Both the position numbers and the translations under genes were made by a program. A DNA stretch of 64,000 nt from Prolixibacteraceae bacterium (GTDB taxonomy: Bacteria; Bacteroidota; Bacteroidia; Bacteroidales; Prolixibacteraceae): NCBI GenBank assembly GCA_019459485.1, contig JAIBEZ010000024.1, positions 1 to 64,000 on the forward strand. Direction: 5' to 3'. The stretch's first letter is position 1, and each line of letters begins with the position of its first letter. This document shows, one piece after another, positions 1 to 64,000 of this stretch. A model generated the notes under the pieces. It was not told the origin of the DNA, ran no database searches, and saw nothing but the letters and a program-made list of their open reading frames with translations.

Positions 1-61
1 GCAAACATTCAACCCTAACTCCCCAATCTTTTCACTGAACTCGCTTTTCGTTTAGCGGCTG

Positions 62-92
62 CAAAGGTAATCGCCTTTTCTTAATTTCCAAA
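62..92 (-). promoter_or_regulatory. Promoter P2, probably of an rRNA operon beyond the left edge
   Basis: Read on the minus strand there is TTTG, a 19-nt spacer and TACCTTTG, an exact match to the Bacteroidota housekeeping promoter (TTTG-N19-TAnnTTTG). It is followed by GCAGCCGCTAAACG and a GCGAGTTCAGTGAAAAGATT leader, the kind of sequence seen ahead of 16S rRNA genes in this phylum. The rRNA assignment is inference, because the transcribed gene lies outside the window. Confidence 0.65.
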
Positions 93-198
93 CAACTTCT
101 GAAATTATTCCAAAAATTATTCCTAACCGATTACCATACAACAACTTAATGAACTCCAGCCTCGCTTCCTGCATCGCTGCTTCCCCGTTTGGCGGTTG

Positions 199-229
199 CA
201 AAGATAGACCCCTTTTTTTCATTTCCAAA
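199..229 (-). promoter_or_regulatory. Promoter P1, upstream member of the tandem pair
   Basis: The minus strand reads TTTG, a 19-nt spacer and TATCTTTG, followed by GCAACCGCCAAACG. The elements and spacing are the same as in the promoter at 62-92, and the two lie 137 bp apart. Tandem perfect promoters with a shared start-site context suggest a very strongly expressed stable-RNA operon reading left out of the window. Nothing else recognisable is seen between 230 and 484. Confidence 0.6.
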
Positions 230-484
230 CCCTTCCTCAACTCTTTTTTAAACTATTGGGAAAACATTTAATCCCTTTATTGGATATCAACAGGTTACAA
301 AAAAACAAAATTGCAGGATAGTCAAGGATTAGAAACGAAACAAGTCAAATCAAGTTAAAAAACGGAGACCAGGGGTACGAAAAAATAGAAAATAAAGAGC
401 TATGAAGAGCAACCGAACACTGCATCGACTCAACATGTGGGCACAAAAAACGGAAAAACCAGACAAAATACATCCTTCCAATAA

Positions 485-515
485 ACAAAAAAAAGCCAAT
501 CTATCGACCGGCTTT
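485..515 (-). terminator. Terminator of the etfBA-acyl-CoA dehydrogenase operon
   Basis: On the minus strand a hairpin AAAGCC/GGCTTT with a 12-nt loop is followed directly by a run of T. It begins about 25 bp after the stop codon of the acyl-CoA dehydrogenase gene. Confidence 0.7.
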
Positions 516-540
516 CTCATGTATAATTGATTTAAACTTC

Positions 541-2253
541 TTATTGCATCTCTATCTTATACGCCGCCAAATCTTCAATCACCGAACTGCGGACAAACTC
601 GGCATGGCCTTTTACCAACGATTTGGTCAGTTTAATGAAGACTTTGGCCGATTTGGTGAATGAAGCATCGCGGTTGCTATCAATGACCAACAGATAGCTC
701 ATAATGATAAATCCGGCCATTTCGACTAAGCGACGGGCGTGGAAATCAATGAATTCATTGTCGTTGCTATCGACTACCTTGGCTACTGCCTGCTCGTAAT
801 CATCGGTAAGGATGATGAGCGTGCGGCGCATGAATTCGAGTTCAGGAGTAATTTTCTGTGACTCGTATTCGCGAATCTGGGCCAGATAACCTCCGGTAGT
901 TACCCCGCGGATTGCAGCAACGACCTGCAACTGGGTTGTTCCTTCGTAGATTGAAGTAATACGGGCATCGCGATAGATCCGTTCAACCGGATAATCTTTC
1001 ATGAAACCAGATCCACCGTGAATCTGAACAGCATCGTAAGCCAACTGATTACAAAATTCGCTTGCTAAACCTTTACCAAGTGGTGTAAAGAGGTCAGCTA
1101 ACTTCTGGTATTTCTTCATTTCAGCCTTTTCGTCCTTGTCTAAAGCACGTTCTTCCGAAATGTGGGCGTATGTTTTATACATATCGACAAAACGGGCTGT
1201 TTCGTACAATAAAGTACGTGAAGCATCCAGTTTAGCTTTCATCGTTGTGATCATTTCGTAAACAGCAGGGAACTTGATGATGGCTTTTCCGAACTGCATA
1301 CGTTCTTTGGCATAGGCCAAAGCTTCGCGGTAAGCTGATTCGGAAACACCAACCGACTGTGCATGAATACCCAAACGGGCGCCATTCATCAAAGCCATTA
1401 CATATTTAATCAAGCCTAATTTGCGATCGCCCACCAATTCGCCCGGAGCATCTTTAAATACGAGCTCGCAGGTTGGTGAACCGATGATACCCATTTTGTG
1501 CTCGATGCGGCGAACAGTTACGCCACCACTTTGTTTGTCGTAGATAAACATCGACAGACCGCGACCGTCTTTTGTTCCGGCTTCAGAGCGAGCCAGTACC
1601 AGTGCAATATCGCCATCGCCATTGGTAATGAAGCGTTTTACACCGTTTAACAACCAGGTACCTTTCTTTTCGTCCCAGGTAGCTTTCAACTGAACAGCCT
1701 GCAAGTCGGAACCTGCATCAGGCTCAGTTAAGTCCATCGCCATGGTTTCTCCGGCACAAACACGTTTCAGGTATTTCTCTTTTTGTGCTTCAGAAGCAAA
1801 TTCGTTGATGGTTTCAGCACAATCCTGAAGTCCCCAAATATTTACAAACCCTGCATCGGCACGCGAAACAATATCCGCAGCCATAATATAAGGAACAATC
1901 GGGAAGTTCAGCCCATCGTATTTGCGTGGCAACGACATACCCATCAAGCCGGCTTTCCGGAGTGCATTGATGTTTATTTCAGTACCGCTGGCATAAATCA
2001 CATGTCCGTCAACAACGCTCGGACCTTCAGCATCGATGCCCTCGGCGTTCGGAGATACAATATCGCCGCAGATTTCACCCACTACTTCAAGCACTTTGTC
2101 GAAACTGTCCTGTGCATCTTCGTAATCCATGGGTGCAAAATCGAATTTCTTCTGTTCTTCGAAATTCCGTTCTTTCAGCCGAACAATTTTCTCCATCAGC
2201 GGATGGGTCAAATGGAATTTCAGGTCTTTATTGTCTGTATAAAAATTAGCCAT
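541..2253 (-). CDS. Acyl-CoA dehydrogenase with C-terminal extension
   Basis: This is a flavin-dependent acyl-CoA dehydrogenase that would oxidise a fatty or branched acyl-CoA to the enoyl-CoA and pass electrons to the electron transfer flavoprotein encoded just upstream. Visible motifs are EPDAGSD (residues 177-183), the QIHGGSGF flavin-contact segment (410-417) and IYEGT (435-439), whose Glu437 is at the usual catalytic-base position. At 570 residues it is longer than the ~380-residue classical enzymes. The extra ~115 residues after 450 match the C-terminal domain of the larger ACAD subgroup. It is the last gene of etfB-etfA-acd, with 25 bp to etfA and a terminator after it. Substrate specificity cannot be read from the sequence. 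Confidence 0.93.
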   Translation of the reverse strand: MANFYTDNKDLKFHLTHPLMEKIVRLKERNFEEQKKFDFAPMDYEDAQDSFDKVLEVVGEICGDIVSPNAEGIDAEGPSVVDGHVIYASGTEININALRKAGLMGMSLPRKYDGLNFPIVPYIMAADIVSRADAGFVNIWGLQDCAETINEFASEAQKEKYLKRVCAGETMAMDLTEPDAGSDLQAVQLKATWDEKKGTWLLNGVKRFITNGDGDIALVLARSEAGTKDGRGLSMFIYDKQSGGVTVRRIEHKMGIIGSPTCELVFKDAPGELVGDRKLGLIKYVMALMNGARLGIHAQSVGVSESAYREALAYAKERMQFGKAIIKFPAVYEMITTMKAKLDASRTLLYETARFVDMYKTYAHISEERALDKDEKAEMKKYQKLADLFTPLGKGLASEFCNQLAYDAVQIHGGSGFMKDYPVERIYRDARITSIYEGTTQLQVVAAIRGVTTGGYLAQIREYESQKITPELEFMRRTLIILTDDYEQAVAKVVDSNDNEFIDFHARRLVEMAGFIIMSYLLVIDSNRDASFTKSAKVFIKLTKSLVKGHAEFVRSSVIEDLAAYKIEMQ

Positions 2254-2278
2254 TTTATTTATTTTTTCGGTTGAAAGA

Positions 2279-3298
2279 CTACTTGGTATTCGCTTTATAG
2301 AATTTGATCATCTTTGGAAGGATCTCAGCTACATCGCCAGTGATCACATAATCAGCGATTGAGTTGATCGGAGCTTCAGGATCGGTATTGATGGCAATGA
2401 TCTGAGCCGACTCTTCCATACCCGCGCGGTGCTGAATTTGTCCGGAGATGCCGCAAGCGATATACAATTTCGGACGAACAGTAGTTCCGGTTTGGCCGAT
2501 CTGGCGATCGTGACTCACATAGCCAGAATCTACAGCAGCGCGTGAAGCGCCCACTTCGCCACCCAATACTTCAGCCAATTCGAAAAGCAGGTTGAAATTC
2601 TCTTTCGATCCCACACCATAACCTCCGGCAACAATAATTCCGGCGCCTTTGATGTTTACTTTGCTTTTTTCCATGTGACGTTCGATCATTTCCACCACGA
2701 AATCAAGATCGGTGGTGTATTTCGAAACGTCGAGTTTATTGATTTTTCCTTTGTATGCCGGATCCAAAATTTCCTTTTTCATCACACCCTCGCGAACGGT
2801 AGCCATCTGTGGGCGACAGTCAGGATTAATAATGGTAGCAATGATGTTACCTCCAAAAGCCGGGCGAATCTGGTAAAGCAGATTTTCATACACTTTATCA
2901 GCCTTTTTGTCTTCATGATCGCCGATAACGAGTGAAGTACAGTCGGCTGTTAAACCGCTGTGCAAAGCCGAAGAAACGCGCGGACCTAAATCGCGGCCTA
3001 CCGAACTGGCACCCATCAGAGCAATCTGTGGTTTTTCTTCCTGAAAAAGTTTCACCACAATTGATGTGTGTGGCAAGGTTGTATATGGCGCCAGGCGTTT
3101 GTCGTCGGCAATGTGTAAAATATCAACGCCATAAGGGAAAATGTCTTTTTCAATTCCATCGAGCTTGTAGCCAATAGCAATTGCTTCGAGCTTAACCTTT
3201 AATTCGGTGGCCAGTGCGCGTCCTTTAGTCAGCAATTCCATGCTAACTTCGGCAACCTGACCGTCTTCTATTTCGATATAAACAAAAACACTATTCAT
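2279..3298 (-). CDS. etfA: Electron transfer flavoprotein alpha subunit
   Basis: EtfA forms a heterodimer with EtfB and carries FAD, accepting electrons from acyl-CoA dehydrogenases. The 339-residue protein has the normal two-domain layout: an N-terminal ETF domain and a C-terminal FAD domain (about 210-335). The FAD domain contains AGGYGVGSKENF, GASRAAVDSGY and the IGQTGTTVRPKLYIACGISG stretch. It lies 20 bp downstream of etfB and 25 bp upstream of the dehydrogenase gene, so the three proteins probably work as one electron-transfer unit. Whether the complex is of the bifurcating type cannot be decided from what I can see. Confidence 0.95.
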   Translation of the reverse strand: MNSVFVYIEIEDGQVAEVSMELLTKGRALATELKVKLEAIAIGYKLDGIEKDIFPYGVDILHIADDKRLAPYTTLPHTSIVVKLFQEEKPQIALMGASSVGRDLGPRVSSALHSGLTADCTSLVIGDHEDKKADKVYENLLYQIRPAFGGNIIATIINPDCRPQMATVREGVMKKEILDPAYKGKINKLDVSKYTTDLDFVVEMIERHMEKSKVNIKGAGIIVAGGYGVGSKENFNLLFELAEVLGGEVGASRAAVDSGYVSHDRQIGQTGTTVRPKLYIACGISGQIQHRAGMEESAQIIAINTDPEAPINSIADYVITGDVAEILPKMIKFYKANTK

Positions 3299-3318
3299 AA
3301 TTAGGGATGTTTTAACAA

Positions 3319-4194
3319 TTATCCGATTGTATGACTTTCAATTAACTCACGCATCAGCTGATCCATATCTTCGTCAGACGAAGTGATCACTTTTGCTCCT
3401 TTCGACTGAAGAACAACGTTATCAACCTTTTTCACCTTGGTAGGCGAACCGGTCAGGCCCAATTCGTTCATGTCAGCTTCAATATTCTGAACGGTCCATT
3501 CCTTGATGGTCAGGTATGGGCGGTCGCTATACAGGTGCAAATAATCGTCGTTTGCTTCCTGCATTTCGGAAATTGTTTTGGCGTGTTTGTATTTCATGAT
3601 CAATTTGGCGTTGCGCGCGCGGCAATCGGGAGCCGAACTGTTCACGGTTACCACCAATGGCATGGGGCATTTCACCACTTCAACACCACGTTCGAGGCGG
3701 CGTTTAACGGTTACCTTGCCTTTTTCGATGGCCTGAATTTCTTCGGCATACGTGATTTGCGGAATTCCCAATTTTTCGGCAACCTGAGGACCAACCTGGG
3801 CAGTATCTCCATCGATAGCCTGACGACCTGCAATGATGATATCGTAATTTCCATGTTTTTTCAGGGTTTGCGCAATGGCGTACGATGTGGCCAATGTGTC
3901 CGATCCGGCAAAAGCGCGGTCAGTTAATAAAATACCATCGTCGGCACCGCGGAACAATCCTTCGCGAATAATTTCGGCAGCGCGGCCTGGTCCCATGGTC
4001 AATAATGTAATGGTTGTTCCCGGAAATTGGTCTTTAATCCGAAGCGCTTGTTCCAGAGCGTTCAAATCTTCAGGATTAAAAATAGCCGGGAGAGCTGCCC
4101 TATTGACAGTTCCATCGGCTTTCATGGCATCTTTGCCAACATTCCGGGTATCCGGAACCTGCTTGGCAAGAACAATAATTTTGTAACCTTTCAT
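3319..4194 (-). CDS. etfB: Electron transfer flavoprotein beta subunit
   Basis: EtfB is the partner of EtfA. The protein is 291 residues with the N-terminal IIVLAKQVPDT start typical of the family and the signature region AGRQAIDGDTAQVGP (about residues 122-136), which contacts the nucleotide. It is the first gene of the operon. Its start codon abuts an 87-nt leader that is nearly identical to the purA leader, so translation or transcription is probably regulated there (see 4195-4281). A match to the phylum's promoter lies further upstream at 4326-4357. Confidence 0.95.
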   Translation of the reverse strand: MKGYKIIVLAKQVPDTRNVGKDAMKADGTVNRAALPAIFNPEDLNALEQALRIKDQFPGTTITLLTMGPGRAAEIIREGLFRGADDGILLTDRAFAGSDTLATSYAIAQTLKKHGNYDIIIAGRQAIDGDTAQVGPQVAEKLGIPQITYAEEIQAIEKGKVTVKRRLERGVEVVKCPMPLVVTVNSSAPDCRARNAKLIMKYKHAKTISEMQEANDDYLHLYSDRPYLTIKEWTVQNIEADMNELGLTGSPTKVKKVDNVVLQSKGAKVITSSDEDMDQLMRELIESHTIG

Positions 4195-4281
4195 GTGTTT
4201 ATAATTTGTTTTTTAATTGCCATATGGAACTCCCAAATAATCATCCTCCTGCGTGAGAAAGATTTTCTCATGGTCGTTTCA
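4195..4281 (-). promoter_or_regulatory. Conserved structured 5' leader of etfB, twin of the purA leader
   Basis: Read on the minus strand from 4281 to the base before the ATG, this 87-nt leader begins TGAAACGA and CCATGAG. It then forms a hairpin TGAGAAA/TTTCTCA, carries CAGGAGGATGA, and ends with a 38-nt segment (minus strand, 4232-4195) that starts GAGTTCCATATGGCAATT. That segment differs from the segment before purA at only 2 of 38 positions. The hairpin is kept in both copies although the bases in the stem differ (AAA/TTT here, GGA/TCC in purA), which is compensatory change. I do not recognise it as a known riboswitch class. Confidence 0.6.
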
Positions 4282-4614
4282 TCAGTAATTATCTGAGTTA
4301 ATTAAGTTCAATTTTTAAAAGTTAGCAAATATAGAAATTCAACCCTAAGAAATCAAGCAACTTTCAGGAGCCACACGGCACGGTTAAAAGTTGAATACCG
4401 CCATAGATGGGCACAACGGCGCAATTGAAGAAGGTTTGTACGCTGAAGCACTGACAGGCAAAGCAATTAAAACAATCAACCTCATTTTTCAAAAAATCCT
4501 TTTTGCAAAATCGGGTTGTTTATTTAAAATGAATTTAAGTAAGGAAGTGCTCCCATACAGAACGAACTACATAAAAAGCTCATTTTTGGAGAAAGCCAGG
4601 ATAGCAATAACAAC
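4282..4614. other. Intergenic region between etfB and the AraC-type gene
   Basis: This holds the etf promoter (4326-4357) and otherwise no supported gene. A 110-codon open frame (4391-4723, plus strand) overlaps the 3' end of the opposite regulator gene. It has no recognisable domain and I regard it as chance or at most a remnant. Confidence 0.5.
4326..4357 (-). promoter_or_regulatory. Promoter of the etfBA operon
   Basis: The minus strand has CTTG, a 20-nt spacer and TATATTTG. The second box matches TAnnTTTG exactly and the first is one base off TTTG. It would give a 5' untranslated region of about 120 nt that includes the whole conserved leader. Confidence 0.5.
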
Positions 4615-5607
4615 CTATACCATTGCCTTTAGCGGTATTTTATTGTATTTATTCCGGTATTCTATTGGTGTTAACCCAGTAACTTTTTTGAATACCGACC
4701 GAAATGCTTTGGTATCGGTGTAACCGACATCGAACATCACTTCATTTATATTTTTGCGGCTGTTTTCAAAGCTTCGCTTGGCCGCTTCAATTTTTACACG
4801 ATGAATATATTCCAGAACCGAATTATTGGTTGCCTGTTTAAACCGACGTTCAAAACTTCTGCGGCCAACAGCAACCCTTTCTGCCAATTCGTCAACCGAA
4901 ATTCTACTTTCAATATTCTCTTCAATGTATTTCTGAGCCTCACGGACCTCCTCGTCAGGATGTTCTTTTTGCCCTTTAAACATGGCAAATGCGGCCTGAC
5001 TGTTCCTATCGATATCTACGGCAAAATACTTGGATGCCAGGATTGCGGTTTCCCGATCCGTATATTTCTCGACCAGATGCAAGAGCAGGCTCCAATACGA
5101 ATTCGCTCCCCCGCTCGAATAAATTCCCTGCTCTTCGGTGATAATACTTCCATCAACCAGCTCTACTTCCGGGAACATCGTCCTGAATTCGTTGGCCGCA
5201 TTCCAGTGCGTTGAACATTTTTTTCCGTTCAACAAACCGGTTGATGCCAACAGAAAGGCTCCAATACAAAGCGAAGCCACTTCTGCACCATGCTGATACT
5301 GCTCAATAATCCACGGAACAAATGGCTTATTTAAACTTAAAGCCGTAGCTATCTCGCCACTAATTGCCGGTATTATTATTAAGTCTGTTTTTTTCACCTC
5401 ATTAAGCAACTTATCAGCATTAACAGTGAACAAATTACCTCCAATTTTTATTTCTTTAGTTAAACCAACTAACTGAATATTAAACAGTGGAGATTTTCCT
5501 GAAGCCAGTAAAAACTGATTTACGGCACTAAACATGTAATTCGGATCGGCTACTGCTTCAATTATGGCCGTTTCGGGAACTAAAATGGATACATTTTTCA
5601 TTGGCAT
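4615..5607 (-). CDS. GlxA-family AraC-type transcriptional regulator
   Basis: The protein has two domains. The N-terminal DJ-1/PfpI-like domain (about 5-190) has a conserved nucleophile-elbow Cys in LCIGAFLLAS. The C-terminal AraC/XylS helix-turn-helix domain (about 225-320) includes VDELAERVAVGRRSFERRFK and DVGYTDTKAFRSVFKKVTG. At 330 residues it is the normal length of the GlxA family. It is transcribed away from the SRPBCC/VOC genes and may control them, but that is inference from position. An alternative start lies two codons in (5601). A TAnnTTTG promoter box lies at 5690-5697. Confidence 0.88.
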   Translation of the reverse strand: MPMKNVSILVPETAIIEAVADPNYMFSAVNQFLLASGKSPLFNIQLVGLTKEIKIGGNLFTVNADKLLNEVKKTDLIIIPAISGEIATALSLNKPFVPWIIEQYQHGAEVASLCIGAFLLASTGLLNGKKCSTHWNAANEFRTMFPEVELVDGSIITEEQGIYSSGGANSYWSLLLHLVEKYTDRETAILASKYFAVDIDRNSQAAFAMFKGQKEHPDEEVREAQKYIEENIESRISVDELAERVAVGRRSFERRFKQATNNSVLEYIHRVKIEAAKRSFENSRKNINEVMFDVGYTDTKAFRSVFKKVTGLTPIEYRNKYNKIPLKAMV

Positions 5608-5689
5608 TCGCTTACTTTTTAAGTGTCAGGCAGAACTCCCCCTTTATCTGTAAAGCGTATCAAGCTACTTTTAAGACACGCTAATCACC

Positions 5690-5697
5690 CAAATATA
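5690..5697 (-). promoter_or_regulatory. -7 box upstream of the GlxA-type regulator
   Basis: The minus strand has TATATTTG, an exact TAnnTTTG match, about 85 bp before the start codon. No good TTTG box sits at 19-nt spacing, so the support is partial. Confidence 0.35.
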
Positions 5698-5767
5698 AGA
5701 ATTAATCATGTCGCAAAACACCCTTTAATTGTCATTTTTACACGCAGCCATTGTTTCCGGTTGTTGG

Positions 5768-5775
5768 TACGTTTG
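5768..5775 (+). promoter_or_regulatory. -7 box upstream of the SRPBCC/VOC genes
   Basis: TACGTTTG is an exact TAnnTTTG match about 100 bp before the first SRPBCC gene. The upstream TTTG box is not evident at 19-nt spacing. With the minus-strand box at 5690-5697 it forms a plausible divergent regulatory region. Confidence 0.35.
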
Positions 5776-5878
5776 TAAAATCAGCTTGCCGGCATTACAC
5801 AAAAGCCCGCTACTGGCATGGGAAAAGCACAAAACCAATTACTGATATCGTTTACATCAAATCATTAAAACAAAGAAA

Positions 5879-6304
5879 ATGGAAACATCAAACAAAACAA
5901 TCATCACTGTGGAAGCTACAGTAAATGCTCCGGTAGAAAAAGTCTGGAAATTCTGGTCAAGTCCGGAACACATTACCAAATGGAACAATGCCTCTGACGA
6001 TTGGCACACGCCTTATTCCGAAAATGACCTGCGGGTTGGTGGTAAATTTACATCCCGAATGGAAGCCAAAGATGGCAGTTTTGGATTCGATTTTTGGGGT
6101 GTTTATGATGTTGTTGTAACAAATGAACGGATTGAATATACCTTAGGCGATGACCGAAAAGTAAAAATCGTGTTCACCGACAAGGGAAATGCCACACAGG
6201 TTATCGAATCGTTTGAAGCAGAAAACGAAAATAGTATTGAAATGCAAAAAGGTGGCTGGCAGGCTATTCTGGATAACTTCAGGAAATATACTGAGGAGAA
6301 TTAA
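5879..6304 (+). CDS. SRPBCC (AHSA1-like) domain protein
   Basis: This 141-residue single-domain protein is of the START/Bet v1-like fold, AHSA1 group. The N-terminal TVEATVNAPVEKVWKFWSSPEHITKWN segment and the C-terminal GGWQAILDNFRKYTE helix are typical. Members bind hydrophobic ligands, and the biological role here is unknown. It is the first gene of a tight run (gaps of 11 and 35 bp, then a 13-bp overlap) that alternates SRPBCC and VOC proteins. It resembles the second SRPBCC protein at 7239 in general form, so the run may have grown by duplication. Confidence 0.88.
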   Translation: METSNKTIITVEATVNAPVEKVWKFWSSPEHITKWNNASDDWHTPYSENDLRVGGKFTSRMEAKDGSFGFDFWGVYDVVVTNERIEYTLGDDRKVKIVFTDKGNATQVIESFEAENENSIEMQKGGWQAILDNFRKYTEEN

Positions 6305-6315
6305 ACCACTAAAAA

Positions 6316-7203
6316 ATGAAAAATCAGATTACACCTTGTTTATGGTTTGACAATCAGGCCGAAACAGCAGCAAAGTTCTACACCTCACTTTTCGAAGATT
6401 CGAAAATCGGACCCATCAGCCGATACGGAAAAGAGGGATTTGAAGTACATGGACAGACCGAAGGAACAGCAATGACCGTCGCGTTCCAAATTGGAGGACA
6501 GTCGTTTACCGCGCTGAACGGCGGACCTTATTTTAAGATTAATCCGTCCATTTCGTTTTACGTGGTATGCGAGACCGAAAAAGAAATCGATTTGCTTTGG
6601 GAGCAGCTTTCAGAAGGAGGAACATTACTGATGCCACTTGAAAAATACGACTGGAGTGAAAAATATGGCTGGTTAAACGACCGCTTCGGACTTTCATGGC
6701 AAATATCACTCGGTAAATTCAGCGATACCGGGCGTAAGTTTTCGCCTGCTTTTCTCTTTATGGGTCCCAAACACACGCTGGCAGAAGAAGCCGTTCACTT
6801 TTACACCTCGGTTTTCCCGGATTCAGGCATAAAAGGAATACTTAAATATGCATCCGGCGAAAACGAACCCGAAGGAACAGTTAAACACGCCCAATTCCAA
6901 CTTCAAAACCAAACCTTCATGATTATGGGTAATTCCATGACTCCTGAATTTGATTTTAACGAAGCTATTTCGTTCCAGGTATCGTGCGACACACAGGATG
7001 AAATTGATTATTACTGGAACAAATTATCGGAAGGAGGTAGCGAAGGACAATGTGGCTGGCTAAAAGATAAATACGGCGTTTCGTGGCAAATTATCCCATC
7101 GATTTTAGACGAGTTAATCAATAATCCGGAAAAAGCAGGCAACGTGACTCGGGCATTTTTACAAATGAAAAAATTCGACATCGCAAAATTATTACAGGCC
7201 TGA
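6316..7203 (+). CDS. VOC family protein with two PhnB-like (3-dmu-9_3-mt) domains
   Basis: A 295-residue protein of the glyoxalase/bleomycin-resistance fold. It is made of two tandem PhnB-like modules, about 1-140 and 150-285. Each starts with a WFDNQAETAAKFYTSLF- or EEAVHFYTSVFPDS-type strand and ends with a GWL.DRFGLSWQI- or GWLKDKYGVSWQI-type strand. The family is often labelled 3-demethylubiquinone methyltransferase-like, but that label does not indicate a catalytic function. It sits 11 bp after the first SRPBCC gene, so the two are probably co-transcribed. Confidence 0.88.
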   Translation: MKNQITPCLWFDNQAETAAKFYTSLFEDSKIGPISRYGKEGFEVHGQTEGTAMTVAFQIGGQSFTALNGGPYFKINPSISFYVVCETEKEIDLLWEQLSEGGTLLMPLEKYDWSEKYGWLNDRFGLSWQISLGKFSDTGRKFSPAFLFMGPKHTLAEEAVHFYTSVFPDSGIKGILKYASGENEPEGTVKHAQFQLQNQTFMIMGNSMTPEFDFNEAISFQVSCDTQDEIDYYWNKLSEGGSEGQCGWLKDKYGVSWQIIPSILDELINNPEKAGNVTRAFLQMKKFDIAKLLQA

Positions 7204-7238
7204 CAAAACATAGTTTAAGCTTAAAAAAACTCAAACGC

Positions 7239-7670
7239 ATGGAAACAATTAAATTGAGTATTCAGATTAATGTGCCCAAAGAAAAAGTCTGGGAAGTACT
7301 GTGGAACGATGACTCTTATAAACAATGGACAGCCGTATTCTGTGAAGGTTCGTGTGCAGTAAGCGACTGGAATGAAGGAAGCAAAATCCGATTTCTCGAT
7401 GCCAACGGCAATGGAATGTTTTCGGTTATTGAGAAAAAAATTCCAAACCAACAAATGTCATTCAAGCACCTTGGAGAAATAAAAGATGGGGTGGAAATTA
7501 GTACCGAATGGGCTGGTGCAACGGAAAACTATTTTTTAGCTGAAAATGAAAATGGTACCGAATTAACTACCGTGATGGATTCGAACGAAGAATTTAAAGA
7601 GTACTTCGAAACTACATTTCCGAAAGCGCTGCAAATAGTGAAGCAACTTTCGGAGAAATGGCCAGCATAA
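7239..7670 (+). CDS. SRPBCC domain protein (second copy)
   Basis: 143 residues, START/Bet v1-like fold: IKLSIQINVPKEKVWEVLWN at the N-terminus and a C-terminal helix ending VKQLSEKWPA. It has the same architecture as the gene at 5879 but is clearly diverged. Its 3' end overlaps the next VOC gene by 13 bp in a different frame, indicating translational coupling. Function unknown. Confidence 0.87.
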   Translation: METIKLSIQINVPKEKVWEVLWNDDSYKQWTAVFCEGSCAVSDWNEGSKIRFLDANGNGMFSVIEKKIPNQQMSFKHLGEIKDGVEISTEWAGATENYFLAENENGTELTTVMDSNEEFKEYFETTFPKALQIVKQLSEKWPA

Positions 7671-8074
7671 GCGCCTACTTAACGTTTAACGGCAACTGTC
7701 GCGAAGCAATGACTTTTTATCAGGCGTGTCTGGGCGGGGAACTTACATTTCAAACGGTGAACGACACGCCTGCTTCAGACCATCTACCAGTGGAAATAAA
7801 AAAACAGGTAATCCACTCCACCCTCATTAATGGAGAACTTGTAATTATGGGCACTGATATGGTTGGCGAAAAAGGGTTAATTAAAGGCAACGCTGTTTCG
7901 TTGATGCTCCTTTGCAACAGCGAAGACGAAACTAAAACCTGCTACGAAAAGCTCTCGCAGGACGGAGAACAGACCCACCCGCCGGAAGTATCATTTTGGG
8001 GCGCATGGTTTGGCGACCTTACCGATAAATATGGCAATCAATGGTTACTTCACTGTTCGGCAAACCACAATTAA
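7658..8074 (+). CDS. VOC family protein, single PhnB-like domain
   Basis: 138 residues. AYLTFNGNCREAMTFYQACLGG at the N-terminus and WGAWFGDLTDKYGNQWLLHC at the C-terminus are the PhnB signature segments. It overlaps the preceding SRPBCC gene and is followed 11 bp later by a small HMA-like gene, so it is in the same presumed operon. The substrate or ligand is unknown. Confidence 0.88.
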   Translation: MASISAYLTFNGNCREAMTFYQACLGGELTFQTVNDTPASDHLPVEIKKQVIHSTLINGELVIMGTDMVGEKGLIKGNAVSLMLLCNSEDETKTCYEKLSQDGEQTHPPEVSFWGAWFGDLTDKYGNQWLLHCSANHN

Positions 8075-8085
8075 TTTTCAGAAGA

Positions 8086-8295
8086 ATGGTTGATGTTTTC
8101 AAAACAAATATTACCGATACAGCTACGGCTGAAAATGTACAACAACAGCTACAACGCAAGTGGCCTAAAGCTGAAATCAATTTCGACCTCGACGATTGCG
8201 ATCACATTCTCCGGATTGATCACCACTGCGATGTTCGTAAGTTTGTAATTAACCGGCTGGCTGATTGGGGATATTACTGCGACGAATTGGAGTAA
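8086..8295 (+). CDS. Small HMA-like (ferredoxin-fold) protein
   Basis: A 69-residue protein starting MVDVFKTNI. I prefer this start over the in-frame ATG at 8041 because the family begins at this motif and the longer form would overlap the preceding gene. The pattern beta-alpha-beta, DLDDCDHILRI, then a short helix and GYYCDELE resembles small heavy-metal-associated-like proteins of Bacteroidota. It lacks the CxxC metal site of true HMA domains but has two Cys and an HHC triplet. Last gene of the SRPBCC/VOC run. Confidence 0.65.
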   Translation: MVDVFKTNITDTATAENVQQQLQRKWPKAEINFDLDDCDHILRIDHHCDVRKFVINRLADWGYYCDELE

Positions 8296-8349
8296 GCGGA
8301 TTTGCCATTTCATCAAATCCGTTCTTCAGTTCAAATTTCGGCGCCCGAT

Positions 8350-8928
8350 TCAAATCCTCAGCAAACCACGGAAAGCCCGTGCAGCGTAATATGATTCGGC
8401 ACCGTTGTGGTACACAAAAACATGGTTGTAGCGACGATCACAAAAAAGAGCGCCGCCGTGTTTTCTGATCTCGGCGGGCGTTTTCACCCAACTCGATGTT
8501 TTCGTATCAAAATTTCCGAGCTGCTGCAAGTCCCGGTATTGTTCTTCAGATAAAAGTTCAATGCCCATAGCGGTAGCCATATCCATGGCATTGTTCTCCG
8601 GTTTATATTCTTTTCTCGACTCCAGCCCCTCGCGGTCGTAACAAATACTTCTGCGGCCTTTCGGACTTTCCGGTGAACAGTCGCAAAAAATGTATTCGTC
8701 TGAGTTTGCATCAAAACCAATAACATCCGGTTCGCCATCGGTTCTTTCCATTTCATTGAGCGACCACAATTTTTCACCCGAAGATCCGGCATCCAGTTTT
8801 GCCTGAACTTTAGCCCATTCCAACCCTTTGTGGCGGTTTATATTTTTCTCAAAACGAACTTTCAATATTCCGATCAGTTCTTCTTTTTGTTTTGCCGACA
8901 ATTCTTTTTTATTTTCCATGATCCTCAA
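8350..8928 (-). CDS. DUF4256 domain-containing protein
   Basis: 192 residues that match the DUF4256 family along the whole length. Characteristic segments are RHKGLEWAKVQAKLDA, LWSLNEMERTDGEPDVIG, CSPESPKGRRSICYDREGLE and GGALFCDRRYNHVFVYHNGA. The function is not known. It converges on the SRPBCC/VOC run with a 54-bp gap. No promoter was identified in the 257 bp upstream. Confidence 0.85.
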   Translation of the reverse strand: MRIMENKKELSAKQKEELIGILKVRFEKNINRHKGLEWAKVQAKLDAGSSGEKLWSLNEMERTDGEPDVIGFDANSDEYIFCDCSPESPKGRRSICYDREGLESRKEYKPENNAMDMATAMGIELLSEEQYRDLQQLGNFDTKTSSWVKTPAEIRKHGGALFCDRRYNHVFVYHNGAESYYAARAFRGLLRI

Positions 8929-9185
8929 GTGTTTTTTGATTTTATAAGCCTAACCTGCGACAGATTATTTAACACGTTGCACAGAACGATTGTTTAGCCT
9001 TGTCAGCCTGTTTGAAAATATGCTGTGGAAATTACGGTTCGCTTTTCTTATCGAACCATAAACTGAAAAATTGGGAAGAGTTGTAAAGATTACAATCGCC
9101 TCGGAAACAGCAATTGACATATCTTTTTTGCTATCGGTTTGTTCTTTTACGTATTTGCTGTGTCAAATTGATTCGCACATTTTAC

Positions 9186-9632
9186 TCAGTCCTCTATGGC
9201 CTCAATTCCAAGCTGTTTAAGCTGGTCAAGATGATCCTTCATCGCTTTGAGCTGTTCCGGGGAGTGTCCCTGCCAATCGGGAACCTCTCCAGTAACCCGA
9301 AGTGGAGCCCGGGAACGGTATGATTTCGTTGGATTTCCGGGGAACTTTTTGTCTGTCAAATTAGGGTCATCTTCAATCGGGCCTGTCGGTTCTACAATAT
9401 AAATCCTGCCTGATTCTTCGCCCAAAGCAAGTTCAGCTCCCCAAATAGCAGCATCCATAGTAGCCGTTAAATAAACATAGGACGCATGCTTCCTCTTACC
9501 GTAGTTTGAATTATAGCCGGGTTCAATCAGGTCCCCCGGCTTCAGGTTTGCCTTTGTGCCATGATAGAACCTCGTTGAATTCTGGTCGTAACCAGACTTC
9601 TTTGATTTATCCTCACTTCGGGTTGTTTTCAT
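9186..9632 (-). CDS. arr: NAD(+)-rifampin ADP-ribosyltransferase
   Basis: Arr transfers ADP-ribose from NAD+ to the ansa-chain hydroxyl of rifamycins and inactivates them. The 148-residue protein has the family pattern FYHGTKANLKPGDLIEPG (H24-G25-T26 in the NAD site), YVYLTATMDAAIWGAELA, GRIYIVEPTGPIEDDPNLTD and FPGNPTKSYRSRAPL. Length and motifs look intact. The drug target gene rpoB lies about 12 kb away in the same window. It is a stand-alone gene next to other accessory genes, and chromosomal arr homologues are common in environmental bacteria. Confidence 0.9.
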   Translation of the reverse strand: MKTTRSEDKSKKSGYDQNSTRFYHGTKANLKPGDLIEPGYNSNYGKRKHASYVYLTATMDAAIWGAELALGEESGRIYIVEPTGPIEDDPNLTDKKFPGNPTKSYRSRAPLRVTGEVPDWQGHSPEQLKAMKDHLDQLKQLGIEAIED

Positions 9633-9737
9633 TGTCGGTATATGCTTGTGTTTAAGTTTTTGTGTCTTTTGTGTTGTCTGTTACAAAGACAACTAACGTC
9701 CTGCGCTATGGCTATACATCTATAACAGATTCCAGCA

Positions 9738-12167
9738 TTATTCTACCGAATATATGGTTATTTTTCCCTTCTGAAGTTCATCTCCTGAAACTATCAATTC
9801 GATATCTCCTTTTTTGGCAGAAGACTGAACCAAAATTACCAACTTCCCATTAAAGGCTTTCATCATAGGTTTATGAAATACCTCCAAAGAGGTTGCATCG
9901 CCATTACATGCAGCCCTGAATTTACCGTTACCCTTTACCAGAAACGACAATCTATTTGAGGCCACCGGGCAAGGATTCCCTTGTTTATCGACGATGGTAG
10001 CGGTTACATAACTTAAATCCTCTCCGTTAGCACTGATGGTTTTCCTGTTAGCTTCAAGGTTAATGTGATGCGGTTTACCGGCAGTAACTACGGACTTTTC
10101 AGCAACAGTTTTACCTTGATCATCGTAAGCAACCACTTTAAGTGTTCCCGGTTCATATTTCACATCCGTCCACATTAGGCGGTAGCGGGTCAACTTCGAT
10201 TGATCACTTTTTCGTTGAATGCCCTGGCTTTTCCCATTCACAAACAATTCGGCACTGTTATAACTGGTGTAAACAAAAACAGGGGTGGTTTCACCTTCGC
10301 GACCTTCCCAATTCCAATGAGGTAAAACATGCAACGTTTTGTCACAGGTATTCCACCGGCTTCGGTAGAGATAATACCTATCTTTGGGTAATCCGGCAAG
10401 ATCGCAGATCCCGAAATAAGAACTTCTCGATGGCCAATAATTGTCGTAAGGTGTGGGTTCACCTAAATAATCAAACCCTGTCCAAACAAATTCGCCAATC
10501 ACCCAGGGCTTATCGTCCTGCAATACAAAATCATCCTCGGGAATGTTCGACCAGCCGCAATATTCAAGGTCGTATGAAGAACATTGCAAATCATCATACA
10601 CCTTATCGGCAACGGTTACAACCGGGAATTTATAAACACCTCTGGAACTTACTGTAGATGCAGTTTCTGAACCCAAAAGAAGTCCCTGAGGAAATTTTGT
10701 ATGGGCATCTTCGTACAAGTGTGTGCGGTAGTTTAACCCAGGAATATCTAATATGGCGCCAAACCCGCTTTCCATCACAGCCTTCACCTGATCCATACCA
10801 ACAGTTACAGGCCTTGTTGGGTCTTCGCGATGAAAAATGTCCTGTAGCCATTTTAACCGTTTCACACCTTCGCTACCCCATTGGTCGGGGACTTCATTCC
10901 CGGCGCTCCACATCACGATACAGGGATGATTGCGGGTGGCATGCACTAAATTCACCACATCTTTTTCTGCCCATTCATCAAAATAGAGGTTGTATCCGTT
11001 TTTCACTTTGGGCTTTTTCCATTCATCAAAACTCTCAGCCAAAAACAGAAAGCCCATTTCATCGCACAATTCCAGTTGTTCAATCGATGGCATGTTATGC
11101 GACGAGCGAATGGCATTACAACCCATATCTTTCAGGATGGTCAGTTGCCGTTTTAGTGCTGCTTTATTAACAGCCGCGCCAATTGGCCCCAAATCGTGAT
11201 GCAAACAAACACCTTTGAATTTTGTGACTTTTCCATTGAGCTCAAAACCTTTTGCTGCACTGTATCTGATTTCCCGAATTCCGAAACGGACAACCTCTGT
11301 ATCTTTTAAAACATCGTTCTGATAAAGTTTCAATTCAGCGGAGTACAAATAAGGGGTTTCAGGGCTCCACAAGTTGGGACTTTTAACCGCAATGTTTTGT
11401 TCTATTTCATCGGCAAACCTTTCGGATGAAACATGTTCGGCCACAACAATCCCTTGCGCATCCCGGATACTGGTTTTTACCGATAGATTTTCTCCTTGTA
11501 CCTGCGACCGGATGGTAACCTTGGCCAGATTTTCGGAAATATATGGCGTGGTAATGCTATTTCCCCATTGCCTGAAGTTTACTTTATTTTTTACTGTCAG
11601 TCGTACTTTGCGATACAATCCGGCTCCCGGATACCATCTCGAAGAAAAGGGCAGATTTTCGAGACGAACAGCAATAACATTCGCTTTCCCTTTCAGGATA
11701 TAATCAGAAATATCGAAATAAAAGTAGCTATAACCATAAGGCCGGTTCCCCACCTTGTACCCGTTGACAAATACTTCAGCATTACTCATAGCACCATCAA
11801 AAGTTATAATCGCCTGTTTTTCATCTGTAAACTCAGGTACATGAATGGTTTTTCGGTACCAGCCAACCCCAACGAAAGGTAAAGCGCCGGTTCTGCCTGT
11901 TTTTTCGGTTGCCACCTTTTCGTTGTTTTGTTCAATTTTAACTGTTTGCTTATCTATTTCCTTATCGAAAGGACCATAGATCGCCCAATCGTGGGGAACA
12001 ATTACGGGTTCCCAACCGGAATCGTCAAAATCTATGCGCGATGCCGATTCGTTATCTCCTTTGAAAAATTTCCATGAATCAAGTTCTATAACCACGCGTG
12101 TTTGAGCTATTAAATTTGAACAACAAACGAATAGCAGCAGTAAAAGTGAAAAGTTTTTTAATCTCAT
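9738..12167 (-). CDS. Glycoside hydrolase family 2, beta-galactosidase-like, secreted
   Basis: I place the start at the ATG at 12165-12167, 19 codons inside the longest frame, because a clear signal peptide (RLKNFSLLLLLFVCCSNLIAQ) follows it. Domains in order are a GH2 sugar-binding jelly roll (to about 190), an immunoglobulin-like domain, a TIM barrel, then DUF4982-like and Ig-like C-terminal domains. The acid/base is Glu425 in WSAGNEVPDQW and the probable nucleophile is Glu501 in LLLGSETAST. The likely activity is exo-acting on a beta-galactoside or related glycan in the periplasm. No SusC/SusD pair is nearby, so it is not in a typical polysaccharide-utilisation locus. Confidence 0.88.
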   Translation of the reverse strand: MRLKNFSLLLLLFVCCSNLIAQTRVVIELDSWKFFKGDNESASRIDFDDSGWEPVIVPHDWAIYGPFDKEIDKQTVKIEQNNEKVATEKTGRTGALPFVGVGWYRKTIHVPEFTDEKQAIITFDGAMSNAEVFVNGYKVGNRPYGYSYFYFDISDYILKGKANVIAVRLENLPFSSRWYPGAGLYRKVRLTVKNKVNFRQWGNSITTPYISENLAKVTIRSQVQGENLSVKTSIRDAQGIVVAEHVSSERFADEIEQNIAVKSPNLWSPETPYLYSAELKLYQNDVLKDTEVVRFGIREIRYSAAKGFELNGKVTKFKGVCLHHDLGPIGAAVNKAALKRQLTILKDMGCNAIRSSHNMPSIEQLELCDEMGFLFLAESFDEWKKPKVKNGYNLYFDEWAEKDVVNLVHATRNHPCIVMWSAGNEVPDQWGSEGVKRLKWLQDIFHREDPTRPVTVGMDQVKAVMESGFGAILDIPGLNYRTHLYEDAHTKFPQGLLLGSETASTVSSRGVYKFPVVTVADKVYDDLQCSSYDLEYCGWSNIPEDDFVLQDDKPWVIGEFVWTGFDYLGEPTPYDNYWPSRSSYFGICDLAGLPKDRYYLYRSRWNTCDKTLHVLPHWNWEGREGETTPVFVYTSYNSAELFVNGKSQGIQRKSDQSKLTRYRLMWTDVKYEPGTLKVVAYDDQGKTVAEKSVVTAGKPHHINLEANRKTISANGEDLSYVTATIVDKQGNPCPVASNRLSFLVKGNGKFRAACNGDATSLEVFHKPMMKAFNGKLVILVQSSAKKGDIELIVSGDELQKGKITIYSVE

Positions 12168-12180
12168 AACTATACTTATT

Positions 12181-12459
12181 CTAATGGAGGTAATAAAGAT
12201 CTTGGGGTTGGTATGGGAACTCATCGTATAATTTCACGCTGTCATAATTCATTGCTATAAAATTCTGAAGGAGGATAGAATCCCTGCTCCTCTCATAGTC
12301 TGCTAATGTTGTTCGATTATATTCTGGCGATTTGAGGTATTCAATCTTGCCTGTCCACTCAAAATATTTTACAATTTTATCTGTGCTAGTTTTGTCAATC
12401 TGTCCATATGAGTAGAACGAGATTGCTGTCAAGATGATTAATATGTAGTTCGTGCGCAT
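12181..12459 (-). CDS. Small secreted protein of unknown function
   Basis: An unrecognised protein of about 92 residues. The start at 12459 gives a clean signal peptide (MRTNYILIILTAISFYSYGQ); in-frame ATGs also exist at 12465 and 12486. The remainder is polar, aromatic-rich and has no Cys. It ends 13 bp before the GH2 gene start, so the two may be co-transcribed. It may also be the N-terminal piece of a once longer protein. Confidence 0.5.
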   Translation of the reverse strand: MRTNYILIILTAISFYSYGQIDKTSTDKIVKYFEWTGKIEYLKSPEYNRTTLADYERSRDSILLQNFIAMNYDSVKLYDEFPYQPQDLYYLH

Positions 12460-12716
12460 CTTCATCGAATTATTGGCAACTATCAAATCGCACCAAGTTA
12501 AGAATTCTTTTCGCTGATTTTTAGCGAGACATTAAAGCTACATCTTTTTGTTTAGTTGATAATACTACACCATTAAAATTGCAGATTTTATTGAGATGCG
12601 GAGACTGGTTCTGGATTCACCTGGATAAAACGTCCAAACGTGTTCGCAATGTATTTCTGCCATTGGATGAAAATGAGCCGGAATCGACCATAGTTTCGGA
12701 AAAGGGTAAGTTTTAT

Positions 12717-12751
12717 GCAAAAAAAAACGCCCTCCGTTTCCGAAGAGCGTT
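12717..12751 (-). terminator. Terminator of the oadGAB operon
   Basis: On the minus strand a hairpin with AAACGC/GCGTTT at its base, and a partly paired upper stem, is followed by a run of eight T. It starts 20 bp after the oadB stop codon. Confidence 0.75.
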
Positions 12752-12772
12752 TCCGCTGATTTGAAAATATTT

Positions 12773-13990
12773 TTATTGCAGGAACGAAATCAGCACACCG
12801 GCTGCAACAGCCGAACCAATTACACCCGAAATATTACTCGACATGCAATACTGTAAAATGTGATTCGATGAATCGTATTTTAATGCAATATCGTTAGCCA
12901 CGCGCGAAGCCATCGGTACTGCACTTAGTCCGGTTGCGCCACACAATGGGTTGATCTTTTTCTTAACAAAAAGGTTGGTAATTTTAACCCCAACAATTCC
13001 GCCGAAAATAGAAACCGCAAAGGCAAGGAATCCGCCTACCACAATCATGATGGTTTTAAAATCGAGGAAAACATCAGCTGTCATGGTAGCTCCAACCGTT
13101 AAGCCGAGGAAAATGGTTGCCGTATTCAGGATTGAACCAGTAGCAGCTTCTGTTAAACGGGCAACGTTTACCCCAATTTCCTTTACCAGGTTACCAAAAA
13201 GTAACATTCCTAAAAGTGGAACAGAAGAAGGAACAAAAATAGAAACCACAATTCCCAACACAATTGGGAAAGCTATTTTTACAGCTCTGAGGTTTTTAAT
13301 TTTAAGCGTTGATGGATATTTCTTATCCATCTCTTTCATGTTGATTAAAAGTTCCTTTTTTGAACAGGTATATTTAACCACCAGCGGAATGATTACCGGA
13401 ACCAAAGCCATGTACGAGTATGCTGCAATAGCAATCGGTCCCAATAAATGCGGAGCCAGTTTAATGGTCGTATAAATAGCGGTTGGGCCATCGGCACCAC
13501 CAATAATTCCGAGCGATGCAGCTTCTTTGGCTGTAAAGCCTAAAGCAATAGCCGAGATCAACACAATAAAAATTCCTAACTGAGCAGCAGCACCAAAAAA
13601 AGCCAGTCTCAGGTTGCGTAACATCGGACCAAAATCTGTTAAGGCTCCAATACCCATAAAAATGATTGGAGGCAAAAACCCGGTTTTAATCAGCGAATAA
13701 TACAGGAAGTTCATGATACCATGATCTTTAGCAATTTCCAGAAGGTTCTTGGTATGATGACCATCAGCATCTAAATTGATCAGATCGGCTGACACAACAC
13801 CCATTCCCCCACCCGGCAGGTTCGCCAGAATAACTCCAAATGCAATCGGAACAAGCAACAAAGGCTCGTATTGTTTACGAATACCTAAGTACAAAAGGAA
13901 AGATCCGATAGCCAACATCAACAAATATCCGGGATTATTAATAAAATCCTGAATAGCTGTCATTTTATATAAATTCTCTAAAATGCCCAT
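12773..13990 (-). CDS. oadB: Sodium-translocating decarboxylase beta subunit
   Basis: OadB is the membrane channel that couples decarboxylation of carboxybiotin to Na+ export. The 405-residue protein is highly hydrophobic with roughly nine or more membrane spans. It carries the conserved GIIGGADGPTAIYT segment (around residue 165, with the Na+-binding Asp) and the C-terminal PLCGATGLSAVPMASRVAN motif. It is the third gene of oadG-oadA-oadB, 14 bp after oadA. The alpha-subunit substrate (oxaloacetate or methylmalonyl-CoA) fixes the name; oxaloacetate is the better guess here. Confidence 0.93.
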   Translation of the reverse strand: MGILENLYKMTAIQDFINNPGYLLMLAIGSFLLYLGIRKQYEPLLLVPIAFGVILANLPGGGMGVVSADLINLDADGHHTKNLLEIAKDHGIMNFLYYSLIKTGFLPPIIFMGIGALTDFGPMLRNLRLAFFGAAAQLGIFIVLISAIALGFTAKEAASLGIIGGADGPTAIYTTIKLAPHLLGPIAIAAYSYMALVPVIIPLVVKYTCSKKELLINMKEMDKKYPSTLKIKNLRAVKIAFPIVLGIVVSIFVPSSVPLLGMLLFGNLVKEIGVNVARLTEAATGSILNTATIFLGLTVGATMTADVFLDFKTIMIVVGGFLAFAVSIFGGIVGVKITNLFVKKKINPLCGATGLSAVPMASRVANDIALKYDSSNHILQYCMSSNISGVIGSAVAAGVLISFLQ

Positions 13991-14004
13991 CGTTTACTGT
14001 TTGG

Positions 14005-15903
14005 TTATTTGATTTTAACTAAAACGTCATCTTCTTCAATCTCAACACCAGTAGCATAGCAAATCTCTACCACAGTGCCAGCAACATCAGAACGAATGGC
14101 GTTAAAAGTCTTCATTGCTTCCACATAACCAATCAGGTCGCCAACTTTAATAGAATCGCCAACTTTAATTGCGGTTTCCGAACTTTCTTTAGTCAGATAG
14201 AATTTACCTTCGAGCGGCGCAAGGATTTCTTTTGCAGGTCCTTGGGCTACAGGAGCAGGAGCAGCAACTGTTGCTGCCGGTTTTACTTCGGTAGCAGCTC
14301 CGTTATTGCCATATTCAACAGTAACCTTGAAACGTTCTCCTTCCACATCAATGAACATGGTCGATGGTTTCAGGTCTGCAACAGAACCGGTGCCTTCAAT
14401 CGCAGCAGGTTTTGCAGTTCCTTCGTTAATGCCACCACCTTCGAGACGACGTTTGGCTAAATCTTCTTCAAACGCTTTTTTGGCTGCGCCCGATTTATAG
14501 GCACGATATTCCTGTGGGTGCATGGCCAGCTCGAACAATTCTTCGTCGTCCTGTCCAAAATCCCAGCCTTTTTCAGTCATTTCTTTGCGGAAAGTGTCCA
14601 AGGCATCGGGGAATAAATCCTGAGGACGACCAGTAAAAAATTCTTTTCCGGCTTCTTTGGCCAATTTGATAATTTCAGGATGCAATTCTCCCGGAAGTTT
14701 ACCTCCTTTTCCTACCAACATATCCCAAATATTGTCGGCAATCATACTCCAGCGAGGTTCGCCTTTTTCAATTTGCATCACATTCATCAAGGCCAGGTTT
14801 TTCACATACTGGCTGTATGGGGTTACCAATGGCGGATATCCCAGCATTGGCCAAATGTATTCTACTTCGTTAAACAATTTAATCAGCAAATCATCCTGAG
14901 TTAATTGCGGTTTATTGCGCTTCACCATCCATTTATTCAGACTGGCCAGGTTGTTTTCCAAATCGGCCATCAACGATCCCATCATACCACCAGGTAAACC
15001 AGGTCCGATGAGCATCGAATTCATATAACGGTTTTTCGGGTCGATATAAAATCCGAGGAAATCGTCAATAAATTCCTGAGTCAAGGAGCGCACTTTCATG
15101 TAGGCTTCCATATTAATGGCAGGAACATCAAATCCGTCGTCTTCGAGCATGGCATGAACGGCTAACAAGTCGATGTGCCCTGTACCCCACGAAAGCGGTT
15201 CCATCGCCACATCAATATAGTCAACGCCAGCACGGCAAACTTCCAGAATGGTAGCCATGGCAAAACCTGGTCCTGAATGAGAATGGTATTCCAATGGAAT
15301 TTCAGGATGCAAGGCTTTGATGCCTTTAACAATTTTACCCAACCAGGCCGGACGGGCAATACCTGCCATGTCTTTCAAACAGATTTCGTCAGCGCCACCT
15401 TTAATTAATTCATCAGCCAACTGAATGAAACTTTCAGCAGTGTGAACTTTTGAATACGTCAAACTGAGTGTTGCCTGGGCAATCATCCCGCCTTCTTTGG
15501 CATACTTTACCGAATCCAGAATATTCCGTGGATCATTCAATCCGCAAAATGAACGGGCGATATCGGTACCTTGTTTTTTCTTCACCTTGAACATTAGTTT
15601 CCGGACATCAGCAGGAACAGGGTTCATGCGAATACCGTTCAAAGCGCGCTCCAGCATATGGGTCTGGATCCCAGCGTCGTTAAATGGTTTTGTCCATTCA
15701 CGAACCGATTTATTAGGGTTTTCCCCGAAAAGCAAATTAATTTGCTCAAATCCACCACCGTTAGTCTCAACACGTGCAAAACATCCCATGTCCACAATGT
15801 GCGGAGCTACCTTCACCAATTGATCAACCCGTGGTACATACTTTCCTGAAGATTGCCACATATCACGATAAACCAATGAAAATTTAATCTTTCTTCCACT
15901 CAT
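14005..15903 (-). CDS. oadA: Oxaloacetate decarboxylase alpha subunit (carboxyltransferase plus biotinyl domain)
   Basis: A 632-residue protein with an N-terminal HMGL-like carboxyltransferase TIM barrel (about 10-290), a conserved carboxylase domain, an alanine/proline-rich linker (about 535-560) and a C-terminal biotinyl domain. The biotin attachment Lys598 lies in VEAMKTF. CLKDMAGI and YHSHSGPG match the metal-binding parts of the active site. It transfers CO2 from oxaloacetate to biotin for the OadB pump. The neighbouring oadG and oadB argue against a pyruvate-carboxylase subunit B role. Confidence 0.92.
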   Translation of the reverse strand: MSGRKIKFSLVYRDMWQSSGKYVPRVDQLVKVAPHIVDMGCFARVETNGGGFEQINLLFGENPNKSVREWTKPFNDAGIQTHMLERALNGIRMNPVPADVRKLMFKVKKKQGTDIARSFCGLNDPRNILDSVKYAKEGGMIAQATLSLTYSKVHTAESFIQLADELIKGGADEICLKDMAGIARPAWLGKIVKGIKALHPEIPLEYHSHSGPGFAMATILEVCRAGVDYIDVAMEPLSWGTGHIDLLAVHAMLEDDGFDVPAINMEAYMKVRSLTQEFIDDFLGFYIDPKNRYMNSMLIGPGLPGGMMGSLMADLENNLASLNKWMVKRNKPQLTQDDLLIKLFNEVEYIWPMLGYPPLVTPYSQYVKNLALMNVMQIEKGEPRWSMIADNIWDMLVGKGGKLPGELHPEIIKLAKEAGKEFFTGRPQDLFPDALDTFRKEMTEKGWDFGQDDEELFELAMHPQEYRAYKSGAAKKAFEEDLAKRRLEGGGINEGTAKPAAIEGTGSVADLKPSTMFIDVEGERFKVTVEYGNNGAATEVKPAATVAAPAPVAQGPAKEILAPLEGKFYLTKESSETAIKVGDSIKVGDLIGYVEAMKTFNAIRSDVAGTVVEICYATGVEIEEDDVLVKIK

Positions 15904-15991
15904 AAGTCAATAGCTTTTATTCAATGATTTTATAATTAATTTTAAGAGTCATACTGACAAACAACAAAAAAGCCTTAAACTCCAACAGAAT

Positions 15992-16252
15992 TTAAAGCTT
16001 TTCAATATTAGCAACACGGCCTGCACCATTTGTAATTTTACTTACAGCAGCAACTATAGCAGCCATTTTCTTCGAATTAATTTCGGACCCGGATGTTGTG
16101 TTTTTTACAACCGGAGCCTTTTCAATTTCAGGCATGAATCGATTTACAAACCTGATTATTAAATCGCCCAATATCACTACCAACGATAAAATAACAAATA
16201 CTGTTACCATCCCGACACCCAAAAGTTCGAGAGCTATTCCCATCTCATTCAT
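15992..16252 (-). CDS. oadG: OadG-family decarboxylase gamma subunit
   Basis: An 86-residue protein with one membrane helix near the N-terminus (GVGMVTVFVILSLVVILGDL) and a soluble tail. This is the architecture of OadG, which holds the alpha and beta subunits together at the membrane. It is first in the oad operon, 88 bp before oadA. Sequence conservation in this family is low, so the call depends on topology and context. Confidence 0.82.
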   Translation of the reverse strand: MNEMGIALELLGVGMVTVFVILSLVVILGDLIIRFVNRFMPEIEKAPVVKNTTSGSEINSKKMAAIVAAVSKITNGAGRVANIEKL

Positions 16253-16436
16253 AATAATTCATATTTAGGTTTGAACAAAAAAACATTTCCCATATTAAGT
16301 ATTATCAGCGTAATGTTACCAATTATATCGAAGGTTTATTCTGACGAAACAATCAGTTAATTCACAATTATCAATTAATTAACATTAAAACTTTCAAATT
16401 AAAACAAAAGGACTAAACGTTCTAATAGTTCAAAAC

Positions 16437-16468
16437 AAAAAGGGAGATACCTGATGGCATCTCCCTTT
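16437..16468 (-). terminator. Terminator after rpoC and the DUF3467 gene
   Basis: A perfect 10-bp stem AAAGGGAGAT/ATCTCCCTTT with a 10-nt loop, followed on the minus strand by TTTGTTTTG. It lies just after the DUF3467 stop codon and probably ends the ribosomal protein-RNA polymerase transcript. Confidence 0.8.
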
Positions 16469-16492
16469 CATATAGAATTAAATTTTAAGCAC

Positions 16493-16813
16493 TTAGGCTA
16501 TCGGCACCGGACCTCCAAACGACATCGGAGGAAGAAGAGGATCATGTCCTCTGACATTCTTAATCGGGCCATTTACACTCTCATACTTCTGAATATTTTC
16601 CTGTAGTGCCAACAATAACCGTTTGGCATGTTCGGGTGTCAGAATAATACGAGATTTAACATTTGCCTTTGGAATTCCGGGCATTACCCTGACGAAATCC
16701 AGTACAAATTCAGAACTTGAATGTGTAATAATTGCCAGATTGGAATAAATTCCCTGAGCGACCTCTTCGGTCAATTCAATCTGCAACTGATTACTATTTT
16801 TCAAATCTTCCAT
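16493..16813 (-). CDS. DUF3467 domain-containing protein
   Basis: 106 residues: LQIELTEEVAQGIYSNLAIITHSSSEFVLDFVRVMPG and KSRIILTPEHAKRLLLALQENI are the family's conserved strands and helix. The gene directly after rpoC (2-bp gap) is this family in many Bacteroidota, which suggests a role linked to transcription or simple co-expression. The molecular function is unknown. Confidence 0.85.
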   Translation of the reverse strand: MEDLKNSNQLQIELTEEVAQGIYSNLAIITHSSSEFVLDFVRVMPGIPKANVKSRIILTPEHAKRLLLALQENIQKYESVNGPIKNVRGHDPLLPPMSFGGPVPIA

Positions 16814-16815
16814 TT

Positions 16816-19800
16816 TTAATCTCTTGAAAATTTATCAGATTCTTTCATTTCAACCATCCGGTCATATTCATCGCGCGAACCGACAACCAAATTTTTGTAT
16901 TCTTTCAGCCCGGTTCCTGCAGGAATAAGATGTCCGCAGATAACATTTTCTTTCAATCCATCGAGATAATCCACTTTACCCTGAATTGCAGCCTCATTCA
17001 ATACCTTGGTAGTTTCCTGGAATGATGCGGCCGACAACCAGCTACGTGTTTGAAGTGCAGCACGGGTGATCCCCTGAAGGATCTGACTTGAAGTTGCAGG
17101 AATGGCATCCCTTCCTTCAGCCAGTTTTTTATCGCGACGACGAAGATTTGAATTCTCATCTCTTAACCTGCGCGAAGTAATAATCTGTCCTGGTTTCAGG
17201 CTATCCGAATCACCAGCTTCGGTTACTACTTTCTTATTATAAATCCAGTCATTTTCATGAAGGAATTCGTGTTTGTCAACAATCTGTTTTTCAAGGAAAC
17301 GAGTATCGCCCGGATCGTCAATCTCAACTTTACGCATCATCTGGCGAATAATCACCTCGTAATGTTTATCGTTGATTTTTACCCCCTGCATCCGGTAAAC
17401 ATCCTGAACTTCGTTCAAAATATATTCCTGAACAGCAGTCGGTCCTTTAATAGCAAGAATATCAGAAGGAGTAATGGCACCGTCAGAAAGAGGTGTTCCT
17501 GCACGAATATAATCGCTTTCCTGAACCAGAATCTGGCGGGACAGTGGAACCAAATAACGTTTCACTTCTCCGGTTTTTGAAGTAACCACGATCTCGCGGT
17601 TACCACGCTTGATTTTACCTAAAGAAATTTCACCGTCAATTTCAGAAACCACTGCTGGGTTTGATGGATTTCTGGCCTCAAATAACTCAGTTACACGAGG
17701 CAAACCACCAGTGATATCACCAGCTTTACCTGCTGCACGAGGAATTTTCACCAAAACAGCACCTGCTTCAACAATATCACCATCTTCAACAGCCATGTGA
17801 CCGGCTACCGGCAAGTTGTAGGTACGAATAACATCGCCCTTTTCATCCAAAATCCGGAGAGATGGGTTTTTTGTTTTATCCCTGGTTTCGATGATTACTT
17901 TTTCTTTATAACCGGTTTGTTCATCCGATTCTTCACGATAAGTAATACCATCAATTACCTGTTCAAACGAAATTTTACCCTTGAACTCAGTAATGATAAC
18001 ACCGTTATATGGATCCCATTCACAAATACGCATTCCTTTTTTCACTTCCTGACCGTTTTCAATAAACAGTTTCGATCCGTAAGGAATATTATGTGTTGAA
18101 AGTTGAATTCTTGTATTTTTATCGATGATGCGTAACTCAGCTAAACGGCTAACAACAATATAGGCTTTTCCGCCAGCTTCATTGTTTTGCTCAACAATAC
18201 GCAATTCATCAATTTCAGCAATACCATCGTATTTCGACTCGATGGTTGACTGTGTAGAAATGTTACCAGCGATACCCCCTACGTGGAAGGTACGAAGTGT
18301 CAGCTGTGTTCCTGGCTCACCGATTGACTGTGCTGCAATAACACCAACAGCCTCACCACGTTGAACCATTGTACTTCCGGCTAAGTTCAAACCATAACAT
18401 TTAGCGCAAACACCAACTTTCGATTCGCATGTCAACACGGAACGTATTTCTACGGTTTCAATTGGCGAATCTTCAATTTTATTTGCAATGTCATCCGTAA
18501 TAATTTCTCCGGAACCAACAATCAATTCGCCCGAAAGCGGATTGAAAATATCGTGCACAGTAGTACGTCCAATAATCCGTTCAAAAAGTGAAGCAACAAC
18601 TTCTTCGTTATTTTTAATTGCAGCAGCAATCAAACCACGTAAAGTTCCGCAATCTTCTTCCTGAATAATCACATCCTGGGCGACGTCAACCAAACGACGA
18701 GTCAGATAACCAGCATCAGCCGTCTTCAAAGCCGTATCTGCCAAAACTTTAAGAGCACCGTGAGTTGAAATAAAGTATTCCAAAACCGAAAGTCCTTCTT
18801 TAAAGTTTGCAAGAATCGGGTTTTCAATAATCTGAGAACCGGTCGATCCCGATTTCTGAGGTTTTGCCATCAAACCACGCATACCGCAAAGCTGACGAAT
18901 CTGCTCTTTCGATCCACGGGCTCCTGAGTCCAACATCATATATACCGAGTTGAATCCCTGACGGTCGGTGCTCAATGTTTTCATAACCGAATTGGTTAAT
19001 TTGGCATTGGCATGTGTCCAGATATCAATTACCTGATTGTAACGTTCGTTGTTCGTAATGAAACCCATGTTGTAGTTCATCATTACTTCTTCAACTTCGT
19101 TATATCCGGCATCAACAATTTCTTTTTTGTCAACAGGCACAACAACATCACTCAAGTTGAATGACAATCCACCGCGATAAGCCATGGAATAACCCAAATC
19201 CTTAATATCATCAAGGAAACGTACAGTTACAGCGTTACCAGTTTTTTTATAGATATCGGAAATGATCGTCCGAAGTGATTTTTTTGTAAGCAACTGATTG
19301 ATGTAACCAACTGTTTTTGGAACAACCTGATTGAAAATGATACGGCCAACAGATGTTTCGATGATGTGCTTGAACATGTCACCATTTTCATCCACATCTT
19401 CAACCTTCACCTTAACAATGGCATGTAAGTCGATTACATTTTCGTTATAGGCAATCACAACTTCTTCAGTCGAATAGAAAATCATTCCTTCACCACGAGC
19501 TCCCGGGCGAGGTTTGGTCATGTAGTACAGACCCAAAACCATGTCCTGAGATGGCACAGTAATAGGAGCGCCATTTGCAGGGTTCAGCAAGTTGTGTGAG
19601 GCAAGCATCAACATTTGAGCTTCAAGAACAGCAGCATTACCCAGTGGTACGTGAACAGCCATCTGGTCACCATCGAAGTCGGCGTTGAAACCGGTACAAA
19701 CGAGTGGGTGCAACTGAATAGCTTTTCCTTCAACCAATACCGGCTGGAAAGCCTGAATAGACAAACGGTGCAGCGTGGGCGCACGGTTTAGCATGACAGG

Positions 19801-21093
19801 ATGACCTTTTAATACGTTTTCCAAAATATCCCACACTACAGGATCTTTCCGGTCAACAATTTTCTTGGCTGATTTTACAGTCTTCACAATACCTCGTTCG
19901 ATCAGTTTCCTGATAATAAATGGTTTGAAAAGCTCTGCAGCCATATCTTTTGGCAAACCGCATTCGTGCAGTTTCAGCTTTGGCCCGATAACAATTACCG
20001 AACGAGCTGAATAGTCAACACGTTTACCTAACAAGTTCTGACGGAAACGACCTTGTTTCCCTTTCAAACTGTCTGATAAGGATTTTAAAGCGCGGTTATT
20101 CTCTGTTTTAACAGCATTCGATTTTCTTGAATTATCGAACAAGGAATCAACTGCTTCCTGAAGCATACGTTTTTCGTTACGCAAGATCACTTCCGGTGCT
20201 TTGATTTCGATCAATCGTTTCAAGCGGTTATTCCTGATGATTACCCTGCGGTAAAGATCATTCAAATCGGAGGTAGCAAAACGACCACCATCCAATGGAA
20301 CCAACGGACGTAAATCCGGTGGAATAACAGGAACAACTTTTACAATCATCCATTCCGGACGGTTGATATTTTTGCTGGCACGGAAAGCTTCAACAACCTG
20401 AAGGCGTTTCAAAGCTTCGTTTTTGCGTTGCTGCGAAGTTTCGGTGTTGGCTTTATGACGAAGGTCAAAAGACATTTCGTCTAATTCGAGACGTTGTAAC
20501 AACGTGTACAACGCATCGGCACCCATCCGTGCAATAAATTTATTAGGATCTTCATCATCCAGATATTGGTTTTCTTTTGGTAAAGAATCCAAAATGTCCA
20601 GATATTCTTCTTCGGTTAAGAAGTCAAGATACTTTACGCCATCCTGAGCTTTAATACCCGCATTGATGACAACATATCTTTCGTAGTAAATAATTGCATC
20701 CAATTTTTTGGTAGGTAAACCTAACAAGTACCCAATTTTATTAGGTAAAGATTTAAAATACCAAATATGTGCAACAGGAACTACCAATGAAATGTGACCC
20801 ATGCGTTCGCGGCGTACCTTTTTCTCGGTTACTTCCACACCACAACGGTCGCATACAATTCCTTTGTAACGAATACGTTTATATTTACCGCAGTGACACT
20901 CATAATCCTTAACAGGACCGAAAATTCTTTCGCAGAATAAACCGTCACGTTCGGGTTTATAAGTTCGGTAATTTATCGTTTCAGGTTTCAATACTTCACC
21001 GTGAGAACGTTCGAGAACTTCTTCAGGCGAAGCCAGACTGATACCAATTTTGGCAAAGCTACTTTTAACTTTATTGTCTTTTCTGAATGCCAT
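16816..21093 (-). CDS. rpoC: DNA-directed RNA polymerase subunit beta'
   Basis: The catalytic largest subunit, 1425 residues. Visible are the N-terminal zinc site (Cys66, Cys68, Cys81, Cys84), the Mg2+-binding NADFDGD (470-476), and a second zinc site around [13 protein letters not shown]. The bridge/trigger helix region follows in [25 protein letters not shown]. It follows rpoB after 58 bp. No truncation or insertion stands out. Confidence 0.99.
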
Positions 21094-21151
21094 ATATCGA
21101 TGGTTATTTTATCAAGTTTATATCAGAAAAATCAAACTGATTTCTCTCTTA

Positions 21152-24100
21152 TTAATCCAGGTTAACACTCAAACCAAGACCACGTAATTCGTGCAGCAAT
21201 ACGTTCAATGATTCAGGAATACCGGCAGCTGGCATTGGTTCTCCCTTAACAATGGCTTCGTAAGCTTTAGCTCTACCTAATACGTCATCCGATTTCACAG
21301 TAAGGATTTCCTGAAGAATATTAGATGCACCGAATGCTTCGAGTGCCCAAACCTCCATTTCTCCAAAACGCTGACCTCCAAACTGAGCTTTACCTCCCAG
21401 TGGCTGTTGCGTAATCAAAGAATATGGTCCGATTGAACGGGCATGCATCTTATCTTCAACCATGTGACCCAATTTTAACATGTAGATGATACCTACAGTT
21501 GCTGGTTGGTCAAATGGCTCACCTGTACCCCCATCGCGCAAATATGTTTTACCATAACGAGGAATACCAGCCTGATCGGTATATTCACAAACCTGATCAA
21601 GAGTTGCACCATCAAAAATAGGAGTAGCAAATTTTAATCCCAGTTCTTTTCCGGCCCAAGCCAAAACAGTCTCGTAAATCTGACCAAGGTTCATACGAGA
21701 AGGTACACCCAGCGGATTCAGAACAATATCAACAGGAGTTCCATCTTCAAGGAATGGCATATCTTCGTCGCGAACAATACGCGATACAATACCCTTGTTT
21801 CCGTGACGTCCGGCCATTTTATCACCAATCTGCAGTTTACGTTTTTTAGCCACATAAACTTTAGCTAACTGAATGATACCTGCAGGAAGTTCGTCTCCAA
21901 TGGTAACATTGTAACGTTTCCTTTTCGATACTGCTTCCAGTTCTTTATGCTTCATGATGTAATTGTTGATAAGCGCGAAAATCATGTCGTTCTTATCTTT
22001 ATCTGTCGTCCATTTGGTTGGATTTATCGTCAGATAATCAATTTCCTGAAGTTGTTTTAACGTGAATTTGATTCCTTTACCAATGATGTCACCACCATAA
22101 TAATCTTTTACACCCTGGCTGGTTTTACCATTCACCAAAGTGAACAGTTTATCTTCCAGTTTGGCGCGTAATCCTGAAGCATGACGATCAAATTCTTCAT
22201 CGATAGAATCGAGAAGCGGTTTGGTGGCCATCTTGCCTTTTTTATCTTTTACTACCCGTGAGAATAGTTTTTTATCGATAATAGTTCCGTTCAATGAAGG
22301 AGAAGCCTTTAATGAAGCATCTTTCACATCACCAGCTTTATCACCAAAAATTGCACGAAGCAGTTTTTCTTCCGGAGAAGGATCCGATTCACCTTTTGGA
22401 GTAATCTTTCCAATCAGGATATCACCAGGTTTTACAACGGCCCCAACACGGATTAATCCGTTTTCGTCCAGATTTTTGGTAGCTTCTTCACTTACGTTTG
22501 GAATATCAGAGGTAAATTCTTCAACACCACGTTTGGTATCGCGAACTTCCAATGCGTATTCGTCAACATGTATTGAAGTGAAAACGTCTTCCCGAACTAC
22601 ACGTTCAGAAATAACGATAGCATCCTCATAATTATAACCCTGCCATGGCATGAACGCCACTTTCAGGTTACGTCCCAAAGCAAGTTCCCCACCCTGAGTA
22701 GCATAACCTTCGGTTAAAACCTGACCTTTTGTTACCCGATCGCCTTTAAACACAATCGGTTTCAAATCAACCACAGTTCCCTGATTGGTCTTTTGAAATT
22801 TCGAAATCCGGTAACTTACAATTTCAGGATCGAAACTAACAAACCTTTCTTCATCTGTTTTATCGTAACGAATCTGAATTTCGTCAGCATCTACAAATTC
22901 AACGACACCACTATCTTCAGCAACAACCAGTACACGAGAGTCTGTCGCAGCGCGGGCTTCAAGTCCAGTTCCAACAATAGGAGCCTCTGGTCTGAGAAGC
23001 GGAACTGCCTGACGCATCATGTTTGATCCCATCAAAGCGCGGTTCGCATCATCATGCTCAAGGAAGGTAATCAACGACGCCGCAACGGATGCAATCTGGT
23101 TAGGGCCAACGTCCATCATATTTACATCAGCTTTTGGAACAATCGGATAATCACCATCTAAACGGGATTTAACACGCTGATTGATGAAGTTTCCTTCATT
23201 ATCAATAGGTGCATTGGCCTGAGCTATAATTTTACTTTCTTCTTCCTCGGCAGTAAGATAAACTACACCGGTATCAGAAAGGTCAACTTTACCATTTTCA
23301 ACTTTACGGTAAGGTGTCGAAATAAAACCCAAATCAGTCACTTTGGCAAACACGCAGAGCGACGAAATCAGCCCGATGTTTGGACCTTCAGGCGTTTCAA
23401 TCGGGCACAGACGACCGTAATGCGTATAGTGAACGTCACGAACCTCGAAACCAGCTCTTTCACGAGAAAGACCGCCAGGCCCCAAGGCTGACATACGACG
23501 CTTGTGAGTCATCTCAGCCAATGGATTGGTTTGATCCATGAACTGCGATAAAGCATTTGTGCCAAAGAAGGAGTTAATAACCGACGAAAGGGTTTTTGAA
23601 TTGATCAGGTCGATTGGAGTGAATACCTCGTTATCGCGTACATTCATACGTTCACGAATAGTACGAGCCATACGAGCTAGACCTACACCAAACTGATTAT
23701 ACATCTGTTCGCCAACTGTACGAACACGACGGTTACTTAAGTGGTCAATATCGTCAACATCGGTTTTCGAGTTAACGAGCTTTATCAGATATTTAATAAT
23801 TTCAATAATATCTTCTTTCGTCAAAACCTGAACACCCATTTCAATATTAAGGTTCAGCTTTTTATTGATCCTGTAACGACCAACTTCTCCCAAATCATAC
23901 CTTTTTTCTGAGAAGAAAAGTTTGTCAATGACATCACGGGCTGTAGCATCATCCGGTGGTTCTGCATTACGCAACTGACGGTAAATATGCAGTACAGCTT
24001 CTTTCTCCGAGTTACATGGATCTTTTTGAAGTGTATTGTAAATAATTGCAAAATCCTGTAAATTCTGATCTTCTTTGTGCAATAAAATAGTTTTGGCACC

Positions 24101-24964
24101 AGAATCTACAATTTCGTCAATATGGTCATTTTCGATTATAGTTTCGCGGTCGATTACTACTTCGTTACGTTCGATGGATACCACTTCACCGGTATCTTCA
24201 TCCACGAAATCTTCCACCCAGGTTTTAAGCACACGGGCAGCAAGTTTACGACCTACGATTTTCTTTAAACCAGATTTTGATACTTTAATTTCATCAGCAA
24301 GGTCGAAAATTTCAAGAATATCCTTGTCACTTTCAAAACCAATTGCACGAAGCAAAGTGGTTACTGGTAATTTTTTCTTACGATCGATATAGGCAAACAT
24401 GACACTGTTAATGTCAGTCGCGAATTCGATCCATGATCCTTTAAAAGGAATAATCCTGGCTGAATAAAGTTTAGTACCGTTGGCATGCATACTTTGGCCG
24501 AAGAATACTCCGGGAGAACGATGCAACTGTGAAACAACAACACGCTCAGCTCCGTTAATAACAAATGTACCTCTAGGGGTCATATACGGAACCGTACCCA
24601 AATATACGTCCTGAACTACAGTGTCAAAATCTTCATGTTCCGGATCGGTACAATACAATTTCAATTTAGCCTTTAATGGAACACTAAACGTTAAACCGCG
24701 TTCGATACATTCATCAATAGAATAACGCGGCGGATCAACCGAATAGTCAACATATTCAAGGACAAAATTATTTCTGGTATCGGTTATTGGGAAATTTTCT
24801 TCAAAGACTTTATATAATCCTTCATCTTTACGTTGATCAGGCGTTGTACCTAATTGAAAGAATTCAATAAAAGATTTTATTTGAACTTCAAGGAAGTCCG
24901 GATAATCAAAGACGGTTTTTGTTGAAGAAAAGCTAATCCTCTGGTTTTCAATTTTTACTGACAT
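21152..24964 (-). CDS. rpoB: DNA-directed RNA polymerase subunit beta
   Basis: The 1270-residue beta subunit. The rifampicin-binding cluster reads [20 protein letters not shown] followed by [16 protein letters not shown]. The residues whose substitution usually gives resistance (the Gln, Asp, His and Ser equivalents of E. coli 513, 516, 526 and 531) are all wild type, so the protein looks rifampicin-sensitive. This is notable because arr is encoded nearby. A hairpin sits between rplL and rpoB (25004-25039). Confidence 0.99.
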
Positions 24965-25003
24965 CTATCTATGTGAATTAATTGAACTTAAAAGATAAAT
25001 ATA

Positions 25004-25039
25004 CAAAAAGGCATAGAACCCCACGAAAGTGAGGTTCTA
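25004..25039 (-). terminator. Hairpin between rplL and rpoB, likely partial terminator or processing site
   Basis: Stem TAGAACC/GGTTCTA plus CAC/GTG around a 4-nt loop, with one mismatch, followed on the minus strand by GCCTTTTTG. The position matches that of the attenuator that lowers rpoBC relative to ribosomal-protein expression in Escherichia coli. The function here is inferred. Confidence 0.6.
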
Positions 25040-25074
25040 AACCATATCAACCTAAAAATAAGGTCGTAAGACTT

Positions 25075-25452
25075 TTATTTAAGTTCAACTTCAGCTCCAG
25101 CTTCTTCTAATTGAGTTTTTAACGCTTCAGCCTCATCTTTAGAAACTTTTTCTTTTACTGCTTTTGGAGCAGCATCAACTACTTCTTTAGCTTCTTTCAG
25201 ACCAAGACCAGTTAACTCTTTAACCAATTTAACTACAGCCAATTTTGACTGACCAGCTGCTTTCAGAATAACATCGAATTCAGTTTGAACAGCAGCTTCC
25301 ACTTCTTCAGCAGGGCCAGCAGCAGCGGCAACAGCAACAGCTGCAGCAGCAGGTTCAATACCATATTCCGATTTTAAAATTCCGGCTAATTCATTTACTT
25401 CTTTTACAGTTAAGTTTACTAACTCTTCCGCAAGTGCTTTTAAATCTGCCAT
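25075..25452 (-). CDS. rplL: 50S ribosomal protein L7/L12
   Basis: 125 residues with an N-terminal dimerisation helix, an Ala-rich hinge ([17 protein letters not shown], about 36-52) and the C-terminal factor-binding domain ending in [15 protein letters not shown]. It forms the ribosomal stalk with L10, encoded 37 bp upstream. Confidence 0.98.
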
Positions 25453-25489
25453 TTCGATAATAATTTTTAATATAATTTTATAACTAACT

Positions 25490-26008
25490 TTATTCTCTTT
25501 CTCCTAATGTCTTCAAAACTCCATGGATAATATTTCCACCCGACTGCAGACCACCCAATACGTTTTTCATTGGTGATTGTAACAATCCGATTAATTCGCC
25601 AAGAAGTTCATTTTTAGACTTAACTGATATCAACGCATCCAATTGGTTTTCACCAACATAAATTGACTCCTGAACATAGGCACCTTTCAATATTGGCTTT
25701 TTATGTTTTTTCTTGAAGTCTTTAATTAATTTTGCGGGAACATTAGCGTTCTCACAAAACATGACGGATGTATTGCCTTTTAGTACTCCATAAAGTTCCT
25801 GAGCATCTTTATTTGATGCTTCCATTGCTTTACGTAATAGGGTATTCTTTACTACAACCAATTTTACTTCCTGCTTGTTACATAAACGCCTTAATTTACT
25901 TGTATCTTCAGCGTTTAAGTTTTCAATATCAGTCAAATAAAAATGAGTAGAAGAATTGATCTGTTCTGTAAGATGACCGATAACTTCGTATTTTTCTGAT
26001 TTTTTCAT
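25490..26008 (-). CDS. rplJ: 50S ribosomal protein L10
   Basis: 172 residues. This is the stalk base protein that binds 23S rRNA and L7/L12 dimers. The N-terminal [22 protein letters not shown] and the [11 protein letters not shown] segment are typical. It lies 5 bp after rplA in the rplKAJL run. Confidence 0.97.
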
Positions 26009-26013
26009 ATCAT

Positions 26014-26712
26014 TTACTTTTCAGAGACAGACTTAGGTTCAACTTGTATACCAGGACTCATAGTACTAGACACAAAGATACTTTTAACATATGTACCTTT
26101 TGCTGCAGATGGTTTCAGTTTGATTAAGGTATTAACAAATTCGGTGGCATTTTCTACAATCTTTTCCGGGGTAAATGAAACTTTACCAATTGAAGTGTGA
26201 ACAATACCAAACTTATCTACTTTAAAGTCAATCTTACCAGCTTTTACTTCAGCAACAGCTTTTCCTATTTCCATTGTAACTGTACCACTTTTAGGGTTAG
26301 GCATCAACCCACGAGGACCTAAAATACGTCCAAGAGCCCCAACTTTACCCATTACAGGTGGCATAGTAATAATCACATCTATATCGGTCCAACCTCCTTT
26401 TATTTTTTCAACAAATTCATCGAGACCAACATAATCAGCTCCATCATCTTTAGCTTCCTGCTCTTTATCAGGAGTAACCAAGGCCAACACACGTACTTCT
26501 TTACCAGTACCATGAGGTAAAGTAACCACGCCTCTAACCATCTGATTTGCTTTTCTTGGATCAACACCAAGACGAACATCAATATCTACCGAAGCGTCAA
26601 ACTTTGTAAAAGTAATTTCTTTTACAAGTGATGCAGCTTCTTTAAGAGTATGGATTTTCCCCTTTTCGAGTTTCACCAGAGCAAGCTTTTTATTCTTTGT
26701 AATTCTGCCCAT
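26014..26712 (-). CDS. rplA: 50S ribosomal protein L1
   Basis: 232 residues, the normal length. The conserved [16 protein letters not shown] signature is at about residues 130-145. L1 binds 23S rRNA at the E-site stalk and in many bacteria represses its own L11-L1 mRNA. It is 14 bp downstream of rplK. Confidence 0.98.
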
Positions 26713-26726
26713 TTTTGTATTTTTTA

Positions 26727-27170
26727 TTAGTTTGTAGATGGGCGTTCGCCTTCAACAGTGATACCCATACTTCTGGCAGTACCAGCTACCATGCTGATAG
26801 CTGCATCAAGTGTGAAACAATTAAGGTCTTCAAATTTGATTTCAGCGATCGCCTTTACTTGTTCCCAGCTTACAGAGCCAACTTTATTAACGTGTGGTTC
26901 TGCAGAACCTTTCTTCACCTTCGCAGCTTCGATAAGTTGCACGGCTACTGGGGGTTGTTTAATTACAAAATCAAACGATTTATCTGCATAAACAGTTATA
27001 ACAACTGGTAACACCTTTCCTGGAAGGTCTTGTGTTCTGGCGTTAAACTGTTTGCAAAATTGCATGATGTTTACCCCTTTAGAACCTAATGCTGGGCCTA
27101 TCGGAGGTGAAGGGTTAGCAGCACCCCCCTTTACTTGCAATTTAATTAATCCAGCAATTTCTTTAGCCAT
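26727..27170 (-). CDS. rplK: 50S ribosomal protein L11
   Basis: 147 residues. The N-terminal proline-rich [20 protein letters not shown] and the C-terminal RNA-binding domain ending SMGITVEG are canonical. L11 forms part of the GTPase-associated centre and is needed for RelA activation by stalled ribosomes; a RelA/SpoT enzyme is encoded at 59434. Confidence 0.98.
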
Positions 27171-27192
27171 AATAAAATCGATAAATGATTTA

Positions 27193-27741
27193 TTACTCCT
27201 TTTCTACTTGCATAAAGCTAAGCTCCAAAGGAGTTTTTCGTCCAAAAATTTTGACCATTACTTCAAGCTTTTTCTTTTCCTCATTGATTTTTTCAATGAT
27301 TCCATTGAAGCCGTTAAATGGCCCGTCAATAACTTTCACAGTTTCACCAACCACATAAGGAATGTTCATCTCCTCACCGGCTGCAGCCATTTCATCTACC
27401 CGACCAAGGATCCGGTTTACTTCTGACTGCCTCATCGGGACAGGTTCTCCGCCTTTGGTATCTCCCAGGAAGCCAATAATATTGGGGACACTTCTAAGCA
27501 TATGGGGAATCTCTCCTGCCAGACATGCTTCAACTAAAACATAGCCTGGAAAGAAATTTCTTTCTTTACTGATTTTTTTTCCGTTTCGAATCTGGTAAAT
27601 TTTTTCCTGAGGAATCAAAACCTGTGAAATAAAATCCTGGAGACCAGCATTTGCAATCTCGTTTTCAATATATTCTTTGACTTTCTTCTCTTTTCCTCCA
27701 ATTGCCCGAAGAACATACCATTTTTTTACGTTTTCGCTCAT
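27193..27741 (-). CDS. nusG: Transcription termination/antitermination protein NusG
   Basis: 182 residues with an N-terminal NGN domain ([20 protein letters not shown], then [10 protein letters not shown]) and a C-terminal KOW domain ([18 protein letters not shown]). It couples RNA polymerase to the ribosome or Rho. It sits in the canonical secE-nusG-rplK order. Confidence 0.97.
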
Positions 27742-27760
27742 GTTGTACTCCTAATAGGAA

Positions 27761-27952
27761 TTAATAAAATAAACTGTACACAAAGCTCATAATGTTTTCA
27801 AAAGAGAAGTCCATTACGAAAACTATAAGTGCTATTATAAAGGAAGCAACCATTACTATGAAAGCGCTATTCTGCAATTCTTTAAATGTAGGCCAGGAAA
27901 CTTTATGAACAAGCTCATTATAAGCTTCTTCGAAATAGATTTTAAGTTTCAT
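27761..27952 (-). CDS. secE: Preprotein translocase subunit SecE
   Basis: 63 residues with the amphipathic YFEEAYNELVHKVSWPTFKELQ segment followed by a single membrane helix (VMVASFIIALIVFVMDF). It is the short SecE form typical of most bacteria and lies 19 bp before nusG. Confidence 0.93.
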   Translation of the reverse strand: MKLKIYFEEAYNELVHKVSWPTFKELQNSAFIVMVASFIIALIVFVMDFSFENIMSFVYSLFY

Positions 27953-27975
27953 TTTTTTTAGTAAAATATAATTTG

Positions 27976-28050
27976 TACGGATGGTAAGGTTCGAACTTAC
28001 TTTGCACCTTAATTTAATATAAACAAAACTCCCAACCGAGTTTCATCCGT
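27976..28050 (-). other. tRNA-like element without a usable anticodon arm, in the tRNA-Trp slot
   Basis: On the minus strand (28050 to 27976, 75 nt) a tRNA cloverleaf can be drawn: acceptor ACGGATG/CATCCGT (7/7), D stem ACTC/GAGT around GGTTGG, and T arm GTAAG-TTCGAAC-CTTAC (5/5), with A as discriminator. The 26 nt left for the anticodon arm plus variable loop are AT-rich. The best 5-bp stem has a mismatch, the loop lacks U33, and no CCA anticodon exists. In many Bacteroidota tRNA-Trp sits here between tuf and secE. It may be a relic, or a tRNA-shaped processing signal. Confidence 0.5.
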
Positions 28051-28084
28051 AAAGAGTTCCGGTTTAAAATGGCCGGAACTCTTT
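28051..28084 (-). terminator. Strong hairpin after tuf
   Basis: A perfect 12-bp stem AAAGAGTTCCGG/CCGGAACTCTTT with a 10-nt loop, 24 bp after the tuf stop codon and directly against the tRNA-like element. No T run follows on the minus strand, so it may be an RNA stabiliser or processing site rather than a full terminator. Confidence 0.5.
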
Positions 28085-28108
28085 TACAGAATATTTTTTA
28101 GTCAGTAA

Positions 28109-29296
28109 TTACGAAACAATTTCAGTAACCTGTCCTGCACCTACGGTACGGCCACCTTCGCGGATAGCGAAACGAAGACCAATATTAAGGGCTACCGGAT
28201 AAATCAACTGAACTTCAATTGAAACGTTATCACCTGGAAGTACCATTTCGCGTCCTTCTGGCAAGTGGATTTCACCTGTTACGTCCAAAGTACGTAAATA
28301 GAATTGCGGACGATATCTGTTGTGGAATGGAGTGTGACGTCCACCTTCTTCTTTTTTCAGGATATAAACCTCAGCTTTGAAAGTTGTATGAGGAGTAATT
28401 GAACCCGGTTTTGCGAGAATTTGTCCACGTTTGATTTCTTTTTTGTCAACACCACGCAACAACAAACCTACGTTGTCACCAGCCTGACCATCATCCAAAA
28501 TCTTACGGAACATTTCAACACCTGTACAAACAGTCTTACGACCTTCTGCACCAAGACCAATCAACTGCAATTCGTCGCCAGTATGAACAAGTCCGGTTTC
28601 GATACGACCTGTTGCTACAGTACCACGACCTGTGATCGAGAATACGTCTTCAACCGGCATAAGGAAAGGTTTATCAATGTCACGTGGAGGAAGTGGAATC
28701 CAGGTATCAACAGCTTCCATTAATTCCAATACTTTTTCTTCCCATTGTGGTTCACCGTTCAATGCTCCAAGGGCAGAACCCATGATAACTGGTGAGTTAT
28801 CTCCGTCGAAACCGTAGAATGTCAACAGTTCGCGGATTTCCATTTCAACAAGTTCGAGGATTTCGGGATCGTCAACCATGTCAACTTTGTTCATGAAAAC
28901 AACCAATTTTGGTACGTTTACCTGACGAGCCAACAGGATGTGTTCACGAGTCTGTGGCATTGGACCATCAGTTGCAGCAACTACAATGATAGCTCCGTCC
29001 ATCTGAGCAGCACCGGTAACCATGTTTTTCACATAGTCGGCGTGACCAGGACAGTCAACGTGTGCGTAGTGACGAGTCGCTGTTTCGTACTCAACGTGAG
29101 CGGTGTTAATTGTAATACCACGCTCTTTTTCTTCAGGAGCACTGTCGATTGATTCAAATGATTTAATTTCGCAATAACCTTTTTTTGCCAATACCATAGT
29201 AATAGCGGCAGTCAAAGTAGTCTTGCCATGGTCAACGTGGCCGATAGTACCAATGTTGACATGGTCTTTGTCCCTGTTAAATTTTGCTTTAGCCAT
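28109..29296 (-). CDS. tuf: Elongation factor Tu
   Basis: The 395-residue GTPase that brings aminoacyl-tRNA to the ribosome. Motifs are GHVDHGKT (G1), DCPGHADY (G3) and MNKVDMVDD (G4). The C-terminal [10 protein letters not shown] is normal. It lies directly behind the Thr-Tyr-Gly-Thr tRNA cluster, the same order as around tufB in Escherichia coli. Confidence 0.99.
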
Positions 29297-29336
29297 AATT
29301 GTAATAATTTTAAATTATCATTTTAAACTTTCATCG

Positions 29337-29408
29337 AGCCAATGATGAGAATTGAACTCATGACCTCTTCCTTACCAAGGAAGCGCTCTACCCCTGAGCT
29401 ACACCGGC
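29337..29408 (-). tRNA. tRNA-Thr (GGT anticodon)
   Basis: The 72-nt cloverleaf on the minus strand has acceptor GCCGGTG/CATTGGC, D arm GCTCAGGGGTAGAGC and anticodon loop TTGGTAA, giving GGT. The T arm has loop TTCAATT. CCA is not encoded. It is the last tRNA before tuf. Confidence 0.93.
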
Positions 29409-29421
29409 AACTTTTATTTTG

Positions 29422-29494
29422 AGCGGGAGACGAGATTCAAACTCGCGACCCTTAGCTTGGAAGGCTAATGCTCTATCGACTGAGCTACTCCCGC
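29422..29494 (-). tRNA. tRNA-Gly (TCC anticodon)
   Basis: The 73-nt cloverleaf on the minus strand has acceptor GCGGGAG/CTCCCGC, anticodon stem TTAGC/GCTAA with loop CTTCCAA (TCC), and T loop TTTGAAT. Third in the cluster. Confidence 0.93.
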
Positions 29495-29575
29495 ATAAGG
29501 AAGATTAGAATTTTGAATCTTGAATGCTAGAGTAATTCTAATATTCGCCATTTTGAGATTCCAATATTCCGGTTG

Positions 29576-29658
29576 TGGGGAGAGCAGGATTCGAACCTAC
29601 GAAGGCGTACGCCAGCAGAGTTACAGTCTGCCCCAGTTGGCCACTTTGGTATCTCCCC
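29576..29658 (-). tRNA. tRNA-Tyr (GTA anticodon)
   Basis: 83-nt class II tRNA on the minus strand: acceptor GGGGAGA/TCTCCCC, anticodon loop CTGTAAC (GTA), a long variable arm with CGTACGCC, and T loop TTCGAAT. The long variable arm fits tRNA-Tyr. Confidence 0.93.
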
Positions 29659-29689
29659 AATCAAAATCTTCAGAACTTTTCATTAAATG

Positions 29690-29763
29690 AGCCGAATCAC
29701 AGATTCGAACTGTGGACCCCGAGATTACAAATCACGTGCTCTGGCCAACTGAGCTAATTCGGC
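29690..29763 (-). tRNA. tRNA-Thr (TGT anticodon)
   Basis: The 74-nt cloverleaf on the minus strand has acceptor GCCGAAT/ATTCGGC, D arm GCTCAGTTGGCCAGAGC, anticodon loop TTTGTAA (TGT) and T loop TTCGAAT. First tRNA of the cluster. Confidence 0.93.
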
Positions 29764-29872
29764 AGCTATTTATACATCATGTAAAAACACCTGTAAACGC
29801 TGAAATAACGCGATAACAGGCTACTTTTCATGCAAACTATAACTAATCAGATAGTTGCCCGAAAAAGGTTTG

Positions 29873-29880
29873 CAAATGTA
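29873..29880 (-). promoter_or_regulatory. -7 box upstream of the tRNA-tuf transcript
   Basis: The minus strand has TACATTTG, an exact TAnnTTTG match, about 110 bp before the first tRNA. The upstream box at 19-nt spacing is TGTG, a weak match to TTTG. Confidence 0.45.
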
Positions 29881-29925
29881 TAAATATTTTATCGTAATTC
29901 ACAACAAATAATTATTTTTTCAGAT

Positions 29926-30228
29926 TTATTTGTCCTTCAGTTTCTCTTTCACTTTGATTATCTGTTTACGAATTGCTTCAATTGCCATATCTATAGATTC
30001 TTCAAAAGTATCCGTTTGTTTTTCAGCAAAAAGGTAATCCGTTGCGGGCATAGAAAGTTTAATTTCTGCGATTTTGTTATTTACCGTTTCAGGCTTATCA
30101 ACCTTCAGGATTACTTCACAACTGATAATACCTTCAAAGTAGGTATCAAGTTTTGATACTTTTTTATTAACAAAATCAATTAATTTCTGATCGGCTGTAA
30201 AGCGAACAGTGTTAAGCTGAATGTTCAT
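29926..30228 (-). CDS. hpf: Ribosome hibernation promoting factor (short HPF/RaiA)
   Basis: 100 residues, the length of the short HPF form without the C-terminal dimerisation domain. The beta-alpha-beta fold is visible from MNIQLNTVRFTADQKLIDFV and KVSKLDTYFEGIISCEVIL to the basic C-terminus IRKQIIKVKEKLKDK. It binds the 30S decoding site in stationary phase. It is the third gene of rpsU-xerC-hpf. Confidence 0.9.
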   Translation of the reverse strand: MNIQLNTVRFTADQKLIDFVNKKVSKLDTYFEGIISCEVILKVDKPETVNNKIAEIKLSMPATDYLFAEKQTDTFEESIDMAIEAIRKQIIKVKEKLKDK

Positions 30229-30246
30229 AATTAATCCTCCTAAAAT

Positions 30247-31131
30247 TTAAGATCGTGGATGTGCTTGTCTGTAAACTTTTTGAATTTTCTCGAGAGAGGT
30301 ATGTGTGTAAATCTGCGTAGCCGAAAGATTTGAATGACCCAGCAATTCCTTTACCGCATTGAGATCGGCTCCGCGATTAAGCAGATGAGTTGCAAAAGTA
30401 TGTCTGAGTACATGGGGACTTTTTTGGTCGATTGTTGTTACCAGCGTTAAATATTTTGAGACAACCCTGTAAATAAGTTTTTCGTATGCAGGATCACCTT
30501 TTTCTGTAAGCAACAAATAAGGAACAGGCGATCCGAAAAGGCGTGTGCGTTCTGTTCTATATTGCTCTATCAGTACATTTAAACTACGGGGGTAAGGAAC
30601 AATTCGCTCTTTGTTGCGCTTCCCTAAAACTTTGATTAGAAATTCTGTTTGATAAATGTCTGAATCCTTAAGATTCATCAATTCTGCCAAACGAATTCCG
30701 GTGCCATACAAAAGGCTTATAATCAATTTGTCCCGAAGCGCTTCAAAATCATTTCCAAAAAAACCGTCATCAAGCAAATGATTCAGTTGTTTTTCTTCCA
30801 CAAAATGAGGTAGTTTTTTTCGAATCCTGGGCACAATCACATTTACCAGGTTGTTCTCCTTAACCACCTCTAACCTCATTAAATATTTATTAAAAGACTT
30901 TAATGCTGAGACTTTCTTATTTACTGTGCGGGCAGTCAATCCGCTGTCCATCAAATCAACAATCCAACTACGGACTGTTTTATCATTAATTTCTTCAACA
31001 TTAAAATCCCCGATCGTTTTGACAAAAAACTCTTCAAACTGATCGAGGTCTTTCTTATAGGCAATTGCAGTTAAATGCGAATACCTTTTTTCGTATCTCA
31101 GATAATTAATAAATGATTCCTGATGCGACAT
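30247..31131 (-). CDS. Tyrosine recombinase, XerC/XerD type
   Basis: 294 residues with a SAM-like N-terminal domain (about 1-88) and a catalytic domain with the full set Arg147, Lys171, His240, Arg243, His266 and Tyr275. These are seen as YGTGIRLAE, VLRHTFATHL and LGHSNLSATQIYTH. Such proteins resolve chromosome dimers at dif. In Bacteroidota this genomic place, between rpsU and hpf, is a fixed location, so it is a housekeeping Xer and not a phage integrase. I cannot decide between the xerC and xerD names. Confidence 0.9.
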   Translation of the reverse strand: MSHQESFINYLRYEKRYSHLTAIAYKKDLDQFEEFFVKTIGDFNVEEINDKTVRSWIVDLMDSGLTARTVNKKVSALKSFNKYLMRLEVVKENNLVNVIVPRIRKKLPHFVEEKQLNHLLDDGFFGNDFEALRDKLIISLLYGTGIRLAELMNLKDSDIYQTEFLIKVLGKRNKERIVPYPRSLNVLIEQYRTERTRLFGSPVPYLLLTEKGDPAYEKLIYRVVSKYLTLVTTIDQKSPHVLRHTFATHLLNRGADLNAVKELLGHSNLSATQIYTHTSLEKIQKVYRQAHPRS

Positions 31132-31173
31132 TTGTAAACAATTAACATCTTTTCGAGGAACCAGCTAGATTTT

Positions 31174-31365
31174 CTAGTCGTCCTGACGCTGTAAATTCTC
31201 AATATAAATAGCCTTGTTTACTTCGGCTCTTCTTTCAACCGAAGGTTTCATAAAGGCTTGTCTTACCCTCAACTCTTTTACAACTCCTGTTTTTTCAAAC
31301 TTTCTTTTAAATCTTTTAAGTGCTCTTTCGATGTTTTCACCTTCTTTGACTGGAATGACGATCAT
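31174..31365 (-). CDS. rpsU: 30S ribosomal protein S21
   Basis: 63 residues: MIVIPVKEGENIERALKRFKRKFEKTGVVKELRVRQAF is the S21 core. In Bacteroidota S21 takes part in how the ribosome handles mRNAs lacking Shine-Dalgarno sequences. It has its own exact-match promoter (31401-31431) and is first in the presumed rpsU-xerC-hpf transcript. Confidence 0.95.
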   Translation of the reverse strand: MIVIPVKEGENIERALKRFKRKFEKTGVVKELRVRQAFMKPSVERRAEVNKAIYIENLQRQDD

Positions 31366-31400
31366 AGAATTATTATTTTTTCTTGTTAAAATTCGAGCCG

Positions 31401-31431
31401 CAAATTTATTAATTAATGATTAGTAATCAAA
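31401..31431 (-). promoter_or_regulatory. Promoter of rpsU
   Basis: The minus strand reads TTTG, exactly 19 nt, then TAAATTTG, a perfect match to the Bacteroidota consensus, 36 bp before the rpsU start. Confidence 0.7.
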
Positions 31432-31510
31432 TTTAAACCAAAAATTTATTTTAAAAAAATCTGTTCGCCATTTTCCTGTAATTTTAAAACGCAAATACCC
31501 GGATAATGTT

Positions 31511-32611
31511 CTACAAATATGGCTTTAACCTGGTATACTCATCTATGTTTAAAATCATACTATCGAGCAAAACCGAAGATTTTTGAATACTTCCATGCTT
31601 TGTTCTGAATTTGATTATTTGATTTGCGATATTTTTTTGAATGTATGGATGTTTTGCAAGTTCACTCCAATCAGCAAAGTTTAAATCAACTTTTCTGATT
31701 CGTTTCGAATCCACTGTAACGAATTCATCAATTCGCCGGATAACCTCTTCGTTCAATCCATAAACTTCCTTCAATTGAGCAAGCGTATGGAATCCGCCCA
31801 ATAGATCGCGGTATTTAACGATGCGTTTCGACAATTTATCACCGACTCCGGGAAGTCTCATTAGTTCGACTGAATCGGCAGCATTGATTTCAATCTGTAT
31901 TTTTGCGACTTCCGCTACCTTTTCAATCTTGACATTTTCCTTTTCACCAATTACAATATAGTCAGCCAGGATTTTCTTCTGAGTTTCAGATATTCCGTAA
32001 ATTTTTGAAAAATCAGAAGCATTTCTGAAGGTTCCTCCTTTGCTTTGGTAATTTCGGATTGTTTGTATTTGCTTTTCTTTTAAACCTAAACGCATAAAAT
32101 CCTTGTCGCTTGCCGTATTCGGATCAAATAGAAATAATTCTGACTGGTTGTTTGAAGGTGTTTGTTTAGCCTTTTCTGTTTCGAACACCAGGAAAGGAGC
32201 AACTTGATTATAAATTGAATCAGTAACACCATAAATTTTCCTGAAATCAGTTTCGGAATAAAACTTTCCACCCTTCTCCCTGAACTTCAACATATTTCTT
32301 TTAACTCCTTCCGGAATGGATAGGCTGTCGAGGGCACCGCGATCGATTGTATTTGGATTAAACCGGAATAGATTGTTTTCCTTTACCAGATTTTTGATTG
32401 AATCGTTGTGCAAGTTCATTTCGCTCCTGGCAGTATCCAGCAAATCAGTATCGATTTTTGCAGGCGTTTCGAAGTAAAAAATGACTTTGTTTGCAACTGC
32501 CAACAGAAAAATAATAACCAATAAAATGGTGATTCCTTTTCGTTCGTTACGGCTGAAGGTAAAATAGTCCTGAATAAATTGCTTGAAGTTCATTTGCGAA
32601 ATCGGTTTCAC
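31511..32611 (-). CDS. Helix-hairpin-helix (ComEA-like) protein
   Basis: 366 residues with one N-terminal membrane helix (KGITILLVIIFLLAVANKVIFYF, about 24-46) and at least three helix-hairpin-helix DNA-binding-like modules. These are marked by LSIPEGVKRNMLKFREKGG, FMRLGLKEKQIQTIRNYQSKGG and LMRLPGVGDKLSKRIVKYRDLLGG. The family is assigned to ComEA-like proteins, but DNA binding or uptake is unproven for the Bacteroidota members. Internal starts (for example MNFKQF, 32593) are possible. Confidence 0.8.
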   Translation of the reverse strand: MKPISQMNFKQFIQDYFTFSRNERKGITILLVIIFLLAVANKVIFYFETPAKIDTDLLDTARSEMNLHNDSIKNLVKENNLFRFNPNTIDRGALDSLSIPEGVKRNMLKFREKGGKFYSETDFRKIYGVTDSIYNQVAPFLVFETEKAKQTPSNNQSELFLFDPNTASDKDFMRLGLKEKQIQTIRNYQSKGGTFRNASDFSKIYGISETQKKILADYIVIGEKENVKIEKVAEVAKIQIEINAADSVELMRLPGVGDKLSKRIVKYRDLLGGFHTLAQLKEVYGLNEEVIRRIDEFVTVDSKRIRKVDLNFADWSELAKHPYIQKNIANQIIKFRTKHGSIQKSSVLLDSMILNIDEYTRLKPYL

Positions 32612-32635
32612 TAATTTACTTCAAATTTTTGACAT

Positions 32636-32662
32636 AAAAAAACCCGGCTGATCACCGGGTTT
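32636..32662 (-). terminator. Terminator of fba
   Basis: Hairpin AAACCCGG/CCGGGTTT (8 bp, 7-nt loop) followed on the minus strand by seven T, 19 bp after the aldolase stop codon. Confidence 0.85.
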
Positions 32663-32680
32663 AATTATTTCAATATTTAA

Positions 32681-33757
32681 TTAGCTTCTGTCGATATTGT
32701 TCAAATCGGCAAAAGCAACCTTAAGTCTTTCAATCATTGTTTCCTGACCTTTGCGCAACCAAACACGTGGATCGTAATATTTTTTGTTTGGTTTATCAGC
32801 TCCGTCTGGATTACCGATTTGTCCCTGAAGGTATTCCCTGTTTTGAGCTTCGTATTTGCGCACGCCATCCCAGGTAGCCCATTGTGTATCGGTGTCGATA
32901 TTCATCTTAATTACTCCATAGGAAATTGCTTCGCGAATTTCTTCAAGCGTTGAACCTGAACCTCCGTGAAAAACAAAATCAACGGGTTTGTCGCCCAAAC
33001 CATGTTTCTCAGATACAAATTTTTGTGAATTAGCAAGAATTTTTGGCGTCAGTTTTACGTTTCCTGGTTTGTAAACACCATGTACGTTACCGAATGACGC
33101 AGCGATAGTGAAATTCGGACTGATCTGACTCAATTCTGAGTATGCATAGTCAACATCGGCAGGCTGAGTATAAAGAAGTGAGTTATCCATTGCTGAATTG
33201 TCAACACCATCTTCTTCTCCACCAGTACAACCCAATTCAATTTCGAGGGTCATTCCGATTTTGCTCATACGTGCAAGGTATTTTTTGCAGATTTCGATGT
33301 TTTCTTCCAGTGGTTCTTCTGACAAATCGAGCATGTGTGAGCTGAACAATGGCTTGCCTGTTTCAGCAAAGTGTTTTTCACCTGCATCCAAAAGACCGTC
33401 AATCCAAGGCAATAGTTTTTTTGCAGCATGATCGGTATGCAATACAACATGCACTTTGTAAAGTTCGGCAAGCAAATGCACCGATTTTGCACCGGCAATC
33501 GCTCCTGCAATTGGAGCCAACTGTCCATCAAGTTTCAAGCCTTTTCCGGCATAAAACTGTGCGCCACCATTTGAAAATTGAATTATTACTGGAGAATTAA
33601 CCAGTTTGGCAGCTTCCATTACTGCATTTACAGAGTCGGAACTAACTACGTTTACGGCTGGCAATGCATAATGATTTTCCTTTGCAATTTTAAATACTTT
33701 TTGCAAATCGGTTCCGGAAACAACTCCGAATTTTACTACTTCTGAAATTTTTGTCAT
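32681..33757 (-). CDS. fba: Class II fructose-bisphosphate aldolase
   Basis: The 358-residue zinc-dependent aldolase of glycolysis and gluconeogenesis. The zinc-ligand region is LHTDHAAKK (His107-His110, catalytic Asp109), and further metal/substrate motifs are ELGCTGGEEDGVD, NVHGVYKPG and FHGGSGST. The length matches the Escherichia coli FbaA group (class IIA). It stands alone between its promoter (33827-33834) and terminator. Confidence 0.97.
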   Translation of the reverse strand: MTKISEVVKFGVVSGTDLQKVFKIAKENHYALPAVNVVSSDSVNAVMEAAKLVNSPVIIQFSNGGAQFYAGKGLKLDGQLAPIAGAIAGAKSVHLLAELYKVHVVLHTDHAAKKLLPWIDGLLDAGEKHFAETGKPLFSSHMLDLSEEPLEENIEICKKYLARMSKIGMTLEIELGCTGGEEDGVDNSAMDNSLLYTQPADVDYAYSELSQISPNFTIAASFGNVHGVYKPGNVKLTPKILANSQKFVSEKHGLGDKPVDFVFHGGSGSTLEEIREAISYGVIKMNIDTDTQWATWDGVRKYEAQNREYLQGQIGNPDGADKPNKKYYDPRVWLRKGQETMIERLKVAFADLNNIDRS

Positions 33758-33826
33758 TGTATAAATTTTAGGATGATAATTTTATATTCCTATTTCCTGA
33801 TTTTTATCTTTCAGGAAACAACTAAG

Positions 33827-33834
33827 CAAAGTTA
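33827..33834 (-). promoter_or_regulatory. -7 box of fba
   Basis: The minus strand has TAACTTTG (TAnnTTTG) 70 bp before the start codon. Between it and the gene a stem TTTCCTGA/TCAGGAAA can form in the leader. Confidence 0.4.
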
Positions 33835-33956
33835 GGATTGTTCAGGCTAAAAAAATAATATCGGCCAATTAATTGAATCAACTGAGATGAAAATTTCATG
33901 TTTATTTGATGCAATGGCTGTTGCCATTCTCAAATTCAGGCTGAATAAGGCAAGAA

Positions 33957-36314
33957 CTAGAATGGATACCCGATTGCAAATGACAGGTTCAGCTGATCGC
34001 CGTTGATCGGATAGTTGCCCGGAATAAACCTTTTACCCGCTTCCAAAGATGGATCCCGCATTTTCAAACCTAAATCGAGCCGAAAAAGGAAAAATGTAAA
34101 ATCAAACCTAACTCCCAGACCGGTACCAACTGCAATCTGCTTGTAAAACTCTTCCATTTTGAAAACCGCACCCAAACGGTTATCCTTGCTATTGATTGCC
34201 CAAATATTTCCTGCATCTAAAAAGAATGCGCCTTCCATCAACCAAAACAGTTTAAACCTGTACTCTAAATTTGCTTCCAGCTTAATGTCAGATGATTGAT
34301 TTGGAATTGATTGCCTATTTGGGTTTACCGTTGGTTTATAAGTACCCGGCCCCAGCGACCTTACCTGCCATGCGCGGATGCCATTTGCCCCTCCGGTGAA
34401 ATATTTTTTTTCAAAAGGCAATACATCGAAATTGCCAAAAGGAACACCAACCCCAAGAAATGCTCGACCCACCAAAGAACTCTGCTTATCGATCATGTGT
34501 CCATAACGATATTCAAAATCAGTTTTAAAATACTGCGCAAATCGTGTTTTCAATATCTCATAGTATGAACTCGGCTGATTGGTAATGCTATCTATTTTTT
34601 CGGTCTTGCTTTTATCGACCAATCCGGAATAAAGTGACAACAGATTACCTGCTGATTCAAAATTGAATTTAAAGTATTTGTAATTCTCCCTCTTGTTAAC
34701 ACTTTGCGTATTGTACATCCAACTATAATTGGATGCCAGAATGAGGTGATCCGTAAAACTATTTTTTATATACAGATCCTGAATTAAAATGATGAAATCC
34801 GGATTTAATGCAGAAAGAATCACGTAATTCAAATCAAACAAATTCAAGGTGTGAAACTTATAGGCAGAAGTTTTCCAGTTATATCCAAATTTAAAATTTG
34901 TAATAGTTCTTGTATAATCAGGTCTTTCCTGATAATTGTATCCTACAGTTAGCTTGGTTTCAGGAATCTGGAAATTAAACATGTGTTTTCCCCTGATGAA
35001 ACTCAGAAACTTAGGAAAAGTAAGACTCGATTCAATCCCCAACTCACGGGTATTAAAATCGAGCATGTTGTTATTTCGTAATGCCTGTTGCCGCTCACGG
35101 GCACCCCTGATCTGAAAATCAAAAACTTCGGCGCCGCCAAAAACATTGCGGTGCTGAAAATTAAAATTACCGGCCACCCCGAGATTGCCTGAAGAATTCG
35201 TCCCCTCTATATCGACAGAAAAATTCTGACGCGGTAAAGGCGACAATTGCATACGGCAATCGAGCAGCGGAATTGAATCGCCGTCAAACATATTTGTCTC
35301 CAGAAAACCAATATTAATAACCTTGAATTGTTTTAACCGGTTCAATGCACGATAAGTCTTTTCAGTATTTTGCAAACTGTAATAAGTACTATCTCGCATC
35401 CGGTTAATGTTGGAAAACAAACCGGGCTTGTATTTTAGCTTTCCTGAATAAGTAAAAATGTAATCATTCACAACCAGCGTATCCACCTGCTGTTCCGTCA
35501 GATTTCCGGTTAGGTCGGGGGTTCTGAACGTTGGATTTATCAGAAAATTCCTGATTTTATACTTCTGATGTGGAACTACTTCATTTGAGTCATTCCGCTG
35601 CGAAGCATCATCAATATTTATCTTCAGATCAACCTGATGGTTGTATAAATTACTATCGGCAGTAAAAGTTATCAATTCTTCGGTGAATTTGTAAAATCCG
35701 ACATTCTGAAGGTTTCGGGCTATTCGTTGCCGTTCGGCATTCAGGATATCCAGGTCGAAAATATCACCGGAGTGCAGCAACTGATTGGTGGAATCTTCCA
35801 TAATCAGTCCTCGTAAATTTTCGTCCTTTAATGAATAATTGTAATTGCGGATCAGGTATGGCCGTCCAACTTCAATATTATAAATGAGGTTCAGCTTCTT
35901 TTCATTCGAACCATAAACAATCGTATCTTTTATCGAAGCATCGTAATATCCTTTGTTCTTAAGGTAAATCTGAAATTGTTCCTTGCTCCGCTGCGATTGA
36001 ATTTGTTCGTAAATAACAGGCTCTTCCCCAATTCGTTTTAGCCAACCATCTTCTTTTTTTACCGACGACAAATTGTAAACCCATAAATGAAATTTCATCA
36101 AACCTAAAATCTTCAGGTTTTCTTTCTGGCGAACGTAAGTTTTGATATCCTCCTTTTTAATATTGCTGTCATCAACATTAACAGATACTTTATTCAGAAG
36201 ATATTTACCTTCGGGCACAAATTTGGTTGAATTGCATGAGCTAAGAAGTACGATTCCCAATAGAAGAATGAAAATTCCGGCGTTAATAAATCTGTTACGG
36301 ACAAACAACATCAT
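33957..36314 (-). CDS. tamL: BamA/TamA-family outer-membrane lipoprotein (TamL type)
   Basis: 785 residues. The N-terminus has a lipoprotein signal (ILLLGIVLLSSC, Cys about 27), then POTRA-like repeats (about 30-340, including PYLIRNYNYSLKD and KTYRALNRLKQFKVINIGF). The C-terminal half is a 16-strand-type Omp85 barrel with the FTGGANGIRAWQVRSLGPG motif and a final strand ending FAIGYPF. In Bacteroidota the lipidated TamL works with TamB in moving lipids or proteins to the outer membrane. It is divergent from the TrmH-type gene. Confidence 0.88.
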   Translation of the reverse strand: MMLFVRNRFINAGIFILLLGIVLLSSCNSTKFVPEGKYLLNKVSVNVDDSNIKKEDIKTYVRQKENLKILGLMKFHLWVYNLSSVKKEDGWLKRIGEEPVIYEQIQSQRSKEQFQIYLKNKGYYDASIKDTIVYGSNEKKLNLIYNIEVGRPYLIRNYNYSLKDENLRGLIMEDSTNQLLHSGDIFDLDILNAERQRIARNLQNVGFYKFTEELITFTADSNLYNHQVDLKINIDDASQRNDSNEVVPHQKYKIRNFLINPTFRTPDLTGNLTEQQVDTLVVNDYIFTYSGKLKYKPGLFSNINRMRDSTYYSLQNTEKTYRALNRLKQFKVINIGFLETNMFDGDSIPLLDCRMQLSPLPRQNFSVDIEGTNSSGNLGVAGNFNFQHRNVFGGAEVFDFQIRGARERQQALRNNNMLDFNTRELGIESSLTFPKFLSFIRGKHMFNFQIPETKLTVGYNYQERPDYTRTITNFKFGYNWKTSAYKFHTLNLFDLNYVILSALNPDFIILIQDLYIKNSFTDHLILASNYSWMYNTQSVNKRENYKYFKFNFESAGNLLSLYSGLVDKSKTEKIDSITNQPSSYYEILKTRFAQYFKTDFEYRYGHMIDKQSSLVGRAFLGVGVPFGNFDVLPFEKKYFTGGANGIRAWQVRSLGPGTYKPTVNPNRQSIPNQSSDIKLEANLEYRFKLFWLMEGAFFLDAGNIWAINSKDNRLGAVFKMEEFYKQIAVGTGLGVRFDFTFFLFRLDLGLKMRDPSLEAGKRFIPGNYPINGDQLNLSFAIGYPF

Positions 36315-36408
36315 GAAATTCAGTTTTTACAAAAATAAACACAGCATTTGGTTCGCATATCATTTATACCTTTTTATTTTTACCAATTAGAACGAAAATT
36401 GTAAAACG

Positions 36409-37170
36409 ATGTTGAGCAAGAACAAGATTAAATTGATACAATCTCTGAGCCGCAAGAAAAACAGGGACGAATCAGGTGTTTTTTTGGTGGAGGGCAATAA
36501 AATGGTAGAAGAAGCCATTCGTTCTGGTTTCGAAATTGAACTGTTGGTTTGTACTTCCGAATTTGCAAATCAGCATCCCGAAATCAACAACCGTACAAAA
36601 GAATTGATAGAAACCGACAATGAATCACTATCGAAAGCCAGTTTGCTTCAAAATCCTCAGGATTCTCTGGCAATTGTTCGTCAACCAGTAAATATTTATC
36701 CTGAAATAAACCTAAAAAGGGATCTTTGTCTGGCACTTGATTTTATTCAGGATCCGGGAAATCTGGGAACTATTCTTCGTATTGCCGATTGGTACGGAAT
36801 AAACCATGTTGTTTGCTCTGAAAATACCGTTGATGTTTTCAATCCGAAAGTGGTGCAGGCAAGTATGGGCGCCATTTTCAGGATAAAAATTGAAAACGCA
36901 GAGCTTTCCGTGTTCATAAAAAACGCCGCAGAAAACGGAATTCCGGTTTATGGAACTTTTTTAGAAGGAAAAAATATCTATCAGCAAACATTGTCGCACA
37001 ACGGAATTATTGTTCTTGGCAATGAAGGCAACGGAATCTCAGATCCGATCAGCCGATTGGTAACACAAAAATTGCTTATCCCGTGCTTTTCGAACCATGA
37101 AAACAAACCCGAATCGCTGAATGTTGCCATTGCAGCGGCCATCTGTTGCAGTGAATTCAGGAGAAGATAA
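36409..37170 (+). CDS. TrmH/SpoU-family RNA 2'-O-methyltransferase
   Basis: 253 residues. An N-terminal substrate-binding L30e-like domain (about 1-95) is followed by the SPOUT catalytic domain. That domain has motif 1 (DFIQDPGNLGTILRIADW), motif 2 (VLGNEGNGIS) and motif 3 (SLNVAIAAAICCSEF), which form the knotted SAM site. It would methylate a tRNA or rRNA ribose; the target is not determinable. Confidence 0.92.
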   Translation: MLSKNKIKLIQSLSRKKNRDESGVFLVEGNKMVEEAIRSGFEIELLVCTSEFANQHPEINNRTKELIETDNESLSKASLLQNPQDSLAIVRQPVNIYPEINLKRDLCLALDFIQDPGNLGTILRIADWYGINHVVCSENTVDVFNPKVVQASMGAIFRIKIENAELSVFIKNAAENGIPVYGTFLEGKNIYQQTLSHNGIIVLGNEGNGISDPISRLVTQKLLIPCFSNHENKPESLNVAIAAAICCSEFRRR

Positions 37171-37200
37171 ATTCCACGAAGAGCAAGCCTCCGATTTTCC

Positions 37201-37303
37201 TGCGCAGGGGATTTTTTTCTTTGCGCAGGAAATTACAATCCGATGCGCACAAAAACTTAATCGGATGCGCATCGGTTTGGAAACGGATGCGCATCGGTTT
37301 GAC
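37201..37303. repeat. 22-bp-period repeat array with TGCGCA cores
   Basis: Five TGCGCA palindromes start at 37201, 37222, 37244, 37266 and 37288, spaced 21, 22, 22 and 22 bp. The last three units read (C/G)GATGCGCA, and the last two share GGATGCGCATCGGTTTG. The array fills the gap between two convergent genes (trmH-like and the FAD enzyme). A second array of the same period lies at 53785-53872. Confidence 0.7.
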
Positions 37304-37305
37304 TA

Positions 37306-37351
37306 AGCTTTCCCAAAGTTTATTTAAACTTGAAAAAACTTTGGGAAAGCT
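37306..37351. terminator. Bidirectional hairpin between convergent genes
   Basis: A perfect 16-bp inverted repeat AGCTTTCCCAAAGTTT/AAACTTTGGGAAAGCT with a 14-nt loop. It ends one base from the stop codon of the FAD enzyme and can serve both convergent transcripts. Confidence 0.65.
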
Positions 37352-37352
37352 C

Positions 37353-38915
37353 TCAAAAATTGCGTTTGTAATTTGCCGCAAAAGCTTCCGCACATCGTTC
37401 GCCATCCATTGCCGACGATACAATTCCTCCTGAATATCCTGCACCTTCGCCACAGGGGTAAAGTCCCTGAATTTTAACATGTTCAAGTGTATCCTCCCTT
37501 CGCGGGATGCGAATTGGCGAAGAAGTCCGCGATTCAACTCCCACCACAATTGCTTCGTTGGTAAGGTATCCGTGCGCTTTTTTATCAATCTGTGCAAATG
37601 CTTCCTGAAGTCGGGTCCTGATTCGTTTGGGAAGTTTATCGTGCAATGGAACCGAAACCAATCCGGGGTGATAGGAGGTTTCGGGCAAATCGGGTGAAAA
37701 TTTACCACTCACAAAATCTGCCATTCGCTGCGCCGGGGCAAACTGAGTACTTCCGTTCAAGGCAAAGCACAACCGTTCAATGTTCCGCTGAAACTCCAGA
37801 CCGGCAAAAACGCCAAAATGCCTGAATTCCGCCAGATCTTCGGGCCTGATTTCGACGACCATTCCGGAGTTGGCAAAATTTGTATTTCGCTTTGTTGGCG
37901 ACATTCCGTTCACAACCATCTCGCCGGGAGCAGTGGCCGCCGGAACAATCATTCCGCCGGGACACATACAGAATGAATAAACACCGCGTTGCTCAACCTG
38001 CTCAACAAATGTATAACTGGCAGGTGGCAAATAAGGTCCGCGCAATGGTTGGTTGTATTGAATCGAATCAATCAATGTTTGCGGATGTTCGACCCGAACC
38101 CCCACTGCAAAAGTTTTGGCTTCGATTGAAATGCCTTTGGAATAGAGTAATTCAACAATTTCGCGCGCGGAATGGCCAGTTGCAAGAATTACAGCCTCGG
38201 CTTCAACAATGGTGGTGTCCGAAAGCATTATTCCTGAGCAGCGGTCATTTTCAACAATCAGATCTTCCACGCGGCTGTTAAAATGAATTTCGCCGCCGGC
38301 TTCCAGAATTTTATTTCTGATACTGGTAATGATTCCCGGCAACATGTTGGTGCCAATGTGCGGATGCGCATCAAAAAGGATTTCAGGAAGAGCGCCGTTT
38401 GCATAAAAAACTTCCAGTATTTTCCTGATATCTCCACGCTTTTTCGATCGTGTATATAACTTTCCATCCGAGAAAGTTCCTGCTCCACCCTCTCCAAAAC
38501 CATAATTCGAATCAGGATCGACCAAATGGTCGCGATGGATTTTGGCAATATCCCTTTTACGGTCGCTCACGTTTTTCCCACGTTCAAAAATTATCGGTTT
38601 AAAACCAAGTTCGATCAAACGCAAAGCGGCAAAAAGTCCGGCAGGACCAGCGCCAATTATTATTACTGATGGTTTGTGGTCAACAAGATCATACGTGAAC
38701 TGTATTTTTTGTTCGGAAGGTAATTCGTCGATAAATACTTCAACACCCAGATTTACGCGAATTGCACGCTGACGGGCATCAACCGACTTTCGCCTGACGT
38801 TGATCAGAAGTATCCTTTCTTCAGGAATATTAAGTTTTTCAGCCAGAATTGGCTTGTAGAATTGTTCGTCCGACGCCTGTTTGGGCGTAAGTGACAAATT
38901 AATTTCTTGTTTCAA
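37353..38915 (-). CDS. FAD-dependent oxidoreductase, uncharacterised NAD(P)/FAD family
   Basis: 520 residues. An N-terminal ~85-residue ferredoxin-like domain precedes a Rossmann FAD site, IIGAGPAGLFAALRL (about 92-106) with FERG. Then come NYGFGEGGAGTFSDGKL, ILATGHSAREI and the C-terminal GEGAGYSGGIVSSAMDG. These are the marks of the conserved COG2509-type dehydrogenases, whose substrate is unknown. The C-terminus abuts a hairpin shared with the convergent gene. Confidence 0.85.
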   Translation of the reverse strand: MKQEINLSLTPKQASDEQFYKPILAEKLNIPEERILLINVRRKSVDARQRAIRVNLGVEVFIDELPSEQKIQFTYDLVDHKPSVIIIGAGPAGLFAALRLIELGFKPIIFERGKNVSDRKRDIAKIHRDHLVDPDSNYGFGEGGAGTFSDGKLYTRSKKRGDIRKILEVFYANGALPEILFDAHPHIGTNMLPGIITSIRNKILEAGGEIHFNSRVEDLIVENDRCSGIMLSDTTIVEAEAVILATGHSAREIVELLYSKGISIEAKTFAVGVRVEHPQTLIDSIQYNQPLRGPYLPPASYTFVEQVEQRGVYSFCMCPGGMIVPAATAPGEMVVNGMSPTKRNTNFANSGMVVEIRPEDLAEFRHFGVFAGLEFQRNIERLCFALNGSTQFAPAQRMADFVSGKFSPDLPETSYHPGLVSVPLHDKLPKRIRTRLQEAFAQIDKKAHGYLTNEAIVVGVESRTSSPIRIPRREDTLEHVKIQGLYPCGEGAGYSGGIVSSAMDGERCAEAFAANYKRNF

Positions 38916-38917
38916 GG

Positions 38918-39679
38918 TTATTCAAAATGAAAACTAAATATGAACATATTTGATGTCAGCTTCGAAAGCGCATTGGTATATACTTGTGGCTGTGTCTCTT
39001 TCGGCCCGCTATCCAATATATCTGACAATCCGAAGCTGAACTTTAATTCGGTTGACAGGCGAAAAAACTGAAGATAAGAATCCCATCCAACACCAACTTC
39101 AACAGATGAGCTAAAAGGTTTTAGTCGTACCAGATCTTCCTGCCCGGTTTTCGAAATATCAATACGATAAGCTACTCCGCCAATTAAATATGGCCTTTGG
39201 TTGTTCATCCGCTTCGATTTATATTTAACCAGCAACGGAAAATCCAAAAAGGTTGATTTGATAGAATAAAAATCGGTATCGCCTGAATTAACGTCCTCCA
39301 CAGGAATATTGTACACCAGTTTACGCTCGCCAAACGACATGCCGGGCAAAAAACGTAGATCCAAATATTCGGTCATCCTTAAATTGGTAACAATTCCAAC
39401 TGTAAAACCAGGGGTGAGGCTTGAGATATCAGCCCGTATTTGCCTGTTGCCATCAATACTCACACCATCAATCACGTCCAGTTTCGACGGATCAAATTTC
39501 GGATTCTCATCTATGGTTGGATAATGGTCGATGTTAAAATCGAGCGCATTGAGCGCCAGTGTAAATCCGAAATGAAGACGTTTGTCGTCAAAGGTGGTCA
39601 GGTTTCTAACCATCTGCCGTTGCGCCAGTGCGTTCAGCCCAATCGTTAAAAAGAAAAGAATATAAAAGAAACGCTTCAC
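38918..39679 (-). CDS. porT: Type IX secretion system protein PorT
   Basis: 253 residues with a signal peptide (MKRFFYILFFLTIGLNALAQ) and an outer-membrane beta-barrel ending in FIFSFHFE. The early RNLTTFDDKRLHFGFTLALNALDF segment is typical of PorT/SprT. The gene lies between ubiE and the FAD enzyme, and porT next to ubiE is a repeated pairing in this phylum. PorT is required for T9SS export, which fits the T9SS-sorted giant at 45046. Confidence 0.85.
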   Translation of the reverse strand: MKRFFYILFFLTIGLNALAQRQMVRNLTTFDDKRLHFGFTLALNALDFNIDHYPTIDENPKFDPSKLDVIDGVSIDGNRQIRADISSLTPGFTVGIVTNLRMTEYLDLRFLPGMSFGERKLVYNIPVEDVNSGDTDFYSIKSTFLDFPLLVKYKSKRMNNQRPYLIGGVAYRIDISKTGQEDLVRLKPFSSSVEVGVGWDSYLQFFRLSTELKFSFGLSDILDSGPKETQPQVYTNALSKLTSNMFIFSFHFE

Positions 39680-39739
39680 AGTAAATGATTTTCAACTGTT
39701 CGTAAAACCACAATATTACTAAATTATTGTATGCACGAA

Positions 39740-40465
39740 TTATTTTTGGGCAATGTAAATGGTTGCAATCCCAAATGTAAGCCGTTTTTGTTTTGACCTT
39801 GAAAACCCGCAACTTTTCAGGATGGACAAAAATTTCTGGTCGTCGGGAAAAGCCATTACCGATTCGGGCAAATAGGAATAGGCAGAACTGTCTTTTGAAA
39901 CCAGCTTTCCGACCAATGGTAGAATTGTGAAGAAATAAAAGAAATAAAATTGCTTGAACGGGAAATACTTTGGCTTCGAAAACTCAAGGATGACCACTAC
40001 CCCATCAGGTTTTAAAACCCTGTGGAATTCTTTCAAACCCTTTTCAAGATTTTCGAAATTACGAACGCCAAAAGCAACGGTAATGGCATCGAACTGACGG
40101 TCGGAAAAAGGCATTGATTCAGAATCGCCCTTTTTGAATTCAATCAGGTTACTTAATCCAAGTTTTTCAGCTTTGATGCGTCCAACATTCAGCATCTGCT
40201 CCGAAATGTCAAAAGCAACAATTTTAGAAGGTTTAAGTTTTGACGCTGCAATGGCAAAATCACCGGTTCCGGTTGCCACATCCAGCAACGATCCGGTTTT
40301 ATTATAGCCTGAAAGAATTTTAATCGCTTTTCTTCTCCAAAGTTTGTCGATTCCAAGCGACAGAAAATGATTCAGAAAATCATAGCGTGGAGCGATATTG
40401 TCAAACATCTGCTCTACTTGCTGCTTCTTTTGCTGTTTCGAATCTTTATAAGGGGTAACTTGCAT
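39740..40465 (-). CDS. ubiE: Demethylmenaquinone methyltransferase
   Basis: 241 residues with the SAM motif DVATGTGDFAI (about 61-71), AFGVRNFENLEKGLKEF and the C-terminal FGIATIYIA. It makes menaquinone from demethylmenaquinone, as Bacteroidota do not make ubiquinone (menG is an alternative symbol). It is 6 bp downstream of the PurM/PurL-like gene. Confidence 0.95.
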   Translation of the reverse strand: MQVTPYKDSKQQKKQQVEQMFDNIAPRYDFLNHFLSLGIDKLWRRKAIKILSGYNKTGSLLDVATGTGDFAIAASKLKPSKIVAFDISEQMLNVGRIKAEKLGLSNLIEFKKGDSESMPFSDRQFDAITVAFGVRNFENLEKGLKEFHRVLKPDGVVVILEFSKPKYFPFKQFYFFYFFTILPLVGKLVSKDSSAYSYLPESVMAFPDDQKFLSILKSCGFSRSKQKRLTFGIATIYIAQK

Positions 40466-40471
40466 GTTTTG

Positions 40472-41509
40472 TTAGTTCGAAGGCGTCATTTTGTCGATGT
40501 ACCCGAAAGATTCATCATCAATCCTTATTTCGCCTTTGGTTACGTGTCCCAATGCGAAAAATGGCACTTTCAGGCTTAACATCAAATCAACAAAGTCATC
40601 GACCTTCGTAAGATCTACACCAACAACGATACGCCCCATTGCTTCTCCAAAAAGAAAGGCATCTTTACGGATTTCGGCATCAGTGGTAATGTCAAAGCCA
40701 AATCCTGAAGGCATCCCGGCACGCAGCAACGAGAAAAACAATCCACCCTTGCCTACAGGATTCGCAGAACTCAACAAACCTTCAGCGATCAGTCGTTTCA
40801 TTACGGCATGAAGACCAACTTCAACATCAATGTCAAAAACAGGCAGTGGCGATTCTGAGATTTCATGATAAAACTCTAAATATTCAGAAGAATTTATGTC
40901 GTCATACGATCCACCTATCATGAAAATGTTATTTCCCTTTTTCTTCAGGCTGTGGGTTACAATTCTATCCTTGTCAGGAACCGAACCCATTAAACTAACA
41001 ATAATGGTAGGAGAAACCGGTCCGTGCGCCGAAAAGGAATCAAACCGGATTTTTCTGTCGGTAAGTTTAATATTGAACTTGTTGCACGCATTTACAAGTC
41101 CGTTCTTAGCTCCTGAAGCGATATACTGGCCATTCGGGTCAGCAATGTTGATATGGTATAGAAAAGAACTGACAGCTTCTGGGACAGCGCCAAAACAAAT
41201 CATTTTACGAACCGCCCTTGCTATCAGCATTTCAGTAGCTTTCTGCGGGTCAATTTCGAGATGATGGTGTAAAGCGTGCGTTGTCATTGCCATCAATTGT
41301 CCGTTCTCTGAACTAAAAATACCGGTTTCATCGGTCTCATCGTTCGCCATCGAAGCCACATCAACTGTTTCTTCACTGAAGTCATTAAAATAATTTATCG
41401 GAGCCAGATTTGGGTCGGCCATTAAATTAAATATAATATCCTGAATATTTTGCTCCTCCGGAATTTGATCAATTGTAAACTCACTGATTTCCTCTTTTTG
41501 CTCGATCAT
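40472..41509 (-). CDS. AIR synthase-related protein, PurL C-terminal-half-like
   Basis: About 345 residues. It resembles one PurM-like module of FGAM synthase: an N-terminal part with MAMTTHALHHHLEIDPQKATEMLIARAVRKM, then MIGGSYDDINSSEYLEFYH, DVEVGLHAVMKRLIAEGLL and PVGKGGLFFSLLRAGM. These correspond to GGSEY, the helical EGL segment and the DvSeGGL region of PurL. It is too short for PurL, and the ATP-binding glycines and acidic residues are only partly kept. I choose the start MIEQKEE (41509); an upstream in-frame ATG is at 41539. Activity unknown. Confidence 0.7.
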   Translation of the reverse strand: MIEQKEEISEFTIDQIPEEQNIQDIIFNLMADPNLAPINYFNDFSEETVDVASMANDETDETGIFSSENGQLMAMTTHALHHHLEIDPQKATEMLIARAVRKMICFGAVPEAVSSFLYHINIADPNGQYIASGAKNGLVNACNKFNIKLTDRKIRFDSFSAHGPVSPTIIVSLMGSVPDKDRIVTHSLKKKGNNIFMIGGSYDDINSSEYLEFYHEISESPLPVFDIDVEVGLHAVMKRLIAEGLLSSANPVGKGGLFFSLLRAGMPSGFGFDITTDAEIRKDAFLFGEAMGRIVVGVDLTKVDDFVDLMLSLKVPFFALGHVTKGEIRIDDESFGYIDKMTPSN

Positions 41510-41616
41510 AACGTTCGTTTTCTTTAAATGCAGAAACAAAAATAATTAAGTAGTTTGTTATTCCATAAGTTTTCAGATATTTTTAATTTTAGCGATCTTA
41601 ATAACCCATACATTCA

Positions 41617-42381
41617 ATGAATCAGAAAATAGCCTTAATTACCGGAGCAACAGCAGGTATCGGCTTGGAAACTGCCAATTTACTCGCTCAAAACGGTTAC
41701 AATTTAATACTTACCGGCCGCAGAAAAGAACGACTAGAAACAGTCAAAACGCAGTTTGAGCTGAATTACAACTGCAAAGTTCAAATTTTAAACTTCGATA
41801 TTCGAAAAAGAATGGATGTTGAGAAAGCACTGTCGTCGCTTCCGGAGGAATGGAAAACCATAGATGTCTTGGTCAACAATGCCGGTTTGGCAGCAGGATT
41901 GGGCCCAGTAAATTCAGCAGATGTTGATGATTGGGAAAATATGATCGACACCAATATCAAAGGGTTACTTTATACTACCAGAATCGTTTCCCAATGGATG
42001 GTTGAAAGACAAAGCGGGCACATTGTCAACATTTCTTCCATCGCCGGAAAAGAAGCATACCCGAACGGATCGGTTTATTGCGGATCAAAACATGCAGTAG
42101 CAGCAATTACAAAAGCAATGCGGATTGAACTAATGCCCTCAGGAATAAAAGTATCTTCGATTGCCCCCGGCGCCGTTGAAACTGAATTCTCGCTGGTCAG
42201 GTTTCGCGGAGATGAAGAAAAGGCAGCGCAGGTTTACAAAGGCTTTACACCGCTGAACGCAAAAGACATCGCTGAAACAATTCTGTTTGTCATAACCCGC
42301 CCGCCGCATGTAAACATCGACGATTTACTGATTATGCCCACCAACCAAGCTTCAGCGAGAGATTTCAATAAAAAATTATAA
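41617..42381 (+). CDS. Short-chain dehydrogenase/reductase
   Basis: 254 residues, classical SDR: TGATAGIG (residues 9-16) for NAD(P) binding, NNAG, catalytic Ser in IVNISSIAGKEAY and YCGSKHAVAA (Tyr/Lys pair). It resembles the YdfG-type NADP-dependent 3-hydroxy acid/serine dehydrogenases. It is followed 7 bp later by an Ldh-family gene, so a shared pathway is possible. Confidence 0.92.
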   Translation: MNQKIALITGATAGIGLETANLLAQNGYNLILTGRRKERLETVKTQFELNYNCKVQILNFDIRKRMDVEKALSSLPEEWKTIDVLVNNAGLAAGLGPVNSADVDDWENMIDTNIKGLLYTTRIVSQWMVERQSGHIVNISSIAGKEAYPNGSVYCGSKHAVAAITKAMRIELMPSGIKVSSIAPGAVETEFSLVRFRGDEEKAAQVYKGFTPLNAKDIAETILFVITRPPHVNIDDLLIMPTNQASARDFNKKL

Positions 42382-42388
42382 GCCATTC

Positions 42389-43480
42389 ATGATAAATTTT
42401 GATTCAGATTATTTAAAAGAATTTACCTTTCAGATATTTAAAAGCATGGGTTGCCCCGACAATGATGCCAGGGTAGCTGCCGATTGTTTAAACCAGGCTG
42501 ATTTGCGGGGAGTAGATTCTCACGGCGTGGCCCGATTGAATGGCTATGTCAGGTTATGGGAACTGAAACGTTTGAATGCCAAGCCGGAAATGAAAATCAT
42601 TCACGAAACACCCAGTACAGCAGTTCTTGACGGTGATCTTGGACTTGGATTGGTAACTGCCCCACATGCGATGCAGATAGCAATTGATAAAGCCAAAATT
42701 GCAGGCACAGGCTGGGTAGCGGTGCAAAACTCCAATCACTACGGAATTGCAGGTTATCATTCGATGCTGGCTCTTGAACACGATATGATTGGGATTTCGA
42801 TGACCAATGCCAGTCCTCTGGTGGCGCCTACTTTCTCAAAAAGCCGGTTTCTGGGCACCAATCCAATAGCCGTCGCAATTCCAGCTTTAAATCAACCACC
42901 ATTTGTAATAGATATGGCAACTACTACCGTTGCAAATGGAAAACTTGAAGTTCTTCAGCGAAAAGGGGAAGATGCACCACTTGGCTGGGCACAGGACAAG
43001 GAAGGGAATCCAACAACCGATGCATTCGCACTTCGGAAGGGTGGATCAATGCTTCCATTGGGCGGCGATCGTGAGCATGGAGGGCACAAAGGTTATTGTC
43101 TGGGTGCAATGGTCGATATTTTCTCGGCAGTGCTTTCAGGCGCTAATTACGGCCCATGGGTTCCTCCGTTCGTTGCGTTTCTTGAACCACCAGCCAATCC
43201 GGTTGGAAATGGGATCGGACATTTCCTGGGAGCCATCCGTGTTGACGCTTTTCGACCGGCTTCAGAATTTAAAGCGCACATGGACAACTGGATTCAAACA
43301 TTCAGAAATGCCGAACCTGCAGAAGGTTACGAAAAGGTGCTAATCCCGGGAGATCCTGAACGCGAACTGACCATTGAAAGATTGAAAAATGGAATACCTT
43401 TGCACGAACAGGTGGTGAATGATTTGCAAGAGCTTGCTGCTAAATTCGGACTTGTTTTCAATGACCACAAAAAACAATAA
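42389..43480 (+). CDS. Ldh family (malate/L-lactate dehydrogenase type 2) oxidoreductase
   Basis: 363 residues of the NAD(P)-dependent LDH2/MDG fold. LRGVDSHGVARL (about 36-47), VQNSNHYGIAGYHS and GGDREHGGHKGYCLG are family signatures, with His41 in the active-site region. Members oxidise 2-hydroxy acids such as malate, lactate or ureidoglycolate; specificity is not visible. It is coupled to the SDR gene (7-bp gap). Confidence 0.92.
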   Translation: MINFDSDYLKEFTFQIFKSMGCPDNDARVAADCLNQADLRGVDSHGVARLNGYVRLWELKRLNAKPEMKIIHETPSTAVLDGDLGLGLVTAPHAMQIAIDKAKIAGTGWVAVQNSNHYGIAGYHSMLALEHDMIGISMTNASPLVAPTFSKSRFLGTNPIAVAIPALNQPPFVIDMATTTVANGKLEVLQRKGEDAPLGWAQDKEGNPTTDAFALRKGGSMLPLGGDREHGGHKGYCLGAMVDIFSAVLSGANYGPWVPPFVAFLEPPANPVGNGIGHFLGAIRVDAFRPASEFKAHMDNWIQTFRNAEPAEGYEKVLIPGDPERELTIERLKNGIPLHEQVVNDLQELAAKFGLVFNDHKKQ

Positions 43481-43507
43481 AAAGCAGAAACAATAGTTTA
43501 ATCTTTT

Positions 43508-44218
43508 ATGTACGAAGCACTTGTAATCACACCTGTTAAAGACTCATTGAATACAACCATTGAGACCATCAAATCCATTCACCAATCGGAAGGGAATTTC
43601 CTTTATTGTATTTACAACGACTTCAGTACCGAAGAAACAACCCTACGCCTTGAGGAAATAAAAGCCAAATATAACTTTGAGCTTATAAATTTATCAGAAA
43701 TAACCCAGACACCATCGCCAAATTACCGCTTTGTATTACAGATGGCACAACAAAAAGCGCTCGAACTAAATATTCCTCTGATCATCGTTGAATCCGACGT
43801 GGAAGTAAAAAAAAATACGCTAAAGGATTTAAACCGGTATTCAAAAGAATTGGGTAATTGCGGAATGGTAGCGGCAATCACTGAAGATTACCAGGGAAAA
43901 ATAAATTTTCCTTATCTAAACTTTAAATCAGAAAAGAAAACAATTGTAAAAACACGACACAGCCTTAGCTTTTGCTGTACACTACTAACTTTAGAATTGC
44001 TTCAAAAATATGACTTTAAAACACTTTCAGCAGAAAAGCACTGGTACGATGTTTCAATCTCAAGAAAATCAGTTCAACTAGGCCTAAACAATTACCTGAT
44101 TGTTTCGATGGGAGTCTTGCACAAACCTCACAGCAGCCGCCCATGGAAGCAATTAAAATACGAGAACCCAATTAAATATTACTTCCTGAAACTTACAAAA
44201 CGTCTCGACAGGATCTAA
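43508..44218 (+). CDS. Glycosyltransferase family 2-like protein
   Basis: 236 residues. The N-terminal LVITPVKDSLNTTIETIKSI and CIYNDFSTEETTLRL match the GT-A nucleotide-binding start, with IVESDVEVKKN in place of the usual DxD. The second half (CCTLLTLELLQKYDF) is like GT2 enzymes. A single domain without membrane helices. It follows the Ldh gene by 28 bp and converges on the nitroreductase with only 3 bp between. Confidence 0.78.
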   Translation: MYEALVITPVKDSLNTTIETIKSIHQSEGNFLYCIYNDFSTEETTLRLEEIKAKYNFELINLSEITQTPSPNYRFVLQMAQQKALELNIPLIIVESDVEVKKNTLKDLNRYSKELGNCGMVAAITEDYQGKINFPYLNFKSEKKTIVKTRHSLSFCCTLLTLELLQKYDFKTLSAEKHWYDVSISRKSVQLGLNNYLIVSMGVLHKPHSSRPWKQLKYENPIKYYFLKLTKRLDRI

Positions 44219-44221
44219 AAA

Positions 44222-44965
44222 TTATTCCAACCGAAATCCTTGAACGGTTAAAAACTCAATCAGCTTTTTCGAGAAGAAATCACTGTCTTCCTTTTTATAG
44301 CGCACTTCAGTATAAACCTGTGCCAAATTTTCCTTGCCATTTTCAGCAACAAACCTTTTGGATGATTCAAGGTTTTCCTTGTCTTTATAAAGCGCCCTTA
44401 TCCGGGAATCACTAAAATCTGAATATTCTTCATAATGAACAACCGCTTCAAAAGGTAAACGATCGGTTAATTCCGGAACGCTTTCAGGATAACCAATTGT
44501 TAAAGCCGTTATTGGAACTACACCTGCCGGCAATTTTAAAACTTCAGCAATTTCGGGAGCATTGTACAGCGTTGTTCCCAGATAGCAGATTCCCAATCCA
44601 CGGTTCTCGGCAGCAATGCAAATATTCTGCGCAAACACCGTAGCATCAACGCAACCATTGAGCAACCATAGCAAATTCTGAAAATCAGCTCGTGTATTGT
44701 TTACAGAGCACCATTTATAAAAACGGTTGACATCCAGGCAAACAGTTAATAAAACAGGCGCATTTACAACCATTGGCTGGTTAAAATGATATGGCGAAAG
44801 CAACTTCTTTTTTGCCGGATCTTCAGTTACAATAACGCTGCACAATTGCATATTTCCTGTATTTGAAGCCCTGATTCCGCATTCAAGTATTTCATTGAGA
44901 ACGTCGTTCCCAATTTCCGTTTTCAGGTAGCCTCGTATCGAACGATGATTTTTCAATAATTCCAT
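44222..44965 (-). CDS. Nitroreductase-family protein
   Basis: 247 residues: HRSIRGYLKTEIGNDVLNEILECGIRASNTGNMQL at the N-terminus contains the FMN-contact RSIRxY and S/NTGNMQ segments. AAENRGLGICYLGT follows in the second half. It belongs to the NfsA/FRP-like flavin reductases, which dimerise and use NAD(P)H. The physiological substrate is unknown. Confidence 0.88.
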   Translation of the reverse strand: MELLKNHRSIRGYLKTEIGNDVLNEILECGIRASNTGNMQLCSVIVTEDPAKKKLLSPYHFNQPMVVNAPVLLTVCLDVNRFYKWCSVNNTRADFQNLLWLLNGCVDATVFAQNICIAAENRGLGICYLGTTLYNAPEIAEVLKLPAGVVPITALTIGYPESVPELTDRLPFEAVVHYEEYSDFSDSRIRALYKDKENLESSKRFVAENGKENLAQVYTEVRYKKEDSDFFSKKLIEFLTVQGFRLE

Positions 44966-44996
44966 AAAAAAATAAATATTAAGACTTTGTATAAAT

Positions 44997-45026
44997 AAAA
45001 AAGGGAAGCCCGCAAGCTTCCCTTTT
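44997..45026 (-). terminator. Terminator of the giant T9SS gene
   Basis: A perfect 11-bp stem AAAAGGGAAGC/GCTTCCCTTTT with a 6-nt loop, followed by T-rich sequence on the minus strand, 20 bp after the stop codon. Confidence 0.85.
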
Positions 45027-45045
45027 CAAATCAATCAATTCGGTA

Positions 45046-48000
45046 TTACCTTTTAACAATCTTAACAGTTTTGGCAATTACATTATCTGACGTATGAAGA
45101 GAGATAAAGTAAATACCGCTGCGAAGTTCATTCAATTGAATTCTATTAGCAGGATTAACAACTTGTTTAACAACCTGACCGGCGATGTTTGTAACAACAA
45201 CCTTAGATAGTTTAGAAGAAGCATCAATGTTAACAAAATCCACAAATGGGTTTGGATAAACCTTGAATAGAGAAACATTTACAGAAGGATCAATGCTTGT
45301 TAAGAAATGATCACCTGTTTTAAATGTCCAGGCACTGCCATCGCTTACACCAGCAAATTTATTACCAGCGACATCTTGGATAGCTAAACCATCAACTTTT
45401 ACATAGTAGTTGGTATTTTTATCAAGACCGTTCTGGGTTGGAGCATAAGTTACTGTAACATCCTTACCGCTAATCATTGCAGCAGTAATAGGAATTTCAA
45501 GTACAGGAGTTGTAGTAAGAACTTTGTAAACTGTAAGTTTACCACCCTCGCCAACAGCTACGTCTTCATTGAAAGTCATCTTAAATGTAGGATGATTATC
45601 AGTAGTTGTTTCATTAAGTGGAGTCCAGGTTACCAATTGAGGAGCAGTAAAGTCACCAATTGTATAAGTCAAAGTCTGACCAGCAAATACATTGGCATTA
45701 GGAGAGGTATCCTTAATTCCATCAGTAAGAACGATTGTTACCAAAGTTTGTTCTAAACCTGAAACAGTTAAAGTATATTCATCACCTAATCCTGAAACAT
45801 CAGTTAAAGTACCACCGGTTACAGTCACACCACCTAATACACCACTCACAGGTTCGCTGAATTTTAATCCAACAGTGAATACTGCTTCAACAGGTGTTGC
45901 AGGAGGAGTTACTACAACAGTTGGAGCAACATGATCACCTACTTTATAAGTAAATGTTGTAGTTTCCAACGCGTTATTAGCAGCATCTTTAATTGTATTT
46001 GCAACAACAATACTTAGTTCAGCCAAATCTTCACCAGTTAAAGTAACAGTGAATGATGTACCTGTTCCGGGAGTAAATGTACCGCCAGTGATGTCTTCAG
46101 CAGCAACAGTTACAGTACGGTTGAATGTTAATACTACATCAAACTCATTGTCCTGATTATTTCCTGACGCAGGAACTGCAGTTACAGTAAGAGGAGCAAC
46201 TTCAAGAGATTTTGCAACCATACAACCGTGAGCATCATAAACAGTAACAACTGTAGCAGGAGCATGCAATTCAACAACCTGGAATTCATTACCATCAATA
46301 GGTAATTTCACTGAAGCATCTCCAACCACATAGGTGTAAGGAGAAATACCACCGGTTATTGTCATTGAAGCACTCAACTGATCTTCAGCCTGAGTAACTA
46401 CAACTTCAAGAGGATGTTGAGTAGAAACAAAAGACTTATAGAAGTTAGTATTACAACCCTTATCATCTTTAACTTCGAAATAATAGAAGTTTTGTTCTTC
46501 AATACTATTTGCAAAGATCAGATTATTAATAGCGATCTCGTTTGTGAAAGCTACCCATGGACCAAAATCCACAGCAGTGTTTCTACGGTAACGAATTGAG
46601 AATGTACGTCCAGCTTCACCTGTAGCTTTAACTATTACAGATGCAGTTGCATCACCATAGCAAGTAGTTTCATGTAAAGTAGCAGTAACACCAACAGGTT
46701 CGTTTAGAATTTCTTCATCACTGGCGATACAACCGTTGCCATCTTTCACTTCAATTTTCCAGCTTGATCCAACCTGAACAATGAATGATGGAATTGGCTG
46801 CCATGCAGTATGAACAACACCGTTTTTAGTCAATTGGTACAAATAGCTGGTAGGAGCTGATCCATCCCAATTTGTTCCACCAGTAGCAACAGCTTCAATT
46901 ACTCCGTTTACATCACCAGGACATAAGAAAGCACCATCAGCCTTAACCAAATTTACAGTGAGTGCAGGATTCTGCCATACAACCACAGTTTTAGTAGTTG
47001 AACAACCATTCTTATCAGTCACCTTAACTGTAAAGGTTGGGTGAGTATGATCAACAATAGCGGCATGTTTTGTTTCTGATGCAGGAACACCTGTAAGGGT
47101 ATAAACACCATCAACAGGAGTTAAGCCTGAATAAGGAAGATTTACAGCGTTTCCTGCTGCATCAGTACCAGAAATATTAAATGTATATGGAGCGCCGGCA
47201 TCAGAAATAATACCACTTACCATAACTTTTCCAGTTGCACCACCAAAGCAAAGAACTTCAGTAGATGTTGGATCATTGAATTTTACAGTTTGTGGCTCTC
47301 TGATCTGTACACGCCATTCATCAATAGGATTAGCAATTGTACCTTCACCACCTACAATACATCCGTTGGCATCCATTACCCAAATAATCCAGGTAGCAGC
47401 AGTTGCCTGATCGAATACATTAGTAGTAACCCATTCTGTTGAATTAGGATCTGGAGCAAGTACGTGTGCTGGTAAAATAGACTTTTTAACAGCATATTTA
47501 TAAGGGCCAACACCACCAACAGCAGTAATGGTAAATTTACCATCGTTACCACCGAAACAAGTTACATCATTATTAAATGCAACTGAAGCAGTAAGGAATG
47601 TACCAGGTTGTTGAACTTCCCAAGAAGCTACTTTGTGCCAAACGTAATCAACTGGAACAGGGTTTGGAACCACTTCAGCACCTGTAGGTAATAAACATCC
47701 TTCAGCATCCCTGATCCAAACACTGTAAATAGCATGTGGCAAATTGCTGAATATAGCAACTTTACCTGTAGTTCTCTTCCAGGCACCTGGAGTTTCCAAA
47801 AGAATTGGATTAGCAGTTGTAGTCAACTGTACATCGTATTCCTCACCTGTTAAAGTGTTTACAAATGGAGTACCTCCACTAATAACTGTTACTTTAAATT
47901 CACCATCATTTCCACCTCTGCAGCTTACTCTTTTAGTAACTTCACCTCTGTATGCATACTCGGCAGGGCCGGCAACTACAAAAGTTAACTGATAAGTACA

Positions 48001-51000
48001 AGCAACAGTTGGATAAGTATAACTTACAATACCACCATTAGCATATGCTGGTGTATTGGTAGCTTTTACATATACAGTATATGTTCCGGCAGTAAGACCA
48101 GAGAAAATACCAGTCGTATTAACCGGAGCTGTGAAGTCTGATTTTAATGAGTACAAATAGGTATGAGTGAACGCTGGAGTTGTTGTCTCAAAACCGCCTG
48201 TAGCGTTAATGTCAACTTCACCATCGATTCCGCTGACACATGAAACAGGAGTATTTACAGCAACAACAGGAGTGATTACTTTCGGTGCCAAGACAGTCAC
48301 AGTAACTGGCGTAGCCAAACAACCGTTAACGTCTTTCACAAAGAATGTATAAACACCAGGTTCAGTAGCTACATAAGGTTTAGTTGAACTGCCTGCAGAA
48401 AAAGCAAACCAGTCGCTAGCCTTGATGTCAGTTCCCAAGCCGTTTACTGAAGCATTTACAGCCATCCAGTATGCACCTGTACCGCCGGCAGCAGTAACAG
48501 AAACAACACCATCGTTAGAAGAAACACAAGTAAAGTGTGTAACAGCTACATTGGTAATTGTCAATACAGCAGGATTAACTACAGTAACAGTTGATGTTTT
48601 GTACAACGGACAGTTGGTAGCATCTGTTACAGTTACATAGTAAGATCCGGCTACCAATCCTGTAAATACACCTGTTGTATTTGGAGTCGTAGTCACAACC
48701 AGTACATCATCCTTATACAATTTATAAGTATAAAGACCAGTTCCGTCGAATTCAGGTTTTCCACCAGTTACACCAGTTACAGTAATTGTACCGTCATTGG
48801 CGTTGTTACAGGTGATATTAGTTTTTACAACAGGATTGGTTTCTTCATTCACTGCGATTGGTTTGTAACCATCAACAATGAAAGGACCTGCGAAGATCGA
48901 ATTGTCGGTTACACAAACATCGCGAAGTACCACATAGTAGGTTCCTCTTAAAGCCTGAATAACTTGTTTGCCAATTCTCAACGAGGCTGGAGCAGCTGTA
49001 ATATTATAGTCTTCAACAGGCTGGAAATCTCCGGCAGTCAAATTACTGATAGCGATAGCATTATTTACAATCGCATAATAAGGAGTTCCGTTACCACCAA
49101 GCGTATTAATGGTGATAGTACCATCAAACTCACCTGAACAAGTAGCATTGGTAGTTACTACACTTGTAAGTTCCAGTGCTGGATTTTGTGTAAATACAAC
49201 AGTTTTAATAGTTGAAGTACATCCATACTCATCGCGTGCACCAATATAGTAAGTACCTGCTCCGAAAGTTCTGAAATTAAGTTCTGTCGCAGCATTGTTG
49301 TCATCTGGAGCGGGAACACCGTTTATTGACTCAGGAACAAATACTGAACCTGTTGTGAAAACAGTTGTAGCAGAATTTGAAACGAAGTATTGAATCGTAC
49401 GATCTTCTTCCCATGTTAATCCGGTAATAGTTATACCTTTTGTCGAGGTATTTCCATAACATTCAATTAAACCGGCAGCAGCAGTAAATGCACTTGGAGT
49501 TAAAAAGTCAATAGTTACAATGTCAGAAGTAATACAACCTTTTGCGTCTTTAACGTAAACAGTAGTTGCACCTTCAGGTAAAGCCAAAACGTTGTTGGCA
49601 AACCATGTAGCATTGTTGGTTGAGTACATATACGGAGCTACGCCACCAACAGCGTTAACTGTAATACGTCCGTCAGTTCCGCCTGAACAGGTTGGAGCCA
49701 AAGGATCTGCAAATGAATAAATATCCAATGCTGCAGGCACATTAACTGTAACAGTCTTGGTGAGAACACAACCATTGGCATCCATAACAGCTACTACAAC
49801 GTCTGTATCAACGGTAAGTGGTGTTAATAAAAGTGTATTTGTTGCGGTATATGCGCCCCCGTTAAATGAATAAGTATAAGGAGCGACACCACCTGCACCC
49901 TGTGCAGTCAATGTGAAATCACCGTTAAAACATGCAACTTCCACTGCTTCAACATTGTCAGCATTGGTAGTAAATGTAAGTGCGCCCGGAGTTTGAATTG
50001 GTAAAATATTACCGCTTCCATCAGGATTAGAATATGGTTTAACGCAACCGTTGGCATCTCTTACCCAAACGCTGTAATAAGCTGCAACTAAATTGCCTTT
50101 AGTTCCGGGAGCGGTTACCCAACCTGTTGTTGGCATTTCAGTTCCGGATACGGCTACCACAAATTCGTAAGGACCAGTGCCTCCAGTTGGAGTATTAACA
50201 GTTACTGAACCCGTTGCACCACCGGCGCAAGTAGCATCAGTGTATGTTGGTGCAAATACAATGGCAGCTGGCGAAGTTATAATAACATCTTTTGTAATAG
50301 TACATCCGTTAATGTCTTTAACACTAACAGTATAAGTTTTAGCAGCAAGTTCATCAAATGTATATGAACCTTCTTCCAGAGCAAACCAATGAATACCATC
50401 GATAGAAACAGTATAATCAGTTCCTGTTCCACCAGCCACACCTGAAACAGTAATTGATCCGTCGGTGTAACCATTACAAGTATTGTTTACAGCAGTTGCA
50501 GTATAAGTAATCTGTGCAGTAACAGCTTCAATAGTAACTTGTTGCCATACAGCATCAGTTCTTAAACTAACACATCCATTGGCATCATTAACAGCTACAT
50601 AATAAGTACCTGCAGGTTTTAATACCTGAAAGTTAGAAAACTTGTAAGGAGCAAATGCAATATTATTTAGTTCTTTTGTTTCTAAATCTCCATTAACTGT
50701 TGGCCAATTGGCAGCAGGTACAACCCAATAAGTGTAAGGAGCAGTTCCTCCGGAAATACCAAATTGAATTTCGCCCTGACCACCGAAGCACAAAGGATTT
50801 TCAGTAGTAACGCTATTTACAGTCAATGGACTTGGAGCAGTTACCGGAATGGTAAACAAATGTGAATAACATCCGCTTGCATCTTCGATACGAACAGTAT
50901 TTACAGAAGGAGCAAAAGCATCAGCGATGCCGGTTGTAGAAGCAGTAGTACTACCGTTAAAGTAATACTTCATTCCAACAGCAGTTGGGCTTGTAATTGT

Positions 51001-51630
51001 AATTGTAGCTTTTCCGCCGTCACATGAAGCAGGAACCACTGTGTAAGAGAAGTTCTCAGCAGTATAACTAACCGGAACATTCATTGTGCTGTGATTAAAA
51101 CGGGTGGTTTCAACCTGGTAACTACCACCAACTCCAAAGTCAGATACATAGTAGTAGGTAGAATTTACTACATCCCATGTTAAAGGAGAATCGAACAGGT
51201 TATCTCCGGTATTATTCGGAAAATTTACAACCTTAAATTTCGCGTCAAATAGTTTTACACCGCCGGGAATATTGTTACCAATGGTAACTGCCGTGGTGTT
51301 CGACCATGTAAACTGAACAATCCCTAAAACAGGATCAGGAATAACTGTAGCAGTCACTCCACTTAATAACAATGCACTCGCATTGGCAACAGCATCAAAC
51401 TCAAATTCCGATTTGTCGAAATTTAATGTCAGTTTGAAACTCTTCATGTTGATGAAATCCTTAACGGAAATCATCGAGGTATAACTATTGGTTTTGTTAT
51501 AACATTGGTCAACAGGACTTGCAAAAAGTTCTACCGTTGATTGTGTCTCCTGGGCATACAGCCCGGAAGAGAACAACATCATAACGCTCAATAGTAAAAA
51601 CCCAAAAAGCTGTGTAAATGATTTTCTCAT
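45046..51630 (-). CDS. Giant SprB-repeat surface protein with T9SS sorting domain
   Basis: 2194 residues. A signal peptide (to about 26, LFSSGLYAQ) is followed by a cohesin-like domain (about 28-165). Then about 16 SprB-type repeats run to about residue 1780, each starting with a Cys-x-Gly-x-x-(D/T)-G pattern and a GG-x-x-PY-x-Y strand. Three bacterial Ig-like domains follow (about 1800-2110, the last SbsA-like, WTPLNETTTDN to WTFKTGD). The end is a T9SS type A sorting domain (FKVYPNPFVDFVNIDA to the Lys-Arg C-terminus). It is expected to be exported by the T9SS and attached at the cell surface, as an adhesin or motility filament component. Confidence 0.88.
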   Translation of the reverse strand: MRKSFTQLFGFLLLSVMMLFSSGLYAQETQSTVELFASPVDQCYNKTNSYTSMISVKDFINMKSFKLTLNFDKSEFEFDAVANASALLLSGVTATVIPDPVLGIVQFTWSNTTAVTIGNNIPGGVKLFDAKFKVVNFPNNTGDNLFDSPLTWDVVNSTYYYVSDFGVGGSYQVETTRFNHSTMNVPVSYTAENFSYTVVPASCDGGKATITITSPTAVGMKYYFNGSTTASTTGIADAFAPSVNTVRIEDASGCYSHLFTIPVTAPSPLTVNSVTTENPLCFGGQGEIQFGISGGTAPYTYWVVPAANWPTVNGDLETKELNNIAFAPYKFSNFQVLKPAGTYYVAVNDANGCVSLRTDAVWQQVTIEAVTAQITYTATAVNNTCNGYTDGSITVSGVAGGTGTDYTVSIDGIHWFALEEGSYTFDELAAKTYTVSVKDINGCTITKDVIITSPAAIVFAPTYTDATCAGGATGSVTVNTPTGGTGPYEFVVAVSGTEMPTTGWVTAPGTKGNLVAAYYSVWVRDANGCVKPYSNPDGSGNILPIQTPGALTFTTNADNVEAVEVACFNGDFTLTAQGAGGVAPYTYSFNGGAYTATNTLLLTPLTVDTDVVVAVMDANGCVLTKTVTVNVPAALDIYSFADPLAPTCSGGTDGRITVNAVGGVAPYMYSTNNATWFANNVLALPEGATTVYVKDAKGCITSDIVTIDFLTPSAFTAAAGLIECYGNTSTKGITITGLTWEEDRTIQYFVSNSATTVFTTGSVFVPESINGVPAPDDNNAATELNFRTFGAGTYYIGARDEYGCTSTIKTVVFTQNPALELTSVVTTNATCSGEFDGTITINTLGGNGTPYYAIVNNAIAISNLTAGDFQPVEDYNITAAPASLRIGKQVIQALRGTYYVVLRDVCVTDNSIFAGPFIVDGYKPIAVNEETNPVVKTNITCNNANDGTITVTGVTGGKPEFDGTGLYTYKLYKDDVLVVTTTPNTTGVFTGLVAGSYYVTVTDATNCPLYKTSTVTVVNPAVLTITNVAVTHFTCVSSNDGVVSVTAAGGTGAYWMAVNASVNGLGTDIKASDWFAFSAGSSTKPYVATEPGVYTFFVKDVNGCLATPVTVTVLAPKVITPVVAVNTPVSCVSGIDGEVDINATGGFETTTPAFTHTYLYSLKSDFTAPVNTTGIFSGLTAGTYTVYVKATNTPAYANGGIVSYTYPTVACTYQLTFVVAGPAEYAYRGEVTKRVSCRGGNDGEFKVTVISGGTPFVNTLTGEEYDVQLTTTANPILLETPGAWKRTTGKVAIFSNLPHAIYSVWIRDAEGCLLPTGAEVVPNPVPVDYVWHKVASWEVQQPGTFLTASVAFNNDVTCFGGNDGKFTITAVGGVGPYKYAVKKSILPAHVLAPDPNSTEWVTTNVFDQATAATWIIWVMDANGCIVGGEGTIANPIDEWRVQIREPQTVKFNDPTSTEVLCFGGATGKVMVSGIISDAGAPYTFNISGTDAAGNAVNLPYSGLTPVDGVYTLTGVPASETKHAAIVDHTHPTFTVKVTDKNGCSTTKTVVVWQNPALTVNLVKADGAFLCPGDVNGVIEAVATGGTNWDGSAPTSYLYQLTKNGVVHTAWQPIPSFIVQVGSSWKIEVKDGNGCIASDEEILNEPVGVTATLHETTCYGDATASVIVKATGEAGRTFSIRYRRNTAVDFGPWVAFTNEIAINNLIFANSIEEQNFYYFEVKDDKGCNTNFYKSFVSTQHPLEVVVTQAEDQLSASMTITGGISPYTYVVGDASVKLPIDGNEFQVVELHAPATVVTVYDAHGCMVAKSLEVAPLTVTAVPASGNNQDNEFDVVLTFNRTVTVAAEDITGGTFTPGTGTSFTVTLTGEDLAELSIVVANTIKDAANNALETTTFTYKVGDHVAPTVVVTPPATPVEAVFTVGLKFSEPVSGVLGGVTVTGGTLTDVSGLGDEYTLTVSGLEQTLVTIVLTDGIKDTSPNANVFAGQTLTYTIGDFTAPQLVTWTPLNETTTDNHPTFKMTFNEDVAVGEGGKLTVYKVLTTTPVLEIPITAAMISGKDVTVTYAPTQNGLDKNTNYYVKVDGLAIQDVAGNKFAGVSDGSAWTFKTGDHFLTSIDPSVNVSLFKVYPNPFVDFVNIDASSKLSKVVVTNIAGQVVKQVVNPANRIQLNELRSGIYFISLHTSDNVIAKTVKIVKR

Positions 51631-51736
51631 AGCATTTGTTTTTTAATTGAACTTAATTGATTGATTGATTGAATTTTATAATTCATTTTTTCTTTTTTCG
51701 TTGTTTAATTTGCATTAAATTAGAAATTACACAATG

Positions 51737-51767
51737 CAAACGTATAAAATTATCGGCAATGTACAAC
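51737..51767 (-). promoter_or_regulatory. Promoter of the giant T9SS protein gene
   Basis: The minus strand has GTTG, exactly 19 nt, and TACGTTTG (TAnnTTTG), giving a 5' untranslated region of about 100 nt. Confidence 0.55.
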
Positions 51768-52170
51768 ATTATAGACAGATAAAAATAAAATATTTATCAG
51801 CTACATGTACCTATTTCGTTAGTATTTGCAGGGATTTTACTCATCCTGAGTCAAAACAAAAACAACACATACAATATCTTTTAGAATTTTAGAAATATTT
51901 ATCATTTTATAGTTCCAAACAGAACTGTTTGTTAATCCTTATAAAAAATATACCTTAATAAATCACAAGCTGGAAACGCTTCATCAGAAATTTTCCTATT
52001 TTGTGCGCTGAAAGTTAAGTTTTTTTATTGAAACATGTAACACACAATAAAAAACATATTAACAAAAATTCTCTCTACCAATAAATCCGAAAACTAATTG
52101 GTTAATAACTTTACAAATTAACCTTACCTTACAAAAAAAAATGTTCCCAATATCTCACGAAGGTAAGCGC

Positions 52171-52416
52171 TGATTAAAATAAAGCAACCCAGAATATGGG
52201 CTGCAAGACCACAAATTGATAAATTCATAAAATATTTATTGACTTTGCTCCAGAAAGCAGAAAATGCCAAAGCTCAATATCGCCTGTAATGCCCTATATT
52301 AAAGGAAAATAAACGATTTTTAAACCCCTTAGAATTGAATATATGATCTTGCACGTACGATTGGGAGGGATTTTCGATTCTGAGAGGGGAAAATCAAGGA
52401 AGAGAAAGCAAATCTA
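52171..52416 (-). ncRNA. Possible small RNA, promoter box to hairpin
   Basis: The minus strand has TTTT-N19-TAGATTTG (exact TAnnTTTG at 52409-52416). Some 205 nt downstream a hairpin GCAGCCC/GGGTTGC (52184-52204) is followed by TTTATTTTAATCA. No protein gene lies between them. A transcript of about 230 nt is possible, but this is only pattern-based. Confidence 0.25.
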
Positions 52417-52554
52417 AATCAGAAAAGTTAAGGAAAAAGAATTGTCGAAAGCGCTCAGCAGTTAACAAAACCATTACTAATAATTTGCTTTTACAGGTTC
52501 TACATTAATAAAAAATTAAACCCGACCCCAAAAGGGCTTATCTTTTGAAATAAA

Positions 52555-52586
52555 TTTGAAGTTTCGACAATTTAGTATTTATTTTG
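52555..52586 (+). promoter_or_regulatory. Possible promoter of gap
   Basis: TTTG at 52555-52558, then 21 nt, then TATTTTG at 52580-52586, a one-base-short version of TAnnTTTG, about 75 bp before the gap start codon. Confidence 0.35.
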
Positions 52587-52614
52587 TATGGCCCTAATTA
52601 AATGAGGTCTTTGA

Positions 52615-53667
<1,053 letters not shown>

Positions 53668-53693
53668 TCCTGATTTAAATTCAGATACAATAT

Positions 53694-53723
53694 AAAAGGC
53701 AATCCGAAAGGGTTGCCTTTTTT
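53694..53723 (+). terminator. Terminator of gap
   Basis: Hairpin AAAAGGCAA-CC/GG-TTGCCTTTT with a GAAA loop, followed by T, 27 bp after the stop codon. Confidence 0.85.
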
Positions 53724-53784
53724 GCTTTCCGGTTCCATCCAATCGGGAATAACAAAAAATGGCTTACAAAGCAATTGAGATATT

Positions 53785-53872
53785 CGCATATCTCGTTTGA
53801 GTTACACGCAAATCTCATTTGAGTTACACGTGTATCTTGTTTGAGTTACACGCATATCTCATTTGCATTGTG
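53785..53872. repeat. Tandem 22-bp repeat, four units
   Basis: Four direct units of 22 bp with pattern CG(C/T)(A/G)(T/A)ATCT(C/T)(G/A)TTTG followed by AGTTACA. The first three share TTTGAGTTACACG and the fourth is diverged (CATTGTG). A fifth partial unit begins at 53873. The array lies between the convergent genes gap and gmhA, and the rest of this 339-bp gap shows no gene. Period and setting match the array at 37201-37303. Confidence 0.75.
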
Positions 53873-54006
53873 CGCACAACTCATCCTGATGATCATATCA
53901 TCGGGATCTGAATCGGTTATCAATGTCGATGATGCCGCGGGTAGCAATGCTGAGTAACACTTCGGAGCAGCTTCAAGTTCCGGCGAATATGAGTGCTCTA
54001 CTGCCT

Positions 54007-54594
54007 TTAAAATTTTGCGAACAATTCGTTTTCAACTAACTCACAAATAATATGGCCAATTAATATGTGCAACTCCTGAATCCGCGGAGTATCATCCGAA
54101 GGCACATTAATTAAAACATCCGCTTTTTCGGCCATCCTGCCACCTGTCGAACCAGACAATACAATACAGGTAAAACCAGTTTCTCTTGCCTTACAAAGTG
54201 CCTGATGAACATTTTCAGAATTTCCGGAGGTTGAAATTGCGACAAGTACATCTCCTTTTTTTCCGACAGCCTCAATATATCGGGAATAAGCTGCGTCGAA
54301 GCCAAAATCATTCGAAACTGCAGTCATGAACGAACTGTTTACATGACAGGCTTCAGCATGAATGGGAGGTCTGTCGAGGTAGAATTTACCTGAAAGTTCA
54401 GCAGCCATATGTTGCGCATCGGCAGCGCTGCCTCCATTGCCGCAGAAAAGTGTTTTATTGCCCGACCGGTAAGCCTGAACAATCATTCCAGCAGCGTCCT
54501 GAATATATTGAATCAACACAGGATCTTTCAGGATCATCGTTTTCAGATTAATGGCATCCTGGATCCTGCTTTTTATAATCGTATTGTAATCCAT
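54007..54594 (-). CDS. gmhA: SIS-domain phosphosugar isomerase, GmhA-like
   Basis: 195 residues from MDYNTIIK; the longer frame (to 54657) would overlap the preceding gene and exceed the family length. FCGNGGSAADAQHMAAELSGKF and AISTSGNSENV are the SIS active-site loops of sedoheptulose-7-phosphate isomerase. It would feed heptose into lipopolysaccharide or another glycan, which fits the glycosyltransferase gene 5 bp upstream. Related SIS proteins acting on other sugars cannot be excluded. Confidence 0.88.
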   Translation of the reverse strand: MDYNTIIKSRIQDAINLKTMILKDPVLIQYIQDAAGMIVQAYRSGNKTLFCGNGGSAADAQHMAAELSGKFYLDRPPIHAEACHVNSSFMTAVSNDFGFDAAYSRYIEAVGKKGDVLVAISTSGNSENVHQALCKARETGFTCIVLSGSTGGRMAEKADVLINVPSDDTPRIQELHILIGHIICELVENELFAKF

Positions 54595-54599
54595 ATATT

Positions 54600-55742
54600 T
54601 TACTTTTCCGTTGTACGATTGTAAACGGACAAAAATGTGTTGACCATATTTGCCCATGAGAATTTCATTTTTTCCTCCACAATATTAGCTTCAAATTCGG
54701 TCATCCTTTCATTTTCGTAAAAATCGACCAAAGCATCTGCTATATTTTGGCTGTCGGGTTCAACAACATATCCGATTTTGCCATCAGGAATAATTTCGGC
54801 CAATCCGCCCACATTGGTAACCAGCATTGGCTTATTAAAATGATAGCCGATTTGCGTAACACCACTTTGTGTCGCACTTTTATATGGCTGAACAACCATA
54901 TCGGCAGCGCTGAAATACAAATTCACCTCTTCGTCAGGAATGAAATCAGTGCGCAATTCGATCAAGTCTGCAAGATTATTCTTTTTTATCAATTCAAGAT
55001 AAGGCTCCGGACTTGAATAATATTCGCCGGCAATCAACAGTTTTACCGGATATTTGCGCAACCTTTCGTCAGCAAAAGCATTCAGAAGCAGATCGAGACC
55101 CTTGTAATCGCGTATGAATCCGAAGAAAAGAAGATATTTTGTATTAATGTCGAGGTTCAATTTTTGTTTTGCGACTTCGAACGATAACCTTTCTCCGTAG
55201 TTGTCGAAAATGGGGTGCGGGCAAAATGCAAGATTTAAATCTTTCCTGAAGGTCTTGGCTTCAGTCAACACACTTTGCGACATCGCGATCAAACCATCGA
55301 TTCGCTGAATGAAATAATTGGTAAGAGCGCGATCGCCAGTCCGGTGTTCATGGGGAATGATATTATCGGCCAGGCATATAATTCTAGTGTACCGGTTTTT
55401 GCGAATTTGTCCGGCGATGGTCCCGAGGCATGGCGCCATGAAAGGCAACCAATATCTTATTATTACCAAATCAGGTTTCTCTTTTCGAATTCGGCTGCCG
55501 ACAGAAAGCCAGTTTAGTGGATTTACTGAATTAATGGTTCGTCTGATTGCTAAATTTTCAGGAGCTGATTTTAAATTATACTGTGTTTTCCCCGGAAAAA
55601 GGAATGACGGATATTGAACAGTAAAGGTCTCAATTTCAACTTCAAAGCCCATAGAAACAAATTCATGAGCCAACCTTTCATTGGTTGTTGCAATTCCACC
55701 GCGATAAGGATAAGCCGGTCCGATAATTTTAATGGTTTTCAA
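54600..55742 (-). CDS. Glycosyltransferase family 4 (GT-B fold)
   Basis: 380 residues. The N-terminal IKIIGPAYPYRGGIATTNERLAHEF and C-terminal YLLFFGFIRDYKGLDLLLNAF, then YKSATQSGVTQIGYHFNKPMLVTNVGGLAE with the conserved Glu, fit GT4/GT1-type retaining transferases. Sugar and acceptor are unknown. The start codon overlaps the NUDIX stop by 4 bp (ATGA), and the gene is followed by gmhA, so surface-glycan synthesis is likely. Confidence 0.9.
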   Translation of the reverse strand: MKTIKIIGPAYPYRGGIATTNERLAHEFVSMGFEVEIETFTVQYPSFLFPGKTQYNLKSAPENLAIRRTINSVNPLNWLSVGSRIRKEKPDLVIIRYWLPFMAPCLGTIAGQIRKNRYTRIICLADNIIPHEHRTGDRALTNYFIQRIDGLIAMSQSVLTEAKTFRKDLNLAFCPHPIFDNYGERLSFEVAKQKLNLDINTKYLLFFGFIRDYKGLDLLLNAFADERLRKYPVKLLIAGEYYSSPEPYLELIKKNNLADLIELRTDFIPDEEVNLYFSAADMVVQPYKSATQSGVTQIGYHFNKPMLVTNVGGLAEIIPDGKIGYVVEPDSQNIADALVDFYENERMTEFEANIVEEKMKFSWANMVNTFLSVYNRTTEK

Positions 55743-56212
55743 GACAATCCGGTTAAATATTGTTTCAGCAAAAGTGCAACATGTTTATCAATTGGAAAAG
55801 TAAATTCATCGGGATTTAGCGATTCAGCAGAAACCCATCTGAAAGATTGATTTCCATTCACCATTTCATGAAAATCAAAAGCATTGGATGATACCCGAAA
55901 CTTGATGGGCTCTTTAAGTCTGGCCAGATAATATATACTGATCAGTTGATGATCCTCCCAAAACAAAGCCTTTTGAAAAAAATCAGTCGTATAGAAATGC
56001 TGAATATCTTCAATTTCCTGTTTACATTCTTCCATCATTTCACGTTTCAGGCAATCGATGGTACCTTCGCCAAAATCCAATCCACCACCCGGAAATTTCG
56101 TCATTTTCATGTTCAGTTGAAATTCGTCGGTAACGAGAACTTCTTTTCGATCGTTGGCTATCAGTCCGTAAACGCGAATCGTAAATTTATCAGGCTTATC
56201 TGTCATGTTCAT
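55739..56212 (-). CDS. NUDIX hydrolase
   Basis: 157 residues with a near-canonical Nudix box, GGLDFGEGTIDCLKREMMEE (about 43-62), spacing G-x5-E-x7-R-E-x2-E-E. It would hydrolyse a nucleoside diphosphate linked to another group; the substrate is unknown. It overlaps miaA by about 17 bp and the GT4 gene by 4 bp, so the genes are translationally coupled. Confidence 0.9.
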   Translation of the reverse strand: MNMTDKPDKFTIRVYGLIANDRKEVLVTDEFQLNMKMTKFPGGGLDFGEGTIDCLKREMMEECKQEIEDIQHFYTTDFFQKALFWEDHQLISIYYLARLKEPIKFRVSSNAFDFHEMVNGNQSFRWVSAESLNPDEFTFPIDKHVALLLKQYLTGLS

Positions 56213-57107
56213 TCAGCTTCTGTTCAGTAAAAGAAATTATATCCTGAATCTGTTCTGGTTCAAACCAAGCGATTTCATTGTCGCGGCGAAACCATGTAAG
56301 CTGTTTGCGGGCATACTTTCGCGAATTCCTTTTTATAAGATCCACCGCCTCGTCCAAAGTACAGTTGCCGTCAAAATACGCAAACAATTCCTTGTAGCCA
56401 ACAGTATTCAACGAATTCAGATGTTTGTACGGATAAACGCTTCTCGCTTCATCGAGCAATCCAGCTTCCATCATTCGCTCCACACGTTCATTTATTCGCC
56501 GGTACAAAATTTCGCGGTCCTGATTTATCCCAATTTTAACAATCCTGAAAGGCCGTTCGCGAACCGTATTTTTCCTGAAGGAAGTAAAAGTTTTACCGGT
56601 CATTTGGCAAATTTCTACAGCATGCAACAGGCGTTTTGGATTGTTAAGATCAACAATGCCGTGGTATTCCGGATCCAGATTTAAAAGGCGTTGCTGCAAT
56701 GCTTCCAGCCCATTTTCAGCGTACCAGCTGACGACTTCCTGCCTGATTTCAGAAGTAACTGTCGGAATATCATCAATACCTTTACAAATGGTGTCGATGT
56801 ACAACATAGACCCACCCGCGAGTATCAACGGATTTTTTGTTTTGAAAAGTTGATTGATCCGATCTATGGCCTCCGTTTCGTATTCGCTAACATTATAATA
56901 ATCGTGAATAGACCGGGAGTGAATAAAATGATGAATAACTGATTTCAAGTCTTCTTCGGCAGGAACAGCAGTGCCAATGGAAAGTTCCCGAAAAAATTGC
57001 CTCGAATCGGCAGAAATAATATCAGTAGAAAAATAATTGGCAAGTTGAATGCTGATATCCGATTTTCCAACACCGGTTGGACCCAAAACCACAATTAATG
57101 TATTCAT
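56196..57107 (-). CDS. miaA: tRNA dimethylallyltransferase
   Basis: 303 residues from MNTLIVVLG; the longer frame to 57131 adds eight residues before the normal family start. It has a P-loop GPTGVGKSD (9-17) and the typical SADSRQFFRELSIGTA, VGYKELFAYFDG and KYARKQLTWFRR segments. It adds the isopentenyl group to A37 of tRNAs reading UNN codons. It is the first gene of miaA-NUDIX-GT4-gmhA. Confidence 0.96.
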   Translation of the reverse strand: MNTLIVVLGPTGVGKSDISIQLANYFSTDIISADSRQFFRELSIGTAVPAEEDLKSVIHHFIHSRSIHDYYNVSEYETEAIDRINQLFKTKNPLILAGGSMLYIDTICKGIDDIPTVTSEIRQEVVSWYAENGLEALQQRLLNLDPEYHGIVDLNNPKRLLHAVEICQMTGKTFTSFRKNTVRERPFRIVKIGINQDREILYRRINERVERMMEAGLLDEARSVYPYKHLNSLNTVGYKELFAYFDGNCTLDEAVDLIKRNSRKYARKQLTWFRRDNEIAWFEPEQIQDIISFTEQKLNEHDR

Positions 57108-57148
57108 TCTTATTTTATGTGTTGCCGTCAAAGATAAGCAATGAATAA

Positions 57149-57177
57149 GAAAAAAGAAGGGGACTTTTTAAGTCCCC
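57149..57177 (-). terminator. Terminator of the TnpR-like gene
   Basis: Hairpin GGGGACTT/AAGTCCCC with a 3-nt loop, then TTCTTTTTT on the minus strand, 6 bp after the stop codon and just ahead of miaA. Confidence 0.85.
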
Positions 57178-57183
57178 ATTTGT

Positions 57184-57696
57184 TTAAGCATCCATTTCTC
57201 CAAAAATCTCATAATAGTCTTCCAAATCTCCAAAACTCTTGTAAACATCATCAGAAACCATGACATCTACAGCAAGATCATTATAATCATTCAGTAGAAA
57301 TTGAGCTGGGGCATCCCCTTTTTCGTAGGCAACAAATGGTTCTTGCAAATCGGTTTCCATAATTTTTTCTTTTAATTCGATAAATAAAAAACGTTCATTA
57401 AAAAAATCGAAAACATATATAAGTTTCTGTCCGGTTTCCGATAAATAATTATCCAGTTTTGTTGTTCTCATGCTGATTAGCATAGTACCTGATTTTCCTG
57501 AATCAAGGGAGGAAATCTCAACGCTTTTTCTCCACAAATCATCGGTAAGGAAAAATGACGCCAATTGTGAATGGTCAAATCTACATGAATTCTGTATAAT
57601 CAGATTTAAATCTTCAAATGTTTTTTCAGAATTGATATGAATCAATCGCCTGAAATCAGGAGCTTCTGATGATGAAATTTCAAAGATACAGATCAT
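57184..57696 (-). CDS. IS1096-passenger TnpR-like (pRiA4b ORF-3-like) protein
   Basis: 170 residues. The acidic single-domain pattern matches pRiA4b ORF-3-like proteins: MICIFEISSSEAPDFRRLIHI, TFEDLNLIIQNSCRFDHSQLASFFLTDDLW and KLIYVFDFFNERFLFIEL. Despite the transposon-derived family name there is no transposase or inverted repeat here. In this phylum it occurs as an ordinary chromosomal gene, often beside miaA. Function unknown. Confidence 0.75.
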   Translation of the reverse strand: MICIFEISSSEAPDFRRLIHINSEKTFEDLNLIIQNSCRFDHSQLASFFLTDDLWRKSVEISSLDSGKSGTMLISMRTTKLDNYLSETGQKLIYVFDFFNERFLFIELKEKIMETDLQEPFVAYEKGDAPAQFLLNDYNDLAVDVMVSDDVYKSFGDLEDYYEIFGEMDA

Positions 57697-58046
57697 ATAT
57701 AAACTTTAGAATTGAGTTTTTAACTGTTTTACACTCGGTCAAATTAAACCTAAATGATAACGACGTGAACGAACCTTGACTCAAAAAGTTAGTTTTAAAA
57801 TGTTAAAAAAGATTAAACCAAAAATTAACGGGTCATAGAAAACAACATATCAATGCATTAACACGGTTAGTTCTAAATTGCATCAATTCGCTGATCTTGA
57901 ACAATCGAATATATATTACAATTGGTCGTTAAACAATGATTGTAATATTTTAAAATAAGAATCACCTGCAACTGTGATTCACTTTTTGGGATGTAATTAT
58001 TCAGCCACTTGTGTGACCTATTGAACGCTCATCAAACAAACAAATC
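57697..58046. other. Intergenic region with two adjacent hairpins
   Basis: 350 bp between divergent genes. It has a perfect 10-bp inverted repeat ATATTACAAT/ATTGTAATAT (57913-57948). A second hairpin, GAATCAC/GTGATTC (57959-57980), is followed by ACTTTTT on the plus strand. No gene on either strand would need a terminator here, so it may be a leader or a small RNA of its own. Confidence 0.45.
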
Positions 58047-59294
58047 ATGAGATTCGGAACGCTTTTTTTTGAAAATTTGAGAATCGCTTTGCAGTCAATA
58101 AGGAGTAACTTGTTGCGAACGATACTAACGGTGCTGATTATTGCAGTTGGAATTACAGCTTTGGTTGGAATACTTACTGCAATCGACTCTATCAAGAACT
58201 CAATTACAAAGGAGTTCACTTTCATGGGAGCCAACACTTTCACCATCAGTTCGCGTGGAATGCGCATACAGGTTGGTAACCAGCGATACAGAACCCGAAA
58301 TTATTCATACATCAATTATTATCAGGCCAGAGAATTTAAGGACAAGTATGCTTTTCCGGCGGCAGTTTCGATCTCGACAACCGCAACGGGAACAGCTACC
58401 GTGAAATTCGAATCGCAGAAAACCAATCCCAATGTATCGGTACAGGGAGTTGATGACAATTACCTTTATACCTCCGGAAATGAAATCAGGATAGGACGAA
58501 ATTTTACCGAAGAAGAAATAAATTCGGGAAGAAATGTAGTGATTATAGGCGATGGAATTGTAAGGAAAATATTCAAAAAAGGTGAAGATCCGCTGCAAAA
58601 AATAATCAGTATCGGCGGTGGAAAGTACCGCGTTGTCGGCGTTCTCGAATCAAAAGCGAGTGGATTTGGATCCGGAGGCGATCAGCTTTGCATATTGCCA
58701 TTCACCAATGTACGAAGCTATTTTTCAAGGCCCCAAATGAATTTCGCTATTCAGATAAAGGTCAACAACACTGAATTGGTTGATCCGGCGATTGGCGAAG
58801 CTGAAGGAACTTTCAGAATCATCCGCAAATTAAACCCTGCTGACGAGAGTGATTTTAACGTAGAGAAAAGCGATAACCTTGTAAATATTCTGCTGAAAAA
58901 TATCCAGAATATTACCCTTGTGGCAACCATTATAGGTTTCATTACTTTGTTTGGGGCTGCAGTTGGCCTGATGAATATTATGCTAGTTTCTGTTACCGAA
59001 CGGACACGTGAAATCGGTATCCGAAAAGCCATGGGAGCCACTTCAAAAATAGTAAAGCAACAATTCCTGATTGAAGCCATTGCCATTGGACAGATAGGCG
59101 GAATTGTGGGTATCATATTCGGGATTCTGGCTGGGAACGGGGTCGCAATGCTTATCGGAACTCCATTTTTCGTTCCATGGATTTGGATTATTGCCGGCGT
59201 AATCCTCTGCTTTTTTGTCGGAATTTTATCAGGATATTATCCGGCCCAAAAAGCATCAAAACTTGATCCGATTGAAAGCTTGCGATTTGAATAG
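58047..59294 (+). CDS. ABC transporter permease, MacB/FtsX type
   Basis: 415 residues: one N-terminal membrane helix (ILTVLIIAVGITALVGILTAI), a large periplasmic MacB-core domain (about 45-280) and three C-terminal helices of the FtsX domain. TERTREIGIRKAMGA forms the coupling helix that contacts an ATPase. No ATP-binding partner gene is adjacent, so it must pair with one encoded elsewhere. The exported substrate is unknown. Confidence 0.9.
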   Translation: MRFGTLFFENLRIALQSIRSNLLRTILTVLIIAVGITALVGILTAIDSIKNSITKEFTFMGANTFTISSRGMRIQVGNQRYRTRNYSYINYYQAREFKDKYAFPAAVSISTTATGTATVKFESQKTNPNVSVQGVDDNYLYTSGNEIRIGRNFTEEEINSGRNVVIIGDGIVRKIFKKGEDPLQKIISIGGGKYRVVGVLESKASGFGSGGDQLCILPFTNVRSYFSRPQMNFAIQIKVNNTELVDPAIGEAEGTFRIIRKLNPADESDFNVEKSDNLVNILLKNIQNITLVATIIGFITLFGAAVGLMNIMLVSVTERTREIGIRKAMGATSKIVKQQFLIEAIAIGQIGGIVGIIFGILAGNGVAMLIGTPFFVPWIWIIAGVILCFFVGILSGYYPAQKASKLDPIESLRFE

Positions 59295-59433
59295 AATATT
59301 CCGTTCCGATCAATCTTAATCGTTAATTATTTGTTCTAAAAAGTGATCTGAAAGAATGGTTCGAACTTTTTTTTCAGAAATAATATATCTTTACTTTTAA
59401 GTACAAATAAGCGAGGTGTAGAAAGATCAGGCG

Positions 59434-61656
59434 ATGACAAAACTTCAGACAAAAGCAGAACAAAGATTAATTCAGGACTATTATGACGACTTGCTAAAAG
59501 CGTGTGACCGTAAAGTTTCGGATGAAGGAAAAGTACGGATTAACAAAGCTTTTGAGTTCGCCAATTCTGCACATGCCGGTGTAAAACGAAAATCAGGAGA
59601 ACCCTATATCATCCATCCAATTGCAGTGGCAACCATTGTGGTTGATGAGATTGGATTAAGCGCAACATCCATTATTTCAGCACTTTTGCACGATGTGGTT
59701 GAAGATACAGACTACACGCTTGAAGATATCAGCAATTTATTCGGAGAAAAGGTTGCCTCAATTGTTGACGGGCTCACCAAACTTACCGATGAATTTACAC
59801 CTCACCAGGATTCGAAACAGGCAAATAATTTCAGGAAAATGTTGATGACCCTTTCGGATGATGTCAGGGTAATTCTCATAAAACTTGCCGACCGCCTGCA
59901 CAATATGCGGACACTCGATTCGATGGCACCCAACAAACAATTAAAAATTGCGGCTGAAACTTTGTACATTTTTGCTCCCCTTGCCCACCGGCTCGGATTG
60001 TATGCCATTAAATCGGAGCTGGAAGACCTCAGCCTGAAATACAAACATCCGGATTCTTTCAATCAAATACAATTCAGGCTTCACAACCAGCGGGAAAAAA
60101 GAGATTATCTGGTTACTGAGTTCATCAGGCCTATCGAAGAGCAATTAAAAATTGAAGGGGTAGATTTTACAATTACAGAACGCCTGAAATCCATTTATTC
60201 CATTTGGAATAAAATGCAAACAAAAGGTGTTTCGTTTGATGAAGTATATGATTTGCTTGCAATACGAATCGTATTTGTTCCCGATCCGAATGTTTCGGAA
60301 AAACGGCAATGTTTCGATATTCTTTCGCTGGTAACCGATATTTATAAACCCAAACCAGACCGCATACGCGACTGGATTACCATTCCGAAAGCAAATGGTT
60401 ATGAAGCTTTGCACATTACAGTAATGGGTCCTCAGGGCAAATGGGTAGAAATTCAGATTCGCACACAGCGAATGGACGAAATTGCCGAACGTGGTTTTGC
60501 AGCTCACTACAAATACAAGAATATCAACGATGTTGAGAATGAACTTGACAAATGGCTTCAGAAAATAAAAGAAATGCTTCAAAATCCGGAATCGGATGCA
60601 CTCGAATTTCTGGATGAATTTAAAATGAACCTGTTCTCGTCTGAAATTATTGTTTTTACCCCGAAAGGACGAATGGTAACGCTTCCTAAAAATGCCACAG
60701 TTCTGGATTTTGCATACGAAATCCATACAGAACTGGGTAATCATTGTATCGGAGCCAAAATCAATCACAAACTTGTTCCGATTTCGCATGTGCTGCTCAG
60801 CGGCGACCAGGTTGAAATACTTTCTTCGAAAACACAAACGCCCCAGTTGAACTGGTTAAATTTCCTGATTTCGGCAAAAGCAAAAGCAAAAGTAAAACAA
60901 TCATTTAAGCTCGACCGCAAGAAACACGTTGACCAGGGTCGGCAGATTATTGAAGATCAACTCGCAAAACTTAAAATTGCCCCATCGTCGGATACCCTGA
61001 AAAAACTTACCAGCCATTACAATCTCACTAACAAGGAACAACTTTATGCACAAGTTGGAATGGGATTTCTGGAACTCGATAATTTAGGCGAAGTCCTGCA
61101 AACCCCGCGCGAAAATAAACTTGCCAAATTCTGGAAATTAAAATTCAGTACAAAAAAAGAAGGAGCTTCAAATTCACCGGACAAGATCGACAAAAAAATA
61201 CCATATATCCTGAAAGAAGATCCGGAACAATTAAACTATACGCTTGCAAAGTGTTGTAATCCTATTCCGGGCGACGATGTAGTCGGCTATGTCTCAGGAG
61301 CAGAACACATTATTATTCACAAAAGAAATTGTCCGGAAGCGCTGAAAATGATGTCGCAACAAGGCGACAGTATCATCACAGCCGAATGGACCAAGTTTAA
61401 AAAACTATCCTACCTTTCACGCATCAAGCTGAGCGGGTTCGACCGTGTTGGCATTGTGAACGAAATCACCACCATCATTTCCAAACATAGCAACATTAAC
61501 ATGCGCACCGTTCATTTCGATACACACGATGGTATTTTCGAAGGTGATTTGTATTTGTACATACACAGCGTTCAGGACCTTGCCGAACTGATTTCCCGGT
61601 TAATGAAAATCAAAGGAATAGACAAGATTGAACGGATCGAGAAAATACAGCAATAA
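59434..61656 (+). CDS. RelA/SpoT bifunctional (p)ppGpp synthetase/hydrolase
   Basis: 740 residues with four domains: HD hydrolase (intact HDVVED at 86-91), synthetase (KSIYSIWNKMQTKG, DRIRDWITIPKANGYEALH, EIQIRTQRMDEIAERG), TGS (about 405-465) and a C-terminal ACT domain, with a CC motif in AKCCNPIPGDD. Both catalytic sites look complete, so it probably makes and degrades the alarmone. Confidence 0.95.
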   Translation: MTKLQTKAEQRLIQDYYDDLLKACDRKVSDEGKVRINKAFEFANSAHAGVKRKSGEPYIIHPIAVATIVVDEIGLSATSIISALLHDVVEDTDYTLEDISNLFGEKVASIVDGLTKLTDEFTPHQDSKQANNFRKMLMTLSDDVRVILIKLADRLHNMRTLDSMAPNKQLKIAAETLYIFAPLAHRLGLYAIKSELEDLSLKYKHPDSFNQIQFRLHNQREKRDYLVTEFIRPIEEQLKIEGVDFTITERLKSIYSIWNKMQTKGVSFDEVYDLLAIRIVFVPDPNVSEKRQCFDILSLVTDIYKPKPDRIRDWITIPKANGYEALHITVMGPQGKWVEIQIRTQRMDEIAERGFAAHYKYKNINDVENELDKWLQKIKEMLQNPESDALEFLDEFKMNLFSSEIIVFTPKGRMVTLPKNATVLDFAYEIHTELGNHCIGAKINHKLVPISHVLLSGDQVEILSSKTQTPQLNWLNFLISAKAKAKVKQSFKLDRKKHVDQGRQIIEDQLAKLKIAPSSDTLKKLTSHYNLTNKEQLYAQVGMGFLELDNLGEVLQTPRENKLAKFWKLKFSTKKEGASNSPDKIDKKIPYILKEDPEQLNYTLAKCCNPIPGDDVVGYVSGAEHIIIHKRNCPEALKMMSQQGDSIITAEWTKFKKLSYLSRIKLSGFDRVGIVNEITTIISKHSNINMRTVHFDTHDGIFEGDLYLYIHSVQDLAELISRLMKIKGIDKIERIEKIQQ

Positions 61657-61664
61657 ATTTTCGG

Positions 61665-61695
61665 TTAGCATTTCCATTTAAAATTACTATTTTTG
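61665..61695 (+). promoter_or_regulatory. Promoter of the fur-like gene
   Basis: TTAG, exactly 19 nt, then TATTTTTG (TAnnTTTG), 26 bp before the start codon. The upstream box is one base off TTTG. Confidence 0.5.
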
Positions 61696-61720
61696 AACTC
61701 TATTTTTAATTGGTTTAAAT

Positions 61721-62173
61721 ATGGATAACCAAAATACCAAAGAAACCGTCAAGCACACTTTCGTAGAATATCTCGAAAACAACGGACATCGGAAAACACC
61801 GGAGCGATTTGCAATTCTTGAGGAAATATACTCGAGGGAAGGGCATTTCGATATTGAATCGCTTTATATCTCGATGAAAAACAAAAACTATCGGGTTAGC
61901 CGTGCAACGCTTTACAATACGATGGATTTGCTGCTTGATTGCAAATTACTGATTCGCCATCAGTTTGGTAAAAGTATTGCACAATTCGAAAAAGCTTATG
62001 CAATTCCGCAACACGATCATCTGATTGATGTACGAACAGGATCGCTGACCGAATTTTATGATCCCCGCCTCCGGGATATGATTGAAGACATTTGCCAAAA
62101 ACACAACTTCAAATTTTCGCACCATACGCTATATATATACGGGCACTTCATCAAACAAAGCTCCGATATTTGA
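61721..62173 (+). CDS. Fur-family transcriptional regulator
   Basis: 150 residues. The winged helix-turn-helix ([46 protein letters not shown]) is canonical. The C-terminal part keeps HDHLI and a His-rich HHTLYIYGH end but has no CxxC pair, so the structural zinc site of most Fur proteins is missing. It may be a peroxide- or metal-responsive regulator with a different stabilising arrangement. It lies directly upstream of purA with a 227-bp gap. Confidence 0.9.
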
Positions 62174-62310
62174 AGCAGCTGTTTCTATTCAACACATATA
62201 CTTCAAACAAAACAATAAAGATCCAGTTATTAACACTCCGTTTTAGCCAATCATCTCCAAAATAATTGTAATTTTATCGCCCGTAAAATCAATCTTATAC
62301 CGTGATAAAA

Positions 62311-62400
62311 TGAAACGAGCCATGAGGATATATCCTCATACAGGAGCATGACTTTCCATGGCGAGTTCCATCTGGCAATTAAAAAACAAATTATAAACAG
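62311..62400 (+). promoter_or_regulatory. Conserved structured 5' leader of purA, twin of the etfB leader
   Basis: 90 nt that end at the base before the purA ATG. It has TGAAACGA, then an 18-nt perfect palindrome ATGAGGATATATCCTCAT (62322-62339) that folds as a hairpin, then CAGGAGCATGA. A 38-nt segment (62363-62400) is identical to the etfB leader at 36 positions. The element is oriented the same way relative to the gene in both cases. No purine, SAM or TPP riboswitch consensus was recognised. Confidence 0.6.
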
Positions 62401-63675
62401 ATGAAAGTAGATGTATTATTAGGACTCCAGTGGGGAGACGAAGGAAAAGGCAAAATTGTTGACGTACTGACTCCCAAATACAATGTAATTTCGAGGTTTC
62501 AGGGTGGCCCAAATGCCGGTCACACGCTCGAAATAAACAACTTCAAACAAGTACTTCACACCATCCCTTCAGGTATTTTCCACGACAATAAAATGAATGT
62601 GATAGGAAACGGTGTTGTAATTGATCCTATTACTTTCGAAAAAGAAATTGAATCGATACGGAAACACAATGTTGACCTAAAAAAAACCTTGTATATTTCA
62701 AAAAAGGCACATTTGATCCTTCCCACCCACCGGTTGTTGGATGCTGCTTCAGAAGAAGCCAAAGGTGCAACCAAAATCGGATCAACATTAAAAGGGATCG
62801 GACCAACTTACCGCGACAAGATTGGTCGTGAAGGTTTAAGAGTTGGCGATTTATTCGAGAATTTTACTGAAAAATATACTTCAAGAGTTCAGGCACACAA
62901 AGATTTACTCGACAATTATTATCATTACGATTATGCTGCGCAACTTGCAGTGCTTGAAGAAGAATGGATGAGGGGAATTGAAGTGCTGAAAGGTTTTATG
63001 ATTGTTGATACCGAACACCTGATAAACGACAGCCTTGCTGAAAACAAGTCAGTTTTGGCTGAAGGTGCACAGGGAACCATGCTCGATATCGACTTCGGTT
63101 CGTACCCATTTGTAACCTCATCGAGCACCATTTGTGCCGGAGCCTGCACAGGCCTTGGAATTGCCCCCAACAAAATCGGAAACGTATATGGTATTTTCAA
63201 AGCATACTGCACGCGCGTTGGAATGGGACCTTTCCCAACTGAATTGTTTGACATTGACGGACAGAACATGCGCGATGTTGGCCGCGAATACGGTTCAACT
63301 ACCGGTCGCCCGCGCCGATGCGGATGGCTTGACCTGGTTGCCTTGAAGTATTCAATCATGCTGAACGGAGTAACCGAACTGATCATGATGAAAGCCGATG
63401 TGATGGATAAATTTGAAACCATCAAAATTTGTGTCGCTTATGAAATCAATGGAGAAGAAACCGAAAAATTCCCGTTTGAACTAAATGAAAACGTAAAACC
63501 TGTTTACGTTGCATTACCGGGATGGGAGGCTGATCTGACTCAGTTAACCAGTCAGGATGAATTTCCGGAGGAATTTAACAACTACATAAATTTCATCGAA
63601 GAACAAGTTGGGGTGCCAATCACCATCGCATCGGTTGGACCAAACAGGGCACAGACGATCCATTTGGGAGAATAA
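62401..63675 (+). CDS. purA: Adenylosuccinate synthetase
   Basis: 424 residues. GDEGKGK (12-18) is the GTP-binding loop, and NAGHT, GSTLKGIGPTYRDK, EGAQGTMLDIDFGSYPFVTSS and TTGRPRRCGWLD are all present. It converts IMP and aspartate to adenylosuccinate in AMP synthesis. Its start codon touches the conserved leader at 62311-62400, and a terminator follows. Confidence 0.98.
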   Translation: MKVDVLLGLQWGDEGKGKIVDVLTPKYNVISRFQGGPNAGHTLEINNFKQVLHTIPSGIFHDNKMNVIGNGVVIDPITFEKEIESIRKHNVDLKKTLYISKKAHLILPTHRLLDAASEEAKGATKIGSTLKGIGPTYRDKIGREGLRVGDLFENFTEKYTSRVQAHKDLLDNYYHYDYAAQLAVLEEEWMRGIEVLKGFMIVDTEHLINDSLAENKSVLAEGAQGTMLDIDFGSYPFVTSSSTICAGACTGLGIAPNKIGNVYGIFKAYCTRVGMGPFPTELFDIDGQNMRDVGREYGSTTGRPRRCGWLDLVALKYSIMLNGVTELIMMKADVMDKFETIKICVAYEINGEETEKFPFELNENVKPVYVALPGWEADLTQLTSQDEFPEEFNNYINFIEEQVGVPITIASVGPNRAQTIHLGE

Positions 63676-63683
63676 AAATATAG

Positions 63684-63712
63684 GGAGTCAGTTATCTGGC
63701 TCCTTTTCTTTT
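63684..63712 (+). terminator. Terminator of purA
   Basis: Hairpin GGAG-CAG/CTG-CTCC with one mismatched pair and a TTAT loop, then TTTTCTTTTTCT, 8 bp after the stop codon. Confidence 0.75.
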
Positions 63713-63722
63713 TCTAAAATAT

Positions 63723-63752
63723 TTTGATTTTCAGTAAGAATGACTATTTTAG
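63723..63752 (+). promoter_or_regulatory. Possible promoter of the D-threonine aldolase-like gene
   Basis: TTTG, 18 nt, then TATTTTAG, a near match to the consensus, about 40 bp before the start codon. Confidence 0.3.
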
Positions 63753-63792
63753 ACCGTTCATACTTGAATGAAATCGAGTTTATTCCCCTGAA

Positions 63793-64000
63793 ATGGAAAT
63801 TACCAGGCCTACACTTTTACTTAATAAAGAAATTGCTTTACGAAACATTGAAAATATGGTTCGCAAGGCTGAAAATCTACACCTGAATTTCCGGCCACAT
63901 TTTAAAACCCATCAATCTGCCGAAATTGGAGAATGGTTTCGCCATGCAGGAGTAAATTGCATCACCGTTTCGTCGTTAACAATGGCCAATTATTTCGCCG
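63793..64000 (+). CDS. D-threonine aldolase/D-serine deaminase-like PLP enzyme (partial)
   Basis: Only the first 69 residues are inside the window. EITRPTLLLNKEIALRNIENM, then LNFRPHFKTHQSAEIGEWF, match the alanine-racemase-type barrel of the DSD1/D-threonine aldolase family; the Lys in HFKTH is at the expected PLP-Lys position. Substrate cannot be judged from this fragment. Confidence 0.75.
   Translation, partial: MEITRPTLLLNKEIALRNIENMVRKAENLHLNFRPHFKTHQSAEIGEWFRHAGVNCITVSSLTMANYFA

Follow-up and report, generated by a model that had tools for sequence, protein, structure and literature searches.

A structured, dispersed element of about 90 nucleotides at the start codons of purA, etfB and other genes of Bacteroidia: a probable non-autonomous mobile element replacing the translation-initiation region

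The window analysed here, a stretch of 64,000 nucleotides from a Prolixibacteraceae bacterium, carries two genes whose start codons are directly preceded by closely similar non-coding sequences: a gene on the plus strand, presumed to be purA from the initial annotation and from the start of the protein, and a gene on the minus strand, presumed to be etfB from the same annotation. Elsewhere in the window a very large open reading frame of 2194 amino acids occupies 45046-51630 on the minus strand, and four tRNA genes are clustered on the minus strand at 29337-29763. The features at the two start codons are as follows, where “type 1” denotes the form of the element found in both places and P2 its conserved helix.

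62310..62400, plus strand: type-1 element occupying the purA start codon, with a length of 91 nt when measured from old ATG to new ATG (covariance model match 62310-62406, 104 bits)
62310..62316, plus strand: 5' junction ATGAAAC, made up of the former start codon with the first bases after it; GTT of the guide pairs with the final AAC, and CAT can pair with the ATG
62319..62324, plus strand: 5' strand of helix P2, GCCATG, the first three pairs being the conserved ones
62325..62356, plus strand: variable apical hairpin GAGGATATATCCTC and the loop after it, beginning ACAGGAGCATGA; the sequence varies among copies
62357..62362, plus strand: 3' strand of helix P2, CATGGC
62365..62374, plus strand: guide GTTCCATCTG, complementary to both junctions, with one mismatch to the 5' junction
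62375..62397, plus strand: A-rich linker GCAATTAAAAAACAAATTATAAA, conserved in the alignment and presumed to be the new translation-initiation region
62398..62403, plus strand: 3' junction, CAG and the new start codon ATG, which pairs with CATCTG of the guide
62401..63675, plus strand: host gene purA, adenylosuccinate synthase, ORF of 424 aa
4195..4282, minus strand: type-1 element at the etfB start codon, 88 nt from 4282 to 4195 (model match 4189-4282, 99.5 bits)
4221..4230, minus strand: guide GTTCCATATG of the etfB copy
4192..4197, minus strand: 3' junction of the etfB copy, CAC and ATG, with one mismatch to the guide
3319..4194, minus strand: host gene etfB, electron-transfer flavoprotein subunit, ORF of 291 aa

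The initial annotation had described these sequences as a shared structured leader, and its description of the alignment is borne out: the two leaders lie where they had been placed and align end to end, both stopping at the ATG. Their final 38 nucleotides differ at exactly two positions, as had been claimed, and these are the variable base of the guide and the base immediately 5' of the ATG, which, as read from the alignment, would pair together as C:G in purA and form an A.C mismatch in etfB. The apical stem is also preserved by paired changes in the way that had been reported (GAGGA/TCCTC in purA, GAGAAA/TTTCTC in etfB), and the likeness is far beyond chance, with the purA leader as query retrieving the etfB leader from the whole genome at an E-value of 5.7e-19.

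The purA and etfB leaders are two of about 30 dispersed copies of roughly 90 nucleotides in this genome. When the purA leader is used as a query against the 5.5-Mb genome, 46 matches are returned at E <=10, some of which are halves of one copy, and a 23-base core occurs 17 times with at most 3 mismatches while the reversed control occurs 0 times. A covariance model finds 33 matches in the genome at E <=0.01, two of which are copies of a sister element of about 150 nt, referred to here as type 2, which has the same edges as type 1 and a different middle and linker (loci L015, L018, L354-L383 and L415-L434). Type 2 gives 31 matches in the genome, some of them partial and with 37 of 80 candidates scored, and it is matched in 16 of the 23 genomes of the genus, the present one included; matches are numerous in the congeners G000, G007 and G009 and absent from G005, G006, G008 and G010. 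At two places in the genome the type-2 sequences are 98% alike, as is one in genome G007, and this near-identity suggests recent movement. A further hairpin, TCCCGATNNATCGGGA, substitutes for the apical hairpin or sits within the guide in several copies (L005, L013, L017, L019, L024, L089 and others), as if a second small repeat had inserted into the first.

The conserved, covarying fold of the element is real. RNAalifold, applied to 60 copies, recovers the same 12 pairs as the structure drawn by hand, and two-sided changes occur in 45 cells compared to 15 after shuffling, with every slid register failing; the copies used for this comparison were restricted to those whose guide mismatches the 3' edge at no more than one position, a filter that favours pairing and that applies equally to the folding energies, the in-gene check and the counts of ORF frames given below. 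Among 113 copies aligned by the covariance model, which leans the alignment towards the structure, two-sided changes number 115 compared to 31. Compensations can also be recognized by eye, with CCA/TGG and GCA/TGC replacing GCC/GGC, with AAAU/AUU replacing AAAC/GUU, and with GC/GC or AU/AU taking the place of the tandem GA/GA joint in some copies.

The internal guide, GUUCCAUNNG, is 10 nt long and has two complementary sites, the 5' edge AUGAAAC and the 3' edge CNNAUGAA, so that it can pair with the start codon on either side of the element, old or new. In 97 of 106 copies taken from pattern-scan loci with no pairing filter, the guide is complementary to the base that precedes the ATG (3 further copies had no ATGA), compared to a shuffled expectation with a mean of 38 and a maximum of 58 in 10,000 trials. 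Wobble pairs, counted as an indication of the strand that pairs, number 17 for G.U and 10 for A.C, which does not decide between the strands. The triplet upstream of the target agrees with the guide in 8 of 140 cases, which at a shuffled value of 7.7 amounts to no match, and pairing between guide and target is therefore confined to ATGAA. According to folding estimates on the filtered copies, the two guide pairings lie within 2 kcal/mol of each other in 52 of 133 copies and the 5' pairing is the better one in 50 of the 133, and the median unpaired probability computed in silico is 0.05 for the new start codon compared to 0.34 for the old. In the 16 type-2 copies for which the guide could be parsed, CATGAG occurs with the edge CGA in 9 (read on the coding strand, this combination produces tandem G.A), and CATCCG occurs with CGG in 5. 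Three type-2 copies, registered by hand, have the guide CACGAG and the edge CGAGTG, in which a GTG start faces CAC; the copies with GTG instead of ATG at the gene-side edge, and CAC instead of CAT in the guide, are L151, L369 and L380.

The element has a marked preference for start codons. The position of the copies was evaluated over 147 distinct copies, most of which were found via the well-kept 3' half and in which duplicates are counted once, the earlier sets of 155 and 153 copies having held a few copies twice; some copies from named carriers and some from the genus derive from the same genomes, and identical copies are likewise counted once. An ORF of at least 60 codons is opened by 121 of these copies; of the others, 7 lead into another copy, 1 lies at a contig edge and 18 belong to none of these classes. 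The background was obtained from 904 kb by a simple ORF count, in which ATGAA occurs at 220 starts, 857 other intergenic sites and 2510 in-gene sites, the heuristic being crude and the locus edges inflating the intergenic class; the bias towards starts exceeds what would be expected from the avoidance of genes alone. No copy that splits a gene in the sense orientation was found among the filtered copies tested. Of two possible in-gene copies read by eye, one (L072) lies after the end of the upstream frame and the other (L029) precedes a start resembling a secretion signal, while a copy flagged as antisense (L064) lies after the end of a gene. In two sets of copies from other families, 18 of 20 and 17 of 20 stand at gene starts, these 40 distant copies being high-scoring matches and not a random draw, and two of the first set, L395 and L396, being identical in sequence. 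Type 2 is less strict, with 14 of 20 copies in the present genome at gene starts. The host genes are unrelated, and both intergenic and tandem copies exist. One gene, lpxB, carries a start-codon element in two distant families (L445, L008), apparently as independent insertions.

Seven carrier genes (lpxB, rluB, the DEAD-box gene, purA, murG, sixA and etfB) were compared with their counterparts in the genus, and for most of them sites can be found at which the element is absent and the gene ATG directly follows the left flank. The left flank is identical at 40 of 40 bases for lpxB (L274), rluB (L217) and the DEAD-box gene (L237), each with the gene ATG directly next to it, and the best empty loci of purA (L247) and murG (L266) retain 37 and 38 of 40 bases, respectively. 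The comparison is weaker for sixA, with 17 of 40 bases matching without gaps owing to a one-base shift, and for etfB the best empty flank matches at 30 to 32 of 40. When 70 counterpart loci are searched with the model, it detects clear copies, besides those of the present genome, at murG in G007, purA in G004, and rluB and the DEAD-box gene in G014, together with a weak match (E 0.053; L222 945-1061) that ends at the purA ATG of the congener G013 and is probably a decayed copy. The murG insertion is common to the present genome and G007 and has identical private changes in the linker, but its apical hairpin has been replaced by a hairpin CCCGATNNATCGGG. In the 16 etfB counterpart loci of congeners there is no model match, a pattern match at L253 being a false positive. 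Conservation before linked orthologues, as expected of a cis-regulatory RNA, is thus not what is observed, with one clear and one probably decayed copy at purA in 20 other genomes, and none in the 16 etfB loci.

The edges of the element are well defined. The 3' edge is ATGAA in 146 of the 147 distinct copies, and AT stands directly before the 5' GAAAC motif in 140 of the 147, so that ATGAA is present at both edges; the lpxB site reads ATGAAG, which limits the shared part to ATGAA. Tandem copies join exactly at ATGAA, at ATGAAACGA. Two features that characterize MITEs are present, namely a direct repeat of the target (ATGAA) on both sides and the existence of empty sites, and terminal inverted repeats are not found at the ends ATGAAACGAG and CNNATGAA. 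The pattern of presence and absence across related genomes suggests that the element is mobile.

A covariance-model search, which the initial annotation had proposed, returns matches spread over Bacteroidia and located mainly at gene starts. At E <=0.001 the element is detected in 84 of the 395 Bacteroidia genomes sampled, representing 42 of 197 genera. In a sample drawn from the whole phylum, likewise of 395 genomes, 35 have a match at E <=0.0001, and five of these lie outside Bacteroidia. At most 10 candidates were scored per genome in these scans, some genomes belong to both samples, and the E-values are approximate. Named carriers among the matches listed, which cover at least 111 stretches, include Prolixibacteraceae, Labilibaculum, Labilibacter, Geofilum, Carboxylicivirga and Plebeiobacterium. 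A comparison of the window with Rfam at the gathering score detects the four tRNAs only, and relaxed thresholds give the leaders matches at chance level, in agreement with the earlier statement that the leader belongs to no recognized class. With the purA copy as query, plasmid records and phage records produce 0 and 0 matches, while a search of viral contigs with two exact patterns finds one contig (L414), on which phage-like genes can be recognized by eye. The titles and opening lines of abstracts in the literature report no such element, which argues weakly for novelty. The motif table in PMC2864571 contains other Bacteroidetes motifs, of which two, Bacteroides-2 and GUCCY-hairpin, have no Rfam number there. 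Judged by Rfam and by these titles and abstracts, the element is widespread, structured, mobile and apparently undescribed.

The interpretation of the initial annotation, that purA and etfB have a shared leader that is likely a cis-regulatory RNA, must accordingly be divided. The conserved covarying fold, the common orientation and the termination at start codons all stand, while a leader dedicated to the two genes is not supported, since most counterparts of the two genes in the same genus have no element, several loci show an exact empty site and the host genes are unrelated. Scatter without regard to start codons had been named as the mark of a dispersed repeat; the element is a dispersed repeat, but its copies are locked to start codons. 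The most probable reading, to which a probability of about 0.8 is assigned, is that the element is a non-autonomous, site-specific mobile element, about 90 nt long in type 1 and about 150 nt in type 2, which substitutes its own translation-initiation region for that of the gene it enters. It might in addition regulate its host genes.

Several other readings must be weighed against this one. The element could represent a true cis-regulatory RNA family, riboswitch-like or protein-binding, which has spread as a regulon and whose fold alternately hides the old and the new start codon, and the structure, the covariation and the lock to start codons would all be accounted for, as would the near-equal energies of the two guide pairings (less than 2 kcal/mol apart in 52 of the 133 filtered copies) and the retention of the same insertion in related genomes (murG in L005 and L263; L398 and L408). 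This reading is nevertheless improbable given that the genes are unrelated, that counterparts in the same genus mostly have no element, and that some copies are tandem or intergenic. A small upstream ORF coupled to the gene through the ATGA overlap would explain why, in the filtered set, 85 of 153 copies have an ATG-started frame that stays open into the TGA of ATGA, compared to 17 and 13 for the other frames, but many copies have no such ORF and the total lengths divide as 72, 42 and 39 by their remainder modulo 3, with no single frame held, which makes such an ORF very improbable. A self-splicing or RNA-guided element, intron-like or of the OMEGA/HEARO kind, is more improbable still: the guide does pair with both edges in the manner of intron guides with exons, and HEARO elements integrate next to ATGA, but the filtered copies tested include none that interrupts a gene in the sense orientation, there is no Rfam match, and known self-splicing introns are far larger than the element. 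The RRXRR domain of IscB (PF14239) was found in 0 of 61 genomes, with control genomes likewise giving nothing.

The remaining possibility, that the element is REP- or MITE-like and is moved by a transposase of the IS200/IS605 type (Y1/RAYT) acting on the non-coding strand with the target TTCAT, is considered unlikely. When read on the reverse strand, the element begins with an edge, followed by the linker, the guide, the hairpin and the second edge. The guide is thereby placed 5' of the hairpin, a layout comparable to that of IS608, and the conserved A.C mismatch between guide and target becomes a G.T pair. The tandem G.A pairs that interchange with G-C and A-U pairs, in contrast, can form only when the coding strand is read. 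The model, applied to 51 Y1 loci with flanks of about 1.5 kb, drawn from the present genome and 60 relatives together with G011, G018, G005 and G029 and including some loci from which no Y1 frame was recovered, shows no clear copy of the element; it returned one weak match (L353, 27 bits, E 0.0035), which adjoins a marginal Y1-like gene, and two further matches with E-values of 0.84 and 0.95. Pattern matches in L304 and L337 were judged by eye to be due to chance. In two cases (L317 and G000:C54) a Y1 gene and a copy are separated by about 2 kb, and this proximity is taken as chance. Several Y1 genes show other flanking repeats of their own, and the congeners G006, G008, G010, G016 and G021 have a close Y1 gene of the MKIEF type but no type-2 match. 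RAYT genes that start with MKIEF or alike (L287-L302) are often flanked by repeats of their own, CTACTAAGGTT and AATAAGGTT, which are a separate REP family of these genomes.

If the element is mobile in the manner of the preferred reading, an enzyme supplied in trans would recognize its fold and would use the guide to select ATGAA. Insertion at a start codon could be tolerated because the element ends with an A-rich leader and an ATG that would take over the role of the initiation region it has displaced. Within the mRNA, either start codon, old or new, could be covered by the guide, and insertion might thereby tune translation. In F. johnsoniae, adenines at positions -3, -6, -12 and -13 favour initiation, as described in PMC6847099. 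The linker of the element has A at -6, -12 and -13 and C at -3. The C at -3, taken together with the new start codon being mostly paired in silico, is a poor fit with a harmless replacement leader, and insertion may, on this model, both rescue and dampen translation. The searches described above found no mobilizing enzyme, and no autonomous copy was seen in 112 motif matches and 20 further regions, with four odd cases inspected; two copies, L116 at a contig edge and L156, which looks truncated, have no 5' half.

A more far-reaching version of the preferred reading is tentative, and on balance doubtful: the elements would form a phylum-wide mobile class that recognizes translation starts as such, swaps the start region and leaves behind a two-state RNA switch, with an enzyme of an unrecognized kind. 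Recognition would then proceed via the coding-strand fold and the guide, possibly on mRNA or on DNA opened at starts, and every insertion would bring one more gene under the control of this translational switch.

The entry of a mobile element is usually damaging to the gene concerned, and purA, murG and lpxB are generally essential; the element enters such genes at the single position at which a substitute start could maintain their expression. It occurs in about a fifth of the sampled Bacteroidia genomes. The element provides a case for the study of how start codons are chosen, new 5' leaders in a phylum that, according to PMC6847099, has no Shine-Dalgarno starts, and a mobilizing enzyme to be sought.

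Among known systems, the closest general resemblance is to several families of small mobile sequences. REPs have a 2x2 loop in the stem, as the element does, and like REPs it is short, structured, dispersed, non-autonomous and polymorphic between related strains. REP elements and their RAYT transposases involve palindromes tagged with GTAG/CGTC, as described in PMC3733652, and no GTAG or CGTC tag is found at the palindrome end in the alignment of the element, which differs further in its length (about 90-150 nt compared to 20-40), in having ends locked to ATGAA starts and in not standing beside the RAYT genes inspected.

The ends of IS200/IS605 elements combine a short target of fixed sequence, located at the edge, with an internal guide able to pair with both edge sequences. 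A comparable arrangement is seen in the present element, where pairing with the target is confined to ATGAA; it differs in having no transposase gene, and its polarity would fit on the reverse strand only, whereas its tandem G.A pairs favour the coding strand. With the HEARO/OMEGA systems (IscB, IsrB) it has in common a structured RNA within a mobile element beside ATGA, but it is much smaller and has no Rfam match, and the IscB domain was not found in the genomes searched, where the controls were silent too. MITEs, Correia elements and RUP are likewise small, mobile in trans and situated near genes, but the element described here differs from all three in that it has no terminal inverted repeats, in that its edges are direct repeats of ATGAA, and in that it inserts at the start codon itself.
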